NCBI GenBank assembly: GCA_017431005.1 | Contig: JAFRLY010000044.1 | Span: forward strand, 1-64,000 | Reading direction: 5' to 3' | DNA length: 64,000 nt | Origin: Clostridia bacterium | GTDB taxonomy: Bacteria > Bacillota > Clostridia > Christensenellales > Aristaeellaceae | Part shown: positions 1 to 64,000 of the stretch, in pieces | Numbering within the stretch: position 1 is the first letter of the stretch | Layout of the letters: each line of letters starts with the position of its first letter | Notes under the pieces: generated by a model | What the model was told of the DNA's origin: nothing | The model's input: only the letters and a program-made list of their open reading frames with translations | The model's database searches: none | Made by a program: the position numbers and the translations under genes

Positions 1-72
1 CTTCTTTGATTCAGTAGCGAAAGCGGCCGCACATTTTGACCGATTTGTCAACCCTTTTCTGCAATTTTCTTA

Positions 73-113
73 ACAAAAAAAGAGACCGGAACCTGTTTCA
101 GTTCCAGTTCTCT
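73..113 (-). terminator. Hairpin with U-tract on the minus strand
   Basis: A stem pairs positions 81-92 with 101-113, with a loop of about eight bases. On the minus strand it is followed by seven T residues (complement of 75-81), which fits an intrinsic terminator in that direction. On the plus strand only a short pyrimidine stretch follows. No minus-strand gene is visible just upstream of it, so its client is unclear. The rest of 1-207 shows no convincing gene; the promoter of the gene at 208 is not obvious. Confidence 0.45.
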
Positions 114-207
114 TTCCGTCATCCTTATCTGAATGACATTGTCTCAGAGGGGAGAGTCTTTTTATCCGTACGCTCCAGCCCGAACAAACGCAAAGGAGAC
201 ACGCACC

Positions 208-984
208 ATGAAAACCCGGAAAATCGTTGCCCTGCTTCTGGCTGCCATCCTGGTTCTGTCCTGCACCGCCGCCCTGGCGGACACGGAAAAGGAGATTCAG
301 TTCTCCGGACACACCTTCGGGGAAACTCTCGCAGATTTCGCGAAAAGCAGCCGCATCGGCTGGATCAGCTTTCAGGACGGCCGGCAGCCCCTGGTTACCC
401 GGAGAATCGCGGATCCGTTTTTCAACTGGTTCACCTGGATGGTTTACAACCAGGACAGCCCGGTATCCTACTGCATAAATGTCCAGCCGGACAATTCCCA
501 GGAGGTTGCCGGCCATCAGGCTTCCACCAACCTGAAGTTCTATTTCCCCACCGCGGAGGATGCCGCAGCCTATGACCTGAGCAAGGCGATCTTCTATGCC
601 GGAACCTATGAGTTCTACGACGGGGATGCTGCCAGCAATTTTGAGGATCTGAAGAAAAAGCTGACCTCCGTATACGGCGAGCCGACCGCGGAATCCTCCA
701 ATCCGGACGATCTCTGGGGAGAAATGCATTACAGTTCCAACTACTCTGAGCAGGACATTCAGAATAATCTTGAGGAAGCCAGAAAGAATTACGACCCGCT
801 GAATATGGTGCTCTGGCAGTCCTCCGCCAACGGCGCGCAGATCGTTCTGGTCTACTATGCTCAGGACAACGGCAACTGGTCCAGTGCAAGGCTGCATTAC
901 CTGGATCCCAAAGCGGATGAAATCATCGAAGGCCTGTACGGCAGCGCCGGTCCTGTCGCCAATGACAGCGTGGACGGCCTCTGA
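208..984 (+). CDS. Exported protein of unknown function
   Basis: A 258-residue protein with a clear Sec signal peptide: MKTRK, a hydrophobic core of Ala, Leu, Ile and Val, and a probable cleavage after ALA near residue 23. The Cys in LSC could suggest a lipobox, but the residues after it do not fit well. The start was chosen at 208 because AAAGGAGA lies at 192-198; the longer frame from 133 has no such site. The mature part is soluble-looking, rich in Asp, Asn and aromatic residues, with a central AAAYDLSKAIFYAGTYEF stretch. I recognise no family. It stands alone, closed by the terminator at 1017. Confidence 0.8.
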   Translation: MKTRKIVALLLAAILVLSCTAALADTEKEIQFSGHTFGETLADFAKSSRIGWISFQDGRQPLVTRRIADPFFNWFTWMVYNQDSPVSYCINVQPDNSQEVAGHQASTNLKFYFPTAEDAAAYDLSKAIFYAGTYEFYDGDAASNFEDLKKKLTSVYGEPTAESSNPDDLWGEMHYSSNYSEQDIQNNLEEARKNYDPLNMVLWQSSANGAQIVLVYYAQDNGNWSSARLHYLDPKADEIIEGLYGSAGPVANDSVDGL

Positions 985-1016
985 TGCCAGACTCCCGTAA
1001 AACCGATTACTGACAA

Positions 1017-1048
1017 GGGGATGCCTCCAGGAGGCATCCCCTTCTTAA
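1017..1048 (+). terminator. Intrinsic terminator
   Basis: A perfect 12-base inverted repeat (1017-1028 with 1030-1041) is followed by a T-rich stretch. It closes the exported-protein gene at 208 and insulates the MATE promoter just downstream. Confidence 0.75.
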
Positions 1049-1060
1049 TTATATTCCCCA

Positions 1061-1090
1061 TTGCGTCCCGCCCGGTTCCGCGCCTATAAT
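1061..1090 (+). promoter_or_regulatory. Sigma-A type promoter of the MATE gene
   Basis: TTGCGT at 1061-1066 and a perfect TATAAT at 1085-1090 with an 18-base spacer. It lies just upstream of the GTG start at 1120, giving a leader of about 22 bases. Confidence 0.65.
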
Positions 1091-1119
1091 AGCCCCAGTA
1101 CACAGCGGAGGACGAGAAC

Positions 1120-2538
1120 GTGGAGAAAGCGCGTTTCCCCTGGCGGGATTTTCTGAAAAAGGTCGCGGTGATCGCGGTGCCGGTGGCGCTGCAGAACCTG
1201 CTGACCACCACCGGGTCCATGGTGGACACGATGATGATCGCCTCCCTGGGGCCGACACAGGTCGGCGCCGTGGGGCTCTGCGCCCAGTTTTCCTCGCTGA
1301 TGTTCAGCGGATACTGGGGCTTCGTCGGAGGCGGCATGCTGTTCTTCTCCCAGTACTGGGGCGCGAAGGACGACGACGGCATCAACCGCTCCTACGGCCT
1401 GACGCTGACCTGCATGATGACGGTCGGCCTGCTTTTCGGCCTGCTGGCGATCCTTTTTCCGGAAGGCGTCATGCGGCTGTATACCGATAAGGAATCCATC
1501 CGCGCCATCGGCGTGGAATATCTGCGGATCGTCGGCTTCGGCTATCCGCTGACGGTGTTCTCCATGGCCATGGCGGCCCTGCTGCGCTGCACGGGCCGGG
1601 TGCGGGTCCCGCTGTACGGATCCGTCGCCGGGGTGGCCTCCAACATCTTCCTGAACTGGGTGCTGATCTTCGGCAATCTCGGCGCGCCGGCCATGGGCGT
1701 GCGCGGCGCGGCCCTCGCCACCGTGCTGGCTCAGGCCGTCAATATCTGCGTGGTCTGGACGCTGGCCCGGCGCACCGGGCATCCCTATCTGGCGGCCGTT
1801 TCCCGCCATTTCCGGTGGACCGCCGCCTTTATCCGCGTCTATCTGAGAAAATGCTTCCCGATCATCCTGAACGAGGTGCTGATCGGGCTGGGCAACATGG
1901 TGATCAACATCGTGCTGGGCCGGCAGCCGGAGGAGGCCATCGCCGCCCTGGCGGTGTTCCGGACCCTGGAGGGGCTGATCATCGGCTTCTTCGCCGGATT
2001 CTCCAACGCCTCGTCGGTGCTGGTGGGCACCGAGGTCGGCGCCGGGCATCCGGATCTCGCCTACAGCCGGGCCTGGCGGCTGGTCTATCTCTGTCAGGGC
2101 TTCATCGGCATTCTGGGCCTTGCCCTGATCGGCCTGCATACCCCGATCCTGCACATGATGGGCATGCAGGGAGAGAGCTTCCGCATCGCCTTCGGCATGA
2201 TCTGCGTATACGCGGCGGCAGCCCTGATCCGCATGGGAAACTGGACCCAGAACGATACCTTCCGCGCCGCCGGCGACGCCACGACCGGCACCGTGCTGGA
2301 AATTGTGTTTATGTGGCTGATGGTCCTGCCGCTCGTCTGGCTTTCCGGCATGGTGTGGAAATGGCCGACGCTGGCAGTCTTCGCCTTCTGCTACGCGGAT
2401 GAGCCGATCCGTTACGTCATTATGCAGCTGCACCTGTTCAGCGGCAAATGGATCCGTCCGGTAACCCCGGAGGGCGTTTCCGCCATGCACGGGTGGAAGC
2501 CCCGGAAGCCGTTCAGCCCGCGGACGCGCAGAAGCTGA
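1120..2538 (+). CDS. MATE family efflux transporter
   Basis: A 472-residue polytopic membrane protein of the multidrug and toxic compound extrusion family, which exports cationic drugs or metabolites in exchange for Na+ or H+. About twelve hydrophobic segments in two homologous halves are visible; the first opens with VAVIAVPVALQNLLTTTGSMVDTM-type sequence typical of MATE helix 1. The start is a GTG at 1120 with GCGGAGGA just upstream. The 3' end overlaps the convergent gene at 2513 by 26 bases. The substrate cannot be told from sequence. Confidence 0.88.
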   Translation: MEKARFPWRDFLKKVAVIAVPVALQNLLTTTGSMVDTMMIASLGPTQVGAVGLCAQFSSLMFSGYWGFVGGGMLFFSQYWGAKDDDGINRSYGLTLTCMMTVGLLFGLLAILFPEGVMRLYTDKESIRAIGVEYLRIVGFGYPLTVFSMAMAALLRCTGRVRVPLYGSVAGVASNIFLNWVLIFGNLGAPAMGVRGAALATVLAQAVNICVVWTLARRTGHPYLAAVSRHFRWTAAFIRVYLRKCFPIILNEVLIGLGNMVINIVLGRQPEEAIAALAVFRTLEGLIIGFFAGFSNASSVLVGTEVGAGHPDLAYSRAWRLVYLCQGFIGILGLALIGLHTPILHMMGMQGESFRIAFGMICVYAAAALIRMGNWTQNDTFRAAGDATTGTVLEIVFMWLMVLPLVWLSGMVWKWPTLAVFAFCYADEPIRYVIMQLHLFSGKWIRPVTPEGVSAMHGWKPRKPFSPRTRRS

Positions 2539-3937
2539 CCCAGCCGGCGTCGTTCAGCAGCTCCGTCCAGCCGAACCAGACAAGCGACGCTCCGCCCGCG
2601 GACGGCCAGGCCACCAGCCGGTTGAACAGCAGGATATACAGCCCGCTGTCCTGAACGTCCATACGGAAATCGGTCGCCTCGTCCCCCTCCGCGTTCATGA
2701 CGGTCGCGCCGACGGTCTGCTTCGTCATCGCGCCGCCCGACAGCGTGCAGCGCTGCACGGTCTGCGCCGGGCCGCCCAGGGAAACGAACAGGCCCGGATA
2801 CCGCGGATCGTCGAACCGGAACACATCGTTGATGAAATTATCCCCGCCCGCGGTGCCCAGCCAGCGCACGGCGCTCCCCTCACAGGTGAACACGTCGCAC
2901 TGCTCCAGGCCGTAAAGGGATTCGGTGATCAGCTCCGGAACCCCGTCTCTGTCCAGATCATACAGGGCAAAGGTATTGGTCCTTTGCGCCGGATCATAGA
3001 AGGAATCCTGAAACGCCGGCTCGACGCAGCGCAGGTATTTTTCATACTGCTGATTCCGGACAAAGGCCCGGTACACGTCCCGCCAGCCCTGTACGGGCTG
3101 CGCCTGGCCGCCGCTCTTTCCGGCGTTCGGATCCTCGCCCTCCACCGGAATGGATTCCAGCGGCAGCGTATCGCTGTCAAAGCGTTTGTAGCCGGTCCAC
3201 AGCACCCGCTTCTCCCCCTTGTAGGGGATTTCGCATTTCACCCACCAGATACCGTTCCGGGAATCCCAGGCCCGGGAGAACACCCGGAGATACTGGCCGG
3301 CCACGTTGTAGGTGCCCTTTTCGTCATACTGGGTGCCGGGGCCGTTCCGGGTCGCGATCTTCTGCTTCGCCAGGCCGTACAGATCGTATACGGCGGCGGA
3401 GCCCTTCACAAATTTGATTTCCGAAATGCAGACGTCGTTTTTGAACTTGCTTCCGGTATAAATGTCATCAATCCGCAGGCGCACCGCCGCCACGCGGTTC
3501 CGCTCCCCGAGGGAGATCCGCGTCCAGTCCGCGCGGGTTTTATCGTCCGGCAGCGTAATCGTCTGCGCGTCGGCAAAGCCAGAAGCGCCTTCGTACAGGA
3601 ATTCCGCCGTCATTTTTTTGACCCGGCAGTTGCGGACATACTGGTCCAGCCCGTCCGTGACGCGCCAGAATCCGTTCTTGATCCACAGGGCGTCGATGTC
3701 CGAAACCCAGCCAAGGTAAAAGGTCAGGAACTGTTTCCCAAGCGGTGTGGTTTTTAACGAAAACTGGTACGGGGTCGTTTCATCCCCGTCGATCATCCGC
3801 TCCGGGATCCAGGCATCGGGATCCTTCCCGACGATCCAGCTGGTTGCGTCCACGGACGCGACCTGTGCCTCATCCGCCAGCGCGAGGCAGGGAATCATCA
3901 GGCACAGCAGCAGTAAGGCCAGCATCCATTTCTTCAT
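2513..3937 (-). CDS. Exported SH3/discoidin-like protein
   Basis: A 474-residue protein with signal peptide MKKWMLALLLLCLMIPCLALA. The N-terminal part (about 25-170) has the DGDETTPYQFS and AVRLRIDDIYTG features of a discoidin or NedA-like beta-sandwich that binds carbohydrate or peptide ligands. A bacterial SH3-like segment follows (about 185-255, ATRNGPGTQYDEKG). The C-terminal part holds ALYDLDRDGVPELI, an Asp-rich turn seen in extracellular beta-propeller-like repeats. The start at 3937 follows GGAGGG; six codons of longer frame lack a better site. It is probably a surface protein. The specific role is unknown, and the 3' end overlaps the MATE gene tail to tail. Confidence 0.75.
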   Translation of the reverse strand: MKKWMLALLLLCLMIPCLALADEAQVASVDATSWIVGKDPDAWIPERMIDGDETTPYQFSLKTTPLGKQFLTFYLGWVSDIDALWIKNGFWRVTDGLDQYVRNCRVKKMTAEFLYEGASGFADAQTITLPDDKTRADWTRISLGERNRVAAVRLRIDDIYTGSKFKNDVCISEIKFVKGSAAVYDLYGLAKQKIATRNGPGTQYDEKGTYNVAGQYLRVFSRAWDSRNGIWWVKCEIPYKGEKRVLWTGYKRFDSDTLPLESIPVEGEDPNAGKSGGQAQPVQGWRDVYRAFVRNQQYEKYLRCVEPAFQDSFYDPAQRTNTFALYDLDRDGVPELITESLYGLEQCDVFTCEGSAVRWLGTAGGDNFINDVFRFDDPRYPGLFVSLGGPAQTVQRCTLSGGAMTKQTVGATVMNAEGDEATDFRMDVQDSGLYILLFNRLVAWPSAGGASLVWFGWTELLNDAGWVSFCASAG

Positions 3938-4006
3938 TCTGCATCCCTCCGTCATTTATGCAACGCGTGAAACGTCCGGGTTCTTCCTGTCTGTCCCGGC
4001 GGAAAT

Positions 4007-5077
4007 TCAGCGGGTGAGATCAAAGGGATTGTTGGACCAGTCCCCGAATACCGGCTTTCCGCTGAAGGCCTCCAGGCAGAAATCCAGCAGGCAGCGCCAG
4101 TCCTCCGGCCCGAAGGCGTGGCCGCCGGGCTTGAAGCGCGCGATATTCGTCCCGCCCAGCAGATCAAAGGCCGGCTGCGCCGCCCGCCAGGTCAGCGCGG
4201 TTCCCCGCGGATTGGACCAGGCGTCGCCGATGCCCTCCAGGGAGAACAGCGTCCGCGGCGCGATCAGCGCCTTCAGGGTATGGGAATCGAGCGGGAAGTC
4301 CTGTTCCAGGCCCATCTGCGTCGGATCGGGCTTCGGCCACCAGCGGGAAAAGCTCTCCGTCCACCAGTAGGGGAACACCGAACCGATCCGGCCCAGGCCC
4401 TCCACCTTCGTCACGTCCTGACAGAAGCCGTTCTCATCCCCCAGATACCGGAAACAGCCGCAGCCGCCGGCGCCGGAGCAGACCGGAGCGCAGACCGCGT
4501 ACCGCTCATCAAAAATGCCGCAGGCCAGGGCCGCCTTGCCGCCCCTGGAAAAGCCGGTGCAGACCAGCCTGCCCGGATCCACGTCCTCCCGGGTCAGCAG
4601 ATAATCCGCCAGGCGGGACTGGGCCCAGGCCCAGATCCGGACGCCGCCCCAGTCGTATCCCGGATACGCCTCGCAGGCCGGCCGCCTGCCGTCCGGCTTA
4701 TCCTCCGCCGCCTGCTCCCGCTCAAACCCGGCGATGATGAACCCGTACCGGGTGACGGCCTCCTCACAGGGGCAGCTCTCCCAGTCCCGGGCGGAAAACT
4801 GGTTCCAGGTGACGGCAGGATGCGGCCCTGGATCCGCCGGCACCATCAGCACCGCGTCAAAGGAATAACCGAAGTCCGGGCCGTAGCAGATCCGGACGGT
4901 TTCCCTCCGCCCCTTTCCGTCCCACAGGATTTCCGTTTCCAGCACTTCTCCCCGGACGGGTGCAGCCTCCGGCGCGTGTCCGTAAAGGCAGTCCTCCGCC
5001 AGGGCGATCCATTCCCTCCGCCGGGCTTCCCACTCCGGCATCGGCGCAAGCTTCAGGTCCGGCAAATCAAAACGCAT
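4007..5077 (-). CDS. Alpha/beta hydrolase, CE15 glucuronoyl-esterase-like
   Basis: A 356-residue alpha/beta hydrolase. The nucleophile elbow CTGFSRGGKAAL places Ser177 in the GxSRxGK context typical of CE15 4-O-methyl-glucuronoyl methylesterases, and the preceding YDWGGVRIWAWAQSRLADYL matches the conserved helix of that family. A late His (PGGHAFGPEDW) fits the triad. CE15 enzymes cut ester links between lignin and glucuronoxylan. No signal peptide is seen, so this one may act inside the cell on imported esters. It lies downstream of pcp on the same strand. A related acetyl-xylan-esterase-like hydrolase is the main alternative. Confidence 0.7.
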   Translation of the reverse strand: MRFDLPDLKLAPMPEWEARRREWIALAEDCLYGHAPEAAPVRGEVLETEILWDGKGRRETVRICYGPDFGYSFDAVLMVPADPGPHPAVTWNQFSARDWESCPCEEAVTRYGFIIAGFEREQAAEDKPDGRRPACEAYPGYDWGGVRIWAWAQSRLADYLLTREDVDPGRLVCTGFSRGGKAALACGIFDERYAVCAPVCSGAGGCGCFRYLGDENGFCQDVTKVEGLGRIGSVFPYWWTESFSRWWPKPDPTQMGLEQDFPLDSHTLKALIAPRTLFSLEGIGDAWSNPRGTALTWRAAQPAFDLLGGTNIARFKPGGHAFGPEDWRCLLDFCLEAFSGKPVFGDWSNNPFDLTR

Positions 5078-5139
5078 AGGCTCCGCTCCTTCCTTATGAT
5101 CCGTTCGCTTCCCGGATGCAAAACCCCGGGAATTCTTTT

Positions 5140-5736
5140 TTACAGCACCTCGATCGCCCGCTGCAGGGCCAGGGTAATCTTCTCAATTGTCAGGCTCGGC
5201 TGCCCGTTCTTCGCCTGCTCCGGAAGAAAGGGCACATGGATGAACCCGACCCGGGTGTCCGACCCGTCAAAATGCTCCAGCAGCGTATACAGCAGATCGT
5301 TGCACACAAAGGCACCGGCGGACAGGGACAGGGACGCGGGGATATCCGCCTCCCGGATCGCCCGGACCATCTCCCGCACCGGCACGGTGGCAAAATACGC
5401 AGCCGGACCCCCGGCCATCACCGGCTCATTCACCGGCCGGCTGCCCGCATTGTCGGGAATGGCCGCCTCCCGCAGATTGACCGCGACCGCCTCAGGTGTC
5501 ACGCCGGCCCTGCCGCCCGCCTGGCCGACGCAGAGCACCGCGTCCGGACGCAGCGTCTCCGCCGCCTCCAGCGCCTTTTCCCCCGCCAGCCCGAACACCG
5601 TCGGAACCCGCAGCCGGGTCAGCTGCCAGTCGCCCACCCGGTCCGGCAGCCGGCTGACCGCCTCCCAGGAGGGATTGACGCTTTCCCCGCCGAAGGGCTC
5701 AAACCCGGTGATCAGCAATCTTCTCAATGTTTTCAC
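5140..5736 (-). CDS. pcp: Pyroglutamyl-peptidase I
   Basis: A cytoplasmic cysteine peptidase (C15) that removes N-terminal pyroglutamate from peptides. The family opening LLITGFEPFGGE, the Glu region TPEAVAVN, the catalytic Cys in AGAFVCN and the catalytic His in GFIHVPFLP are all present, so the enzyme looks active. Length is about 198 residues, near the usual 200-215. The start is uncertain: GTG at 5736 lies close behind a GGGAG site, TTG at 5727 is better spaced, and an upstream TTG at 5775 is open but lacks a ribosome site. It is 62 bases upstream of the CE15-like gene, likely as a shared transcript. Confidence 0.85.
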   Translation of the reverse strand: MKTLRRLLITGFEPFGGESVNPSWEAVSRLPDRVGDWQLTRLRVPTVFGLAGEKALEAAETLRPDAVLCVGQAGGRAGVTPEAVAVNLREAAIPDNAGSRPVNEPVMAGGPAAYFATVPVREMVRAIREADIPASLSLSAGAFVCNDLLYTLLEHFDGSDTRVGFIHVPFLPEQAKNGQPSLTIEKITLALQRAIEVL

Positions 5737-5849
5737 GGCTCCCTCTGTTCCGGTTCCGTCATATATTATCAACAATTATCCTATTAATAATATTCATCAG
5801 CCGGCCGGGCAATCCTTCATGCCGGAAACAAACATTGGTTTCCTGTGCC

Positions 5850-5878
5850 TTGTATGATCCGCCTTTTTCGGGTATAAT
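5850..5878 (+). promoter_or_regulatory. Sigma-A promoter
   Basis: TTGTAT at 5850-5855 and TATAAT at 5873-5878 with a 17-base spacer, about 45 bases before the start codon at 5924. The intergenic stretch around 5760-5850 is AT-rich and holds the divergent upstream region of pcp. Confidence 0.75.
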
Positions 5879-5923
5879 ACAACCAATCAGTTGCTATACC
5901 CATATGTAAAGGAGATGTTCATC

Positions 5924-7270
5924 ATGAAAAAGCTGGTTGCCCTGTTCCTGTCGCTGCTGATGCTGCTGACCGCCGTTTCCGCCCTGGCTGAGGACGGCCT
6001 GTATATGCGGCAGCTGCCCTCGTATACTTACAACAGGCCGTTGCTGACACCGGAATCCTATCCGGAGATCCGGCTGAACCCCAGCTATGCCTATAAGTTC
6101 TTCACCGATTACGATCCGGCGGCTCCGGTTTTCGTCTGCTTCTCCGGCCCGGCCGGCGCGGCGCCCCAGGAATTCGATACCGACAACGCTCTCTATGTGG
6201 ATGAGACCAACGCCATCCAGTACAACTATCAGGTAAAATCCAGCGCCTCCTGGGAGGAGTTCGTCAACCAGGCGGAAGAGGATGCCTACATCCTGGCGGA
6301 CGGCAGCGAAGGCCTGGCCGCCTACATCAACCCCTCCAGAAGGCAGGCCTACGGCATGCTGGCCACCCGTGAATTCGGCAAGAGCTCCAAGCTGGAGATC
6401 ACCATGCAGCTGGATGCCCTGAGCAGCAAAATGCCGCAGGACACCATCATCGACGCGCTGACCAACGCCATCCTGCCCGAGGTGACCCGCGTGAAGGAGC
6501 AGATGCATTACGAGACGCTTGCGCCCTTCTGGAATGACGGCGCCTTCTCCGGCATCAAGCTGCTGGAATCCCGGGATTACAGCTTCCAGATGAATGTTCC
6601 CTTCCCGGTTATGACCCTGAACTATTCCGACGGCACCACCAAGAGCATCGGGATGATCGTAACGCGCCTGAACTACGGTACCGTATACGGAATGTACGAC
6701 TTCGGCGAAGGCCATTACATCGAAACGGAAATCAGCCTCGACACCAACCCCTTCGCCATCTATAAGATGAAGGATAACGATCAGGATGCGAAGGAAGCCG
6801 CCTTCTCCAACGGCCAGGCCTGCTACGTCTATCTTTCCGGGCTCACGGAGAGAGGCAAGACCTCCTACGCCTACTGCTCCATCCCCCTGGGTCTCAAGGA
6901 CAAGTATGACTACGATCTCTATCTGACCATCCACATGGACGGCGAGGATATCGAGTGGGGCAGCGTGGAAGACTTCCTGGGCGACGTCGAACCCTTCGCG
7001 GCCTACGAAATCGTGAACCCCGCGGATGATCCCTATGTGCCCGCCGAGCCTGAACAGCCTGCTGTCGAGCCCGCTCCGGAACCGGAAGCGCCCGCCGCTC
7101 CCGCGGACGGCAGCTGGACCTGCCCGAACTGCGAAACCGTGAACACCGGCAAGTTCTGCACCGAGTGCGGCACTGCCAAGCCCTCCGGAGACTGGACCTG
7201 CCCGAACTGCGAAACCGTGAACAGCGGCAAGTTCTGCTCCGAGTGCGGCACCGCCCGGCCTGAGAACTGA
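5924..7270 (+). CDS. Exported protein with two C-terminal zinc ribbons
   Basis: A 448-residue protein starting MKKLVALFLSLLMLLTAVSALAE, a Sec signal peptide. The central 350 residues match no family I know. A Pro/Glu/Ala linker (about 378-398) leads to two nearly identical zinc ribbons of the form WTCPNCETVN-x3-KFC-x2-CGTA. Two ribbons in a row after an acidic linker are common in cytosolic proteins but odd behind a signal peptide. The start is fixed by AAAGGAGATG at 5908. A strong promoter precedes it and a terminator follows, so it is a single-gene unit. Confidence 0.78.
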   Translation: MKKLVALFLSLLMLLTAVSALAEDGLYMRQLPSYTYNRPLLTPESYPEIRLNPSYAYKFFTDYDPAAPVFVCFSGPAGAAPQEFDTDNALYVDETNAIQYNYQVKSSASWEEFVNQAEEDAYILADGSEGLAAYINPSRRQAYGMLATREFGKSSKLEITMQLDALSSKMPQDTIIDALTNAILPEVTRVKEQMHYETLAPFWNDGAFSGIKLLESRDYSFQMNVPFPVMTLNYSDGTTKSIGMIVTRLNYGTVYGMYDFGEGHYIETEISLDTNPFAIYKMKDNDQDAKEAAFSNGQACYVYLSGLTERGKTSYAYCSIPLGLKDKYDYDLYLTIHMDGEDIEWGSVEDFLGDVEPFAAYEIVNPADDPYVPAEPEQPAVEPAPEPEAPAAPADGSWTCPNCETVNTGKFCTECGTAKPSGDWTCPNCETVNSGKFCSECGTARPEN

Positions 7271-7290
7271 AATCCCGGCACATAAAAACC

Positions 7291-7324
7291 GCGCCTTCGT
7301 CCTGCCGGACGAAGGCGCTTTCTT
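7291..7324 (+). terminator. Intrinsic terminator
   Basis: A perfect 12-base stem (7291-7302 with 7307-7318) with a four-base loop and a T-rich tail. It ends the zinc-ribbon exported-protein gene. Confidence 0.85.
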
Positions 7325-7348
7325 ATTCCGCTCTCAAATCTTTCCGGA

Positions 7349-8749
7349 TTAAGAGCCCGCGATAATCTTCCGCCGGGCCATCGCGCCGGGCGCCCACTTC
7401 TGGGACTGCCAGCGGCGGAGCAGCAGGAGGCCCCGGGTCAGCTCGTCCAGCGCGAAGGCAATCCAGACCCCGTAAAGATTCCAGCCCAGCAGAATGCCGA
7501 ACACATAGGATCCGCCAACGGAGATCAGCCACGCGCTGAACTGATTGACGATCATCTGGTACTTCACGTCGCCGGCCGCCGAAAGCGCGCCGGCGATCGA
7601 ATTGTTCAGGGCCCGGCCGACCTCCACAAACACGTCGATCAGGAAAAGAATGTCCGCCAGGGCCAGCACCTGCTCACTGTCCGTGAACAGCCGGAGCAGC
7701 GGCGCCCGGAGAAAATACAGCAGCAGCGAGAAGAACACATTGGAGGCCACCGCCGTCCGGGTCACCAGAGAGCGGAGCTCATTGGCCGCCCGGAAATCCC
7801 CCTCGCCGATCCGGTAGCCGATCATCAGGTTGCTGGCGAAGGAAACCGCCATGCCCACCAGCGCCACATACTGCACCAGGTTGCTGACATACACCTTCGT
7901 CGCCACCATCACCGTGCCGGTAATGGAGATGATCGAGGTCGTCAGCAGCATGCTGAGCGAATAGGAAATATTGTTGACGCCCCCGGGAATGCCGATAGAC
8001 AGGGAGAGCTTAAAATCCTCCTTCGGAAAGGGCTTCAGGTATTTCAGGGAGAAGCGGATGCCCGCGTGATGGGCGATATACGAGCCCAGCAGCATGCCGC
8101 CGATAATGCTGGCCACGCTGGCCAGCGCCACGCCGGCCACCGGCTCCAGCCCCAGGATCTCCGGATGGTAAACCGCCAGCCAGTTGCCGATCACATTGAT
8201 GATGTTGGTCAGCAGGTTAATGGCCAGGGGCGCCTTCGTGCGGCCCATGGACCGGCACAGGGAATTGAACACGATCGACACGGACTGGAAGCACATGCAT
8301 CCGCCGCAGATCCGCATATAAAGCGCCGCGGAGCGGGTGCCCACGGCATCCAGGCTCATCAGCAGGAGCAGGACGTCCGACCCGAAAAGGAACATCATGC
8401 CGAAAAGCAGCCCGAGGGCCAGGTTCGCGATCACCGCGATGGTGGCCAGCATGTTCACCTTCCGGTAATTCTTCATGCCGATGGCCTGGTTGATGCAGAC
8501 GATCGTGCCCGTGGCCACGGCGTTGGCAATGATCTGGCAGAGAATGATATACTGGGTGCCCACGCTGACCGCGCTGACGACGCTGTCCGACACCCGGCTC
8601 AGAAACGCCACGTCGATCATGTTCACGAGGGAGCGCAGAATGGATTCCATCAGGATCGGCACCGCCAGCTGGATCAGGCCGACCCGGCTCGGATCGCCGC
8701 CCTTTCCTCCGGCAGGCGACCACAGATACTCCCTGTACTTTGCCAGCAT
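7349..8749 (-). CDS. MATE family efflux transporter
   Basis: A 466-residue polytopic protein of the MATE superfamily. The opening helix LAVPILMESILRSLVNMIDVAF and the repeated GxA-rich helices are typical. It differs clearly from the MATE proteins at 1120 and 60884, so these are not recent copies. The start at 8749 has GGGAGG seven bases upstream; a longer frame to 8791 has no ribosome site. The minus-strand -10 TATAAT lies at 8790-8795 with only a poor -35. Substrate unknown. Confidence 0.87.
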   Translation of the reverse strand: MLAKYREYLWSPAGGKGGDPSRVGLIQLAVPILMESILRSLVNMIDVAFLSRVSDSVVSAVSVGTQYIILCQIIANAVATGTIVCINQAIGMKNYRKVNMLATIAVIANLALGLLFGMMFLFGSDVLLLLMSLDAVGTRSAALYMRICGGCMCFQSVSIVFNSLCRSMGRTKAPLAINLLTNIINVIGNWLAVYHPEILGLEPVAGVALASVASIIGGMLLGSYIAHHAGIRFSLKYLKPFPKEDFKLSLSIGIPGGVNNISYSLSMLLTTSIISITGTVMVATKVYVSNLVQYVALVGMAVSFASNLMIGYRIGEGDFRAANELRSLVTRTAVASNVFFSLLLYFLRAPLLRLFTDSEQVLALADILFLIDVFVEVGRALNNSIAGALSAAGDVKYQMIVNQFSAWLISVGGSYVFGILLGWNLYGVWIAFALDELTRGLLLLRRWQSQKWAPGAMARRKIIAGS

Positions 8750-8892
8750 TTCCGCAACCTCCCGCGGCCTACAAAATGATATCCAGCACATTATAATCCG
8801 TTTTTCCTGATTGAACAGGGGGCAATCCTGCGCAGTTTCAGAATTCCTTCATATTTTTTCCGCGTTTCCCGGCGCAAAAGGCAGCCGCCGGT

Positions 8893-8921
8893 TTGACAGC
8901 GGAAATTCTTCACTTTATAAT
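8893..8921 (+). promoter_or_regulatory. Consensus sigma-A promoter
   Basis: TTGACA at 8893-8898 and TATAAT at 8916-8921 with a 17-base spacer: a perfect consensus promoter, driving the TTG-start gene at 8982 and possibly the ABC operon behind it. Confidence 0.85.
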
Positions 8922-8981
8922 TATATTTTGGCCCGGTCTTTTAAAATTCTGTCAGATTTTCCGGGCACGGGAGGAAACGGT

Positions 8982-9575
8982 TTGACCCTGTGGAAAAAGC
9001 TGCTGCGGATCCTGGCCCGGGCCGGAAGCGTCCTGCTGGTCCTGCTGCTGATGGCGACCGCCTGCGCGGCGCTGATTCTGGCGCAGCCCCAGGAGGAGGA
9101 AGAGGCGCCCGCTGAGCAACCGCTGCTGAGCGCCAGCCCCGCCCTGTCCATCTCCTCGGAAGCGGATCTGCGGGAGCTGGTCGGCGCTTTCCCGGTACCT
9201 GTCATGAGCTTCATGAGCGGCAGCGGCATGACCTTCGTTTCCGGAACCTCCGCCGACACGGCGCTGAAGGGCGGCTTCGGCCGGGTGCTGACGCTGAACT
9301 GGCAGACGCCGGACGGAAATCCCGTGATTCTGCAGAGCCTGTATCCCGCCGCCGGCCTGGAGCTGCTGGAGGACGCCGGTTTCCACTTTGCGCCGGCCGC
9401 GGGTCCGACCCTGTTCGGCAATCCCTCCGTGAGGATGGAAAGCGCCGACCGGATCCGGGTGCACGCGGCCACCGGCACAGGCCTGTATGCCGTCACCCTG
9501 CCGCTGGATCAGACGGCGCAGCTTTCCGCCATCGCCCGTTCCCTGCAGCTGTTCACCGCGGAACCTGCTGACTGA
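8982..9575 (+). CDS. Membrane-anchored protein of unknown function
   Basis: A 197-residue protein with one N-terminal hydrophobic segment (about 10-32, AGSVLLVLLLMATACAALIL) followed by an acidic Glu-rich linker and a small extracytoplasmic domain. The Cys in TACA may be a lipobox, in which case it is a lipoprotein. The start is a TTG at 8982, set by GGGAGG at 8969-8974; no ATG or GTG in frame has a comparable site. It lies 48 bases before the ABC exporter pair and may share their transcript. No family recognised. Confidence 0.7.
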   Translation: MTLWKKLLRILARAGSVLLVLLLMATACAALILAQPQEEEEAPAEQPLLSASPALSISSEADLRELVGAFPVPVMSFMSGSGMTFVSGTSADTALKGGFGRVLTLNWQTPDGNPVILQSLYPAAGLELLEDAGFHFAPAAGPTLFGNPSVRMESADRIRVHAATGTGLYAVTLPLDQTAQLSAIARSLQLFTAEPAD

Positions 9576-9623
9576 CCCTTTCCCGACCGACCTTTTGTAT
9601 CAGAAAGCGAGGAAACCCCAGGT

Positions 9624-11372
9624 ATGATTAAGAAGCTGGCGGCCCGGGTCCGCCAATACAAACGCCAGGCCATCCTGACGCCCCTCTTCATGGTCGGCGA
9701 GGTGGCCATGGAAGCCCTGATTCCCCTCGTCATGAGCTGGCTGATTGACCGGGGCGTCGAAGCCGGCAACATGGGCCAGATCTTTCTCTACGGCGGCGTC
9801 CTGATCCTGACCGCCCTGATCAGCCTGCTTTCCGGCACCATGAGCGGCCGGATGGCTGCCGTGTCCTCCGCCGGTTTCGCCCGGAACCTGCGGCACGACA
9901 TGTATTACAACATTCAGGATTTTTCCTTCTCGAATATCGACAAGTTCAGCACTTCCTCCATCATCACGCGGCTGACCACCGACGTGACGAACGTGCAGAA
10001 CGCCTTCCAGATGATTCTGCGCATGGCGGTGCGGGCGCCCCTGACCCTGATCTTCTCCATCATCATGGCCTTCACGATCAATGCCCGGATCAGCCTGGTG
10101 TTCGTGTTCACGATGCCGGTGCTGGCCCTCGGCATCGCGACGATCATGACCCGGACGCACCCGATCTTCAAGCGGGTATTCAAGACCTACGACAAGCTGA
10201 ACAACGTGGTGCAGGAAAACCTGCGCGGCGTCCGCGTGGTGAAGAGCTTCGTCCGGGAGGACTACGAGGAAAAGAAGTTCAACACCATCTCCGAGTCCAT
10301 CTACACGGACTTCGTGCACGCGGAAAAGAACCTCGCCTTCAACGGCCCCCTGATGATGACCTGCATCTTCGGCTGCACCCTGGTCATCTCCTGGCTCGGC
10401 GCGAAGGCGATCATCGCCTCCGGCAACAATCCCGCCCTGGGTCTGACCACCGGCCAGCTGATGAGCCTGATCACCTACGTGATTCAGATTCTCGGCAGTC
10501 TGATGATGGTTTCCATGGTCTTCCTGATGATCACCATGTCCAGGGCCTCCGCGCAGCGTATTGTCGAGGTGCTGGACGAGAAAACCGACATCACCTCCCC
10601 GGAGAACGCCCGGACGGAGATCGCCGACGGCTCCATCGACTTTGACCACGTTTCCTTCAGCTATGCCAGCCGCAGCGAGCGGGCCACCCTGGAGGACATT
10701 GACCTGCATATTCCCTCCGGCGCTGTCGTCGGCATCCTCGGCGGCACCGGCAGCGGCAAGTCCACCCTGGTGCAGCTGATTCCCCGGCTGTACGACGTAT
10801 CCGGAGGCTGCGTCCGGGTCGGCGGAGAGGACGTCCGCAGCTACGACCTGACCGCCCTGCGGGAAAGCGTCGCCATGGTGCTGCAGAAGAATGAGCTCTT
10901 CTCCGGCACAATCAAGGATAACCTGCGCTGGGGCAACGAACAGGCCACCGATGAGGACATCATGGAAGCCTGCCGCCTGGCCCAGGCGGATCCCTTCATT
11001 CAGGACTTCCCGGACAAGTATGACACCTGGATCGAACAGGGCGGCACCAATGTGTCCGGCGGCCAGAAGCAGCGCCTGTGCATTGCCCGGGCCCTGCTGA
11101 AAAAGCCGAAAATCCTGATCCTGGACGACAGCACCAGCGCTGTGGACACCCGGACGGACGCCCTGATCCGGGCGGGTTTCCGCAGCTACATTCCTGATAC
11201 CACCAAGCTGATCATCGCCCAGCGCGTCGCCTCCGTCAAGGACGCGGACCTGATCATCGTGCTGGACAACGGCCGGGTCGTCGACACCGGCACCCATGAG
11301 GAGCTGCTGGCCCGCTGCGAAATCTACCGCGAAGTGCATGACTCCCAGACGAAGGGAGGCGAGGATCAATGA
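9624..11372 (+). CDS. ABC exporter half-transporter, degenerate-site subunit
   Basis: A 582-residue type IV exporter half: six membrane helices (about 1-310), then an ATPase domain. Walker A GGTGSGKST and signature VSGGQ are intact, but the Walker B sequence ILILDDSTSAVD has Asp where the catalytic Glu should be. That is the mark of the TM287/BmrC-type subunit of a heterodimer in which one ATP site is non-catalytic. The partner starts at 11369, overlapping by four bases (ATGA), so the two are translationally coupled. Such pairs export drugs, lipids or peptides; the substrate here is unknown. Confidence 0.9.
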   Translation: MIKKLAARVRQYKRQAILTPLFMVGEVAMEALIPLVMSWLIDRGVEAGNMGQIFLYGGVLILTALISLLSGTMSGRMAAVSSAGFARNLRHDMYYNIQDFSFSNIDKFSTSSIITRLTTDVTNVQNAFQMILRMAVRAPLTLIFSIIMAFTINARISLVFVFTMPVLALGIATIMTRTHPIFKRVFKTYDKLNNVVQENLRGVRVVKSFVREDYEEKKFNTISESIYTDFVHAEKNLAFNGPLMMTCIFGCTLVISWLGAKAIIASGNNPALGLTTGQLMSLITYVIQILGSLMMVSMVFLMITMSRASAQRIVEVLDEKTDITSPENARTEIADGSIDFDHVSFSYASRSERATLEDIDLHIPSGAVVGILGGTGSGKSTLVQLIPRLYDVSGGCVRVGGEDVRSYDLTALRESVAMVLQKNELFSGTIKDNLRWGNEQATDEDIMEACRLAQADPFIQDFPDKYDTWIEQGGTNVSGGQKQRLCIARALLKKPKILILDDSTSAVDTRTDALIRAGFRSYIPDTTKLIIAQRVASVKDADLIIVLDNGRVVDTGTHEELLARCEIYREVHDSQTKGGEDQ

Positions 11373-13330
11373 GTGAGCAGAAGAGAAAGCCCCCTGTCCA
11401 GCCCGCTCCCATGCGCGGCCCCCGCGGCATGGTCATGGGTCCCCGTCAGCCCATCAACAAGGACACCGTCATCCGGCTGTTCGGCTATATCAAACCCTAC
11501 TGGCCCCGGCTGCTGATCGTGCTGGCCTGCATTCTCCTGAACGCCGTCGCCACAGCCTCCGCCGCCACCTTCCTGGGCCGGATCATCGACGATCACATCA
11601 CACCGCTGCTGGCCAGCCATTCCGACGACTTCAGCGGGCTGAAGATTGCCATCCTGCAGATGGCCGGCCTGTACGCCCTGGCCATCATCGCCAGCTTCAC
11701 CCAGGCGAGGATTATGGCCGTCGTCAGCCAGAGCGTGCTGCGCAGGGTCCGGGACGAGATGTTCGCCCATATGCAGACCCTGCCCATCCGGTATTTCGAT
11801 ACCCACACCCACGGCGAGGTCATGAGCCACTACACCAACGATACGGACACCCTGCGGCAGATGGTTTCCCAGGTGCTGCCCCAGAGCATTTCCTCCCTGA
11901 TCACCCTGATCGTCGTGTTCATCTCGATGATCGGCTGCAGCGTCTGGCTGACCCTGCTGGTCATGCTCAGCTCCGTCTTCATGATCATGGTCACCGCGAA
12001 GCTCGGCGGCCGCAGCGCTTCCTTCTTCGTGAAGCAGCAGACCTCCCTGGCCTCCCTCAACGGGTTTATTGAAGAGATGGTCAACGGCCAGAAGGTGGTC
12101 AAGGTTTTCAACCATGAGCCCCAGGCCAAAAAGGAATTTGACGAAAAGAACGACGAGCTGTGCGGGAACGCAACGGAGGCCAACAAGCTGGCCAACATCC
12201 TGGGCCCTGTGAACAACAACCTCGGCCACCTGCAGTACGTCATCCTCGCGCTGGCCGGCGGCGCCATGGCGATTGCCGCGGTGCCGAACCTCACCATTCC
12301 CGGCGGCATGGGCGTGCTGACCCTGGGCGCCATCGCTGCCTTCCTGACCCTGAGCCGCAACTTCATGCAGCCCATCAACCAGATGGCCCAGCAGATCAAC
12401 TTCATCGCCATGGCCATGGCCGGCGCGGGCCGGATCTTCGCCCTGATGGACGAGAAGGAAGAGGAGGATCATGGCTACGTCACGCTGGTGAACGCCAAAG
12501 AGGTGGACGGCCAGCTGACGGAGACCCCGGAGCATACCGGCCTGTGGGCCTGGAAGCATCCCCACACGGCGGACGGCTCCATCACCTACACGAAGCTGGA
12601 GGGCGACGTGGTCATGGTGGACGTCGACTTCGCCTACGAGCCGGAAAAGCCCGTGCTGCATGACATTTCCCTGTACGCGCGCCCCGGCCAGAAGGTCGCC
12701 TTCGTGGGCGCCACCGGCGCCGGCAAAACCACCATCACCAACCTGATCAACCGGTTCTACGATATCGCGGACGGCAAGATCCGCTACGACGGCATCAACA
12801 TCAACAAGATCCGGAAGTCCGACCTGCGCCGCTCCCTGGGCATCGTGCTGCAGGACGTGAACCTCTTCACCGGCACCGTCATGGACAACATCCGCTACGG
12901 CAAGCTGGACGCCACGGACGAGGAATGCATCGCCGCGGCAAAGCTGGCCAACGCCGATGACTTCATCACCCGCCTGCCGGACGGCTACAACACCGTGCTC
13001 AAGGGCGACGGCAGCGGCCTGAGCCAGGGCCAGCGCCAGCTGATCTCCATCGCCCGGGCGGCAGTTGCGGATCCGCCGGTCATGATCCTGGACGAAGCCA
13101 CCTCCTCCATCGACACCCGGACCGAAGCGCTCGTGCAGCGCGGCATGGACCGGCTGATGCAGGGCCGCACGGTCTTCGTCATCGCCCACCGCCTCTCCAC
13201 CGTGCAGAACAGCGACGTCATCATGGTGCTGGACCACGGCCGGATCATCGAGCGCGGCAGCCACGACCAGCTGATCGCCGAAAAGGGACAGTATTACCAG
13301 CTGTACACCGGCGCCTTCGAGCTGGAATAA
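11369..13330 (+). CDS. ABC exporter half-transporter, catalytic-site subunit
   Basis: A 653-residue partner of the preceding subunit, with an N-terminal proline-rich extension of about 25 residues (PPVQPAPMRGPRG) before six membrane helices. Walker A is GATGAGKTT, and Walker B MILDEATSSID keeps the catalytic Glu. Its signature is LSQGQ, not LSGGQ. Together with the Asp in the partner this builds one active and one degenerate ATP site, as in TM287/288, BmrCD and LmrCD. The insertion near residues 370-405 (before the nucleotide-binding domain) is longer than usual. Confidence 0.9.
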   Translation: MSEQKRKPPVQPAPMRGPRGMVMGPRQPINKDTVIRLFGYIKPYWPRLLIVLACILLNAVATASAATFLGRIIDDHITPLLASHSDDFSGLKIAILQMAGLYALAIIASFTQARIMAVVSQSVLRRVRDEMFAHMQTLPIRYFDTHTHGEVMSHYTNDTDTLRQMVSQVLPQSISSLITLIVVFISMIGCSVWLTLLVMLSSVFMIMVTAKLGGRSASFFVKQQTSLASLNGFIEEMVNGQKVVKVFNHEPQAKKEFDEKNDELCGNATEANKLANILGPVNNNLGHLQYVILALAGGAMAIAAVPNLTIPGGMGVLTLGAIAAFLTLSRNFMQPINQMAQQINFIAMAMAGAGRIFALMDEKEEEDHGYVTLVNAKEVDGQLTETPEHTGLWAWKHPHTADGSITYTKLEGDVVMVDVDFAYEPEKPVLHDISLYARPGQKVAFVGATGAGKTTITNLINRFYDIADGKIRYDGININKIRKSDLRRSLGIVLQDVNLFTGTVMDNIRYGKLDATDEECIAAAKLANADDFITRLPDGYNTVLKGDGSGLSQGQRQLISIARAAVADPPVMILDEATSSIDTRTEALVQRGMDRLMQGRTVFVIAHRLSTVQNSDVIMVLDHGRIIERGSHDQLIAEKGQYYQLYTGAFELE

Positions 13331-13345
13331 TCTGAATCAGAATAC

Positions 13346-13371
13346 ATCCGGCGGCGGGAACGCCGCCGGAT
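13346..13371 (+). other. Strong intercistronic hairpin with GGAA loop
   Basis: A perfect 11-base stem (13346-13356 with 13361-13371) closes a GGAA tetraloop, a GNRA-type loop. No T-tract follows; instead the next gene's ribosome site GGAAGGA begins directly. It may be an RNA stability or processing element between the ABC genes and the thioesterase rather than a terminator. Confidence 0.6.
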
Positions 13372-13391
13372 CCGGAAGGAAGGAATACCGC

Positions 13392-13790
13392 ATGGCCTCA
13401 TTCGCGGACCTGCAGGAGGCGAGAGCTTTTTTCTCCGGCGACCGTTACGCCATGGATACCGGCGCCACGCTGGAGGAGCTTTATGACGGCGGCGCCGTCT
13501 GCACCCTGGAGCTGACGGAGCATCACCGCAACGCCGAGGGCGGCGTCATGGGCGGCGTGATCTTCACGCTGATGGACTTCACCTTTGCGACAGCCTCCAG
13601 CAACATGCACCGGCCCACCGTCGCCCAGCAGGTCAGCGTCAATTACCTGAGCGCGCCGAAGGGCGGAAGGCTGACGGCCCGCGCGGCCTGCCGGAAGGAC
13701 GGCCGCACCAGCTGCGTCTACCAGGTTAATGTGGAAGATGACCAGGGCCGGGACGTGGCCCAGGCGGTGTTTACCGGCTTCAAGCTGTAA
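13392..13790 (+). CDS. PaaI-family hotdog thioesterase
   Basis: A 132-residue hotdog-fold protein. The motif NAEGGVMGGVIFTLMDFTFATAS is the PaaI/YbgC-like central helix with the Gly-Gly and Asp used in acyl-CoA binding and catalysis, and the closing strand VAQAVFTGFKL is typical. The family hydrolyses acyl-CoA thioesters (phenylacetyl-CoA and other aryl or medium-chain acyl-CoAs), usually as a tetramer in the cytosol. It has its own GGAAGGA ribosome site and follows the ABC pair on the same strand after a stable hairpin. Confidence 0.85.
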   Translation: MASFADLQEARAFFSGDRYAMDTGATLEELYDGGAVCTLELTEHHRNAEGGVMGGVIFTLMDFTFATASSNMHRPTVAQQVSVNYLSAPKGGRLTARAACRKDGRTSCVYQVNVEDDQGRDVAQAVFTGFKL

Positions 13791-13796
13791 AAAACC

Positions 13797-13822
13797 GCGC
13801 CTGTCAGGCGCTTCCTTGTGTT
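13797..13822 (+). terminator. Weak intrinsic terminator
   Basis: A short stem at 13797-13811 is followed by a pyrimidine-rich stretch. The T-tract is interrupted, so read-through is likely; it overlaps the asnS -35 region. Confidence 0.4.
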
Positions 13823-13844
13823 TACCTCCGGGTTGTGATAGAAT
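13816..13844 (+). promoter_or_regulatory. Sigma-A promoter of asnS
   Basis: TTGTGT at 13816-13821 and TAGAAT at 13839-13844 with a 17-base spacer, 38 bases before the start codon. Confidence 0.6.
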
Positions 13845-13882
13845 ACCCGGCACAAGGCATACAGAGACGGAGGAAATGCATC

Positions 13883-15262
13883 ATGGAAAAGCTGACCACT
13901 CGGGAACTGAAGGACCGGCTCGGCGAGCTGCAGGGGCAGGAGGTTGAACTGAAGGGCTGGATCCGCAACCACCGGAAACAGAAGAACATGGGCTTCATCG
14001 ATTTCTTTGACGGCACCTGTTTCCGCAATCCGCAGGTGGTCTACGACGAGCATATTGAGGACTTCGCCGGCATCCAGGCGCTGCGGGTCGGCAGCGCGGT
14101 GCGGGTCACCGGCAGGGTCGTGCCCAGCTACAAGGATCCGGAGACCCCGGAAATCCAGGCGACGTCCGTCGTGCTGGAGGGGGACTGCCCCGAGGACTAT
14201 CCGCTGCAGCCCAAGCGCCACACCCTGGAGTTCCTGCGGGAGATCGCGTACCTGCGTCCTCGGACCCGGGTGTTCCAGGCGGTTTTCCGGGTGCGCAGCG
14301 TTGCCGCCATGGCCATTCACACCTACTTCCAGGACCGGGGATATGTCTACGTGCACACGCCCCTGATCACCGGCAACGACGCGGAGGGCGCGGGCAACAC
14401 CTTCACCGTCACCACGCTGCCGCCTGAGGAGCAGGGCGATCCCAGCAAGGACTTCTTCGGCAAGGCCACCTCCCTGGCAGTCACCGGCCAGCTGGAGGGC
14501 GAGACCTTCGCCATGGCGTTCAGCAACATCTACACCTTCGGCCCGACCTTCCGCGCGGAAAACAGCAACACCAAGACCCACGCGGCCGAGTTCTGGATGA
14601 TCGAGCCGGAAATCGCCTTCTGCGATCTGGAGCAGCTGATGAGCCTCGAGGAGGATTTCCTGAAGGCCATCGTATCCTACGTCATGGAGCGCTGCCCGGA
14701 CGAGCTGAAGTTCCTGGACCAGTTCACCGGCGGCGGACTGCTGGACAAGCTGACCGCCCTGCGGGACAGCCATTTCGCCCGCGTGACCCACGAGGAGGCC
14801 ATCACGATTCTCCGCAAGGCCATGGAGAACGGCACCGAGTTCAAGTTTGAGCCCGTATACGGCGGGGACACCGCGAAGGAGCATGAGAAGTACCTGACCG
14901 AGGAATATTTCCACAGCCCGGTGTTCATCTATGACTGGCCGAAGGAAATCAAAGCCTTCTACATGTACCAGAACGAGGACGGGAAGACCGTGCGCGGCGT
15001 GGACCTGCTGGTGCCCGGAGCCGGAGAGCTCATGGGCGGCAGCCAGAGGGAGCACCGGTACGACCTGCTCGAAAAGCGGATGGACGAGATGGGCATCAGC
15101 AAGGAGGACATGTACTGGTACCTGAACCTGCGGAAGTTCGGCGGCTGCGTGCACGCGGGCTTCGGCATGGGCTTCGAGCGCCTGCTGATCTATCTCACCG
15201 GCGTGGAGAACATCCGGGACGTCATCCCGTATTACCGGACACCCATGAGCTGCGACTTCTGA
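13883..15262 (+). CDS. asnS: Asparagine--tRNA ligase
   Basis: A 459-residue class IIb aminoacyl-tRNA synthetase that charges tRNA-Asn. The N-terminal OB-fold anticodon-binding domain runs to about residue 115 (VELKGWIRNHRKQKNMGFID). Class II motif 2 is seen in FGPTFRAENSNTKTHAAEFW and motif 3 in GFGMGFERLLIYLTG. The sequence TFRAEN with Asn-type residues, and the absence of the insertion of AspRS, favour AsnRS. The start is ATG 13883 behind ACGGAGGA at 13867. No T-box leader is visible upstream. Confidence 0.95.
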   Translation: MEKLTTRELKDRLGELQGQEVELKGWIRNHRKQKNMGFIDFFDGTCFRNPQVVYDEHIEDFAGIQALRVGSAVRVTGRVVPSYKDPETPEIQATSVVLEGDCPEDYPLQPKRHTLEFLREIAYLRPRTRVFQAVFRVRSVAAMAIHTYFQDRGYVYVHTPLITGNDAEGAGNTFTVTTLPPEEQGDPSKDFFGKATSLAVTGQLEGETFAMAFSNIYTFGPTFRAENSNTKTHAAEFWMIEPEIAFCDLEQLMSLEEDFLKAIVSYVMERCPDELKFLDQFTGGGLLDKLTALRDSHFARVTHEEAITILRKAMENGTEFKFEPVYGGDTAKEHEKYLTEEYFHSPVFIYDWPKEIKAFYMYQNEDGKTVRGVDLLVPGAGELMGGSQREHRYDLLEKRMDEMGISKEDMYWYLNLRKFGGCVHAGFGMGFERLLIYLTGVENIRDVIPYYRTPMSCDF

Positions 15263-15298
15263 TCCCGGAAGTTTGTTACAAATTTGTAATATTTTCAA

Positions 15299-15327
15299 TT
15301 GACAAACAAAATAAAAAAAGCTATCAT
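15299..15327 (+). promoter_or_regulatory. Promoter of the structured RNA upstream of rny
   Basis: TTGACA at 15299-15304 and TATCAT at 15322-15327 with a 17-base A-rich spacer. This strong promoter lies right after asnS and points into the structured region before rny; the expected start is near 15334. Confidence 0.8.
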
Positions 15328-15357
15328 ATCCCTGTTCGGCTGAGCAGGGATATTTTT
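15326..15357 (+). terminator. Intrinsic terminator of asnS
   Basis: A perfect nine-base stem (15326-15334 with 15345-15353) is followed by five T residues. It would stop asnS transcription. Its left arm overlaps the -10 box of the next promoter, so transcripts starting near 15334 would lack that arm and escape it. Confidence 0.65.
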
Positions 15358-15602
15358 GTCCCGCTTGCTGTTTATTCGATAGACTGTCCCCGTACTGTGC
15401 CAACGCGGTTTCTTGCCGCGATTTGTTTCAGGACACCGCCCGCGGGGCGGTGAACCGTATATCCATTCACGCAGCGCACCGCCGTGTCCTTTTTCAGGCA
15501 CGTGCTTTTAAGCGTGCTGCTCATGAATTGTGCGGGTCCCGGGTATGGCTCCGGAATAGCAGCGTACAGCCGTGCGAAGCCTTGTTTTCGCACGGGTTTT
15601 TT
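15334..15602 (+). ncRNA. Structured non-coding RNA or long rny leader
   Basis: A segment of about 269 bases bounded by a strong promoter and an intrinsic terminator, with no plausible ORF. Visible pairings include a hairpin at 15344-15364, CGCGG 15404-15408 with CCGCG 15416-15420, CCGCCC 15436-15441 with GGGCGG 15445-15450, AGGACAC 15430-15436 (alternative) with GTGTCCT 15484-15490, and long-range end pairing 15367-15377 with 15554-15563. CGGCTG at 15337 can pair with CAGCCG at 15567, which overlaps the left terminator arm. It could be a free small RNA or a regulatory leader of rny. I could not match it to 6S, SRP, tmRNA, RNase P, a T-box or a common riboswitch. Confidence 0.6.
15570..15602 (+). 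terminator. Intrinsic terminator before rny
   Basis: A nine-base stem (15570-15578 with 15587-15595) and six T residues. It lies 60 bases before the rny start, so it either ends a small RNA or acts as an attenuator for rny. Confidence 0.8.
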
Positions 15603-15661
15603 CGTACCATTCAGCCGCTGATGAAGAAAATGGAAATTTTTAGGAGAAGGGGAGGGAATTC

Positions 15662-17224
15662 ATGCCAACAATCGTCTGGATCCTGATCGCAGTGGCCGCG
15701 GCCGCAGCCGGCGGCGGCATGGGGTACAAATACCGGCAGGATGTCACAGAAAAGAAAATCGGCCGGACCGAGGAATATGCCAAACGCCTGTATGACGACG
15801 CCGTGAAAAAGGCGGAGGAATACAAGAAGGAAAAAGTGCTGGAGGCCAAGGAGGAAATCCTGAAGGCCAAGGCGGAGAATGACCGCGAACGGGCGGAGAC
15901 CGAGCACGAGCTGCGGGAGCGCCGCAACGAAGTGCAGAAGAACGAGCGCCGGCTGATCCAGCGGGAGGAAACCCTGGACAAGAAGGCCAGCAATCTGGAG
16001 GCCCGCGAGGAGAACCTGAACAAGAAAGCCGCCGATCTGACCCGCCAGGAGGAGGAGATCAGCGAGCTGAAGAGCAAGCAGCTGACCGAGCTGGAGCGCA
16101 TCGCTTCCCTGACCAAGGATGAAGCGAAGCAGATCGTCATTGACCGGGTGCAGAAGGAAGCCTTCCACGATGCCGCCGCCATGGTGCGCGACATGGAAAC
16201 CCAGGCGAGGGAGGAAGGCGAAAAGAAGGCCCGGAACATCATCGCCCTGGCGATTCAGAAGTGCGCCGCCGACCATGTGGCGGAAACAACCGTCAGCGTG
16301 ATCAACCTGCCCAACGACGATATGAAGGGCAGGATCATCGGCCGCGAAGGACGGAACATCCGGGCGCTGGAAACCGCGACCGGCGTCGATCTGATCATCG
16401 ACGACACCCCCGAAGCGGTGATCGTTTCCGCCTTCGACCCCGTGCGGCGTGAGATCGCCCGGGTCGCCGTGGAGAAGCTGATCATGGACGGGCGGATTCA
16501 TCCCGCCCGGATCGAGGAGATGGTGGAGAAGGCCCGGAAGGAAGTCGAAAACCAGATCCGGGAAGCCGGCGAGAACGCCGTGTTCGAAACCAACCAGCAC
16601 GGCATTCATCACGAGCTGGTCAAGCTGCTGGGCCGCCTGCGGTTCCGCACCAGCTACGGCCAGAACGTGCTGAAGCATTCCATCGAGGTCAGCCACCTGG
16701 CCGGCCTGATGGCCGCAGAGCTGGGCGCGGACGTCCAGCTGGCCAAGCGCGCCGGTCTGCTGCATGATATCGGCAAGGCCGTGGACCACGAGAGCGAAGG
16801 CACCCACGTGACCCTGGGCGCCGAGCTGGCCCGCAAGTATCATGAGAACGCGGACGTGGTGCACTGCATCATGGCCCACCACAACGACGTGGAACCCCAG
16901 ACCGTGGAAGCGGTGCTGGTGCAGGCGGCGGACGCGATTTCCGCGGCCCGGCCCGGCGCCCGCCGCGAGAGCCTGGAGAATTATATCAAGCGCCTGGAGA
17001 AGCTGGAGGAGATTGCCAACGGCTTCGACGGCGTCGAGAAGTGCTACGCGATCCAGAGCGGCCGCGAGGTGCGCATCATGGTCAAGCCCGAGGATGTCAC
17101 CGACGAGGGCATCAAGGTGCTTGCCAAGGAAATCGCCAAGCGGATCGAGGAGCAGATGGAGTATCCGGGACAGATCCGTGTCAACGTTATCCGGGAAACC
17201 CGGAGCACCGAATACGCCAAATAA
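15662..17224 (+). CDS. rny: Ribonuclease Y
   Basis: A 520-residue membrane-anchored endoribonuclease that starts mRNA decay in Gram-positive bacteria. Order of parts: one N-terminal membrane helix (4-22), a long charged coiled coil (about 25-205), a KH RNA-binding domain with the [15 protein letters not shown] motif (about 215-280), then an HD phosphohydrolase domain with [10 protein letters not shown] and the metal ligand pair in LLHDIGK. Length matches the family (about 520). The ribosome site GGGGAGGG at 15648 supports ATG 15662. It sits behind a structured leader with a terminator. Confidence 0.97.
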
Positions 17225-17240
17225 TCCCGGGAATCAGAGA

Positions 17241-17276
17241 ACGCGGGACGGAGTTCATCCGCCCCGCGTTTTTTTA
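17241..17276 (+). terminator. rny: Intrinsic terminator of rny
   Basis: A GC-rich stem (17241-17253 with 17258-17269, one mismatch) with seven T residues behind it. The T-tract overlaps the stop codon of the convergent gene at 17274. Confidence 0.85.
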
Positions 17277-18074
17277 TGTTCCGAGCAGCCGCAGCAGCGG
17301 AGAATCCCCGTCTGCGCCGTCCGGCACCGGCTCCGGCCAGACCGTTTCCCCGGCAAGCAGGATCCGGATATCCGGCTCCGGCTCCATCCTTCTGCGCCGG
17401 TAGGGATACTGCTTCGAGAAGGGCCAGTCCGAACGCCAGGCAGGCACAGCTCCGGATGTGTTTCCGGACGCGCCGTCCCGCGCCGCGGAATCAGACACCT
17501 GCTTCTCCGCGGATGCCGGAGCCGCGGCCGGCTGCGTCTGCGGCGGCGCTGTTTCCAGCTGCGGCAGCGGCGGCAGGGTTTCCTGCGCGGCGGCCTGCTG
17601 CTCCGGCAGCGGCGGAATCACCGGCAGCTCGTCCCCGGATGACGGCGGAATCACCGGCGGCTCGTCCCCGGGCGCCGGCGGAATGACCGGAGCCTCCGCC
17701 TGGGTCGGGGTCGGGGTCGGCGTCGGGGTCGGCGTCGGGGTCGGCGTCGGGGTCGGCGTCGGGGGCGGGGTGGGGGTCGGCGTCGGCGTCGGGGTCGGCG
17801 TCGGTGTTGACGAATCTCCGCCCGATCCGGCGTCCGGATCCGTGAATGCCGGAACCTCAACCCCCTTCTCACACAGCTCCCCGCATATCGGGCAATAACC
17901 GTCCCCGGTATACCCGGGCGTACCGATGCCAGGCTTCACTTCGTTGACCCGGGTCAGCTCCTCCGGCATCACGGTATCCAGATAATGCTCACAGGCCGCC
18001 CGGGCCGCCCGCGGCGCGGCCAGCAGCGTAAGACAGAGCACAAGGATGCTTCCGGCTGTTATGCGTTTTTTCAA
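17274..18074 (-). CDS. Exported protein with Thr-Pro linker
   Basis: A 266-residue protein with a signal peptide (KKRITAGSILVLCLTLLAAPRAARA). The short N-terminal domain carries CEHYLDTV and a CPICGELC cluster that may bind metal. A (Thr-Pro)n linker of roughly 35 residues follows, then Pro-rich low-complexity sequence to the end. The start is TTG 18074, placed by GGAGGG seven bases upstream; the longer frame to 18140 has none. Thr-Pro linkers usually space domains in cell-wall and secreted proteins; here no clear C-terminal domain follows. Function unknown. Confidence 0.68.
   Translation of the reverse strand: MKKRITAGSILVLCLTLLAAPRAARAACEHYLDTVMPEELTRVNEVKPGIGTPGYTGDGYCPICGELCEKGVEVPAFTDPDAGSGGDSSTPTPTPTPTPTPTPPPTPTPTPTPTPTPTPTPTPTQAEAPVIPPAPGDEPPVIPPSSGDELPVIPPLPEQQAAAQETLPPLPQLETAPPQTQPAAAPASAEKQVSDSAARDGASGNTSGAVPAWRSDWPFSKQYPYRRRRMEPEPDIRILLAGETVWPEPVPDGADGDSPLLRLLGT
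17703..17808. repeat. Low-complexity GTCGGG-type tandem repeat
   Basis: About 106 bases of imperfect six-base repeats (GTCGGG and GTCGGC). On the minus strand they encode the Thr-Pro linker of the exported protein, so the repeat is coding and prone to length change by slippage. Confidence 0.9.
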
Positions 18075-18177
18075 AGATTTTCCCTCCAGACTCCCCTCCC
18101 GGATATTGTACGGCAGAGCAGGCCGCTCCATCAACCACAAGATATGGTGGGTCCGGGGCTTTTGCGCACCATGACCG

Positions 18178-18207
18178 TTGTCATCCGCGCCGCATGTGTG
18201 ATATAAT
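18178..18207 (+). promoter_or_regulatory. Promoter of the envelope operon
   Basis: TTGTCA at 18178-18183 and TATAAT at 18202-18207 with an 18-base spacer. A terminator-like hairpin lies about 30 bases downstream, before the first gene. Confidence 0.7.
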
Positions 18208-18243
18208 TCATCCGTTATTACCCAACGATCACAGGGATTCCCG

Positions 18244-18264
18244 GGCCGGTGTCCGGCCTTTTTT
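18244..18264 (+). terminator. Terminator in the leader of the envelope operon
   Basis: GGCCGG (18244-18249) pairs with CCGGCC (18253-18258) across a three-base loop, followed by six T residues. It lies between the promoter at 18178 and the gene at 18305, so most transcripts would end after about 50 bases unless it is bypassed. Confidence 0.7.
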
Positions 18265-18304
18265 CAGAATCACCCGACGGAATGAAAAAAAGGACGTGAA
18301 AAAA

Positions 18305-19471
18305 ATGATGAAGCATATGCTTTCCCTGCTGCTGGTGCTCTGCCTGGCCGTAAGCCTTGCCGTTCCGGCCGCGGCCGACGGCGAGCTGTCCGCTGACGAA
18401 ATCGCTGCCTTCGCCGCGGAGCTGAAGGAGACCGCCCTGCGGAGCGAGCTGCAGAACGATCCGGCGGACGAGGAAGCCCTGTCCGAGGACGGATTCGCGA
18501 TGGTCTATTCTTTCGGCACCCTGTACGCGGACCGGACGGAGATGACGCCGGACACACGCGTGGCCGCCGCGATGATCACCGATCCGGAAACGGCCGGGCC
18601 CCGGGGTATCCGGGTCAACGCCCATTATCCCGATCTGCTGGCCGCCTTCCGGAACGACAACCCGACGCTGGACGGCAGCCGGGACGGCGCCCTGCTGTAC
18701 CTGCAGGGGGATGAGGCCTCCGGCTTCACCTACGGGCAGGTGCTGCGGAACGGGCAGCGGATCCGCTCCGTGGAATACGGCGCGGTCATCCCCGCGGAGG
18801 GCGGCTTTTCCCGCACGGCGGTGACCTTCTCCGTGGAGATGGACCTGATTTCCGTCATCCGGGTGGACACGCCCGCGGAAACGGCGGACGCCGCCGCAGC
18901 GGCGGACCTGCTGGCCGCTCTGAAGGCCCTGCAGGCTGAAAAGGGCTACACCCAGTTCCTGCCCAGCTGGACCGGAACGGATCTGACGCCCTTCGGGCCT
19001 GAGGACCTGACCTTCTCCGGCATCGATTTCCTGAACCTGAAGCCCGGGGATTTCGGCGCCCTGGCGGAGGACGTGCTGATCCCCAATGACGAGGACGGCT
19101 GGCTGCGGGTTGTCAACAACGCCGATTTCAGCGCCACCTTCACCTGCAGCGAAAACGGCGGCAACGCGAAAATCTCCTATCTGGAGCTTGTGTCCGACGC
19201 GGTCGAAGGCCCCCGCGGCGTCCGGCTCGGCGACTCCATCAGCATGGATCTGAACCGTTTCCGCAGCGGGGACGGGGAGATCAGCGAGGACGCCCTGTAT
19301 GAAATGCTCTACGGTACGGAGGGCACCGCCCCCTGGGGCAAGGCCTTCTACCTGGACGGGGACGGCATGACCCTGCGCTACGTGACCGGAGCGGACGGAT
19401 ATGAGGTTGAGCTCTACCTGCATTACACCGGCAACGAGCTCACCGAAATCCGGCTTTCCGCCAAACCATAA
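18305..19471 (+). CDS. Exported protein of unknown function
   Basis: A 388-residue protein with signal peptide MMKHMLSLLLVLCLAVSLAVPAAA. The mature protein is acidic and soluble. Two similar blocks are seen: each has a PRGIRV or PRGVRL turn followed by a size and position motif and a YGQVL or LRYVTGADG strand, which suggests an internal duplication. The start is ATG 18305 behind AAAGGA; a GTG at 18296 is too close to that site. It is followed 12 bases later by the TPR gene in what looks like a three-gene operon. No family recognised. Confidence 0.75.
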   Translation: MMKHMLSLLLVLCLAVSLAVPAAADGELSADEIAAFAAELKETALRSELQNDPADEEALSEDGFAMVYSFGTLYADRTEMTPDTRVAAAMITDPETAGPRGIRVNAHYPDLLAAFRNDNPTLDGSRDGALLYLQGDEASGFTYGQVLRNGQRIRSVEYGAVIPAEGGFSRTAVTFSVEMDLISVIRVDTPAETADAAAAADLLAALKALQAEKGYTQFLPSWTGTDLTPFGPEDLTFSGIDFLNLKPGDFGALAEDVLIPNDEDGWLRVVNNADFSATFTCSENGGNAKISYLELVSDAVEGPRGVRLGDSISMDLNRFRSGDGEISEDALYEMLYGTEGTAPWGKAFYLDGDGMTLRYVTGADGYEVELYLHYTGNELTEIRLSAKP

Positions 19472-19483
19472 AAGGATGATGCT

Positions 19484-21484
19484 ATGTTCATTGATCTGAG
19501 CTGCCCGGCGGAGCTGTTCGGCACAGCGCTGCCCACGGATGAGGACCCCTCCTGCGAGCTGCTGCTTTACAACCTGAGCGACCGGATCATCGTTTCGGCC
19601 GAGGTGACGCTGCGGCTGCTGAACCGCAGGGATGAGGAAGAGGAGCACCTGGTTTACCGGGCCCGGGCCCTGAACGGCCGCCCCCAGTCCACCTTCCCCA
19701 TGCGGGTTCCCTGCACGCCCGCCCCGGCCATCCGCAGAGCGGAGGTGACCATTGAAAAGGTCTGGTTCTCCGACAACGCGGTCTGGCGCCGGGACAGCAG
19801 CAAGGAGGTTTCCTACACGCCCAATGAGCTCCCGATCTCCCGGGGGCTGACCAACCTGAAATACGTCGCCGGCGAATCCGCCGTTGGATATCCCAGCCAG
19901 CAGGAGGGCCTGTGGGTCTGCGTCTGCGGCCGGCCCAATCCGGACGACACGGTTTACTGCGCCCGCTGCCGCCGGGACAAAAACCTGATTTTTGCCCGGT
20001 ACAACCGGGAAGCGGTGGAAAAGCAGCTGAACCAGAAGGAGCGCCAGCTGGAGCTTCAGTCCCGGTCCGCCCGGGAGGACACCGCCCGCATGCAGCGCAT
20101 CCGGGAGGAGGCCTATCAGGTTTCCCGGATGAAGAAAGGCAAGCGGGCCCATCTGATTCTGGCCATTCTCGGCGCGCTGGCCTTCACCGCGGCCGCCCTC
20201 TTCGGCGGAGCGCCTTTCGCCCGGCTCCATATCGCCCGGCAGACCATGGAGGAAGGCCGGCTGGAGGAAGCCCGGTCCATTCTCGAGGACCTGGGATCCT
20301 TCCCCGGCGCGGAACAGCTGCTGGCGGACGCGCGCTATGCCATCGCCGAGCGGACCATTGCCAGCAGCCAGGATCCCGCCGCGCTGCAGGCCGCCGCGGA
20401 AACGCTGCGCAGCGACGGACGGGAAGGCGCCGAGGATCTGGCCCGGAGCGCCGATTTCCGCCGTGCGGAGCTGCTGCTGGAGATCGAGGATTTCGAGGGC
20501 AGCCGGGAAGCTCTCAAAAAGCTGCCCAATAACTATCCCGGCCTGCGGGACCTGCAGCTGGAAACCGATTACCAGGAAGCCGTCAGCAACATGAACCTCC
20601 GGTATTACACGCTGGCGCGGAACGAATTCCTGAACCTCGGCGATTACCAGGATTCCGCCGCCCAGGCGGACGCCTGCATCTACCTGCCCGCCCTGGCGCT
20701 GATGGAAAGCGGGGAATACGATGCCGCCATCACCCAGCTGGAACGGATTCCGGACTACGAGGACAGCGCGGAACTGATCCGGAAATGCGCCTATCTGAAG
20801 GGCGTGGTTCTGGAAAACAAAGAAGATTATTACGGCGCGGCGGACGCCTATTTCGCCGCCGGAGACTACGAGGACGCCGCGGAACGGGCAACCGACCTGA
20901 CCTATATCCTGGCGGAGGACGCCTTCACCGCGGCCAGCTTTGAGAAGGCCGTGACCCTGTATCAGCGGATTCCCGGCCATCTGGACGCGGATGTGAAAGC
21001 CCTGGCCTGCATCTATACCCTGGGGCGCCGCGCACTGAACGACCAGGAATACAATCAGGCCCTGGAACAACTGACCAGGCTGCCGGAGAATTACGAGGAT
21101 GTTCCTGATCTGATCCGGCGCGCCCGCTACGCCCTGGGGCTGGAGGCGCAGGAGAAGGAGGAATGGCTGGCCGCGGCGGAGCAGTTCTTCGCCGTTTCCG
21201 GCTACCGCGACGCCGACCGCCGGCTGGCGCGCGTACTGACTCATCTGACAGAGGAGGAGGCCGCGTCCTTCCTGCCGCAGGAGGAGCCGTCGGAAGCACC
21301 GGCCGGAACACCCGAACCCACCGCGGCGCCGACCGCAGAGCCGGCCGCCCCCGCGCCCTCGGACGCGCCGGCTGAAACGCCGGAGCCGGCGGAAGCGCCT
21401 GCCGCGGAAAGCACCGCCGGAGCGGATGAGGAGCCGGCGGAATCCGGAGATTCCGACAGCTACCTGGTCAGGGATGATTCATGA
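19484..21484 (+). CDS. Membrane-anchored zinc-ribbon/TPR protein
   Basis: A 666-residue protein with an N-terminal beta-rich domain (1-140), a zinc ribbon (CVCGRPN-x7-CARC, about 145-165), a charged helix, one membrane span (about 225-247, LILAILGALAFTAAALFGG), then a long array of TPR-like helical repeats (about 250-590) and a Pro/Ala/Glu-rich tail. Repeats end with phrases such as GDYQDSAAQADAC and IPDYEDSAELIRKC, a type common in Clostridia. The topology implies that the ribbon is cytosolic and the repeats face outward. The fold suggests a scaffold, not an enzyme. It overlaps the next frame. Confidence 0.78.
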   Translation: MFIDLSCPAELFGTALPTDEDPSCELLLYNLSDRIIVSAEVTLRLLNRRDEEEEHLVYRARALNGRPQSTFPMRVPCTPAPAIRRAEVTIEKVWFSDNAVWRRDSSKEVSYTPNELPISRGLTNLKYVAGESAVGYPSQQEGLWVCVCGRPNPDDTVYCARCRRDKNLIFARYNREAVEKQLNQKERQLELQSRSAREDTARMQRIREEAYQVSRMKKGKRAHLILAILGALAFTAAALFGGAPFARLHIARQTMEEGRLEEARSILEDLGSFPGAEQLLADARYAIAERTIASSQDPAALQAAAETLRSDGREGAEDLARSADFRRAELLLEIEDFEGSREALKKLPNNYPGLRDLQLETDYQEAVSNMNLRYYTLARNEFLNLGDYQDSAAQADACIYLPALALMESGEYDAAITQLERIPDYEDSAELIRKCAYLKGVVLENKEDYYGAADAYFAAGDYEDAAERATDLTYILAEDAFTAASFEKAVTLYQRIPGHLDADVKALACIYTLGRRALNDQEYNQALEQLTRLPENYEDVPDLIRRARYALGLEAQEKEEWLAAAEQFFAVSGYRDADRRLARVLTHLTEEEAASFLPQEEPSEAPAGTPEPTAAPTAEPAAPAPSDAPAETPEPAEAPAAESTAGADEEPAESGDSDSYLVRDDS

Positions 21485-21507
21485 CAGCGGATAAAGGAGG
21501 CCTTTCC

Positions 21508-22704
21508 TTGCGGCAGCAATCCCGGATTCCGGAGCTGGACGGACTGCGGGCCTGGATGATCTTCGTGATCAGCTGGTACCATATCTGGCAGCAGAGCTGG
21601 CTGACGCCCCGGATCGGTTCCGTCAGCCTGGATTTTCTGGTGCGTTCCGGCTACGTCTGGGTGGACGGCATGATCCTGCTGAGCGCCTTCCTGCTGTTCC
21701 TGCCCTGGGCGCGGCATGCCGCCGGGGAGGGGCCGATGCCCGATACCCGGCAGTTCTATCTGCGCCGGGTCCAGCGGATCCTGCCCTCCTACTGGTTCAT
21801 TCTGCTGCTGACGCTCTTTGCCGTCGCCCTGCCCTGGGGCCTTTACGCAAGCCCGAATTACATGGTCAAGGATCTGGCGACTCATTTCACCTTCACCTTC
21901 CCGTTTTTTTACGATACCTATATCGCCACGCCCCTGGGCGCGGCCAGCTGGACGCTGGCCGTCGAGGTCCAGGCCTATCTGCTGTTTCCTCTGATCGCCC
22001 GGTCCGTCCTGCGCCGGCCGGCGCTGACGCTGGGTACGATCACGCTGGTTTCCTTCTGCTTCCGGGCCTGGTGCCTGTGGAGCCTGCAGGACTACACGAT
22101 GGTGGTCAATCAGCTGATCAATTTCGGCGACGTATACGCGCTCGGCATCCTTTCGGCATCGGTTTATGTGCGCCTGCGGCGGATATACGCCGGCCTGCAG
22201 GGCATGAAAAAGCGGCGGCTCCTCTGGGAGTCCGCCGCAACGGTTCTTTTTATTCTGCTGATCATCGGGCTGATCCGCCTGCTGAGCATCCAGGCCTACG
22301 CGGGCGGATATCCGCAGCTGCAGGCCCGCCAGATGACCCTGCGCCCGGTCTTTGCCCTGGCCTTCGCCGGGCTGACCGTATGCTGCTCCTTCTGCGTGCT
22401 TCCGCTGCGGAAGCTGCTGGGCAACCGGATCACGCACTTCCTGGCCGGCCTGTCCATGAACTACTACCTGACGCATCAGACCATCGTCGTGCACCTGAAG
22501 CGCATCGGCTTCCCGCCCTCCGCCGACGAAAGCCCGAACATGGCGGGGGAGCAGCCCTGGCAGAATCAGTACACGGCGCTGGCCTTCGGCCTGAGCCTTC
22601 TGGCCGCGCTGCTGATCACTTACCTGGTGGAAAAGCCTGCCGGAAAATGGCTGGAGCGAAGGTTCAGCCCTCCGTCCGGCGGCGGCGCTTCTTCTTCCCG
22701 GTGA
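21508..22704 (+). CDS. Acyltransferase 3 family membrane protein
   Basis: A 398-residue polytopic protein of the OafA/YrhL type, which adds acetyl or other acyl groups to cell-surface glycans. The opening RIPELDGLRAWMIFVISWYHIW carries the His of the first helix, and LRRVQRILPSYW carries the conserved Arg region. About ten membrane spans are visible. The start is taken as TTG 21508, seven bases behind a perfect AAAGGAGG; the ATG at 21481 overlaps the TPR gene but has no site. The end overlaps the convergent AraC gene by 41 bases. Confidence 0.85.
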   Translation: MRQQSRIPELDGLRAWMIFVISWYHIWQQSWLTPRIGSVSLDFLVRSGYVWVDGMILLSAFLLFLPWARHAAGEGPMPDTRQFYLRRVQRILPSYWFILLLTLFAVALPWGLYASPNYMVKDLATHFTFTFPFFYDTYIATPLGAASWTLAVEVQAYLLFPLIARSVLRRPALTLGTITLVSFCFRAWCLWSLQDYTMVVNQLINFGDVYALGILSASVYVRLRRIYAGLQGMKKRRLLWESAATVLFILLIIGLIRLLSIQAYAGGYPQLQARQMTLRPVFALAFAGLTVCCSFCVLPLRKLLGNRITHFLAGLSMNYYLTHQTIVVHLKRIGFPPSADESPNMAGEQPWQNQYTALAFGLSLLAALLITYLVEKPAGKWLERRFSPPSGGGASSSR

Positions 22705-23590
22705 CGCCGCGGATCGTGGCGCTGGGAACGGAAGCCTGCTTCATGAAGGCGCTGGGGCTGATGCCCACGATGTGCTTGAACTGCTTGGAAAAATGGTAGG
22801 GATCCTGCATGCCGACGGCGGCGCCGGCCTCCCGGACGGAACAGTTCTGATCCCGCAGCAGCTCCTTGGCCCGCTCCATTTTGCAGTGGAGCACATAGCT
22901 CAGCGGCGGCATGCCGACCTCCGCCACAAAGCGCTTGCGGAAGGTTTCCATCGGCATCCGGCTGATGGCCGCCATCTCCGCCAGGGACAGATTGTCCTTA
23001 TACTGGTTGGCCCGCAGGGTATCCACCACCTTGGCGATCTCATGGCTGAGCATGGCGTCCATGGCCACGGGCTGGCCCCAGTGGGAGGCGATCATGCCGT
23101 AAAGCAGATGCTGCAGCTGATAGGTCGCGTCAGCGGTGCCGGTATGGCGGACGATCACCTGAACAATCTGCTCCGCCAGATAGAGCTGGGAGGGCAGACC
23201 GCCCTGACGCAGCGGCTGATGCAGCAGAGCGCCCATCTTGCGGACCACCAGGGGGCTCAGCGGACCCTCCAGCGCGATCCACAGGCAGCGGACATCCTCC
23301 TCACAGGTGATTTCGCAGGCCTTGAAGCCGCCGGGAAGGAAGCAGGTGGACCCGGTGTCCAGCGGCAGCTCCTGCCCTTCCCACCGCAGCAGGATGTTTC
23401 CTTTTTCCACCGCCAGCCAGACCCATTGATCGTGGGCCTTGAGCGGATAGACACCGGCCTCCAGGACAAAGGAGCCGGCCGCGTGAATCCACGCGCCGCT
23501 GGCCAGCGTCAGACTCCCGGGCTTGTGGAAGCCCTCCACAGCCAGAGCATTCAGTTTTTCAGGTATCTCGTTCAGTAAATATGTGCTCAT
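22664..23590 (-). CDS. AraC-family transcriptional regulator
   Basis: A 308-residue regulator. The N-terminal 150 residues look like a cupin ligand-binding domain (GVYPLKAHDQWVWLAVEKG, then PGGFKACEITCE). The C-terminal 100 residues are a double helix-turn-helix: LSLAEMAAISRMPMETFRKRF and CSVREAGAAVGMQDPYHFSKQF-like sequence with the typical PYHF/Y-SKQFK-G-SP ending. The start is M at 23590 behind GGAGGGAG; the frame extends to 23689 without a site. Its own promoter holds a palindrome, so autoregulation is likely. The regulated target is unknown; the acyltransferase and GT2 flank it. Confidence 0.88.
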   Translation of the reverse strand: MSTYLLNEIPEKLNALAVEGFHKPGSLTLASGAWIHAAGSFVLEAGVYPLKAHDQWVWLAVEKGNILLRWEGQELPLDTGSTCFLPGGFKACEITCEEDVRCLWIALEGPLSPLVVRKMGALLHQPLRQGGLPSQLYLAEQIVQVIVRHTGTADATYQLQHLLYGMIASHWGQPVAMDAMLSHEIAKVVDTLRANQYKDNLSLAEMAAISRMPMETFRKRFVAEVGMPPLSYVLHCKMERAKELLRDQNCSVREAGAAVGMQDPYHFSKQFKHIVGISPSAFMKQASVPSATIRGVTGKKKRRRRTEG

Positions 23591-23680
23591 AAGATCTCCC
23601 TCCGGCCCGGATCGATATGAAAATCTGTAAGCGTCCGTTAAACGGCCAGGACTGACCAGAAAGGACAAAATACTAGCTTC

Positions 23681-23709
23681 AGTATACAAAACACAAAATG
23701 TTTTGTCAA
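23681..23709 (-). promoter_or_regulatory. Promoter and palindromic operator of the AraC gene
   Basis: On the minus strand TTGACA (23709-23704) and TATACT (23686-23681) with a 17-base spacer. Within the spacer ACAAAACA (23686-23693) and TGTTTTGT (23699-23706) form a perfect inverted repeat with five bases between the arms, a likely repressor site. Confidence 0.7.
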
Positions 23710-23851
23710 CGTCAGAATAAGACTTTTTACAGGTTTTTTGTTAATTTTTTGTGTTTTTTGTGAAATGACAGGGTCATATATGACAGAAACAGAGACATGC
23801 GGACAGGACAGAACGGATGATCCCCCGCCCGCCGCCCTCAGGAGGACAGTC

Positions 23852-25486
23852 ATGCTGCAGGAACTCAGGGAATATGCCCGGATTCACGGGCCGGCCTTCA
23901 CGCTCCGCCGGAGCGCCGAAAAGGCTGTTCAGCGCGTTTTCGGCACCTACGACCGGCTCTGGCGCCGGCAGCAGCCGACGGCGGAAACGCTTGAAAATCA
24001 GCGGGTGAACCCGCCCGCCGCGGGGCTGATCAGCGTCATCATTCCCGTATACAACACGGCTCCCGCGCTGCTGCAGGCCCTGCTGGACTCCCTGCGGGAC
24101 CAGACCTACGCCGGCTGGGAGGCCATCCTGTACGACGGCGCCAGCACCCGGCCGGAAACCGCGGCGGTTCTGGATGCCGCCGCCGCGCGGGACAGCCGTT
24201 TCCGGGTTTTTCACGGAAGGGAAAACCTCGGCATCGCCGGCAATACCAACGCCGCCCTGGCGGAAGCCCGCGGCGTCTACACCGCCCTGGCGGACCACGA
24301 CGACTGGCTGAGCCCGGAAGCCCTGTGGCAGGCAGCCAGGGTCATCGCCGATTCCCGGCCGGATATGCTCTATTCAGACGAGGACCGGATCACCGAGGAC
24401 GGCAGGCACCGGCTGGATCCGTTCTGGAAGCCGGACTGGAGCCCCGTCGACCTGCTCACCACCAATTATATCTGCCACCTGGCCGTCATCCGGACAGCGC
24501 TGCTGCGGGAAATCGGCGGGCTGCGGACCGGATTTGACGGCAGCCAGGATCACGACCTGTTCCTGCGGGTGGCGGAGAAGACCCAGCGGATTCATCACCT
24601 GCCTCTGACGCTGTATTCCTGGCGCATCGTCGGCAGCTCCATGAGCCATCAGAAGCTGTGGGCCTGCCTGGAAACCGGCTGCAGGGCGGTGGCGGAACAC
24701 GAGGCGCGCCTGGGCTGGCCGGTGACCGCCGTGCCGGTCAACAAGCAGATCCGGCTCTGGTATCCCGTACCCCGGGACGTGACGGTGGAGACCCTGATTT
24801 TCGGGGACAGCGAGGAGGCCTGCCAGGATGCCCTGGCGGAGCTGTCCTTCCGCACGGAGGATCCCCGGCTGCGGGCCGCCCTGCTGGTGACGGACGCGCA
24901 GAACCTCTATGCCTCCCTGAACGAGGCTGCCGCTTCCTCCGGATCGGATTACCTGCTGCTGCTGGACGCCCGGGCCTGGGGCATGAACCGCCACTTCATC
25001 CGCGAGCTGCTGATGTATGCCCAGCGACCGGAAATCGGCGCCGTCACCGCCCTGCTGAGCGACAGGCGGCAGCATGTGACCCATGCCGGGTTCGCGGTCG
25101 GCCTCCGGGGCGGCGCCCAGTGTATTAATGAAGGCTTCTTCCACACCGCCGGCGGATGGCGGGACGCCATGAACCGGGTGCGGGAGGTGGCCGCCGTCAG
25201 CCCCTGCTGCACCATGATCCGGCGGGACGCCTGGGTTCCCTTTCCGGAGGACTACCGGACCGGGCTGGGCGCCGTGGAATGGAGCCTGCGGCTGCGGGAG
25301 ACCGGAAAGCGGCTGGTCTGCACGCCGCACGCGGAAGCGGAGCTCGCGCGGAACGAGCTGCTGCTCAGCGGACGCCGCCGGGACAGCGAAGAGCTGGCGC
25401 GCTTCCTGTCCGCCCGAAAGGACCTGGCGGACCCCTGCTACGGCAGCCGCTTCGGCCGCCGGAAGGCCGATTATTCCCGGCGCTGA
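23852..25486 (+). CDS. Family 2 glycosyltransferase
   Basis: A 544-residue GT-A fold glycosyltransferase. The GT2 core opens with ISVIIPVYNTAPALLQALLDSL near residue 55, followed by the nucleotide-binding Asp region and the DHDDW motif, then YSDEDRI. Such enzymes build surface polysaccharides, often as rhamnosyl- or galactosyltransferases. The second half (about 300-544) looks like a degenerate second GT domain. The start is ATG 23852 with AGGAGGA five bases before; an ATG at 23780 is in frame but lacks a site. Cytoplasmic or membrane-associated; the acceptor is unknown. Confidence 0.82.
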   Translation: MLQELREYARIHGPAFTLRRSAEKAVQRVFGTYDRLWRRQQPTAETLENQRVNPPAAGLISVIIPVYNTAPALLQALLDSLRDQTYAGWEAILYDGASTRPETAAVLDAAAARDSRFRVFHGRENLGIAGNTNAALAEARGVYTALADHDDWLSPEALWQAARVIADSRPDMLYSDEDRITEDGRHRLDPFWKPDWSPVDLLTTNYICHLAVIRTALLREIGGLRTGFDGSQDHDLFLRVAEKTQRIHHLPLTLYSWRIVGSSMSHQKLWACLETGCRAVAEHEARLGWPVTAVPVNKQIRLWYPVPRDVTVETLIFGDSEEACQDALAELSFRTEDPRLRAALLVTDAQNLYASLNEAAASSGSDYLLLLDARAWGMNRHFIRELLMYAQRPEIGAVTALLSDRRQHVTHAGFAVGLRGGAQCINEGFFHTAGGWRDAMNRVREVAAVSPCCTMIRRDAWVPFPEDYRTGLGAVEWSLRLRETGKRLVCTPHAEAELARNELLLSGRRRDSEELARFLSARKDLADPCYGSRFGRRKADYSRR

Positions 25487-25492
25487 TTCCTT

Positions 25493-25521
25493 TTGACTTG
25501 CCCCGCGGTTTATGGTATGAT
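25493..25521 (+). promoter_or_regulatory. leuS: Sigma-A promoter of leuS
   Basis: TTGACT at 25493-25498 and TATGAT at 25516-25521 with a 17-base spacer, 48 bases before the leuS start. No T-box leader fits in this short distance. Confidence 0.75.
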
Positions 25522-25569
25522 TTGGGCCGTATTATTCGGAAATGAACAGGAAGGAACGGGTGACAGACC

Positions 25570-27993
25570 ATGGAACGGATTTACGATCCGAAGCTGATTG
25601 AAAAAAAGTGGCAGGACTACTGGCAGGAGCATGAAACCTTCAAAACGGACGTGTGGGATTTCTCCAAGCCCAAGTTCTACGCCCTGGACATGTTCCCCTA
25701 TCCCAGCGGGGTCGGCCTGCACGCCGGCCATCCGGAAGGCTACACCGCCACGGACATCGTCAGCCGCATGAAGCGGATGCAGGGCTACAACGTGCTGCAC
25801 CCCATGGGATACGACAGCTTCGGCCTGCCGGCGGAGCAGTATGCCGTTTCCACCGGGCATCATCCGGAAGGCTTCACCCAGCGGAATATCGAAACCTTCT
25901 CCCGTCAGCTGAAGGAGCTCGGCTTCGACTATGACTGGTCGAAGATGATCGCCACCAGCGATCCGGAGTTCTATAAATGGACCCAGTGGATCTTCAAGCA
26001 GCTCTACCTGGACGGGTACGCCCAGTATATCGACATGCCCGTCAACTGGTGCGAGGAGCTGGGCACCGTGCTGAGCAATGACGAGGTCATCGACGGCAAG
26101 AGTGAGCGCGGCGGCTATCCCGTGGTCCGGAAGAACATGAAGCAGTGGGTCATCAACCAGCCCGCCTTCGCCGAAAAGCTGCTGGAAGGCCTCGAGGAGA
26201 TCGACTGGCCGGAGAGCACCAAGGACATGCAGCGCCACTGGATCGGCAAGAGCGAAGGCGTTGAGGTGAAATTTCAGATCGTCGGCGGCGGGGAATTCAG
26301 CATCTTCACCACCTGTATCGAAACCATCTACGGCATCACCTTCATGGTGCTGGCGCCCGACGGGCAGCTGGTGCAGGATCTGATGCCCCGGATCAAAAAT
26401 CAGGAAGAAGTCAGGGCCTATATTGAAGAAACCCGCAAAAAGAACGACATGGACCGGACGGAGCTGAACAAGGGCAAGAGCGGCTGCCGCCTGGAGGGCG
26501 TCAAATGCATCAACCCCGCCAACGGGAAGGAAGCGGAGCTCTTCATCGGCGACTTCGTGCTGGCCAGCTACGGCACCGGCGCGGTCATGGCCGTTCCGAG
26601 CCACGACCAGCGCGACTTTGAGTACGCCGTCGCCCATCATATCCCGATGATCCAGGTCATCGACGGGGCCGACGTCAGCGAACACGCCTTCGAGAAGCAC
26701 GATTATCTGGGCAAGGGCTGCAGGCTCATCAACAGCGAGGAATTCACCGGGCTCACCGTGGAGGAAGCCAAGGAAGCCATCACGCAGAAGCTTGAAAAGA
26801 TGGGCGTCGCGAAGCGCACCGTCAACTACCATTTCCGGGAGTGGATCTTTGCCCGCCAGCGCTACTGGGGCGAGCCCGTTCCGGTCGTGCATACGGAGGA
26901 CGGCGGCATTTATCCGCTGCCGGACGAGGAGCTGCCCCTGATCCTGCCGGAGCTGGAGGACTATAAAGGAAAGAACGGCCGCGCTCCCCTGGAGAACGCC
27001 GTGGAATGGAAGCAGTATGACCGCAACGGCGTGAAGGGTACCCGGGAAACCTCCACCATGCCCGGCTCCGCCGGCTCCAGCTGGTACTACATGCGCTACA
27101 TCGATCCCCACAACGACAAGGCGCTGGCGGATCCCGAGCTGCTGAAGCACTGGCTGCCCGTGGATCTGTACATCGGCGGACCGGAGCACGCGGTGGGCCA
27201 TCTGATGTACAGCCGGATCTGGAACCGCTACCTGTACGATAAGGGCATCTCCCCGGTGAAGGAGCCCTTCAAAAAGCTCGTGCACCAGGGCATGATCCTG
27301 GGCGAGAACGGCATCAAGATGGGCAAGCGGTATCCCGAATTCGTCGTCAATCCCAGCGACATCGTCCGGGAATACGGCGCCGACACCCTGCGCCTGTACG
27401 AAATGTTCATGGGCCCGCTGGAGGTCAGCAAGCCCTGGAGCAAGGACGGCGTGGCCGGCGCCCGCCGGTTCCTGAACCGCGTGTGGGCCTTCTTCTCCAA
27501 CGAGGAGAACATCACGGCGGAAAGCGACGGCTCCCTGGACCGGATTTTCCACCAGACCGTCAAAAAGGTCTCCGAAGACTTCGCCTCCCTGGGCTTCAAC
27601 ACCGCCATCAGCCAGATGATGATCTTCGTCAACGCCTGCTACAAGGCCGGCGCCTGCCCGAAGGCCTATGCCGAAGCCTTCGTCCAGATGATCAGCTGCA
27701 TCTGCCCCCACATCGGGGAGGAGCTCTGGCAGCTGCTGGGCCATGAGGAATCCATCGCCTGCGCGCCCTGGCCCGTCTGGAACGAGGAGATGATGAAGGA
27801 GGACACCATTCAGATCCCCGTACAGGTGAACGGCAAGGTCCGCGCCACCATCGACATCGGCGTCAGCGAGGAGCAGGACACAGTGCTGGCCAAGGCTCAC
27901 GAGATGCGGAATGTGCAGGCCTCCATCGCCGGCAAAACCATCGTCAAGGAGATTTACGTCAAGGGCCGGATCGTCAATATCGTCGTCAGATAA
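25570..27993 (+). CDS. leuS: Leucine--tRNA ligase
   Basis: An 807-residue class Ia synthetase that charges tRNA-Leu. The HIGH signature appears as HAGH in GVGLHAGHPEGYTATD. The CP1 editing domain (about 220-420) includes the GTGAVMAVPSHDQRDFEYA region with the Thr-rich and Asp sites used for editing. The KMSKS loop reads KMGKR (IKMGKRYPEFVVNPSD), a variant form. The C-terminal anticodon-binding helices and the short C-terminal domain (VQVNGKVRATIDI) are complete. The start ATG 25570 follows GGAAGGA. A strong terminator ends the gene. Confidence 0.96.
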   Translation: MERIYDPKLIEKKWQDYWQEHETFKTDVWDFSKPKFYALDMFPYPSGVGLHAGHPEGYTATDIVSRMKRMQGYNVLHPMGYDSFGLPAEQYAVSTGHHPEGFTQRNIETFSRQLKELGFDYDWSKMIATSDPEFYKWTQWIFKQLYLDGYAQYIDMPVNWCEELGTVLSNDEVIDGKSERGGYPVVRKNMKQWVINQPAFAEKLLEGLEEIDWPESTKDMQRHWIGKSEGVEVKFQIVGGGEFSIFTTCIETIYGITFMVLAPDGQLVQDLMPRIKNQEEVRAYIEETRKKNDMDRTELNKGKSGCRLEGVKCINPANGKEAELFIGDFVLASYGTGAVMAVPSHDQRDFEYAVAHHIPMIQVIDGADVSEHAFEKHDYLGKGCRLINSEEFTGLTVEEAKEAITQKLEKMGVAKRTVNYHFREWIFARQRYWGEPVPVVHTEDGGIYPLPDEELPLILPELEDYKGKNGRAPLENAVEWKQYDRNGVKGTRETSTMPGSAGSSWYYMRYIDPHNDKALADPELLKHWLPVDLYIGGPEHAVGHLMYSRIWNRYLYDKGISPVKEPFKKLVHQGMILGENGIKMGKRYPEFVVNPSDIVREYGADTLRLYEMFMGPLEVSKPWSKDGVAGARRFLNRVWAFFSNEENITAESDGSLDRIFHQTVKKVSEDFASLGFNTAISQMMIFVNACYKAGACPKAYAEAFVQMISCICPHIGEELWQLLGHEESIACAPWPVWNEEMMKEDTIQIPVQVNGKVRATIDIGVSEEQDTVLAKAHEMRNVQASIAGKTIVKEIYVKGRIVNIVVR

Positions 27994-28009
27994 TACACCG
28001 GCCGCGTTT

Positions 28010-28039
28010 ACCGGGATCCTGCGGGATCCCGGTTTTTTT
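28010..28039 (+). terminator. leuS: Intrinsic terminator of leuS
   Basis: A perfect ten-base stem (28010-28019 with 28024-28033), a four-base loop and seven T residues. Confidence 0.92.
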
Positions 28040-28073
28040 GTTAAATTTTTCTTAATATTTATGTGCAAGTTTG

Positions 28074-28102
28074 TTGACATCGTAACAATTTTGAAATAAA
28101 AT
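28074..28102 (+). promoter_or_regulatory. Promoter of the SH3 wall-protein gene
   Basis: TTGACA at 28074-28079 and TAAAAT at 28097-28102 with a 17-base spacer. The leader carries a perfect eight-base hairpin (28126-28133 with 28139-28146) without a T-tract. Confidence 0.75.
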
Positions 28103-28181
28103 AAGGGTGTATGATTATCCGCATTCCCGGAAAAGGTGTTTCCGGGCTGCCTTACCCGAAAGGATTTGAGGTGAACTGCTC

Positions 28182-30419
28182 ATGACGAACGATCGCCGCC
28201 GTATGCTGGCTCTGGCCCTGGCCCTGAGCCTGCTTCTCTCCCTGCTGCCCTCCGCAGCGTTCCGCACTTCCGCCCTGGCGGAAGACGCCCTGGGGGTTGT
28301 GACCTCCAGCAGCGTGCACGTCCGGAAGCAGGCCAGCACGTCCGCGGACTACTGGTTCGATCTGCCCCAGAATTTTGTCTGCACGATTCTGGGGGAGGAG
28401 GATGCCGGCGGAATTCACTGGTTTAAGGTGAGAACCCATCATCCGGACAATCCTTCGTCCAAGAATACCTACGACGGATTTATCCACGGAAACTTTTTCC
28501 GCAAGCTGACGGATGAGGAAACCGCGGCCTACAAGGCCGGCAGCACGGTCAGCACCGGCACTGCCTCCTCCGGAACAGCCGCCGCGGGCACAGGCTCCAC
28601 GGACACCGCGGCCGCCGCGGGAACCGTCGGCGTCGTGACCAACGGCGGAACGAATTTCCGTGAAGGCCCCAGCACCAAGGCCCACAGCATGATGAAGCTG
28701 GACCGGAACACCCGGGTGGAAATCCTGACCGCGCCTTCCGTCATCAGCAGCGAGACCTTCTATCAGGTGCGCTACGCCAACAAGACCGGCTACATCATGT
28801 CCACCTTCATCCGGGTGGAGGGAGGCACCGTCGCGACGCCGACACCCACGCCGGCCTCCGGCTCCGATGCCACCCCGACGCCGGCTCCGACCGGAACCGC
28901 CGCCTACACCCATGTGCGGCTGATCCTGTCCTCCTGCCACCTGCGGGAGACACCCGGCGGCAAATATGATTCCGACAAGGACTGGGAAGGCCGTGGCAAG
29001 ACCCTGCCGCTGGCGGGCGATCCCGTTTCCAAGGACAACTACATCTGGTATCCCGTACGGGTCAACGGCCTCATCCGCTACGTGCGCAACGACTGCGTGC
29101 AGCCCTTCACCGAAGGCGACGGCACGCCGACCTCCGCGCCGGCGCCGACCTCCGCGCCCTCCGGCGTGCTGGGCTATGTCAAGACCATCAAGGGCGGCTG
29201 CAACCTGCGGGCCTCCATCGCCGGCACGGTCATCAAGCAGATCGCGAAGAACAAGACCCTGCCCTACCTGCTGCCCCCGGTGAAATCCAACGGCTACACC
29301 TGGTACTTCGTGGACGCGGACGGCAACCGCGGCTACCTGCGCAGCGACGTGGTGAAGGTTACGAGCAGCGGCACGGCCGCGCCCACCGGCTCCTCTGACC
29401 CGACGCCCGCGCCCACCGGCTCCGGCAGCGTGACCGGCTACGTCAAGACCACAGCCGGCGGCGTCAACCTGCGGAAGAAGGCCGGCTACACGGACGTCCT
29501 CGGCCGGATTGACCGGAACGTGACCCTGCCTTATTACGGAGCGCCCACCGTTGTGGAGGGCATCTCCTGGTACTATGTCTACACCAAGGAATACGGCTAC
29601 GGTTACCTGCACGGCAGCTTCGTGGCCGCGGTGGATTCCGGCGGCACCGCGCTGCCCACGCCCACCCCGGTGGTCATCGACGACGGCAGCTCCAGCTACG
29701 CCAAGCAGGAGGCCTCCTACACGACGCTGCGCCTGGGCTCCACCGGCGCCTCCGTCAAGAACCTGGTACAGGAGCTGAAGAACCAGGGCTTCTTCACCGG
29801 CACTGTCACCACCCGCTACACCAGCGCCGTGGAACGGGCGGTTGAAGCCTTCCAGAAGGCCAAGAACCTGACGGTGGACGGCGTGGCCGGTTCCGCCACA
29901 CAGCACGCGCTGTACGGCACCGTGCCGGTCGGCTCCTCCGACGTTTCCAACCTGACCATCACGCTCTACCCGGCCGAGAAGATCGACTGGTATACCGGCG
30001 GCATCAACGAGCTGTGGCCGCGCGGCGCCAACTTCAAGGTCTTTGACGTGAAGACCGGTATCGTCTGGTGGGCGCACCGGTGGGCCGGCGGCATGCATGT
30101 GGACGCCGAGCCGCTGACCGCCTCCGACACGGCCCGCCTCTGCAAGATCTATGGCGTCAGCAAAGCCCAGGAGATCGCGGACAAGGACCTGTATCAGCGC
30201 CGTCCGATGCTGGTGACCATCGGCACCCGGACCTTCGCCTGCTCCCTGTACGGCGAGCCGCACAACGAGGGCGGCAACACCATCAAGGACAACAACTTCC
30301 CCGGCCAGCTGTGCATCCACTTCACCAACAGTAAGATTCACGGCAGCGGCAAGGTGGACTCCGGACACCAGGAAGCTATCCAGTACGCCTGGGAGCATTC
30401 CCCCAGCGGACACAAGTAA
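28182..30419 (+). CDS. Exported SH3-domain and peptidoglycan-binding protein
   Basis: A 745-residue exported protein: signal peptide (1-35), then five SH3-like domains (about 38-110, 150-210, 245-310, 330-400, 420-485), each with a VHVRKQAS or NLRxxA-type strand, joined by Pro/Thr-rich linkers. A peptidoglycan-binding helical domain follows (LRLGSTGASVKNLVQELKNQGFF, about 510-580). The C-terminal 150 residues (NELWPRGANFKVFD to the end) form a conserved domain seen in Clostridia; I saw no L,D-transpeptidase SHGC motif, although CIHF is present. It is probably a wall-bound enzyme or adhesin. Confidence 0.82.
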   Translation: MTNDRRRMLALALALSLLLSLLPSAAFRTSALAEDALGVVTSSSVHVRKQASTSADYWFDLPQNFVCTILGEEDAGGIHWFKVRTHHPDNPSSKNTYDGFIHGNFFRKLTDEETAAYKAGSTVSTGTASSGTAAAGTGSTDTAAAAGTVGVVTNGGTNFREGPSTKAHSMMKLDRNTRVEILTAPSVISSETFYQVRYANKTGYIMSTFIRVEGGTVATPTPTPASGSDATPTPAPTGTAAYTHVRLILSSCHLRETPGGKYDSDKDWEGRGKTLPLAGDPVSKDNYIWYPVRVNGLIRYVRNDCVQPFTEGDGTPTSAPAPTSAPSGVLGYVKTIKGGCNLRASIAGTVIKQIAKNKTLPYLLPPVKSNGYTWYFVDADGNRGYLRSDVVKVTSSGTAAPTGSSDPTPAPTGSGSVTGYVKTTAGGVNLRKKAGYTDVLGRIDRNVTLPYYGAPTVVEGISWYYVYTKEYGYGYLHGSFVAAVDSGGTALPTPTPVVIDDGSSSYAKQEASYTTLRLGSTGASVKNLVQELKNQGFFTGTVTTRYTSAVERAVEAFQKAKNLTVDGVAGSATQHALYGTVPVGSSDVSNLTITLYPAEKIDWYTGGINELWPRGANFKVFDVKTGIVWWAHRWAGGMHVDAEPLTASDTARLCKIYGVSKAQEIADKDLYQRRPMLVTIGTRTFACSLYGEPHNEGGNTIKDNNFPGQLCIHFTNSKIHGSGKVDSGHQEAIQYAWEHSPSGHK

Positions 30420-30456
30420 GATCTCCGGGTTCCCCGGAATCCCATGAAAAAACAAT

Positions 30457-30490
30457 GAGCCGATGATCCTGTGTCATCGGCTCTTCTTTC
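30457..30490 (+). terminator. Intrinsic terminator
   Basis: A perfect ten-base stem (30457-30466 with 30474-30483) with a T-rich tail, between the SH3 wall-protein gene and radA. Confidence 0.8.
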
Positions 30491-30509
30491 AGCAGGAAGG
30501 AGAATAACC

Positions 30510-31889
30510 GTGCCGAAAGTGAAATCCGTTTACGCCTGCACCGCCTGCGGCTTTGAATCCCCCCGCTGGGTGGGCCGCTGCCCCTCCTGCGGGGCCTGGA
30601 ACACGATGGAGGAATCCATCGCCGCCGAGCCCGTCCGGACCGCGTCCGGCGGCAAAATCGCCGCCAACCAGCGGCCGGGCACCGGCGCAGCCCCGATGCT
30701 GCTCCGGGACATCCCGGAGGATACCGCCCTGCGCACACCCACAGGCATTTCCGAGCTGGACCGGGTGCTGGGCGGCGGCATCGTGGAGGGCGGGCTCATA
30801 CTGATCGGCGGCGACCCGGGCATCGGCAAGAGCACCCTGCTGCTGCAGGTCTGCTCCCATCTGGCGGAATCCGGCAAGCGGGTGCTGTACGTCAGCGGCG
30901 AGGAATCCGCCCGCCAGATCAGGCTGCGGGCAAGGCGGCTGGAAATCGATACCGGGAACCTCTACGTGCTGGCGGAGAACGCCCTGGACGCCGTGGAGGA
31001 AAAGATCCGCACGCTGCAGCCGGACGTTGCCGTCATTGACTCGATTCAGACGATGTACCGCCCGGAAATGGCCTCCGCCCCCGGATCGGTTTCCCAGATC
31101 CGGGAAAGCACCAGCCTGGTTATGCGCCTGTGCAAGGAAACCGGCACCTCCGTGTTCCTGGTGGGCCATGTCACCAAGGACGGCGCCATCGCCGGACCCC
31201 GGATGCTGGAGCACATGGTGGATGTCGTGCTGTATTTCGAGGGCGACCGGCAGCAGGATTACCGCCTGCTGCGGGCAGTCAAGAACCGCTTCGGATCCGT
31301 GAATGAGCTGGGCGTTTTCCGCATGACGGGCAAGGGCATGCAGGTGGTTCCGAATCCCAGCGAGGAACTGCTGAGCCACCGGGCCAAGGGCACAAGCGGC
31401 AGCGCGGTTTTCTGCGGGCTGGAGGGCTCCCGGCCCCTGCTGTGCGATGTGCAGGCCCTGACCAGCCCCACCTATTACGGCACGCCCCGGCGCACGGTCA
31501 ACGGCGCGGACGGCGGACGGGTTGCCCTGCTGCTGGCGGTGCTCGAGAAGCGGGCCTCCCAGCGGACCTATAACCAGGACGTCTACATCAATGTTGCCGG
31601 CGGCCTCGAGCTGTCCGAGCCGGCGGCGGACCTGGCCCTGTGCGTGGCGGTGGCCAGCAGCCTGAAGGAGCAGGCCGTCGGGCCGGACGTGGCCGTGATG
31701 GGCGAGGTCGGCCTGGCCGGCGAGGTCCGCAGCATTCCCCAGTGTGACCGGCGGATCGCCGAATGCGCCCGGCTGGGCTTCACCACGATTGTCGTGCCCA
31801 AGGTCAGCCTCCGGGGGCTGAAGGCGCCGGACGGCGTGCGCCTCATCGGCGTGGACACCGTTTATCAGGCGCTGAGCGTCCTGTTCTGA
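30510..31889 (+). CDS. radA: DNA repair protein RadA
   Basis: A 459-residue RecA-like ATPase that drives branch migration in recombination. N-terminal zinc finger C10-x2-C13-x10-C24-x2-C27, Walker A GGDPGIGKST (about 95-105), the RadA-specific KNRFG motif (about 257), and a C-terminal Lon-like domain. All typical features are intact. The start is GTG 30510 with GGAAGGAGA upstream; the extra codons back to 30471 lie in the terminator hairpin. No disA or clpC neighbours are seen, unlike in Bacillus. Confidence 0.95.
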   Translation: MPKVKSVYACTACGFESPRWVGRCPSCGAWNTMEESIAAEPVRTASGGKIAANQRPGTGAAPMLLRDIPEDTALRTPTGISELDRVLGGGIVEGGLILIGGDPGIGKSTLLLQVCSHLAESGKRVLYVSGEESARQIRLRARRLEIDTGNLYVLAENALDAVEEKIRTLQPDVAVIDSIQTMYRPEMASAPGSVSQIRESTSLVMRLCKETGTSVFLVGHVTKDGAIAGPRMLEHMVDVVLYFEGDRQQDYRLLRAVKNRFGSVNELGVFRMTGKGMQVVPNPSEELLSHRAKGTSGSAVFCGLEGSRPLLCDVQALTSPTYYGTPRRTVNGADGGRVALLLAVLEKRASQRTYNQDVYINVAGGLELSEPAADLALCVAVASSLKEQAVGPDVAVMGEVGLAGEVRSIPQCDRRIAECARLGFTTIVVPKVSLRGLKAPDGVRLIGVDTVYQALSVLF

Positions 31890-31899
31890 ACAATAAAAT

Positions 31900-31938
31900 A
31901 CAGGGGCTGCCGGATGAACGGCGGCCCCTGTGTTTTTT
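31900..31938. terminator. Bidirectional terminator between radA and the ABC operon
   Basis: An imperfect stem (ACAGGGGC at 31900 with GCCCCTGT at 31924, plus inner CCG/CGG pairs) followed by six T residues on the plus strand and an AT-rich run on the minus strand. It serves two convergent units. Confidence 0.8.
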
Positions 31939-31948
31939 GTTATGATGA

Positions 31949-33763
31949 TCAGGAAAGAATACTGCTGGTGGTTTCGTCCTCATACTGCCGGGTATAGAGC
32001 CGGTAATACGGGCCCTTCGCCGCCAGGAGCTCCTCATGGGTGCCCCGCTCCACAATCTTTCCGTCGTTGACGACCAGGATCAGATCCGCGTCCCGGACGG
32101 TGGAAAGCCGGTGGGCAATCACCAGGGAGGTCCGCCCCTGAATAATGGTCTCAATCGCTGTCTGAATCTTCTGCTCGGTCAGGGTGTCCACCGAAGCCGT
32201 GGCCTCATCCAGCACCAGGATCCGCGGATCGGCCAGAATTGCCCGGGCAAAGGAGATCAGCTGCTTTTCGCCGGTGGAAAGCATATCGCCGCCCTCACCG
32301 ACGTCCGTATCGATGCCCTTTTCCATCCGGGCCACCACCTCGTCGGCGGAAACCAGGCGCAGGGCCTGCTGAATCTGCTCCTCCGTGGCGTTCGGGTTGC
32401 CGTAAAGCAGGTTTTCCCGGATCGTGCCGGAGAACAGGTGCGGCGTCTGGAGCACGTAGCCGATGGCGCTGTGGAGCCAGAGCTGGCTCCGCTCCCGGGC
32501 GTCCCGCCCGTCGATCAGCACCCGGCCCTCCGTCGGCTCAAAGAAGCGGCAGACCAGGTTCACCAGCGTGCTCTTGCCGGCCCCGGTTTCCCCGACGATG
32601 GCAATATTGCTGCCGAAGGGGATCTCCAGGTTGAAATGCTCCAGCACATACTCGTCGCCGTCCGGATAGCGGAAGGAGACGTCCTCAAAGGCGATATCCC
32701 CGCGGATGGGCTCCCAGTTTTCCTTCTTCGGCAGGAAGCTGTCGCCGTACTTCGCGATGACCTCCGGGGAGTCCGCCACATCGGATTTCGTGCCCAGCAG
32801 GCGGGTCAGGCGCTCAATATTCACCTGGGTGGTGATCACGTCGGAAATGGCGTCCACGATCCAGCGCACAGGCTCCATCATACCCTGGGCATAGGTCATG
32901 AACATCGAGAAGGTGCCCACCTCCGAGGCGGCGATATAACCGCCCTGCCAGAGCACGATGGCCAGCGCCAGGGAGGAGGCCAGATGCATCGTCACGGCAA
33001 ACATGCCGCGGAGCCTGGCCGCCCGGATGCTCTTCTGCCTCATTTCCGAAGTATCGCCGATAAAGTCGCTGGTCATCTTCTGCTCGATCACCAGGGTTTT
33101 GATCGTTTTCGCGCCGGTGATGCCCTCATTGAAATCCCCGGTGATCTTGCTGTTCAGCTCCCGGATCTGCCGGTTGGCGTGAATCAGCTTCGCCTGGAAC
33201 AGGGAGAACAGCACCGCGATCAGCGGCAGGATCACCATGACCATCAGCGCCAGACGCAGGTTGATCGCCAGCATCACCACCAGGGAGCCCACCAGATAGC
33301 TGATGTGCCACACGCAGTCCATCAGGGACCAGGAGACCAGGGAGCCGATGCGCCCGGTATCGCTCATGACCCGGGAATGGATATAGCCCACGCTGTTCTG
33401 ATTAAAGTAGCTGAAGGACAGCGTCTGCAGATGGTTGAAGGCCGCGGAGCGCAGGTCCCGGTTCACGGAAACCTCCGTTTCCATGGCGCCTTTGCAGGAG
33501 ATGAAGTTCATGACCGCCGCGAAGAGAATCGCCAGGACGTACAGCGCCAGATAAACCGGCAGGGTGTCCAGGGTCTTCAGGGCGATGAAATGGTCCAGCG
33601 CGTAGCGCTGCAGCAGCGGCAGCAGAATATCCACCGCCGAGCCGCCCAGGCCGCAGACCACCATGACCGTCAGTATCTTCCGGAAGGGCTTCAGGTAGGG
33701 GATCAGCCGGGGAATGCCGAAAAACGGCAGGAAAGAGGAATCCTTCTTCACATTGTTTTCCAT
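31949..33763 (-). CDS. ABC exporter half-transporter, catalytic-site subunit
   Basis: A 604-residue half-exporter, with six membrane helices then an ATPase domain. Walker A is GETGAGKST and Walker B ILVLDEATASVD keeps the Glu. Its signature reads LSTGE instead of LSGGQ. This degenerate signature pairs with the Asp-type Walker B of the partner encoded just upstream, giving one dead and one live ATP site. The ATG overlaps the partner's stop (TAATG), so translation is coupled. The pair resembles BmrCD/LmrCD multidrug exporters. Confidence 0.9.
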   Translation of the reverse strand: MENNVKKDSSFLPFFGIPRLIPYLKPFRKILTVMVVCGLGGSAVDILLPLLQRYALDHFIALKTLDTLPVYLALYVLAILFAAVMNFISCKGAMETEVSVNRDLRSAAFNHLQTLSFSYFNQNSVGYIHSRVMSDTGRIGSLVSWSLMDCVWHISYLVGSLVVMLAINLRLALMVMVILPLIAVLFSLFQAKLIHANRQIRELNSKITGDFNEGITGAKTIKTLVIEQKMTSDFIGDTSEMRQKSIRAARLRGMFAVTMHLASSLALAIVLWQGGYIAASEVGTFSMFMTYAQGMMEPVRWIVDAISDVITTQVNIERLTRLLGTKSDVADSPEVIAKYGDSFLPKKENWEPIRGDIAFEDVSFRYPDGDEYVLEHFNLEIPFGSNIAIVGETGAGKSTLVNLVCRFFEPTEGRVLIDGRDARERSQLWLHSAIGYVLQTPHLFSGTIRENLLYGNPNATEEQIQQALRLVSADEVVARMEKGIDTDVGEGGDMLSTGEKQLISFARAILADPRILVLDEATASVDTLTEQKIQTAIETIIQGRTSLVIAHRLSTVRDADLILVVNDGKIVERGTHEELLAAKGPYYRLYTRQYEDETTSSILS

Positions 33764-35604
33764 TACGCTGTCACCTCCTCCCGGGACAGAGTCTGGATTT
33801 CATAGATCTGCCGGTAAAGCCCGGGCTGCTGCCGCAGCTCCTCCGGCGTGCCCAGCTGCGCCACGTGACCCCGGTCCAGCACCAGCACCTGGTCCGCCTT
33901 GGACAGGGTGGTGATCCGGTGGCTGATCAGAATGATCGTGGCGGAGCCGAAGCGCTTTTCCAGTTCCCGTCGGATTCTCGCGTCCGTTTCCGTATCCACG
34001 GCGGACAGGGAATCGTCGAACACCATGACCGGCGCGTTCTGCGTCAGCATGCGGGCAATAGCCGCCCGCTGCTTCTGGCCGCCGGACAGGGTCACGCCGC
34101 GCTCGCCCACAAAGGTGTCATATCCCTTGGCAAAGCCCTGGATGGTTTCCTCCAGGCAGGCCGCCCGCGCAGCCTCCCGCATTTCCTCCTCAGCCATGGC
34201 GGAGCGGGTGATCCCCAGGTTTTCCTTCAGCGTGCGGGAGAAGAGATAGGGCTCCTGCAGCACGATGCCGATGTTCTTCCGCAGATGATCCAGACGGATT
34301 TTGCGGATATCCGTACCGCCCACGGTGATCTTCCCGTTTTCCTCCGGCAGCTCATACAGCCGGTCCAGCAGGTAGACCAGCGTGCTTTTGCCGGAGCCGG
34401 TGCCGCCCAGGATGCCCAGGGTTGTGCCGGCCGGAATGGTCAGATGGATGTCGTGCAGCATCTCCGGCGCGCCTTCGTAGGCAAAGGAAACATGGTCGAA
34501 GCAGATATCGCCCGTCATCGGCGCGTCGGATGCCCCGGGCTGATCCTTCTCCTCCTCCGCTTCCATAATATAGGCGATACGGTCAATGCCGACGCCGGCC
34601 TTGCTCATGTCGGAAATCATCCGGCCCAGCTGGCGCACCGGCCAGACCAGCATACCGTTGTAGCTCAGAAACGCGATATACTCGCCGCTGGTCATTTCTC
34701 CCCGCAGGCAGAAAAGCACGCCGAACACGACCACCAGCAGAATCTGGATACCGGAAAGGATATCGCTTGAGGACCAGAACAGGCTCATCAGCCGCCCCAG
34801 CCGGATCCAGAGGTTGGTGTAGGATTTGTTCTGCACATCAAACCGGTCCCGCTCATACCGTTCCCGGCCGAAGGCCCGCACGACCCGCACGCCCGTCAGG
34901 TTTTCCTGCGCCATGGCGGAAAGGCGGCCTTCGCTCTCATCGCATTCCTGGAAGCCCTTCCGGAATTTATGATGGAAGAATATGGAATACCAGACGATGA
35001 CCGGCAGGGGAATCATCGCGATCAGCGTCAGCCGGACATTCATGCCCAGCATGAAGGTGACGCTGAGCACCAGCAGAATGGCGATGCGGATCAGGCTGGT
35101 CATCTGCTCGGATATGAAGTTCCGGGTCGTCTCAATGTCGCTGGTGCAGCGCTGGATGATATCCCCGGTATGATTCTTCATGTGCCACTGGAAGGGGAGC
35201 CGCTCAATATGGCCGTACAGCGTATCCCGCATGGTTTTCACCAGGGTCTCGCTGCCCCGGGCGTTCATCACCCGGAACCCGTACAGGGCGGCCACCTTGA
35301 CCACGGCCACCGCCACAACGGCCAGCGCCATGATCCACAGCCGGGTCCGCAGCGCCTCCGCCCCGCCGGCAGCCTGCAGCAGGCCCTGCACGAGGGGGCT
35401 CAGATTCTCCGTGCCCTGGCCGCCGAGCACGTTGTCCACGGTCACCCGGATGATCTGCGGCGTAATCATATCCGCCAGGGAAGACAGGGCGGCGCACGCC
35501 ATGCAGATCACAAAAAACGCCTTGCTGCCCTTCAGGAAGCGAAGGATCAGCTTTCCCCGGTCCGGCTTCGCCGCCGGGGGATTTGTTTGTATGTTTTCGC
35601 TCAT
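33763..35604 (-). CDS. ABC exporter half-transporter, degenerate-site subunit
   Basis: A 613-residue partner of the previous subunit. Walker A GGTGSGKST and signature LSGGQ are intact; Walker B reads VMVFDDSLSAVD, with Asp for the catalytic Glu. Six membrane helices precede the ATPase domain. The start ATG 35604 has TAAAGGAG upstream. It is the first structural gene of the operon whose leader (35.6-35.95 kb) holds a promoter with direct repeats, a short ORF and an intrinsic terminator. The same design as bmrBCD suggests antibiotic-responsive expression; this is inference. Confidence 0.9.
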   Translation of the reverse strand: MSENIQTNPPAAKPDRGKLILRFLKGSKAFFVICMACAALSSLADMITPQIIRVTVDNVLGGQGTENLSPLVQGLLQAAGGAEALRTRLWIMALAVVAVAVVKVAALYGFRVMNARGSETLVKTMRDTLYGHIERLPFQWHMKNHTGDIIQRCTSDIETTRNFISEQMTSLIRIAILLVLSVTFMLGMNVRLTLIAMIPLPVIVWYSIFFHHKFRKGFQECDESEGRLSAMAQENLTGVRVVRAFGRERYERDRFDVQNKSYTNLWIRLGRLMSLFWSSSDILSGIQILLVVVFGVLFCLRGEMTSGEYIAFLSYNGMLVWPVRQLGRMISDMSKAGVGIDRIAYIMEAEEEKDQPGASDAPMTGDICFDHVSFAYEGAPEMLHDIHLTIPAGTTLGILGGTGSGKSTLVYLLDRLYELPEENGKITVGGTDIRKIRLDHLRKNIGIVLQEPYLFSRTLKENLGITRSAMAEEEMREAARAACLEETIQGFAKGYDTFVGERGVTLSGGQKQRAAIARMLTQNAPVMVFDDSLSAVDTETDARIRRELEKRFGSATIILISHRITTLSKADQVLVLDRGHVAQLGTPEELRQQPGLYRQIYEIQTLSREEVTA

Positions 35605-35630
35605 GGAAACTCCTTTACGGTCTGGTTCAG

Positions 35631-35662
35631 GGAACAGGCGGGAAATCCCCGCAGGCTGTTCC
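35631..35662 (-). other. Stable hairpin just before the ABC start
   Basis: GGAACAG (35631-35637) pairs with CTGTTCC (35656-35662), with an inner GCGGG/CCCGC stem (35638-35642 with 35648-35652) and a three-base bulge. It lies between the leader terminator and the ABC ribosome site at 35611-35617 and may take part in folding alternatives. Confidence 0.5.
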
Positions 35663-35679
35663 GGCTCCGAAAGGGACAG

Positions 35680-35714
35680 AAAAAGCCCGCTTCCGGTTCA
35701 CTCCGAAAGCGGGC
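35680..35714 (-). terminator. Leader terminator of the ABC operon
   Basis: Minus-strand stem GCCCGCTT (35714-35707) with AAGCGGGC (35692-35685), an inner CGG/CCG pair set, and five T residues (35684-35680). It lies between the leader ORF stop (35737) and the first ABC gene, the position of an attenuator. Confidence 0.85.
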
Positions 35715-35736
35715 ATTGCAATCAAAACAGGATATT

Positions 35737-35829
35737 TCAGTCCCGTGCGCCGCAGCCTGATCCGGAGTAAGAGAAACTAACGGTGTTCTTCACTGCATTA
35801 ATCATGATACTGCCTCTCCATCTTCTCAT
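35737..35829 (-). CDS. Short leader ORF upstream of the ABC exporter
   Basis: An ORF of 30 codons (ATG 35829) or 22 codons (internal ATG 35805). The 22-codon form is favoured by GGAGAGG seven bases upstream; the longer has AAGGAG only three bases away. The shared C-terminus is VSFSYSGSGCGARD. It lies between a good promoter and an intrinsic terminator, directly ahead of a BmrCD-like exporter pair. In Bacillus subtilis the bmrB leader peptide controls bmrCD by ribosome-mediated attenuation, and this layout matches. It could instead be a small exported peptide that the transporter carries. Peptide sequence family not recognised. Confidence 0.6.
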   Translation of the reverse strand: MRRWRGSIMINAVKNTVSFSYSGSGCGARD

Positions 35830-35884
35830 GTTCTCCTTCTCCGCACCGGGGAGCTATGGAACCGGTATCCCTTGCTGTTCAACG

Positions 35885-35935
35885 CACTTCAGGCACCTGA
35901 TCAACCACGCAATCCGAATCTTACACTTCAGGCAC
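35885..35935. repeat. Pair of 12-base direct repeats at the ABC promoter
   Basis: CACTTCAGGCAC occurs perfectly at 35885-35896 and 35924-35935, 39 bases apart. The second copy fills the promoter spacer beside the -10 box; the first lies just downstream of the predicted start. This fits an operator bound by a regulator at two sites. Confidence 0.7.
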
Positions 35936-35946
35936 GCGAATGTCAA
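35918..35946 (-). promoter_or_regulatory. Promoter of the leader ORF and ABC operon
   Basis: On the minus strand TTGACA (35946-35941) and TAAGAT (35923-35918) with a 17-base spacer. The leader to the first ABC gene is about 305 bases long. Confidence 0.8.
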
Positions 35947-36020
35947 TAAAAACCTCCTCCCGGCCTGTTTTTCACCGGAAAGAGGATAAATTACGCATTA
36001 TCTCTGTCACATAATATGTG

Positions 36021-36338
36021 TTATTTCCTGTTTTTTTCACTCAGGGATTCCATCAGCTCCTGAACCGTCCTCCTGTCCCGGTCCTGCAGTCTGCTCCACT
36101 GCCGAAGCAGGCGCCGCTGTTCTCCGGACAGACCCATTTCATTCTCAGCGTCGAAGAACTGTGCGAGTGTCACGCCAAAAGCCCTGCAGATACTTTCCAG
36201 GGTAGCCAGGGAAGGCTCCGTACCTCTTTTGAACATATTCCGGATTGTGCTCCAGGGAATATCCGCTTCCTTCGCCAGGCGGTAAATCGTCCATTCCCGT
36301 TCATCCATGAGCTGCTGCATCCTTGCTCTGACGTCCAT
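36021..36338 (-). CDS. XRE-family transcriptional regulator
   Basis: A 105-residue protein with an N-terminal Cro/CI helix-turn-helix (WTIYRLAKEADIPWSTIRNMF, about 16-37, then SLATLESICRAFGVTLAQFF) and a charged C-terminal helix. The start ATG 36338 has GAGGTGA upstream. It is divergent from the second small XRE gene at 36582, and the shared AT-rich region contains TGTCATA repeats. It ends about 75 bases before the ABC promoter and could be its regulator, but no direct evidence shows this. Confidence 0.85.
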   Translation of the reverse strand: MDVRARMQQLMDEREWTIYRLAKEADIPWSTIRNMFKRGTEPSLATLESICRAFGVTLAQFFDAENEMGLSGEQRRLLRQWSRLQDRDRRTVQELMESLSEKNRK

Positions 36339-36363
36339 GAAATCACCTCAGGCAATATAATAA

Positions 36364-36394
36364 TGTCATACGAAACGATATAAAACCTGTCATA
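36364..36394. promoter_or_regulatory. TGTCATA direct repeats upstream of the XRE gene
   Basis: TGTCATA occurs at 36364-36370 and 36388-36394, 24 bases apart, in the AT-rich control region of the minus-strand XRE gene. It may be an autoregulatory site. The short length makes chance plausible. Confidence 0.35.
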
Positions 36395-36581
36395 TGTATT
36401 GTCTTATACAGTCCATTTGTGCTATTATTTGTATACATCCTGCTTCCGCGGTTATCCCGCTGTATTACCGTTATTGTTTTCCGAAGCCGGGTGTTTGTCA
36501 ATTGACTCCGTTGTTTTTTGTCGGGTTTTGACAGAAACGTTCATGTTTTTCAGCAGCGGGCGACGGAAGGGAGAACTTCAC

Positions 36582-36800
36582 ATGGTACTGACTCTGGGTG
36601 AAAAAATCAAAATTGTCATGAAACGCCGCGGTATGACCATTACGACGCTTGCGGAAAAAACGGGGCAGACAAGGCAGAATCTTTCCAACAAGCTGGCCCG
36701 CGATAATTTTACTGAAAAGGAAATAACGGAAATTGCCAGGGCACTGGACTGCGATTATGACGCTTATCTGACAATGCACGGTTCGAACGACAGAATCTGA
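36582..36800 (+). CDS. Small XRE-family DNA-binding protein
   Basis: A 72-residue protein that is essentially only a Cro/CI helix-turn-helix: MTITTLAEKTGQTRQNLSNKL then KEITEIARALDCDYDAYL. The start ATG 36582 follows GGAAGGGAG; the longer frame back to 36399 runs through an AT-rich control region and was rejected. It lacks any dimerisation or sensor domain. Such solitary HTH proteins are common in phage or plasmid remnants. Confidence 0.8.
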   Translation: MVLTLGEKIKIVMKRRGMTITTLAEKTGQTRQNLSNKLARDNFTEKEITEIARALDCDYDAYLTMHGSNDRI

Positions 36801-36841
36801 GTATCCGCGGTTTCCGCATATCCCTGATTCATGCAAAATAT

Positions 36842-36880
36842 ACAAAGGCGCCGCTGACCCTGTGTCGGCGGCACCTTTGT
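36842..36880. terminator. Bidirectional hairpin between convergent genes
   Basis: ACAAAGG (36842-36848) pairs with CCTTTGT (36874-36880) around an inner CCGC/GCGG stem. The T-tracts are weak on both sides, but the position between convergent genes fits a shared terminator. Confidence 0.55.
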
Positions 36881-36910
36881 AGTTTACCGTTAAATCTTTT
36901 AGTGATGCAT

Positions 36911-37096
36911 CTATTTCCGGCCTGCCTCCAGGCATTCCATAACCTTGTCCCGCATCATGTACAGCGCTTCGCCGATCAGGCTGAAGGCTTCCGCATCTCC
37001 ACTGTCCGACTTCTCAAAGATGGAAACCGCGCCTTCAGCAATCAGGCGCAGCTCAGCCAGGTTTCCCATCATTGTATCCAGATCCGAGTTTTTCAT
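36911..37096 (-). CDS. Small hypothetical helical protein
   Basis: A 61-residue acidic, probably all-helical protein (MKNSDLDTMMGNLAELRL to CLEAGRK). Start is uncertain: ATG 37096 gives this form with a modest AGAAAGG site, and an in-frame ATG at 37138 gives 75 residues but has no site. No family recognised. It is in the AT-richer scar between the ABC operon and GAPDH, behind a minus-strand terminator. Confidence 0.5.
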   Translation of the reverse strand: MKNSDLDTMMGNLAELRLIAEGAVSIFEKSDSGDAEAFSLIGEALYMMRDKVMECLEAGRK

Positions 37097-37275
37097 ACCT
37101 TTCTCATCCTGTTTTTTCCGGGGACAACGTTTCCCCATAAGATAAACGGTTACTGTATTACTGAAAAGCTGTCATTTTTCCATATACTTCCGGCATCTGT
37201 TTCATTATATACAAACAGCTGCCGTTTGAAAAGCGGTATTCTCTGATCCGCACTTTTTTTTACGATCCGAATATA

Positions 37276-37316
37276 TAAAAATCCCGCTTGTCCGGCAGGC
37301 AGACCGGAAAAGCGGG
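37276..37316 (-). terminator. Intrinsic terminator behind the integrase relic
   Basis: A long stem (37283-37296 with 37304-37316, one bulge) with a T-rich run on the minus strand. It closes a minus-strand unit whose only visible content is the truncated integrase. Confidence 0.8.
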
Positions 37317-37394
37317 GTCACAGTTATCTTAAGTACCGTCAAAACAGAACGCTGTAACGGATCCTCTGTTATGCACGGAATCCGCCGAGGGGGC

Positions 37395-37493
37395 TTACCT
37401 CAACTGCTTTTGATAATTCGCAACAGTCTTATCCGATAGCTTCCTCACCTTGCAGTCGAACCCAAATTCCACGATTGCGTCATCCATTTTCAT
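37395..37493 (-). pseudogene. Truncated tyrosine-recombinase (phage integrase) N-terminus
   Basis: A 32-codon frame whose product (IVEFGFDCKVRKLSDKTV, then ANYQKQLR) looks like the SAM-like N-terminal core-binding helix of XerC/phage-type integrases, where the pattern FxxDCKxRxLSxKTxxNYxKQLR is common. The frame stops exactly after LR, and no continuation of the catalytic domain is found in any frame downstream. It begins in the T-tract of the GAPDH terminator, so it is probably not expressed well. Most likely a deletion remnant of a mobile element. Confidence 0.55.
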
Positions 37494-37538
37494 AAAAAAA
37501 ACCCCCTTTTCTTAATCGTTTCCAATCAAGAAAAGGGG
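37494..37538 (-). terminator. Intrinsic terminator of gap
   Basis: A perfect 11-base stem (37503-37513 with 37528-37538) followed by eight T residues on the minus strand. It lies about 120 bases beyond the GAPDH stop codon; the stretch 37539-37659 holds no gene. Confidence 0.92.
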
Positions 37539-37659
37539 ATAAATGCCTATCGTACCTAAATCCGAAATACCAGAACGGTTTACGGTACTAAATCAAACAT
37601 TTTACGTACCTGGCCTCGTTCTCCTGCTTTCGCAAAAGCTCGAAACCCTCGCGTTTCAA

Positions 37660-38730
37660 TTACTTGAGTTCCGCGAAGTACTTGATGGTGCGGACCATCT
37701 GGCTGGTGTAGCTGTTCTCGTTGTCGTACCAGGACACAACCTGCACCTGATAGGTGTCGTCGTCGATCTTGGTGACCATGGTCTGGTTGGCATCGAACAG
37801 AGAGCCGTAGGTCATGCCGATGATATCGGAGGAGACCAGCTTCTCAGTGGTGTAGCCGAAGGATTCGGAGCTCTGCGCCTTCATCGCGGCGTTGATGGCT
37901 TCCTTGGTGACATCCTTGCCCTTGACAACGGCAACCAGGATGGTGGTGGAACCGGTGGGAACCGGCACGCGCTGGGCGGAGCCGATCAGCTTGCCGTTCA
38001 GCTCGGGGATAACCAGGCCGATAGCCTTGGCAGCACCGGTGCTGTTGGGCACGATGTTGGCGGCGCCGGCACGGGCACGCTGCAGATCGCCCTTCCGATG
38101 GGGGCCGTCCAGGATCATCTGGTCACCGGTGTAAGCATGCACGGTGGTCATGATGCCGCTGACGATCGGGAAGGTGTCGTTCAGAGCCTTGGTCATCGGG
38201 GCCAGGCAGTTGGTGGTGCAGCTGGCGGCGGAGATGACGGTGTCTTCAGGCTTCAGAACATTGTGGTTGACGTTGTAAACGATGGTGGGCAGATCGTTGC
38301 CCGCGGGAGCGGAGATAACGACCTTCTTGGCGCCGGCCTGGATATGGGCCTCAGCCTTGGCCTTGGAGGTGTAGAAGCCGGTGCACTCCAGCACGACGTC
38401 CACATCCAGAGCCTTCCAGGGCAGGTTGGCAGCCTTGGGCTCGGCATAGATGGTGATTTCTTTGCCGTCAACGGTGATGGAGCCGGGGACCTTCACGGTC
38501 TTGCCGTCTTCTTCAAAAACGGGCTCTTTGCTGGACACGGTGTGCTTGTTTTCGCCGATCACGCCGCAGTATCCCTTCTGAGCAGTATCATACTTGAGCA
38601 GGTGAGCCAGCATCGCGGGGCTGGTCAGGTCATTGATCGCGACCACTTCGTAGCCTTCAGCGCCAAACATCTGACGGAAAGCAAGACGGCCGATGCGGCC
38701 AAAACCATTGATAGCAACTTTCACAGCCAT
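37660..38730 (-). CDS. gap: Glyceraldehyde-3-phosphate dehydrogenase
   Basis: A 356-residue type I GAPDH, the glycolytic enzyme that makes 1,3-bisphosphoglycerate from glyceraldehyde-3-phosphate with NAD+. The Rossmann motif NGFGRIGR (8-15) and an Asp at 34 (INDLTS) favour NAD over NADP. The catalytic Cys171 is in ASCTTNC and the partner His198 in TTVHAY. It is about 20 residues longer than the usual 335, mainly in the 60-80 region. Its codon use is strongly biased, as in highly expressed genes. It stands alone, without pgk or tpi, with its own promoter and terminator. Confidence 0.97.
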
Positions 38731-38785
38731 GGAAAAAACCCTCCTTAAAATTCAATCGCATAATGCGTTAACACTACCAAAGATC

Positions 38786-38814
38786 ATTGTACCTTTTTTG
38801 CACGCTTTTTGCAA
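38786..38814 (-). promoter_or_regulatory. Promoter of gap
   Basis: Minus-strand TTGCAA (38814-38809) and TACAAT (38791-38786) with a 17-base spacer. The leader is about 50 bases with an AAGGAGGG ribosome site. Confidence 0.75.
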
Positions 38815-38927
38815 GCCGTTTTTTATCAGTCCCGCCGGGTTTTCGGAGCCGCTGTTTTTCCCTGAAATACAGTTCGGCCGGCTGCAGGTTTCCTGTCGCC
38901 GCGGGCCGGCTGTTTTGCGTTTTTCCA

Positions 38928-38956
38928 TTGACTTTCAAGGGGTTGCATGATATTCT
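38928..38956 (+). promoter_or_regulatory. Promoter of the FucI-like isomerase
   Basis: TTGACT at 38928-38933 and TATTCT at 38951-38956 with a 17-base spacer; divergent from the gap promoter. The rest of 38731-39015 shows no gene. Confidence 0.6.
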
Positions 38957-39015
38957 TGTCCTGAATACGCAGGTGCGTACAATTTGTATATTTTATAAAG
39001 GAGGCCTTTCTGAAT

Positions 39016-40500
39016 ATGGAAAACATCCCTGTCATCAAACTGGGTCTTGTCGCCGTGTCCCGCGACTGCTTCCCGATCGTGCTGAGCGAGAAGCGCCGGG
39101 CTGCCATCGCCGCAAAGTGCGGACAGAAGGAGCTCAACTTTGTTGAGATCAAAACCACCGTCGAGAACGAAAAAGACATGTGCAAAGCTGTGGAAGAGCT
39201 GAATGCCAACGGCTGCAACGCCGCGGTCGTCTTCCTCGGCAACTTCGGCCCCGAAACCCCTGAAACCCTGATCGCCAAATATTTCGACGGCCCCGTCATG
39301 TTCGTGGCGGCCGCTGAAGGCGACGGCGACATGATCAACGGCCGCGGCGACGCCTACTGCGGCATGCTGAACTGCTCCTACAACCTGGGCATGCGCCACC
39401 TGAAGGGCTATATTCCGGAATATCCCGTCGGCACCGCTGACGAACTGGCGGACAAGATCGCCGAGTTCATTCCGATCGCCCGGACCATCGTCGGCCTGAA
39501 GAACCTGAAGATCATCACCTTCGGACCCCGGCCCCAGGACTTCTTCGCCTGCAATGCCCCCATCAAGGGCCTGTATGAAATCGGCGTGGAAATCGAGGAG
39601 AACAGCGAACTCGACCTGCTGGTCAGCTATAAGGAGCATGCCGGCGATGCCCGCATCCCCGCCGTCTGCGAAGACATGGCCAAGGAAATGGGCGAGGGCC
39701 GCTACTATCCCGATATGCTGGAGCGCATGGCGCAGTTTGAACTGACGCTGCTCGACTGGGCCGAGAATCACAAGGGCGCCCGGAAGTATGTGGCCTTCGC
39801 CGACAAGTGCTGGCCCGCCTTCCCGAGCCAGTTCGGATTCGAGCCCTGCTACGTCAACAGCCGTCTGGCTTCCCGCGGCATTCCGGTTTCCTGCGAAGTG
39901 GATATCTACGGCGCCCTGAGCGAGTACATCGGCAGCTGCCTGACCGGCGACGCCGTGACCCTGCTGGACATCAACAACTCCGTGCCGCAGTACATCTACG
40001 ACGAGGACATCAAAGGCAAGTATGACTACACCCTGACCGACACCTTCATGGGCTTCCACTGCGGCAACACCCCCAGCTGCAAGATGTGCGACACCCGCGC
40101 CATCAAGTATCAGCTGATCCAGCACCGCCTGCTGGAGCCCGAAGGCAGCGAGCCTGACTTCACCCGCGGCACCCTGGAAGGCGACATCGGCGCCAGCCCC
40201 ATCACCTTCTACCGCCTGCAGTGCGACAGCGAGGGAACCCTCCGGGCTTACATCGCCCAGGGCGAGGTGCTCCCGGTCGCGACCCGCTCCTTCGGCGGTA
40301 TCGGCGTCTTCGCCATTCCGGAAATGGGACGGTTCTACCGCCACGTGCTGGTTCAGAAGCGCTATCCGCATCACGGCGCCGTCGCTTTCGCCCACTGCGC
40401 GAAGCAGCTGTTCGAAGTCTTCAAGTATCTGGGCATCGGCGACATCGCTTACAACCAGCCCAAAAACCTGCCCTATCCCACAGAGAATCCCTGGGCATAA
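39016..40500 (+). CDS. L-fucose/L-arabinose isomerase family protein
   Basis: A 494-residue protein of the FucI/AraA-like fold, which interconverts aldoses and ketoses with a divalent metal. The N-terminal VIKLGLVAVSRDCFP, the central GPRPQDFFACNAP and the C-terminal region with HCGNTPSC and a late Glu/His set fit the family. FucI-like members also include sulfoquinovose isomerases, so the substrate is not settled. No kinase or aldolase gene lies beside it. Codon use is strongly biased, like gap, which suggests high expression. The start ATG 39016 follows AAAGGAGG; a strong terminator ends the gene. Confidence 0.75.
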   Translation: MENIPVIKLGLVAVSRDCFPIVLSEKRRAAIAAKCGQKELNFVEIKTTVENEKDMCKAVEELNANGCNAAVVFLGNFGPETPETLIAKYFDGPVMFVAAAEGDGDMINGRGDAYCGMLNCSYNLGMRHLKGYIPEYPVGTADELADKIAEFIPIARTIVGLKNLKIITFGPRPQDFFACNAPIKGLYEIGVEIEENSELDLLVSYKEHAGDARIPAVCEDMAKEMGEGRYYPDMLERMAQFELTLLDWAENHKGARKYVAFADKCWPAFPSQFGFEPCYVNSRLASRGIPVSCEVDIYGALSEYIGSCLTGDAVTLLDINNSVPQYIYDEDIKGKYDYTLTDTFMGFHCGNTPSCKMCDTRAIKYQLIQHRLLEPEGSEPDFTRGTLEGDIGASPITFYRLQCDSEGTLRAYIAQGEVLPVATRSFGGIGVFAIPEMGRFYRHVLVQKRYPHHGAVAFAHCAKQLFEVFKYLGIGDIAYNQPKNLPYPTENPWA

Positions 40501-40515
40501 TCCCGCGTGAACCAA

Positions 40516-40540
40516 GGGCCGCCAGATGGCGGCCCTTTTT
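40516..40540 (+). terminator. Intrinsic terminator
   Basis: A perfect eight-base stem (40516-40523 with 40528-40535), a four-base loop and five T residues, closing the isomerase gene. Confidence 0.92.
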
Positions 40541-40623
40541 CTGTTCCGGTGGGGAAAACGGTCCTTTTTTATCTCCTTTTTATCTCTAAAAGGGGAAGAT
40601 TGTGTCAATTATGTGGGTAAAAT

Positions 40624-40659
40624 TTGACAAAAGTGGGCTTATATGTTACACTTTTGTCA
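40624..40659 (+). promoter_or_regulatory. MBL-gene promoter inside an 11-base dyad operator
   Basis: TTGACA (40624-40629) and TACACT (40647-40652) with a 17-base spacer. TGACAAAAGTG (40625-40635) and CACTTTTGTCA (40649-40659) are perfect inverted repeats covering the -35 and the -10/start region, so a dimeric repressor bound there would block RNA polymerase. Confidence 0.75.
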
Positions 40660-40772
40660 TGAATCCGCCGCCCCATCCCTCAGGCGGCTGTATATAGATA
40701 TCTGACAGCACAATCATTTTCCGCGGTCCATATGGATGCCCGCGGGGAAAAACCAGAGGGGATTTCCGGATT

Positions 40773-41705
40773 ATGAGCAAGGAATTCATCGTCACCCATT
40801 ACTATCACAGCGGTTTTTCCGTCTCCCATGAAGATACCCTGCTGATCTTCGACTACTGGCGGGGCGAGGAGGGGGAGCTGACTGCGGACCTGCAGATTTC
40901 CAAAGAGGAGCTGCTGACCTACCGGCAGGTATTTGTTTTTATCAGTCACGAGCATGTGGATCACATGGATCCCATTGTCTTTACCTGGCGGGATCTGGGC
41001 CACGTGCAATATATCGTTTCCTCCGACATGCCCGTCGGCACCCGGGGAAAGCGGATGGCCCCGGGGGATGAGCTTCAGCTGAGCGGATGCCTCAGCGTAA
41101 AAGCCTTCGATTCCACGGATCTCGGCGTCAGCTTTCTGGCGGATTTTGACGGCGTGCGCTTCTTCCACGCCGGAGATCTGAACTTCTGGCACTGGCGGGA
41201 TGAGTCCACCAAGCAGGAGGTCGAAGAAGCCGAGGAGGAATACCGGAAGGCCCTGGAGCGCATCCGGGGCGAGACCGTGGACGTGGCCTTTTTCCCGGTG
41301 GATCCCAGGCAGGGATCCATGTTTGAGGCCGGCGCAGATTCCTTCATTCTCAGCATCAAGCCCCGGCTGCTGATTCCGATGCACTATTTTCACCGGGCGG
41401 ACGTCGCCATGGAATACGCGAGAACCGCCTGCAACCGGTCCACAGAGGTGCTGGCCATGCCGGAATACGGCGACATACTGAAAATCTCCGTGGATGAGAC
41501 CGGCTTTATGAACCTGTCCTTCCCGACACGGGAGGAGGTTTCCCGGGTTGCCCCGGATCCTGTGGAGGAGGCCATCAGCGATTCCCTGTCCGAGGACAAT
41601 CCGTTCAACGACAGCGATCTGCCCCTGTCTCAGCTGGCCTTCACCCCTGAGGAAAAACCGGAAAATCCACCGGAGGAGGAAGCGTCTCAAACCCCGGATT
41701 TATAA
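40773..41705 (+). CDS. MBL-fold metal-dependent hydrolase
   Basis: A 310-residue metallo-beta-lactamase-fold protein. The metal motif HEHVDHMD is at 59-66; a later Asp is in HAGDLNFWH (about 130-138) and a His in IPMHYFHR. The pattern resembles UlaG-like or UPF0173-type hydrolases. The C-terminal 40 residues are acidic and Pro-rich, without a fold. A promoter with a perfect dyad operator precedes it. It converges on addA, with a DnaA-box-rich hairpin region between. The substrate is unknown. Confidence 0.82.
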   Translation: MSKEFIVTHYYHSGFSVSHEDTLLIFDYWRGEEGELTADLQISKEELLTYRQVFVFISHEHVDHMDPIVFTWRDLGHVQYIVSSDMPVGTRGKRMAPGDELQLSGCLSVKAFDSTDLGVSFLADFDGVRFFHAGDLNFWHWRDESTKQEVEEAEEEYRKALERIRGETVDVAFFPVDPRQGSMFEAGADSFILSIKPRLLIPMHYFHRADVAMEYARTACNRSTEVLAMPEYGDILKISVDETGFMNLSFPTREEVSRVAPDPVEEAISDSLSEDNPFNDSDLPLSQLAFTPEEKPENPPEEEASQTPDL

Positions 41706-41718
41706 GCCTTTTCCAAAG

Positions 41719-41856
41719 CTTTCCACAGGTTATCCACAGATTTTGACGCTTTATACACAAAGCTGTAAACAAGCCAAAACCCCTTGAAAATCCTCACTTT
41801 TTCGGATCGCAATACCGAAAAGCAAGGTTTTTCAAGGGGTTTTATCCTGTGGATAA
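41719..41856. other. DnaA-box cluster between convergent genes
   Basis: Perfect TTATNCACA boxes at 41730-41738 and 41751-41759 on the plus strand and 41848-41856 on the minus strand (TGTGGATAA), plus a near match CTTTCCACA at 41719-41727. They surround a 68-base hairpin. This density in 140 bases is far above chance and suggests DnaA binding, either as part of an origin or as a titration site. Confidence 0.65.
41776..41843. terminator. Long near-perfect hairpin, bidirectional terminator
   Basis: Positions 41776-41794 pair with 41824-41843 with one mismatch, and an inner stem pairs 41797-41805 with 41815-41822. Four T residues follow on each strand. It ends both convergent genes, and it is flanked by DnaA boxes on both sides. 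Confidence 0.75.
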
Positions 41857-41912
41857 CCTGCCTGCTGAAAATGGGGGCAGCTTCCTTCAAAAAACACAAA
41901 ATTCAGACATGC

Positions 41913-44900
41913 TCAGCAGCCCGTTTCCGCCGCTTCACCGCAGGGAACCGCCTGGTCAAGATGCAGCGAATAAAGCCAGCATTCCCGCACCGGTTTACCC
42001 GTCAGCCGGGCAAGCGCGGTCCGGTACCAGGCCAGCTGCGCCCCGTATCGTTCCGTCAGCTCTTCCGGCCTCTCCACGCTGTCCGTTTTATAGTCCACCA
42101 GGATCCATTCCCCGTTTTCCAGGAAGACGCAGTCCATGACGCCCTGCACGATCATGCGCCTTTCCTCCATCAGCAGGTTGAAATTCCATTCCCGGTGAAC
42201 CTCCGGAGAAGCCAGAAGGCGCCGTCCAAGCGGGGAGCTGTACAGGCCGGCCACCTCCTCCGGGCCGATCTGCCGGGCCTCCTCCCGGCTCAGGATGCCT
42301 TCCGACAGCATCCGGTCCCGCTGCTCCCGGATCTCCTGCTGCCATTTTTCAGGGGCTGCCTGCTGCTCCAGGCAGGCTTTAAGCCGGCCCAGATCCGTCA
42401 GGGAAAGAAACCGGTGAACCGCCGTACCGTGAGCCGCGCCTGTCCGGATGCCCTGTTCCGTCATGAAATCCGGATACTGCGCCATTTCATACCGGCGCAT
42501 CGCGCGTTCCACCCGGTCCGGCATACGCTTTTCCTCGGGCGTCTCCTCCGGTTCCTCTCCCAGCGCGGCTTCCGCCTGCCAGAGCAGGGAGGATACAGAC
42601 TGTTTCCGATAGAAGGATCCGAAGGCTTCATCCTCCTGCTTCTTCCACAAATTGTCCACATCCGGCGCGGGAATGCAGGAATCAAGCCCCTCCGGCATGC
42701 TGTGGAAAACTTCTTCGTTTTCCACAATTTCTTGTTGATTACTCTTAAAAATCCTTATTTTCCAAGGCTTTTCAGGCTGTGTATTGTTTGTGGATGATTC
42801 CGGCTGAACCGCATCCTGAAGCGCCGGCATCACCCAGTCCATATACTGGCCGGCGGACAGAACACGATGCGGCCCGGCCGGCATCCTCCAGAGAACCTTC
42901 TCCCCGCCGCAGTAAATCAGGCGCAGCTCCTCCTGGGCCCGCGTCATCGCCACATACAGCAGACGGATCTTCTCCGCCTTTTCCTGATGCTCCTTCTTCC
43001 AGGAAAAAATCTGGTTCGCCACCGTCTTCCGGGAAAGCCTGTGCGCAGATTCCTTGTACCGCAGGCAAAGCCCCAGCTGCGTATCCGTCATCACCTGGGT
43101 GGTGTTCTTTCCCAGCACGCTGTGCTCCATGCCCACGCAGAAGACCACGGGGAACTGAAGGCCCTTGCTCTTGTGCATCGTCATGATCCGGACCAGGTTA
43201 TCCTTTTCTCCCAGCAGCGTCGCGGCCTTAAAATCCCCCGCTTCCGCCTGGTCCTTCATATAGGCCAGATATTCCTTCAGGGTCAGATGCTGGCTTTTCA
43301 GCAGCTTTTCTGCCTGCAGGCAGAAAAGGCGCAGATTCGCCTGGGCTGTCCGGCCGTGATCCTCCAGACGGACCGCGGCGTACATCTGGGAATCCTCCAT
43401 CAGATACCAGAAGAAATCCGGCAGATGCATCAGCCCGGCCCGGAAGCGCCAGTCCTGAATCCGCTCCCTGGCCTGTCTGCATTCCAGGCCCAGCGGCGTG
43501 TCCGCTTCACAGCATTTTTCAAAAGCGGTGTAAAAAGGCGTTTTCGCGTCCGGCGCTGTCAGCCGGATCGCGCTCAGGGTCTCCTCGTCCATAAAGAACG
43601 GCGCGTTCCGCAACGCGGAGATCAGCGGCAGATCCTGCAGCGGATTGTCAATCAGCTCCAGCAGCAGCCTGAAGGCCATGACCTCCGGCTGCTGATAAAA
43701 CTCCTGTCCTCCGTCAAAGTATACGGGAATATTCCGGGCCTTCAGCAGATCCGCGAGCTTTCCGCCGTCCTGGCTGACCGCGGGCATCAGGATCATGATA
43801 TCCCGGTATTCCAGGCGCTGATCCTCCGGCTTCCCCGCCTGCGCGTCCATCAGGTCCTGAATCTGACGCGCCAGATGATCGGCCACGGCGGACAGCTTCG
43901 GATATTCCTTCGGTTCATTCTGAATCAGGTCGATATATACCGGAACGAAGCCCTCTGTTTCCCGGCCGGGCAGCAGCTCCTCCTCCCGCGTGTAATCCAT
44001 CTCCGCGGTATCCTTCCGCATCACGTCCCGGAACACCACGTTGGCGGTCTCCAGGATTTCCGGACGGGAGCGGAAGTTCGTCTGCAGCGCGATGTATGAC
44101 ACCCCGGGATCTTCAGAGCTTTTCGCGTCCTCTATCCGGCGCAGGAACAGCATCGGGTCCGCCAGGCGGAACCGGTAGATGCTCTGCTTGACATCCCCGA
44201 CCATGAACAGATGCGTCTGCTCTCCTGTCAGCTCCCGGATGATGGCGTCCTGCACCGCGGATACGTCCTGGCACTCATCCACAAACAGCCATCTGTACTG
44301 CTCCCGGACAGCCGCCCGGCAGTTTTCATTCCGCAGAATCTTCAGCGCCAGGTGCTCCAGATCGCTGAAATCCGCCACATGGCGCTTTCTTTTCTTCTGA
44401 TCATAAAACGACGCGGTATACAGCACCAGCTTTTCCAGTGTCCGGGCGTCCTGTCTGATACTCCGGAATTCAGAGAAAACCTGATCCCTGTCCAGCAGAA
44501 TCAGAGCGTCAATTTCCTCAAACAGCTTTTTCAGTTCATCCCGCTGCTTCCGGTAGCGCTCCTTCCAGTCCAGCTCATAATCGTTCAGTCCCCTGACGGC
44601 AGGCAGCTTTGCCGCCTTTCCGCCGCGCACCGCCTCCGTGTCCGCTTTTCCTTCCGTCCATAATTGTTTCACGTGAAACAATTCGTTATCCGCCTTCCAG
44701 ATGTCCCGGTAGGCTTCCACAAAGGCGTATTCGTCAAACATCTGATACTGGCGCCGCAGAATGGCCGCGCAGGAATACAGCTTTTCACTGACAATGACCC
44801 GCACCGTCTGAAACCAGGGATGATCCGTGCTCACCTGCTCCGGAATCTGTTCCACAGCCCGATGCAGCCATTCCTCCGGATCCGCCATGGACATGATGAA

Positions 44901-45404
44901 CGGATAGACCTCATCCAGGATCGCCCGGGTCTGCAGCTGATCATAGTTTTTTCTGAAGGCGGAAAAGGTTTCCTCCTCTTCCTTCATCATCTGGTTGCAG
45001 GCCTCGCGGAAGCTTTCCTCAAACAGTTTTTTCCGCACGCTGCTGTCGCAGATCTGAAACAGGGGATCCATCTGCACCGTCTGGAATTCCTGCCGGATCA
45101 GCCGCTGGCAGAAGGAATGGATCGTGGAGATTTCCATGCAGTCGATCTGCTCCAGGGCCCGCCGCACCGCGGGCTTCTTTTCCTCCTTCCGGAGGCGCTT
45201 CCGGATCTTTTCCTTCATTTCCGCGGCGGCGGCATTGGTAAACGTGACCACCAGAAAAGAGGAAGGATGCTCTCCTTCCTGAATAAGCCGCACGATTCTC
45301 TCCACCAGCACCGCTGTCTTTCCGCTGCCGGCCGCGGCAGAGCAGATCAGCTGCCGGGCGTCGGAATCAATTACCTGTCTTTGTGTCCGGGTCCATTCCG
45401 GCAT
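41913..45404 (-). CDS. addA: ATP-dependent helicase/nuclease subunit A
   Basis: A 1163-residue UvrD-like helicase and RecB-family nuclease that resects double-strand breaks up to Chi. Walker A AAAGSGKT is at 23-30; helicase motif II is LFVDECQDVS (about 370-380); late motifs include TMHKSKGLQFPVV. The nuclease motif GVMDCVFLENGEWILVDYKT is near the C-terminus. The start is the second ATG (45404), about nine bases behind GGAGGG. AddA normally acts with AddB; addB is not in this window. It lies directly downstream of recF, with a parS site at the junction and another inside the gene. Confidence 0.92.
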   Translation of the reverse strand: MPEWTRTQRQVIDSDARQLICSAAAGSGKTAVLVERIVRLIQEGEHPSSFLVVTFTNAAAAEMKEKIRKRLRKEEKKPAVRRALEQIDCMEISTIHSFCQRLIRQEFQTVQMDPLFQICDSSVRKKLFEESFREACNQMMKEEEETFSAFRKNYDQLQTRAILDEVYPFIMSMADPEEWLHRAVEQIPEQVSTDHPWFQTVRVIVSEKLYSCAAILRRQYQMFDEYAFVEAYRDIWKADNELFHVKQLWTEGKADTEAVRGGKAAKLPAVRGLNDYELDWKERYRKQRDELKKLFEEIDALILLDRDQVFSEFRSIRQDARTLEKLVLYTASFYDQKKRKRHVADFSDLEHLALKILRNENCRAAVREQYRWLFVDECQDVSAVQDAIIRELTGEQTHLFMVGDVKQSIYRFRLADPMLFLRRIEDAKSSEDPGVSYIALQTNFRSRPEILETANVVFRDVMRKDTAEMDYTREEELLPGRETEGFVPVYIDLIQNEPKEYPKLSAVADHLARQIQDLMDAQAGKPEDQRLEYRDIMILMPAVSQDGGKLADLLKARNIPVYFDGGQEFYQQPEVMAFRLLLELIDNPLQDLPLISALRNAPFFMDEETLSAIRLTAPDAKTPFYTAFEKCCEADTPLGLECRQARERIQDWRFRAGLMHLPDFFWYLMEDSQMYAAVRLEDHGRTAQANLRLFCLQAEKLLKSQHLTLKEYLAYMKDQAEAGDFKAATLLGEKDNLVRIMTMHKSKGLQFPVVFCVGMEHSVLGKNTTQVMTDTQLGLCLRYKESAHRLSRKTVANQIFSWKKEHQEKAEKIRLLYVAMTRAQEELRLIYCGGEKVLWRMPAGPHRVLSAGQYMDWVMPALQDAVQPESSTNNTQPEKPWKIRIFKSNQQEIVENEEVFHSMPEGLDSCIPAPDVDNLWKKQEDEAFGSFYRKQSVSSLLWQAEAALGEEPEETPEEKRMPDRVERAMRRYEMAQYPDFMTEQGIRTGAAHGTAVHRFLSLTDLGRLKACLEQQAAPEKWQQEIREQRDRMLSEGILSREEARQIGPEEVAGLYSSPLGRRLLASPEVHREWNFNLLMEERRMIVQGVMDCVFLENGEWILVDYKTDSVERPEELTERYGAQLAWYRTALARLTGKPVRECWLYSLHLDQAVPCGEAAETGC
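42701..42726. other. DnaA-like inverted repeat inside addA
   Basis: TGTGGAAAAC (42701-42710) and GTTTTCCACA (42717-42726) are perfect inverted arms with six bases between. Each arm differs from the DnaA box by one base, and the flanking 42.72-42.80 kb is unusually AT-rich for coding sequence here. Confidence 0.4.
44662..44683. other. parS site inside addA
   Basis: TGTTTCACGTGAAACA, the perfect 16-base parS consensus of ParB/Spo0J, at 44665-44680, extended to a 22-base palindrome at 44662-44683. parS loads ParB for chromosome segregation and usually lies near the replication origin. It is inside the addA coding sequence. Confidence 0.92.
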
Positions 45405-45422
45405 GGATGTCATCCCTCCGAT

Positions 45423-45438
45423 TGTTTCACGTGAAACA
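45423..45438. other. parS site at the recF-addA junction
   Basis: A perfect parS palindrome. On the minus strand its bases TGTTTCACGTGA encode the last residues Cys-Phe-Thr and the stop of recF, so the site is built into the end of the gene. Confidence 0.93.
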
Positions 45439-46590
45439 TGGTTCCTGCAGCGTTTCCTTTTTCGTCACATATCCGGGTTTGCTCATAACCACCTGTCCCT
45501 GTCCCTCCGGCGCGGATACCAGGTAAACGCGCTTGTCCGGACTTTCCTCCAGATCGCTTTCATCGGTGCAGGTAACAAATGTCTGATAGGGGGTGATCTC
45601 CCGCAGCAGGCTGGTCCGCCGCGTACGGTCCAGCTCGCTCATCACGTCATCCAGCAGCAGGACCGGCGACTCGCCGCTCAGCTGCCGCAGGGTTTTCAGC
45701 TGGGAAAGCTTCAGGCTCAGCGCCGCGGTCCGGACCTGACCCTGGCTGGCAAAAACACGCATATCCTGTCCGTTCAGCGTCAGATGCAGATCATCCCGGT
45801 GAGGCCCCGCGAGCGTCAGTCCCTGATGTACGTCCTGCTCCCGGTTTTCCCGCATCATCTTCAGAAAGTCCTCCTGAATATTTTCGCTTTTCGACAGGGA
45901 GGAACGGTACTGAATTCTGAAGCTTTCCTCCTCCCGGCCGGAGATTCCCGCATAGGTTTCCCGGGCCAGCTCCGTAATCACCTCAACGGTTTTCCGGCGC
46001 TCCTCCACGATGATCTGAGCCGGCATCGCCATGGCCTGCTCGAAATCCTCCAGATAAGCATTGGAGCCGCCCTGGGTTTTCATGGTTTTCAGAATGGCGT
46101 TCCGCTGCTCCAGGCCGGAGCGGTACTGCTGCAGCGCAATAAAGTATCCCCGGTTGATCTGGCTGATCATCATATCCAGATATCTTCTGCGTACGGACGG
46201 TCCCTCCCGGATGATGCCCAGATCCTCCGGGGAGAAAATCACGCACTGCAGACATCCCATCATATCCGAGAACCGGCCGATTTTTTTCTGATCGATCAGA
46301 ATGGTTTTCTTCTGCGCTTCCGCGGGCGTAAACCGGACCGCAATGGTTCTTCTGCCGGACTGGTTCTGCAGCTCCATCCGGCAGGCGCCCTCCGTCTCTC
46401 CCTGCTGAACGATGCCCGCGTCGCTGTTGGTCCGGTGGGATTTCCCGAGGGCGCAGAAATGAATGGCTTCCAGCAGGTTGGTTTTGCCGGAGCCGTTCTG
46501 GCCGAAAAACAGGTTAATCCCCTCATGGGGCGTGATCGTCAGATTTCCGTAATTCCGGAAATGCGTCAGACGGATTTCTTCAATCTTCAT
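45427..46590 (-). CDS. recF: DNA replication and repair protein RecF
   Basis: A 387-residue SMC-like ATPase that helps load RecA at gaps. It opens with MKIEEIRLTHFRNYGNL; Walker A GQNGSGKT is at 30-37; the signature-like region and Walker B VLLLDDVMSELD lie near residue 320. Length (360-380 is usual) is normal. The start ATG 46590 has only a weak site (GGGATGA). It follows dnaN by 97 bases, the classical dnaN-recF order. Its stop lies inside parS. Confidence 0.95.
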   Translation of the reverse strand: MKIEEIRLTHFRNYGNLTITPHEGINLFFGQNGSGKTNLLEAIHFCALGKSHRTNSDAGIVQQGETEGACRMELQNQSGRRTIAVRFTPAEAQKKTILIDQKKIGRFSDMMGCLQCVIFSPEDLGIIREGPSVRRRYLDMMISQINRGYFIALQQYRSGLEQRNAILKTMKTQGGSNAYLEDFEQAMAMPAQIIVEERRKTVEVITELARETYAGISGREEESFRIQYRSSLSKSENIQEDFLKMMRENREQDVHQGLTLAGPHRDDLHLTLNGQDMRVFASQGQVRTAALSLKLSQLKTLRQLSGESPVLLLDDVMSELDRTRRTSLLREITPYQTFVTCTDESDLEESPDKRVYLVSAPEGQGQVVMSKPGYVTKKETLQEPCFT

Positions 46591-46687
46591 ACGTCATCCC
46601 AGCGCAGGCCGCGTGCGGCAGGCTCTGTCATATTTCAAACGGGAAAGCGAAACGCTTTCCCGTCTTGCGGTTTCCCGGAGGCTTCCC

Positions 46688-47803
46688 TTACTGGAAAACC
46701 CGGACCGGCAGAATCAGATAGAGATAATCGTCACCGGTCTGCGGAACGATCACACAGGGAGATACGTTGGAATTGAACTTCATGCAGAGCTCTTCCTCCG
46801 TGACGTTCCGGATCACATCCATAATATACCTGGAGTTGAAGGCGATATCGAGCTCCTCCCCGTGGAGGCTGGCTTCCATTTCTTCCTCCACGTTGCCCAT
46901 TTCCGCGTTGGAGGAAATCTTCAGGCTGTCGTTTCTGAAGCTCATCTTGATCAGGTTGTTTTTGCCTTCGCGGGCCATCAGGCTGGCGCGCTCGATCGCG
47001 TCCTGCACGTCGCTCCGGTTAACCTTGACCTCTGTTTTGAAATCGGAGGGAATGATTCTCCGGTAATCAATGTATTCCCCGGACAGCAGGGAGGAGGAAA
47101 GGCGGATGTTGCCGAAGGTGCACTGCAGGCGTCCCTTCTCGATAACCATATTGCAGAAGGCATCGTCATCCGGAAGAATCCTGGACAGCTCCGTCAGCAC
47201 CTTTCCGGGAATCACAGCCTTGATCATTTCCACGCCGTTGTCCAGCTCAAAGGGCTGGTAAACCTTCTGCATGGAAAGACGGAATCCGTCCAGCGCGATC
47301 AGCCGGGCTTCCGTTCTGCTGACCTCCAGCAGGCTGCCGGTCAGGATCTGGCGGCTTTCATCCGTGGCCACCGCGAAAACGACGTGGGAAATCATATCTT
47401 TCAGTTTCTTCTGCTGGATTTTGACACAGGTCCCGGCAGCGTTGAAGGAAAGCTCGGGATATTCCGCGGCGTTCATGATCGCCAGGCTGCTGCGGTTCTT
47501 CATGCAGCGGATCGTGGCGGAGCGGCTGTCCTGCACGGAGATCTTTACGTCTCCCTGGGGCATTTTCCGGATCATTTCATTAAAGATCCGCCCCGGCAGC
47601 ACGGTCTGGCCTTCCTCCTGGATATCCGCCGCGTTGGTATACTCAATGGTCAGGGACCCATCCGAACAGGTCATGGTGACCCGACCGCTGTCCGCGACGA
47701 TCTGCACGCCTTCCAGAATCTGTTTCGCTGCCCTGGGGGCAAGCGCACGGGTGACCGTATTGAGTCCTTCCAGCAAATCCTGGGAATTCATGGTGAAAAT
47801 CAT
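46688..47803 (-). CDS. dnaN: DNA polymerase III sliding clamp, beta subunit
   Basis: A 371-residue clamp protein with three similar domains; the C-terminal domain ends with the usual YLILPVR. It tethers DNA polymerase III to DNA. The start ATG 47803 lies nine bases behind GGGAGG. The longer frame to 47974 enters the control region with DnaA boxes and was rejected. dnaA, which normally precedes dnaN, is missing; instead pgsA and rimO lie upstream. This points to rearrangement of the origin region. Confidence 0.96.
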   Translation of the reverse strand: MIFTMNSQDLLEGLNTVTRALAPRAAKQILEGVQIVADSGRVTMTCSDGSLTIEYTNAADIQEEGQTVLPGRIFNEMIRKMPQGDVKISVQDSRSATIRCMKNRSSLAIMNAAEYPELSFNAAGTCVKIQQKKLKDMISHVVFAVATDESRQILTGSLLEVSRTEARLIALDGFRLSMQKVYQPFELDNGVEMIKAVIPGKVLTELSRILPDDDAFCNMVIEKGRLQCTFGNIRLSSSLLSGEYIDYRRIIPSDFKTEVKVNRSDVQDAIERASLMAREGKNNLIKMSFRNDSLKISSNAEMGNVEEEMEASLHGEELDIAFNSRYIMDVIRNVTEEELCMKFNSNVSPCVIVPQTGDDYLYLILPVRVFQ

Positions 47804-47869
47804 GGATGGCATCCTCCCTGTGTTGTTGATTATGATGATAAAATAAGTATCTTCGTCGTAGTCGTAGGG

Positions 47870-48120
47870 GGTGTGGAAACGGTGGAAAACAGCCTTTGGT
47901 CCTTCGGGAAAAAGGCTTCTGCCTGTGAAACGGAATGTGGAAAACCGAATCGTTTTGCACAGCCCGGCGGGCATATCCCCGGGAACCCCGGGATCCGGAA
48001 TTGATTTTGCGTTCCGGATGAGGCGTCAGCGGCGGATGCGCCCCGGAAAAAGGAGAAAAAGCAGCGTTTTCTTCAGCCTTTATCCACAGTTTACACAGTC
48101 TTGCACAGCCTGTGGAAAGC
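47870..48120. other. DnaA-box cluster upstream of dnaN
   Basis: The 340-base region between pgsA and dnaN has no gene. It contains a perfect box TTATCCACA (48080-48088), the weaker GTTTACACA (48089-48097) and further near matches TCTTGCACA (about 48099) and TGTGGAAA on the opposite strand (about 47870, 47937 and 48111). An inverted repeat ATCCGGAA/TTCCGGAT lies at 47992-48018. It is a candidate DnaA-regulated dnaN promoter or an origin of replication. The promoter itself is not clear. Confidence 0.6.
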
Positions 48121-48143
48121 TGCCTGTTGAAAATCGGAAACGC

Positions 48144-48677
48144 TTATTTTTCCGCCAGCAGCGCGCGGTTCTTCAGAAAATAATCCACACCGCTGTACAC
48201 AGTGATGAGGATAATCCAGATCATCAGAATCAGCGTAAGCCAGTGGGAAACCGCCGGAATGTTGAACACCAGCAGCACAATGATGAACAGCATCTGGCTG
48301 GCGGTTTTCAGCTTTCCGGCCGGGCCGGCGGCGATGACCTTTCCGTTGGTCACGGCGATCAGGCGCAGCCCGTCCACCGCGAGTTCCCGGGCCATGATCA
48401 GAATCACGACCCATGCGGGCATCAGCCCGGCGTGAACCAGCATGATCATCGCGGACAGAACCAGCAGCTTGTCGGCCACCGGATCGATGAACTTTCCGAA
48501 ATCGGTGATAATCTGGTGCTTCCGGGCAATATGCCCGTCCAGATAATCCGTCCAGGACGCGAAGAGAAATACGGCCAGGGCGGCCCACCGGCACCAGGCG
48601 GGCTGCAGATACATCAACAGCACCAGCAGGGGAATACAGCACACCCGGATGATACTCAGTTTATTCGGCAGATTCAT
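48144..48677 (-). CDS. pgsA: CDP-diacylglycerol--glycerol-3-phosphate 3-phosphatidyltransferase
   Basis: A 177-residue membrane enzyme that makes phosphatidylglycerophosphate for phosphatidylglycerol synthesis. The CDP-alcohol phosphatidyltransferase signature is exact: Asp47-Gly48, Ala51-Arg52, Gly61, Asp65, Asp69 (DGHIARKHQIITDFGKFIDPVAD). Several membrane helices surround it. The start overlaps the rimO stop (ATGA), so the two are translationally coupled; rimO-pgsA pairing is known in Gram-positive genomes. Confidence 0.93.
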   Translation of the reverse strand: MNLPNKLSIIRVCCIPLLVLLMYLQPAWCRWAALAVFLFASWTDYLDGHIARKHQIITDFGKFIDPVADKLLVLSAMIMLVHAGLMPAWVVILIMARELAVDGLRLIAVTNGKVIAAGPAGKLKTASQMLFIIVLLVFNIPAVSHWLTLILMIWIILITVYSGVDYFLKNRALLAEK

Positions 48678-49993
48678 AACAGCTCTCCCATCAGGTCATA
48701 GGGCTCCGCGCCGGTGATTCTGGCAGATACGAAGGAACCGGTTGCCGGAGCCGGGCCGCGGAAACGAAGCAGAATCTGCCCGTCCTCCTCCGGAACCTCC
48801 CGGCTGGAACGGCCCAGGGCCGTGCCCTCCGCGGCGCTGATATCCGTGATCAGAACGGTTTCCTCCGTGCCGACCCTTGCCTGATTCCGCTTCAGGGATA
48901 TTCCCTGCTGCAGGGTCATCAGCCGGTCCAGGCGCTCCTGCTTGACCTCCTCCGGAATCTGGTCCGGCATATCCGCGGCCGGGGTGTTTTCCTCCGGAGA
49001 AAACATGAAAGCGCCGAGCCGGTCGAATTCGGAAGCCTCAACAAAATCCAGCAGCTCTTTAAACTGATCCTCCGTTTCGCCGGGGAAGCCGACGATAAGG
49101 CTGGTGCGCAGGGTCAGGTTCCGTTCCCTGGCGCCGCGGACGCAGTTCAGGATATCCTCCCGGGTGCCCCGGCGGCGCATACGCCGGAGAATATCCGGGG
49201 AAATGTGCTGCACGGGCAGATCCAGATAGGAGCAGACCTTCGGATGCTCCGCCAGAACGTCCAGCAGCTCCTCATTGGTTTCATCCGGATAGCAGTAAAG
49301 GGTGCGGAGCCAGGTGACCCCGTCAATTTCCGCCGCCCTGCGCAGCAGGCCGGGCAGCGCGTGCCGCTCCCCTCTGTCGGACCCGTAGCGGGTGGTATCC
49401 TGCGCGACCAGGATATGCTCCCGGACGCCGGCATCGGCCAGGCGCCGGATTTCATCCAGCACGGCGCTTTCCTCCCGGCTGCGGTACGGGCCGCGGATCA
49501 GCGGAATGGCGCAGAAGGCGCAGCGGTTGGAGCAGCCCTCCCCGATGCGGATATACGCGGAATAGAAGGGCGTGGTCAGCACGCGTTCCTGTTCGAAGTA
49601 GCCCAGGTCGTCCTTACAGCTGCTGATACGCCGGCCCTGCATCGCCTGGCTGATCAGCTCCGGCAGCCGGGCGTACTGATTCACGCCGAGCAGCAGGTCA
49701 ATCTCCGGCAGCTCCTCAAGCAGCTCCTTCTCATACCGCTGGGCCAGGCATCCGGTCACCACCAGCAGCCTGCACCGGCCGGATTTTTTATATTCGGCCA
49801 TGTCCAGGATGGTATTGATGGATTCCTCCTTGGCGGGGCCGATAAAACCGCAGGTATTGACCAGCAGAATATCCGCCGCCTCCGGGCTGGAGGTGATCTC
49901 ATACCCGTGATCCTTTAATACGCCCAGCGCGGACTCCGTATCCACCCGGTTTTTATTGCAGCCGAGGGAGACGGCTCCGACCCGATAAGCCAT
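48674..49993 (-). CDS. rimO: Ribosomal protein S12 methylthiotransferase RimO
   Basis: A 439-residue radical SAM enzyme that adds a methylthio group to Asp in ribosomal protein S12. The N-terminal MTTase domain has its three cluster cysteines in SLGCNKN (C12), NTCGF and TGCLA. The radical SAM motif is GCSNRCAFCAIP (CxxxCxxC). A C-terminal TRAM domain is present (TDISAAEGTALGRSSREVPEEDG). The SLGCNKN opening favours RimO over MiaB. The gene starts at ATG 49993, divergent from polA, with about 200 bases between. Confidence 0.95.
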   Translation of the reverse strand: MAYRVGAVSLGCNKNRVDTESALGVLKDHGYEITSSPEAADILLVNTCGFIGPAKEESINTILDMAEYKKSGRCRLLVVTGCLAQRYEKELLEELPEIDLLLGVNQYARLPELISQAMQGRRISSCKDDLGYFEQERVLTTPFYSAYIRIGEGCSNRCAFCAIPLIRGPYRSREESAVLDEIRRLADAGVREHILVAQDTTRYGSDRGERHALPGLLRRAAEIDGVTWLRTLYCYPDETNEELLDVLAEHPKVCSYLDLPVQHISPDILRRMRRRGTREDILNCVRGARERNLTLRTSLIVGFPGETEDQFKELLDFVEASEFDRLGAFMFSPEENTPAADMPDQIPEEVKQERLDRLMTLQQGISLKRNQARVGTEETVLITDISAAEGTALGRSSREVPEEDGQILLRFRGPAPATGSFVSARITGAEPYDLMGELL

Positions 49994-50128
49994 GCCTTCA
50001 CCTGTCCTTTTTTTGGTTCATGCGAGCAGCCGGTCACCCGGCGTCATCCTTTACAGGAAGGCTTGTTTTTCGCATAAAGAATAATTAACCGGAACATTAT
50101 AACACGAAAGTCCGGATTTGAAAAGAAT

Positions 50129-50158
50129 TGGACAGGATCCCGGTTTATTCGCTATAAT
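50129..50158 (+). promoter_or_regulatory. polA: Promoter of polA
   Basis: TGGACA (50129-50134) and TATAAT (50153-50158) with an 18-base spacer, 39 bases before the polA start. Confidence 0.65.
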
Positions 50159-50197
50159 ATACCGGAAAAAAGCTCCGGAAAGAACGGAGGAACGGAA

Positions 50198-52771
50198 ATG
50201 AAGGATATTTTTCTGCTGGTGGACGGAAACAGCCTGATGCACCGGGCTTTCCACGCCCTGCCGCTGATGGACGCGGACGGAGTGTACACCAACGCGATTT
50301 ACGGTTTTTTCAGCATGCTGCTGAAGGTGATCCGGGAGGAAAACGTGCAGTACCTGGCCATCTGCTTCGATGAGCACGGGCCGACCTTCCGGCATACGAT
50401 CTACGCGGATTACAAGGCAGGCCGCAGCGCGACCCCGCCCGAGCTGCGGCAGCAGTTTGACACAATTCTTTCCCTGCTGGATGAGATCGGTATCCGGCGG
50501 TTTTCCCTGCAGGGCTGGGAGGCGGACGATCTGCTGGGGACCCTGTCCCTGAAGGGCCAGGCGGCGGGAGCCGCGCCGCTGCTGCTGACCGGGGACCGGG
50601 ACGCGCTGCAGCTGGTGGGCGGCGGAACCGAGCTGATGTTCACCCGGAAAGGCATTTCCGAAACCATCCGCTTCACCCCCTCGAAGGTTTATGAGGAATA
50701 CGGCTTCACCCCGGAGCAGGTGACGGACTGGAAGGGCCTGGCGGGAGATTCGAGCGACAATATTCCCGGCGTGCCCGGCGTGGGCGACAAAACGGCGGTG
50801 AAGCTGCTGCAGGAGTACGGCACCCTGGAAAAGGTGCTGGAAAACGCCGGGAATATAAAAGGAAAGCTCGGGGAAAAGCTGGCGGCCTGGGCGGATCAGG
50901 CCCGGTTCTGCAAGGAGCTGGCCACCATCCGGCGGGACGCGCCGGTGGAATTCAGCCTCAGCGCCTGCTCCCTGCCGGATCTGCGGGAGGGCATTCCGGC
51001 GCTGCGGAAGCTGAAGCTCAACAGCCTGATCCGCCGGATCGAGGAGGAAAACGGAAGCCGGGAAGCCGGAGAACAGGCTCCCCGGGACAGTGCGTATCAG
51101 CACCTGGATTTCGGCACGCAGGCCGGTCTGTCCTCGATGGAGGCGCTGACCGCCTGGCTCGCGGAGGATCCGGAAGCTGAGCTCTGCCTGTGGATGGATG
51201 ATCTTTCCCTGTCCCTGGCCCGGGGCGGCCGGCTGGGCCGCGTCTCCCTGGCCGGAGACCTGCTGAATCCCGGCATGGATCCCGGGGAAACCCTGCGGGT
51301 GATTTCCGGCGCGATGAAGGACGGAAAAGCGGTGGTGCATGACGCGAAGCGCTGGCTGCACACCCTGGATCTTTACGGGCTGCCGCTGCCGGAAAGCTTT
51401 GCCTGGGATACGATGATCGGAGCCTATCTGCTCAATCCCCAGGAAAAAAGCTACCGGCTGAAGGCCCTGTGCCCGGACGACGCGGAGGATGCCGGAACCG
51501 TCTGCTCCCTGGCGGCCTGGCAGCGGCGGAAGATTCAGGAGGAGGGCATGATGCCCCTGATGCGGGACGTGGAGATGCCCCTGAGCCATGTGCTGTTCCG
51601 GATGGAGAAGGTCGGGTTCCGGGTGGATACGGAGTTCCTGCGGAACCTGGGAAAGAAATACACGGCGGAAATTGAGGAGAAGCGGCAGCAGGTGGTTGCC
51701 GCCGCCGGAGGCAGGAGCTTCAACCTCAACAGCCCGAAGCAGCTGGGCGAGGTGCTGTTCGACGAGCTGAAGCTGCCCCACGGCAAGAAGACCAGCAAGG
51801 GCTATTCCACCTCGGCGGAGGTCCTGGAAAGCCTGCGGTGGGAAGCGCCGGACCTGATTGAGCCGCTGCTGCGCTACCGCCAGCTGACCAAGCTGAACGG
51901 CACCTACATCGAGGGGCTGCTGCCCCTGGCGGACCGGGAAAACCGGGTGCATTCCACCTTTGACCAGGTTGCGACGGCCACGGGGCGGATTTCCTCGTCC
52001 GAGCCGAACCTGCAGAACATTCCCGTCCGGACGGAGGAGGGTAAGGAAATCCGGGAGGCCTTCCTGCCCAGGCCCGGATGGATTCTCCTGGATGCGGATT
52101 ACAGCCAGATTGAACTGCGGCTGATGGCGCATTTCTCCGGGGACGCCGCCATGCTGGACGCCTTCCGGAAGGGCGAGGACGTGCATGCCCGCACCGCCAG
52201 CGAGATTTTCGACGTGCCGCTGGAATGGGTGACGCCGGAGCTGCGCAGCCAGGCGAAGGCGGTGAACTTCGGCCTGATTTACGGCATCAGCGGCTTCGGC
52301 CTGAGCCGGAACACCGGCGTCAGCCGCCGGGAGGCCGGGGAGTTCATCGAGAAGTACTTCTCCCGCTATCCGGGCGTCAAGCGCTTCATGGATGAAACGG
52401 CTTCGGAGGGCGCGCAGAAGGGCTATGCCTCAACCCTGATGGGGCGGCGCCGGTACCTGCCGGAGCTGCAGTCCCCGAAGGCGCCGATCCGGGAGTTCGG
52501 CAAGCGGGCGGCCATGAACACGCCGGTGCAGGGCACCGCCGCGGATATCATCAAGCTGGCGATGGTGCGGGTGGACCGGGCGCTGCGGGAAAAGGGCCTG
52601 CAGAGCCGGCTGATCCTGCAGGTGCACGACGAGCTGCTGCTGGAATGCCCGCCGGAGGAAGCGGAGCAGGCGGCCGCCCTGTTGCGGGAATCCATGGAGC
52701 AGGTGATCACCCTGAAGGTGCCGCTGGTGGCGGAGGTTCACAGCGGGCAGAACTGGGCAGACGCCAAGTGA
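50198..52771 (+). CDS. polA: DNA polymerase I
   Basis: An 857-residue polymerase. The 5'-3' exonuclease domain (1-290) opens with LLVDGNSLMHRAFHALP and keeps the Asp cluster GWEADDLLG and LTGDRDALQL. The middle domain lacks the DxE proofreading residues, as in Bacillus-type enzymes. The polymerase domain has motif A DYSQIELRLMAH, motif B RSQAKAVNFGLIYGISGFGL and motif C VHDELLLE. It fills gaps and removes RNA primers. Start ATG 50198 has ACGGAGGA upstream. Confidence 0.97.
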   Translation: MKDIFLLVDGNSLMHRAFHALPLMDADGVYTNAIYGFFSMLLKVIREENVQYLAICFDEHGPTFRHTIYADYKAGRSATPPELRQQFDTILSLLDEIGIRRFSLQGWEADDLLGTLSLKGQAAGAAPLLLTGDRDALQLVGGGTELMFTRKGISETIRFTPSKVYEEYGFTPEQVTDWKGLAGDSSDNIPGVPGVGDKTAVKLLQEYGTLEKVLENAGNIKGKLGEKLAAWADQARFCKELATIRRDAPVEFSLSACSLPDLREGIPALRKLKLNSLIRRIEEENGSREAGEQAPRDSAYQHLDFGTQAGLSSMEALTAWLAEDPEAELCLWMDDLSLSLARGGRLGRVSLAGDLLNPGMDPGETLRVISGAMKDGKAVVHDAKRWLHTLDLYGLPLPESFAWDTMIGAYLLNPQEKSYRLKALCPDDAEDAGTVCSLAAWQRRKIQEEGMMPLMRDVEMPLSHVLFRMEKVGFRVDTEFLRNLGKKYTAEIEEKRQQVVAAAGGRSFNLNSPKQLGEVLFDELKLPHGKKTSKGYSTSAEVLESLRWEAPDLIEPLLRYRQLTKLNGTYIEGLLPLADRENRVHSTFDQVATATGRISSSEPNLQNIPVRTEEGKEIREAFLPRPGWILLDADYSQIELRLMAHFSGDAAMLDAFRKGEDVHARTASEIFDVPLEWVTPELRSQAKAVNFGLIYGISGFGLSRNTGVSRREAGEFIEKYFSRYPGVKRFMDETASEGAQKGYASTLMGRRRYLPELQSPKAPIREFGKRAAMNTPVQGTAADIIKLAMVRVDRALREKGLQSRLILQVHDELLLECPPEEAEQAAALLRESMEQVITLKVPLVAEVHSGQNWADAK

Positions 52772-52773
52772 AT

Positions 52774-52802
52774 TTGACTTTTCCGCGGGTTCATGATACA
52801 TT
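52774..52802 (+). promoter_or_regulatory. Promoter of the FakA C-domain gene
   Basis: TTGACT (52774-52779) and TACATT (52797-52802) with a 17-base spacer, starting right after the polA stop. Confidence 0.6.
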
Positions 52803-52841
52803 TTTCCTGATTTCAGTAAGGAAATGAGAGGTGTGAAACAG

Positions 52842-53093
52842 ATGCTGGAATACAAGTTCGACACGCAGCTGCTGATCGACGGCCACGACCTGGATGAGGA
52901 CGCGATCAACGATTATTTTACCGAGAACCTGAAGGGCGACTGCCTGCTGGCGGTCGGCGACGAGGATCTGATCAAGATTCACTTCCACACCAACGAGCCC
53001 TGGGAGGTGCTGAAATACTGCGCCAGCCTGGGAGAGATCTACGACGTTGTGGTGGAAAACATGGAGCGGCAGGAGAACGGCCTGAAGGGCTGA
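52842..53093 (+). CDS. Stand-alone FakA C-terminal-like domain
   Basis: An 83-residue protein, LEYKFDTQLLIDGHDLDEDAI then GDCLLAVGDEDLIKIHFHTNEPWEVL. This is the pattern of the C-terminal domain of FakA/DAK-type fatty acid kinases (about 550 residues), in which the HTN-P-EVL segment is conserved. Here it stands alone, without the DhaL kinase domain. The start is ATG 52842, with GAGAGG seven bases upstream; an in-frame ATG at 52824 is too close to its site. It may regulate or assist a full FakA, or be a diverged remnant. It has its own promoter and a parS-containing terminator. Confidence 0.6.
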   Translation: MLEYKFDTQLLIDGHDLDEDAINDYFTENLKGDCLLAVGDEDLIKIHFHTNEPWEVLKYCASLGEIYDVVVENMERQENGLKG

Positions 53094-53111
53094 GTTTTTC
53101 TGAGCATACAG

Positions 53112-53144
53112 ACGGAATGTTTCACGTGAAACATTCCGTTTTTT
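53112..53144 (+). terminator. Terminator hairpin containing a parS site
   Basis: A perfect 28-base palindrome (53112-53139) whose centre at 53118-53133 is the parS sequence TGTTTCACGTGAAACA, followed by six T residues. The same DNA can thus act as a ParB site and, in RNA, as the terminator of the gene at 52842. Confidence 0.85.
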
Positions 53145-53178
53145 GTCGGCGGCGCGCCGGGCGGCGTCTGCCGCAGGC

Positions 53179-53207
53179 TTGAATTTTACCGGGAATCCTC
53201 CTATACT
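53179..53207 (+). promoter_or_regulatory. Promoter of the XRE-S24 gene
   Basis: TTGAAT (53179-53184) and TATACT (53202-53207) with a 17-base spacer. Confidence 0.65.
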
Positions 53208-53282
53208 GATGCTGTTTCCGGCAGGCGGCGGAGGGGCTGCGGGCCGGTGAGAATCCCGGCGGGGATCAAAGGAGAGAAAACC

Positions 53283-54011
53283 ATGAGCAGACTGGGAGAT
53301 TTGATCCGCACGGAGCGGGTCCGGCAGAAGCTGACGCCCAAGCAGGTGGCGAAAAGGAGCGGGGTCAGCGAGAGCTATATTATGGCTGTGGAGGCGGGCA
53401 CCCGGATCATCGCGGATGACCAGGCCCGCAGGATCCTGAAGGCCATCGGCCTGAAGCAGCAGACGGAAGCGGAATTCACGCTGGACGATATCGCGGCGAC
53501 GGTGGATCTGGTGCAGGTGCAGCCCCGAATGGCGCAGATTGCGCAGAAGCCGAAGAAAAAGGAAGCGGAGCTGGTCGCCTCCACGGAGGAAAAGGATGAG
53601 GGCGTGGCCGGCAGCGTATGGCTGGACGCGCTGCAGAGCGTGCTGAAGCGGGTTCCCGTGATGAACGCCGTGATGAAACCGATCGATTACAAGCTGGTTC
53701 CGGTGGAGAACGGCCGCATTGAGGGCGCCAATCCGGAGAAGGTCTTCTTCTATCTGGCGCCGGACGACAGCATGCGCGGCTTCCGGATTCATAAAGGGGA
53801 TCTGGTGCTGACCGTGCCGGCCCAGAGCCCGATCGACGGGGCGATCATGCTGATGAATTACAACGAACACAGATATCTGCGGAAGGTCAAGATGCTGGAT
53901 GACCGGCACGCCCTGCTGCAGTCCTACGACCGGGAGTACGAGGCGGAAACCGTGGACCTCAGCGACGTCGGATTTATCGCGCGCTGCGCCCGGGTAACCT
54001 TTGACCTGTGA
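53283..54011 (+). CDS. XRE-type regulator with LexA/CI-like S24 domain
   Basis: A 242-residue regulator. The N-terminal Cro/CI helix-turn-helix lies at about 8-45 (LTPKQVAKRSGVSESYIMAVEAG). A charged linker leads to a C-terminal S24 peptidase-like fold. The nucleophile Ser163 is in DDSMRGFRIHKGDLV, the general-base Lys is near 201 (YLRKVK), and an Ala-Gly pair lies at 109-110 (GVAGSVW), a typical LexA cleavage site. This suggests SOS-like self-cleavage, but the alignment of the Lys is off by one. The start ATG 53283 follows AAAGGAGA. The DUF1015 gene follows in the same direction. Confidence 0.75.
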   Translation: MSRLGDLIRTERVRQKLTPKQVAKRSGVSESYIMAVEAGTRIIADDQARRILKAIGLKQQTEAEFTLDDIAATVDLVQVQPRMAQIAQKPKKKEAELVASTEEKDEGVAGSVWLDALQSVLKRVPVMNAVMKPIDYKLVPVENGRIEGANPEKVFFYLAPDDSMRGFRIHKGDLVLTVPAQSPIDGAIMLMNYNEHRYLRKVKMLDDRHALLQSYDREYEAETVDLSDVGFIARCARVTFDL

Positions 54012-54066
54012 CAGGCGTGTCACCGCGCCGGCTGCCCGCGGCGGCCGGGGAAAGGAAGGAAAAGCC

Positions 54067-55344
54067 ATGGCATTTGAGACGATCGGATTCCGCCCCGCGG
54101 AAATTCTGCTGCCCCGGAAGGACGTTCATCCGGAAACCTGGGCCTGCGTGGCCTGCGACCAGTACACCTCCGAACCGGAGTACTGGGAAAAGGCGGACGC
54201 GCTGGTCGGACAGGCGCCGTCCGCCCTGCGGCTGATTCTGCCGGAGTGCTGGCTGAAGGAAAGCAGCATGCGGGTGCCGAAGGTGCATGAAACGATGCGG
54301 AGCTATCTGGAGCAGGGGCTGCTGGAGCCCGCGGTCCGGGACGGCTTTGTGCTGTGCGAGCGGAGGACGGAGACCGGCACCCGGCTGGGCCTGATCTGCG
54401 CGGTGGATCTGGAAAAGTATTCCTTCAGCCGGGAGGAGGAACCGCTGGTACGGCCGACGGAGCAGACCATCACCTCCCGCCTGCCTCCCCGGCTCGCAAT
54501 CCGGCGGGGAGCGCCGCTGGAGCTGACCCATATCATGATCCTGATTGACGATCCGGACCGGACGGTGCTGGAGCCGCTGCAGCGGAAAAAGGCTTCCCTG
54601 CGGAAGCTGTATGATTTTGAGCTGATGGGCGGCGGCGGACATCTGGCAGGCTGGGCCGTGGACGGAACAGCGGAGCTGGCGGAGGTGGACTGCGCCATGA
54701 ACGCCCTGCTGGCCCGGAAAACCGCGGAGGCCGCGCCGCATCAGCCGATGCTGCTGGCGGTCGGCGACGGCAACCATTCCCTGGCGACGGCCAAGGCCTT
54801 CTGGGAGGAAATCAAAGCGGACCTGACCGAAGCGGAAAAAGAAAACCACCCGGCACGCTTTGCCCTGTGCGAGGTGGTCAATCTGTATGACGATGCCCTG
54901 GTCTTTGAGCCGATTCACCGCCTGGTCACAGGCATCGACCAGGCGACCCTGATGGCGGACTGGCGGAACTATGCGGAAAGCAGAGGCATGACGCTGTCCG
55001 CGGTTCCCGCGCCGGGGAAGCACTGCTTCACGGTTGTTTCCGCTCTCGGGGAGGAAACCGCGGCGGTGGAGAACCCGGAGGGGGCCATCCCCTGCGAAAC
55101 CCTGCAGAAATATCTGGACGATTTCCTGTCCCGGTATCCGGAGGCGGAGATTGATTTCATTCACGGGGAGGAATCCCTGCGGAAGCTGGCCCGCCGCCAG
55201 GAGAACGTGGGCTTCCTGCTGCCGGAGATTGACAAGCGTGCCTTCTTCCGGGATGTGACCCGGCTGGGCGTGCTGCCGCGGAAGACCTTCTCCATGGGCG
55301 AGGCCCACGAGAAGCGCTTCTATATGGAAGCAAAAAGAATCTGA
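54067..55344 (+). CDS. DUF1015 family protein
   Basis: A 425-residue cytosolic protein of the DUF1015 family, present in many Clostridia and of unknown function. Recognisable parts are RPAEILLPRKDVHPETWACVACDQYTSEP at the start, the GDGNHSLATAKAFW motif in the middle, and LPRKTFSMGEAHEKRFYMEA at the end. The start ATG 54067 follows GGAAAGGAAGG. It lies 55 bases behind the XRE-S24 gene and converges on tmcAL with only three bases between. Confidence 0.85.
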   Translation: MAFETIGFRPAEILLPRKDVHPETWACVACDQYTSEPEYWEKADALVGQAPSALRLILPECWLKESSMRVPKVHETMRSYLEQGLLEPAVRDGFVLCERRTETGTRLGLICAVDLEKYSFSREEEPLVRPTEQTITSRLPPRLAIRRGAPLELTHIMILIDDPDRTVLEPLQRKKASLRKLYDFELMGGGGHLAGWAVDGTAELAEVDCAMNALLARKTAEAAPHQPMLLAVGDGNHSLATAKAFWEEIKADLTEAEKENHPARFALCEVVNLYDDALVFEPIHRLVTGIDQATLMADWRNYAESRGMTLSAVPAPGKHCFTVVSALGEETAAVENPEGAIPCETLQKYLDDFLSRYPEAEIDFIHGEESLRKLARRQENVGFLLPEIDKRAFFRDVTRLGVLPRKTFSMGEAHEKRFYMEAKRI

Positions 55345-55347
55345 CGA

Positions 55348-56511
55348 TCAGACCCGGATCAGCGGGGCCCGTTCCCAGAGCCCGGCCGGCAGGCCCGCGG
55401 CCAGGGCCCACAGATCCGCGGCCCGGGCTTCGGCCCGGAACCACGGCGCGTCCGCGGGGTAATCCCGGCTGCGGGTCAGCAGCGGGAAATCCGGCGAAGC
55501 GGGGCGCAGCAGGCATTCCATGCCGGAGCGCACCCCGATGACGACGGCGCAGTCCGGAACGGCCGGAAGCTCATTCCGCCGCAGGCCCAGCAAGGCGGCG
55601 GCGCAGAGCCGGCTGATGCGCGCCCGGGAATACCGGCGGCCGCAGAGCTGATCAATCAGCTGCTCCCGGGAGGTACAGGTCCGGGCGGCGGTTCTCAGCG
55701 CCTGATCCAGGCCCTCCGTGCAGTCCGGCAGCGCCGCGAAATCTGCGGGATCCATGCTGCGGAGCCGAGAGAGCAGGGCCTGATCCAGCCCGGAGGGAAA
55801 AACAAGTCTGCCTTCAGCCGCTGCCTGTTTCAGGCAGCGGTTTGTTGTATCCGGAACCGCGGAGGAAATAAAGTCCCAGTCCTGCCGGGCCAGGGCTTCC
55901 CGGATGCCGGAACCGCTGGCATAGGCGCCGCTTCCGCCGGCGGCATGGTGCGGATGGGTGCGGGCAACCGGATAAAAGTCCGGATGATAATCCAGCTTCG
56001 CGGCGGCCCGGAGATAGGCGACAGCCAGGGCGTTGTTGGGCTCCCGCAGCAGGGCGCCCAGGGCAGCATCCCGCTCCGTCAGCGCCTGCTCCATCGCGGC
56101 GGCCCAGCCCATGCCCGTATCCAGCGCCCGGTGAAGAGCGGGCCGGAGGGCCGGGTCGTCCATGGCATCCGCGGCCCGGCGGAGCAGGGAAAGGTCCGGT
56201 GTTTCCGCGCCGAAGGATACGGCGTCCGCGCCGATGCCCCGCAGAACGGCCAGGGCGCCGAGGGCAAAGCCTTCCGCGGAGCGGAGGCTCCAGGCGGCGG
56301 GCAGCAGGGTGATCAGGTCCGCTCCGCCCCGCAGGGCGCAGCCCGCCCGGTCAAAGGGAGACAGGCAGGCAGGCGCGCCGCGTTGGGTGAAAAAGCCGCT
56401 CATGACCGCGGCGGCGGCATCCGCCCCGCTGAGCCGGCGGGCTTCCGCCAGCTGCCACGCGTGTCCGTTGTGAAAGGGATCGTACTCCGCGACAATGCCG
56501 ACAATCCGCAT
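55348..56511 (-). CDS. tmcAL: tRNA(Met) cytidine acetate ligase
   Basis: A 387-residue nucleotidyltransferase-like enzyme that uses acetate and ATP to make N4-acetylcytidine at the wobble position of elongator tRNA-Met. It opens with RIVGIVAEYDPFHNGH, the HIGH-type ATP site (FHNGH at 13-17), and contains MSGFFTQRGAPA, GADLITLLP and a later SSAVPDTTNR region. The GSGIREAL segment is also conserved. The start ATG 56511 follows GAGGAAA. It lies 22 bases behind lacZ, so the two are probably co-transcribed, which is not a functional link. Confidence 0.88.
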   Translation of the reverse strand: MRIVGIVAEYDPFHNGHAWQLAEARRLSGADAAAAVMSGFFTQRGAPACLSPFDRAGCALRGGADLITLLPAAWSLRSAEGFALGALAVLRGIGADAVSFGAETPDLSLLRRAADAMDDPALRPALHRALDTGMGWAAAMEQALTERDAALGALLREPNNALAVAYLRAAAKLDYHPDFYPVARTHPHHAAGGSGAYASGSGIREALARQDWDFISSAVPDTTNRCLKQAAAEGRLVFPSGLDQALLSRLRSMDPADFAALPDCTEGLDQALRTAARTCTSREQLIDQLCGRRYSRARISRLCAAALLGLRRNELPAVPDCAVVIGVRSGMECLLRPASPDFPLLTRSRDYPADAPWFRAEARAADLWALAAGLPAGLWERAPLIRV

Positions 56512-56533
56512 GGATTTCCTCCTGAACAGAAGA

Positions 56534-59587
<3,054 letters not shown>

Positions 59588-59595
59588 ATTCTTTG

Positions 59596-60585
59596 TTATT
59601 CCTTTGTCGTTCCGCCGTAAAGGTATCTGACTGCCAGGCAGGTCAGCGACGGCACAGCGGACAGGCGGTCGGACAGCACGGTGCTGACGCAGGCCTCGGC
59701 GATTTCCTGCACCGGCTGCACGATGGTGGATACGACAGGCTCCTGATCCCCGAACATCCGGATGCCGTCGAAGCCGATGACCTGCACATCCTCCGGCACG
59801 CGGATGTTCATGCCGCGCAGCAGCTTGATGATCTCCCACGCCAGATAATCGGTGCCGATGAACAGCCCGTCGAATGCGAGCCGGTGATCCGTGATATGGG
59901 ACCGGAGGAAATGCTCAAACTCTGAAAACGGCTGTCCGTCCTCCAGCGCCATCACCTCATAGGGCAGGCCCATTTCCGTACAGGCGCTGATGAAGCCTTC
60001 CCTGCGTTTGCTGGGTTCATTGGTCAGGGTGGACCCGATCCGGAGGAAAGCGGCGCTGGTGCAGCCGAGCGCTTTCAGCCTGCGCGCGGCCATCGCCCCG
60101 CCGCCGAAATTATCGGATGCGACGCAGGGCACCGAGGCGGAAAAGAAGCGGTCTATTGTCACAAAAGGGATGTTGTCCGGAATCGTCAGATCGGGGTTAT
60201 AGGTCAGCGCGATGATTCCGTCCACCAGCTTCTGCCGGGCCATCTGAATGAATTCGGCTTCCCGGTCCGTATCGTATTCCGTGAAGCACAGCAGCATTTT
60301 GCAGTCCCGCTTTTCCAGCGCGATATTGATATGATGCACCAGATGCGCGAAATACGGGTTGATGGTATTGGGAACAATGAAGGCGATTGTGTTGGTTTTT
60401 CCGGTTCTGAGGGTGCGGCCGCTGTTGTTGTACTGGTAGCCCAGGCGCCGGATTGCCTGCTCAACCTTGTTCCTGAAGGCTTTGCCGACCGGCTTCCCGT
60501 TGATGACCCGGGAAACTGTACCCAATGCGACCCCGGCTTCCCGCGCGACGTCCGCCATGGTGGGGGCATTCTTCTGCTTGGACAA
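59596..60585 (-). CDS. LacI-family transcriptional regulator
   Basis: A 329-residue repressor. The N-terminal HTH reads TMADVAREAGVALGTVSRVING (about 9-30) with the hinge region after it, and the rest is a periplasmic-binding-protein-like sugar sensor (FIVPNTINPYFAHLVHHINI, VIGFDGIRMFGDQEP). The start is TTG 60585, with GGAGGTG eight bases upstream; ATG 60558 would cut the HTH. It likely controls the divergent or downstream sugar genes, such as lacZ and the GH51 cluster, and its own expression through TCATGA palindromes. Confidence 0.92.
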   Translation of the reverse strand: MSKQKNAPTMADVAREAGVALGTVSRVINGKPVGKAFRNKVEQAIRRLGYQYNNSGRTLRTGKTNTIAFIVPNTINPYFAHLVHHINIALEKRDCKMLLCFTEYDTDREAEFIQMARQKLVDGIIALTYNPDLTIPDNIPFVTIDRFFSASVPCVASDNFGGGAMAARRLKALGCTSAAFLRIGSTLTNEPSKRREGFISACTEMGLPYEVMALEDGQPFSEFEHFLRSHITDHRLAFDGLFIGTDYLAWEIIKLLRGMNIRVPEDVQVIGFDGIRMFGDQEPVVSTIVQPVQEIAEACVSTVLSDRLSAVPSLTCLAVRYLYGGTTKE

Positions 60586-60604
60586 GGCTTTTGCACCTCC
60601 GTGA

Positions 60605-60746
60605 TTTCATGAAACAACCATAACATTTTCATGATTGCCGGTCAAGCGATTTTCTATCACAAAAAAGAGGGAAAAACTCACAAAAACGATATAAATTGAA
60701 AAACAACGGAAAGAAATGCTGAAATGCCGTGAAACGTATCATGAAA
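60605..60746. promoter_or_regulatory. TCATGA-centred palindromes, possible LacI-family operators
   Basis: Palindromic or near-palindromic sites TTTCATGAAA (60605-60614), TTTCATGATT (60627-60636) and TATCATGAAA (60737-60746). The first two are 22 bases apart, about two helical turns. They lie upstream of the LacI-family gene and before the MATE-ATPase gene. The stretch 60640-60833 holds no gene. Confidence 0.5.
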
Positions 60747-60833
60747 ACCATTGCGGCCGTTATGATTTTTCCTCTGAGGGCGGCCGCCCTGCCGGATATA
60801 CCCGGCCGCGGAGGGACCTGTCACTTTTCCGGG

Positions 60834-60862
60834 CTGACAACTGACGGATAAAGAGATATAAT
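60834..60862 (+). promoter_or_regulatory. Promoter of the MATE-ATPase fusion gene
   Basis: CTGACA (60834-60839) and TATAAT (60857-60862) with a 17-base spacer, about 20 bases before the start codon. Confidence 0.7.
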
Positions 60863-60883
60863 GATCTCAAGAGGGTGAACCGA

Positions 60884-62641
60884 ATGAAATCAGACGCAAA
60901 AATGATAACGAAGCTGTTTTTCAGGCTATTGCCTGTACAGATTCTGCTGGTGGCGGTGGGCAGCATCAATTCCCTGATCGACGGCGCAATGGCAGCCCGG
61001 TATATCGGGCCGCTGGCCATGGCGGTGATCGGCCTGTACGCTCCGGCGGTGAAAATCATCGAGACGGTGAACGGCGTGCTGCTGGGCGGCTCCCAGATCC
61101 TGTGCGGTCAGTTTCTGGGGAAGAACCAGATCGAGAGAACGCGGAACGTCTTTTCTCTGGATATGGGGCTGCTGCTGGCGGTTTCCGGACTGTTCACCGC
61201 GGCGGGGCTGGCCGTTCCGCAGGCTGTGGCCGGCCTGCTCGGCGCGAACGCAGATACGCTGAAGGGGCTGACCGACTATGTTCACGGCATGGCTTACGGG
61301 CTGATTCCGCAGTTTCTGACAGCCCAGCTGACGGTGTTTCTGCAGATTGAGCAGCAGCAGCGGCGGACCTACATCGGGGTAGGCGTCATGGCGGCCGTCA
61401 ATATCGGCCTGGATTATCTGCTGGTGAAGGTGCTGCGGATGGGCATGCTCGGCCTGGGGCTGGCCACCTCCGCCAGCTACTGGGCGGCCTTCCTGGTGCT
61501 GGGAACCTATTACCTGACCGGAAAGGCAGCCATCACCTTCCGCCTGCGGGGCATCCGCCGGAGCGATCTCTGGCCTATTCTGAAGATCGGCTTTCCCGGG
61601 GCGGTGGTCACGCTGTGCCTGGCCATCCGCGGCGTGGCGCTGAACGCCATCCTGCTGCGGTACGCGGGCAACGACGGAGTCGGCGCGCTGTCCGCGCTCA
61701 ATACCTGCGGCGGGCTGCTGTACGCGATTACGGCGGGCCTGGCGTCGGCCACGCGCCTGCTGGTCAGCATCTATATCGGGGAGGAGGACCGCGCCAGTCT
61801 GCAGCTGGTGATGAGAACCGCGCTGACGAAGGGTATCGCCCTGGTGTGCGGGCTCGCGGCGGCGGTCGTCCTGCTGGCGCGGCCGGTGACGGGAATCTTC
61901 TTCAGCGATCCTGCCTCCAATGTATACGGCCTGACCCTCTGGCTGTTCCGGATTTATCCGCTCTGCATGCCCCTCTCCGCCTTCTGCGTGATCTTTATCA
62001 ACTATTTCCAGAGCTCCTCCCGGATGAAAATCGTGCATGTGCTTTCCGTCATGGACGGGGTGGCGGACCTGATCGTGTTCTCCCTGGTGCTGGCTCCCCT
62101 CTTCGGCGGGATCGGCGTATGGATTGCGCATGTGCTGAACGGCGTCTGCACCACAGTCGCCGTGGCGGTCCATGCCGCACGGGTGAACCGCCGTCCGCCC
62201 CGGACGCTGGAGGATCTGCTGGCTGTTCCGGACGATTTCGGCGTGCCGGAGGACAGGCGGCTGGATATCACCATTCATAACGCTGCGGAGGTTACGGAGA
62301 CCTCGCAGCTGGTTATCCGGTTCTGCCGGGATGCCGGCATTGATGAAAAACGGGCCGTGTATGCCGGGCTCTGCCTGGAGGAGATGGCCGCGAACATTGT
62401 GAAGCACGGGTTTTCCGACGGCAGATCCCACACGGTGGATGTGCGGGTGGTCAGCAAGGCGGACGGGCTGCTGCTGCGGATCAAGGACGACTGCAGGGCC
62501 TTCAATCCCAAGGAAAAGCTGGAGCTGATCGACCCGCAGGACGTGACGCACAACATCGGCCTGCGGATGGCGCAGCGGCTGGCCCGGGATATATCCTACA
62601 GCAACATCCTGGGGCTGAACGTTCTGACCATGACACTGTGA
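60884..62641 (+). CDS. MATE transporter fused to an RsbW-like ATPase domain
   Basis: A 585-residue protein. Residues 1-455 form a MATE-type membrane domain of about twelve helices (QILLVAVGSINSLIDGAMAA opens helix 1). Residues 460-585 form a cytosolic GHKL ATPase domain: the N-box LEEMAANIVKHGF, a G1-like LRIKDDCRAFNP and a closing GLRMAQRLARDISY. This resembles anti-sigma factor kinases such as RsbW and SpoIIAB. The start ATG 60884 has GAGGG eight bases upstream; a GTG at 60875 is too close. The fusion may couple transport to a phosphorylation switch. Its partner is unknown. Confidence 0.82.
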   Translation: MKSDAKMITKLFFRLLPVQILLVAVGSINSLIDGAMAARYIGPLAMAVIGLYAPAVKIIETVNGVLLGGSQILCGQFLGKNQIERTRNVFSLDMGLLLAVSGLFTAAGLAVPQAVAGLLGANADTLKGLTDYVHGMAYGLIPQFLTAQLTVFLQIEQQQRRTYIGVGVMAAVNIGLDYLLVKVLRMGMLGLGLATSASYWAAFLVLGTYYLTGKAAITFRLRGIRRSDLWPILKIGFPGAVVTLCLAIRGVALNAILLRYAGNDGVGALSALNTCGGLLYAITAGLASATRLLVSIYIGEEDRASLQLVMRTALTKGIALVCGLAAAVVLLARPVTGIFFSDPASNVYGLTLWLFRIYPLCMPLSAFCVIFINYFQSSSRMKIVHVLSVMDGVADLIVFSLVLAPLFGGIGVWIAHVLNGVCTTVAVAVHAARVNRRPPRTLEDLLAVPDDFGVPEDRRLDITIHNAAEVTETSQLVIRFCRDAGIDEKRAVYAGLCLEEMAANIVKHGFSDGRSHTVDVRVVSKADGLLLRIKDDCRAFNPKEKLELIDPQDVTHNIGLRMAQRLARDISYSNILGLNVLTMTL

Positions 62642-62681
62642 TAAATAAAAGAATATAATACGGTCAGCAGGAGGGATGAAT

Positions 62682-64000
62682 ATGAGCAGGGTCAGTATAC
62701 GGACAAAGGAAGAACGTTTTCCGGTGGCGCCCGATCTTTACGGACTGTTTTTTGAGGATATCAGCCGTTCCGGGGACGGCGGGCTCTATCCGGAGATGCT
62801 GCGCAACCGCTCCTTTGAGGATTCGCTCCTGCCGGAGGGCTGCGTGACGGAGGACGGCGGGAAGACCTTTGTCTCCCCCACAGGGTGGATCGATGAGTTC
62901 AACGGCGGCGAGGGAATGAACAAGTGGGTGGAGAACAATCATGTCATCCCGACGCCGGTTCCGGCCTGGTACAGCGACGGGGCGGAAATGACGCTGGACG
63001 CGGAAACGGTGCTGAATCCGCAAAGGAAGGTTTCCCTCCGGGTGGACTTCAGTGCCGGGGGCAGCATCCGGAATATCGGTTACGGCGGCATTCCGCAGGA
63101 AAAGGGAAAAGTATACCGTTTCTATATGTTTGCGAGGACGGACCGGGAGGCCGCGCTGACGCTGACCGTTGAGCAGGAAGGGCGGATTCTTTCTTCCGCG
63201 GAGATCGGGATCCGGCCCGGGGACTGGATCCGGTACGACGCTGAGCTGACCGCCTCCGGTACGGCGGGCGGCGCTGTTTTCCGCATCCGGTGCGCCGATG
63301 AGGCGACGGTCCGGTTCGGCTTCATGTCGCTGATGCCCGCGGAGACCTTCATGGGCCACGGCATCCGGAAGGATGTGGCGGAAAAGCTCCGGGACATGCA
63401 TCCCGCGTTCATGCGCTTTCCCGGCGGCTGCATTGTGGAAGGCTTCACGATGGAGACCGTGTGGTATTTTCGCAACACGGTCGGTCCGGTCTGGGAGCGG
63501 CCGTCCCACTGGCTGCTCTGGCATTACCGCACGACCAACGGCCTGGGCTTCCATGAATTCCTCCAGCTGTGCGAGGATCTGAACGTTGCGCCGCTGTATG
63601 TCTGCAACTGCGGCATGACCTGCCAGGGACGGGGGCCGCATTACTTCGATGAGGCGGAGCAGGCGGACATGCTGGAGGATATTCTCGGCGCGCTGGAGTA
63701 TGCGCTCGGCCCGGCGGATTCCCGCTGGGGATCGCTGCGGGCCCGGATGGGCCACGAGGCGCCCTTCCGCCTGGATTATCTGGAGATCGGAAACGAGAAC
63801 GGCGGCCCCGAGTATGAATGGCGGTTCGATCTGATCAAAAAGGCCGTGCTGGAGCGTTATCCGCACCTGGTCATCATTACGAACGACCGCGGACGGACCC
63901 GGAAGCTGGAGGCGGATATCGCGGACGACCATTATTACAGCATGCCGGAGTTCTTCGCGGAGAATATCAACCGTTACGACAGCTACGACCGGCAGGATCT
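62682..64000 (+). CDS. Alpha-L-arabinofuranosidase, GH51 (3' end beyond window)
   Basis: At least 439 residues, cut by the window end. GH51 enzymes remove arabinofuranosyl side chains from arabinoxylan and arabinan. It opens with LYGLFFEDISRSGDGGLYPEMLRNRSFE, the family start; a carbohydrate-binding-like region follows (about 85-210), and the TIM barrel then carries FMRFPGGCIVEGF and the acid/base Glu372 in LEIGNENGG. The nucleophile Glu lies beyond the window. No signal peptide, so intracellular. Start ATG 62682 has GGAGGGATG upstream; it lies 40 bases behind the MATE-ATPase gene. Confidence 0.93.
   Translation, partial: MSRVSIRTKEERFPVAPDLYGLFFEDISRSGDGGLYPEMLRNRSFEDSLLPEGCVTEDGGKTFVSPTGWIDEFNGGEGMNKWVENNHVIPTPVPAWYSDGAEMTLDAETVLNPQRKVSLRVDFSAGGSIRNIGYGGIPQEKGKVYRFYMFARTDREAALTLTVEQEGRILSSAEIGIRPGDWIRYDAELTASGTAGGAVFRIRCADEATVRFGFMSLMPAETFMGHGIRKDVAEKLRDMHPAFMRFPGGCIVEGFTMETVWYFRNTVGPVWERPSHWLLWHYRTTNGLGFHEFLQLCEDLNVAPLYVCNCGMTCQGRGPHYFDEAEQADMLEDILGALEYALGPADSRWGSLRARMGHEAPFRLDYLEIGNENGGPEYEWRFDLIKKAVLERYPHLVIITNDRGRTRKLEADIADDHYYSMPEFFAENINRYDSYDRQD

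Follow-up and report, generated by a model that had tools for sequence, protein, structure and literature searches.

The heterodimeric ABC exporter BmrCD of Bacillus subtilis is preceded by a promoter, a leader ORF of 53 codons (bmrB) with an intrinsic terminator inside its coding region, and a possible antiterminator; when translation of the leader is lost, expression is low and non-inducible (PMC4191407). In Escherichia coli, a ribosome stalled at the start of the uORF toiL alters pairing in the leader of topAI, and tetracycline and retapamulin act at the toiL start codon; topAI translation, and thereby Rho termination, is the controlled step (PMC12121999). Terminator-based attenuators before ABC exporters were also described as ABC-leaders, one of which precedes a multidrug export operon in lactobacilli (PMC2965389), and for patAB (PMC4319486); the accounts used here name no leader ORF for either. 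Repeated emergence of short leader ORFs has already been suggested (PMC2965389).

A comparable leader was analyzed in the window, i.e. the whole stretch of 64,000 nucleotides (64 kb), in front of a pair of ABC exporter genes. We lean towards reading it as a ribosome-sensing transcription attenuator which re-uses the terminator of the glyceraldehyde-3-phosphate dehydrogenase (GAPDH) gene gap. This kind of attenuator is already known, and the locus is probably a new case, with an ordinary mechanism and an interesting origin. As in bmrB-bmrCD, a promoter, a leader ORF, an intrinsic terminator and a possible antiterminator are followed by a heterodimeric exporter, and in the proposed model the leader would likewise be silent when its ORF is not translated (PMC4191407). 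In contrast to bmrB, the ORF has 30 or 22 codons, it ends before the terminator instead of containing it, and the terminator looks taken over from gap. The switch of the window differs from toiL in being an intrinsic terminator, and from the ABC-leaders and the patAB attenuator, as these are presented in the accounts cited, in having a leader ORF. The features, in ascending coordinates, are as follows.

31949..33763, minus strand, ABC exporter subunit 2 (Walker B ILVLDE; signature LSTGE)
33763..35604, minus strand, ABC exporter subunit 1 (Walker B VMVFDD, degenerate; LSGGQ)
35631..35662, minus strand, second hairpin, from the sequence
35685..35714, minus strand, intrinsic terminator (regions 3 and 4), a stem of 12 pairs (9 GC) followed by TTTTT
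35737..35829, minus strand, leader ORF of 30 codons, MRRWRGSIMINAVKNTVSFSYSGSGCGARD, from the reading-frame translation; stop 22 nt before the terminator
35761..35776, minus strand, distal leader codons (region 2), partner of either region 1 or the left arm of the terminator
35831..35842, minus strand, SD region of the leader ORF (region 1), from sequence and position
35918..35946, minus strand, promoter TTGACA-17-TAAGAT, 10 of 12 consensus matches
35953..35985, minus strand, terminator-like hairpin 3' of the HTH gene, just ahead of the promoter
36021..36338, minus strand, HTH protein gene between gap and the leader; an ORF matching an RstR-family model below its cut-off (32.8 vs 80 bits)
37660..38730, minus strand, gap (GAPDH) gene, from ORF and translation

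The elements named in the initial annotation, namely the promoter, an ORF of 22 or 30 codons with a ribosome site, the terminator, the second hairpin and the coupled ABC pair, are all present, on the minus strand. The 22-codon alternative begins at an in-frame ATG at 35805. Between both ATGs, a 7-codon frame MERQYHD (35821-35798, minus strand) lies in another reading frame, so that both ATGs are only candidate starts of the leader ORF. The ATG of this frame aligns with the start of the leader ORF at a related locus (L010, see below) and its stop overlaps the 22-codon start; re-initiation from the one to the other is conceivable. The second hairpin leaves the SD of the exporter (35616-35610) uncovered.

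The exporter genes (35604-33763 and 33763-31949) overlap by one base. The DD in Walker B of subunit 1 and the LSTGE of subunit 2, split between the subunits, presumably make up one degenerate ATP site, and two adjacent half-exporters with one such site correspond to a heterodimer of the BmrCD/TM287-288 type. Among the best 60 matches to solved chains, BmrC/YheI was the top bacterial half-exporter for subunit 1 (E 1.6e-91), TM0288, followed by BmrD/YheH, held this place for subunit 2, and eukaryotic full transporters outscored the bacterial half-exporters for the exporter subunits. The earlier term 'BmrCD-like' is thus apt for the type of exporter, given the heterodimer motifs and the YheI, TM0288 and YheH matches, and does not extend to orthology. 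An orthologous exporter gene was found in 31 of the 36 other genomes of the genus which were searched first, with 72-82% identity. A second ABC exporter pair lies at 9693-13309 on the plus strand of the window; its upstream region contains neither an SD-led ORF nor a terminator by the rule applied. Six upstream regions of other exporters in the same genome were also inspected (five of first genes and one, L008, of a second gene), four of which are without a terminator by the rule. In L005, a terminator is present and an ORF absent. In L002, a short hairpin follows a 7-codon GTG frame which is formally SD-led; this was rejected as a leader, as the frame reads as the tail of the upstream gene.

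Within the window, 22 terminator-like hairpins were examined for an SD-led ORF (6-45 codons) with its end 12-40 nt ahead of the hairpin, and the leader terminator alone had one; in a background of 51 terminators which included this one, it was again the sole case. Dinucleotide shuffling of the leader produced such an ORF in 257 of 5000 sequences (with at least 20 codons in 94 of 5000). Taken together, the survey and the shuffles indicate that the leader ORF alone is unusual, not extraordinary. The predicted leader peptide contains no run of one amino acid as in leaders of the trp/his type, and a tRNA scan of the 64-kb window gave no hit.

For comparison, 103 upstream regions of exporter orthologues were collected. 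Almost all come from this family and the rest, a few, from further families of the order; two copies in one genome (L136 and L137) were both counted. Terminators were called with a fold-based rule, and an ORF had to be SD-led and to end 12-40 nt before the terminator. All 33 gap-linked regions had a terminator and none of them an SD-led ORF. The 70 regions without an adjacent gap divided into 37 with and 33 without a terminator by this rule. An SD-led ORF was present in 11 of these 37 (L001, which is the window, L010, L036, L037, L077, L079, L080, L097, L099, L118 and L128), at a stop-to-hairpin distance of 22-30 nt. The 11 leaders represent four or five lineages, and the peptides are unrelated between lineages. 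An earlier, stricter perfect-stem rule had given 6 of 11 cases without gap, 0 of 27 gap-linked cases and 0 of 50 other terminators; it missed imperfect stems, its ORF filter left out L037 and L077, and the fold-based rule was used instead. A blind extension by 26 more upstream regions (15 with a terminator) contributed no new ORF leader, so the layout is restricted, not general.

The SD region was tested for pairing with the segment between the early ORF codons and the terminator. In 10 of 11 leaders, no more than 22 of 1000 shuffles paired equally well (mean z -2.9; window 22/1000, L097 84/1000); in this set L113, whose terminator lies 47 nt from the ORF stop, took the place of L128, and the segments had been fixed after most of the pairings had been noticed by eye. 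In the controls, the exporters' own starts (mean z +0.28, n = 49) and the gene starts of the window (mean z +0.14, n = 25), 1 start each was at or under 0.05. For the window, the longest unbroken helix between regions 1 and 2 is ordinary (782/1000 shuffles), and tests of 1:2 pairing with wide segments were weak (75/1000 and 254/1000). These data suggest that such leaders can recur with unrelated peptides while spacing and SD pairing stay the same, in which case a search based on peptide similarity would overlook them.

The initial annotation had further proposed that leader codons (ACTCCG) pair with CGGAGT in the left arm of the terminator. This pairing was recovered and extends to UUACUCCGGA / UUUCGGAGUGA (35770-35761 with 35708-35698), with most of CGGAGT shared between the end of the left arm and the loop of the terminator. 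The duplex of the 30-codon ORF with the left arm was equalled in 16 of 1000 shuffles. In a cross-leader test, it was above chance in the window (6/300), L036 (2/300) and L037 (12/300), and in neither the remaining 7 of 10 ORF leaders nor any of 21 gap-linked controls. An antiterminator duplex common to the ORF leaders was therefore discarded.

For folding, the nascent leader of the window was taken as far as the terminator loop, and the sequence under a ribosome was masked, at every other codon in turn. In the ribosome-free state, 1:2 forms and 2:3 is absent. A ribosome at codons 1, 3 or 15 yields 2:3 at 0.98; at codons 5-13 it allows 1:2 to re-form, so that antiterminating positions are few. 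At codons 17-25 neither pairing is seen, and near the stop 1:2 forms once more. As soon as the right arm is included, the terminator reaches 0.99-1.00 in every ribosome state, hence only a kinetic antitermination would be feasible. Placing a ribosome at codon 1 clearly raised left-arm occupancy over the ribosome-free state in 8 of 10 leaders. The left arms of L036 and L037 are occupied in both states, and in L097 a ribosome at the stop occupies the left arm as well as one at the start.

From this, the following mechanism is proposed for the window. The exporter pair would be transcribed from its own promoter, through a short SD-led ORF and then a strong terminator. If no ribosome binds, the SD region would pair with the distal codons, the terminator (3:4) would form and the exporter would stay off. 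A ribosome near the end of the ORF would either cover region 2 or permit 1:2 pairing again, with the same outcome. A ribosome held at the first codons would cover region 1, and 2:3 would form before the right arm is made, letting the polymerase read through into the exporter. The inducing event would thus be an early ribosome stall, with both a silent and a fluently translated leader being off. The model implies that the leader ORF is translated and that antitermination is kinetic. The signal is likely to be where the ribosome stands rather than which peptide it makes. The low, non-inducible expression without bmrB translation and the drug action at the toiL start codon fit such switching on by an early stall. 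The original proposal of a ribosome-mediated attenuator before a BmrCD-type exporter remains the best reading, its geometry and SD-region pairing being common to some of the orthologous leaders.

The terminator appears to have a history of its own. Directly before terminator and exporter, gap was found in 33 of 40 other loci of the genus, without such a leader ORF, and the terminator lies between gap and the exporter in all 33. In many of these loci, the hairpin sequence is near that of the window; it differs in L021, L032, L034 and L109. In the window, gap is located upstream on the same strand and ends ~1.9 kb from the terminator, with the HTH gene and small frames in between. A DNA search with the leader gave no match to it in the 44 other genomes of the genus, and across all 45 genomes similarity never started upstream of 35718, the edge of the terminator, outside the own genome. 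As gap-linked terminators are common in the genus and no leader similarity extends beyond the terminator edge, the terminator is seemingly older than the leader ORF. Judged from these sequences, gap seems to be the ancestral upstream neighbour of the exporter, and we infer that the leader terminator is the old gap terminator, re-used once gap and exporter became separated. This suggests that a ribosome-sensing switch can arise from the terminator of a neighbour.

In a tree of the exporter proteins (38 rows), the window groups with L009 and L010 (support 92/90, not a starred fork) inside a 23-row group whose 20 further members are gap-linked. L010 likewise has gap upstream, at ~3 kb, together with a promoter-like sequence and an ORF of 10 codons whose stop lies 23 nt ahead of a similar hairpin. 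The alignment score of the leaders of the window and L010 was reached by 1 of 1000 shuffles, with similarity chiefly at the SD. Under the rules applied, both a terminator and a leader ORF are lacking in L009.

In other genera of the family, the orthologous exporter is preceded by a conserved RNA of ~85 nt. In it, a promoter-like sequence is followed by CAUCGGAGGG, then by a variable hairpin and finally by a terminator that carries a small hairpin on top. It was found at the exporter loci L078, L088, L121, L123, L124, L140, L141, L142, L145 and L147, also at L084-L087, and at MATE loci (e.g. L173, L174 and L177). A model built from ten leaders detected the RNA in 75 of 308 genomes of the family; 7 of the 75 belong to the genus of the window, the own genome not being among them. 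The 30 loci listed comprise 13 before the exporter, 12 before a MATE-like gene (one scanned and confirmed, the others recognized by the look of the translation) and 5 not assigned by the script. The second hairpin with its top stem is predicted by folding, hairpin 1 was recognized by eye only, and of 110 positions in 22 RNAs, 96 agree with a possible 5' pseudoknot pairing, a modest result since 27 of 2000 shuffles equalled it. In an Rfam search up to E 10, only six matches, all below the gathering score, were obtained, in six sister-genus loci, and the RNA itself had no Rfam match; up to E 1, there was one weak match in L077 (sX11, E 0.55).

By its described features, the RNA resembles the guanidine-IV riboswitch and its variant Gd4v and is a candidate member of this group: it would have two hairpins, of which the second is a terminator with a small hairpin on top, and perhaps a pseudoknot, and it also stands before MATE genes (PMC7736828, PMC9788692). 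The Gd4v ligand is unknown, and Gd4v is enriched in mammalian guts (PMC9788692). The term 'ABC transporter' does not occur in the main texts of PMC7736828 and PMC9788692, supplements aside. Through the sister-genus RNA, the exporter would be tied to a riboswitch group with a partly unknown ligand, and the loci offer candidate genes for finding it. The initial annotation had assumed induction by ribosome-targeting drugs. This assumption is weakened by the RNA in the sister genera, as the natural signal or substrate of the exporter may be another one; the RNA suggests that the exporter may naturally serve to remove a nitrogen-rich compound instead of ribosome drugs.

In another genus, an SD-led frame of 5-14 codons ending in Arg-Pro-stop precedes the exporter at 4 of 9 loci (L082, L083, L143 and L144). 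The frames read MRQNETCVPHAMRP, MMNTRP, MRLRP and MRQNEQRMSAAVRP; no terminator with a T run was present at these loci by the perfect-stem rule. From their sequence, they are possible candidates for arrest peptides, and they speak again for a control through the ribosome. A wider and doubtful proposal would join these observations: one exporter would be served by several switches, i.e. a Gd4v/guanidine-IV-like RNA in some genera, gap plus its terminator in most of the genus of the window, or ribosome-position leaders with unrelated peptides in four or five lineages, with the gap terminator being re-used in the window. The exporter would then add a new gene class to the orphan Gd4v regulon, and the leader of the window might sense the same toxic gut compound indirectly, via ribosomes slowed at the ORF start.

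Three other explanations were weighed against the attenuator. The terminator could be a fossil of gap, stranded by an insertion, with a fortuitous ORF in front and an exporter weakly expressed by constant read-through. We consider this possible and rather unlikely: the hairpin is indeed common to gap-linked relatives, the leader ORF is unique and without a uniquely conserved peptide, and 5% of the shuffled leaders contain such an ORF, yet an own promoter stands right before the leader, the same geometry recurs in L010, whose leader aligns (stop distances of 22 and 23 nt), as well as in unrelated leaders, and SD pairing is beyond chance in 10 of 11 leaders. It is improbable that the ribosome is stalled by the nascent peptide SFSYSGSGCGARD as such, in the presence of a given drug or upon shortage of an amino acid. 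Conservation of the ORF in related leaders, the test set beforehand for the initial annotation, did not hold at the sequence level in the order, the genus or 84,980 species genomes. GCGARD-stop occurred in 3 of 200 genomes of the order, namely in the own genome and at two loci where it sits in a different frame of a longer ORF. A looser motif had 14 places in 11 of 45 genomes of the genus, and the short frames printed there had no methionine ahead of the motif except in the window. With a longer motif, 4 stretches were found in the 84,980 species genomes, at a roughly estimated chance expectation of about 2, and are unconvincing as leaders: the L071 match opens with a stop codon, no methionine occurs in the frames of L073 (13 codons) and L074 (12 codons), and L072 is the end of a 92-codon frame. 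The 10-codon peptide of L010 is unrelated to that of the window although the leaders align. Besides this lack of conservation, the missing run of a single amino acid argues against peptide-specific arrest, for which the leader peptides of ermC and cat-86 are precedents (PMC4191407) and which would be in line with the Arg-Pro-stop frames before the same exporter.

Marginally less probable still is an RNA leader which binds a ligand or protein and works without translation of the ORF. The whole-leader fold, which is better than 99 of 100 shuffles (z -2.36), and the structured RNA before the same exporter in other genera are compatible with such a leader. Around the leader, there was no Rfam match at the gathering score, nor any at the leader locus up to E 1; the sister-genus RNA model did not match the leader either, its sole match in the window being at 27978 (E 0.11), and a conserved relative of the leader is absent from the 44 genomes of the genus.

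Two minor observations concern the sequence between gap and the leader. The 14-base string GGTACGATAGGCAT occurs just after gap in the window (37556) and at 1143 in L026, where it lies in foreign-looking sequence before the end of gap; judged from these two copies, it may mark the border of a mobile element. A short frame MKMDDAIVEFGFDCKVRKLSDKTVANYQKQLR (37493-37395, minus strand) directly follows a strong hairpin with a T run, and we take this frame to resemble the start of a tyrosine integrase.
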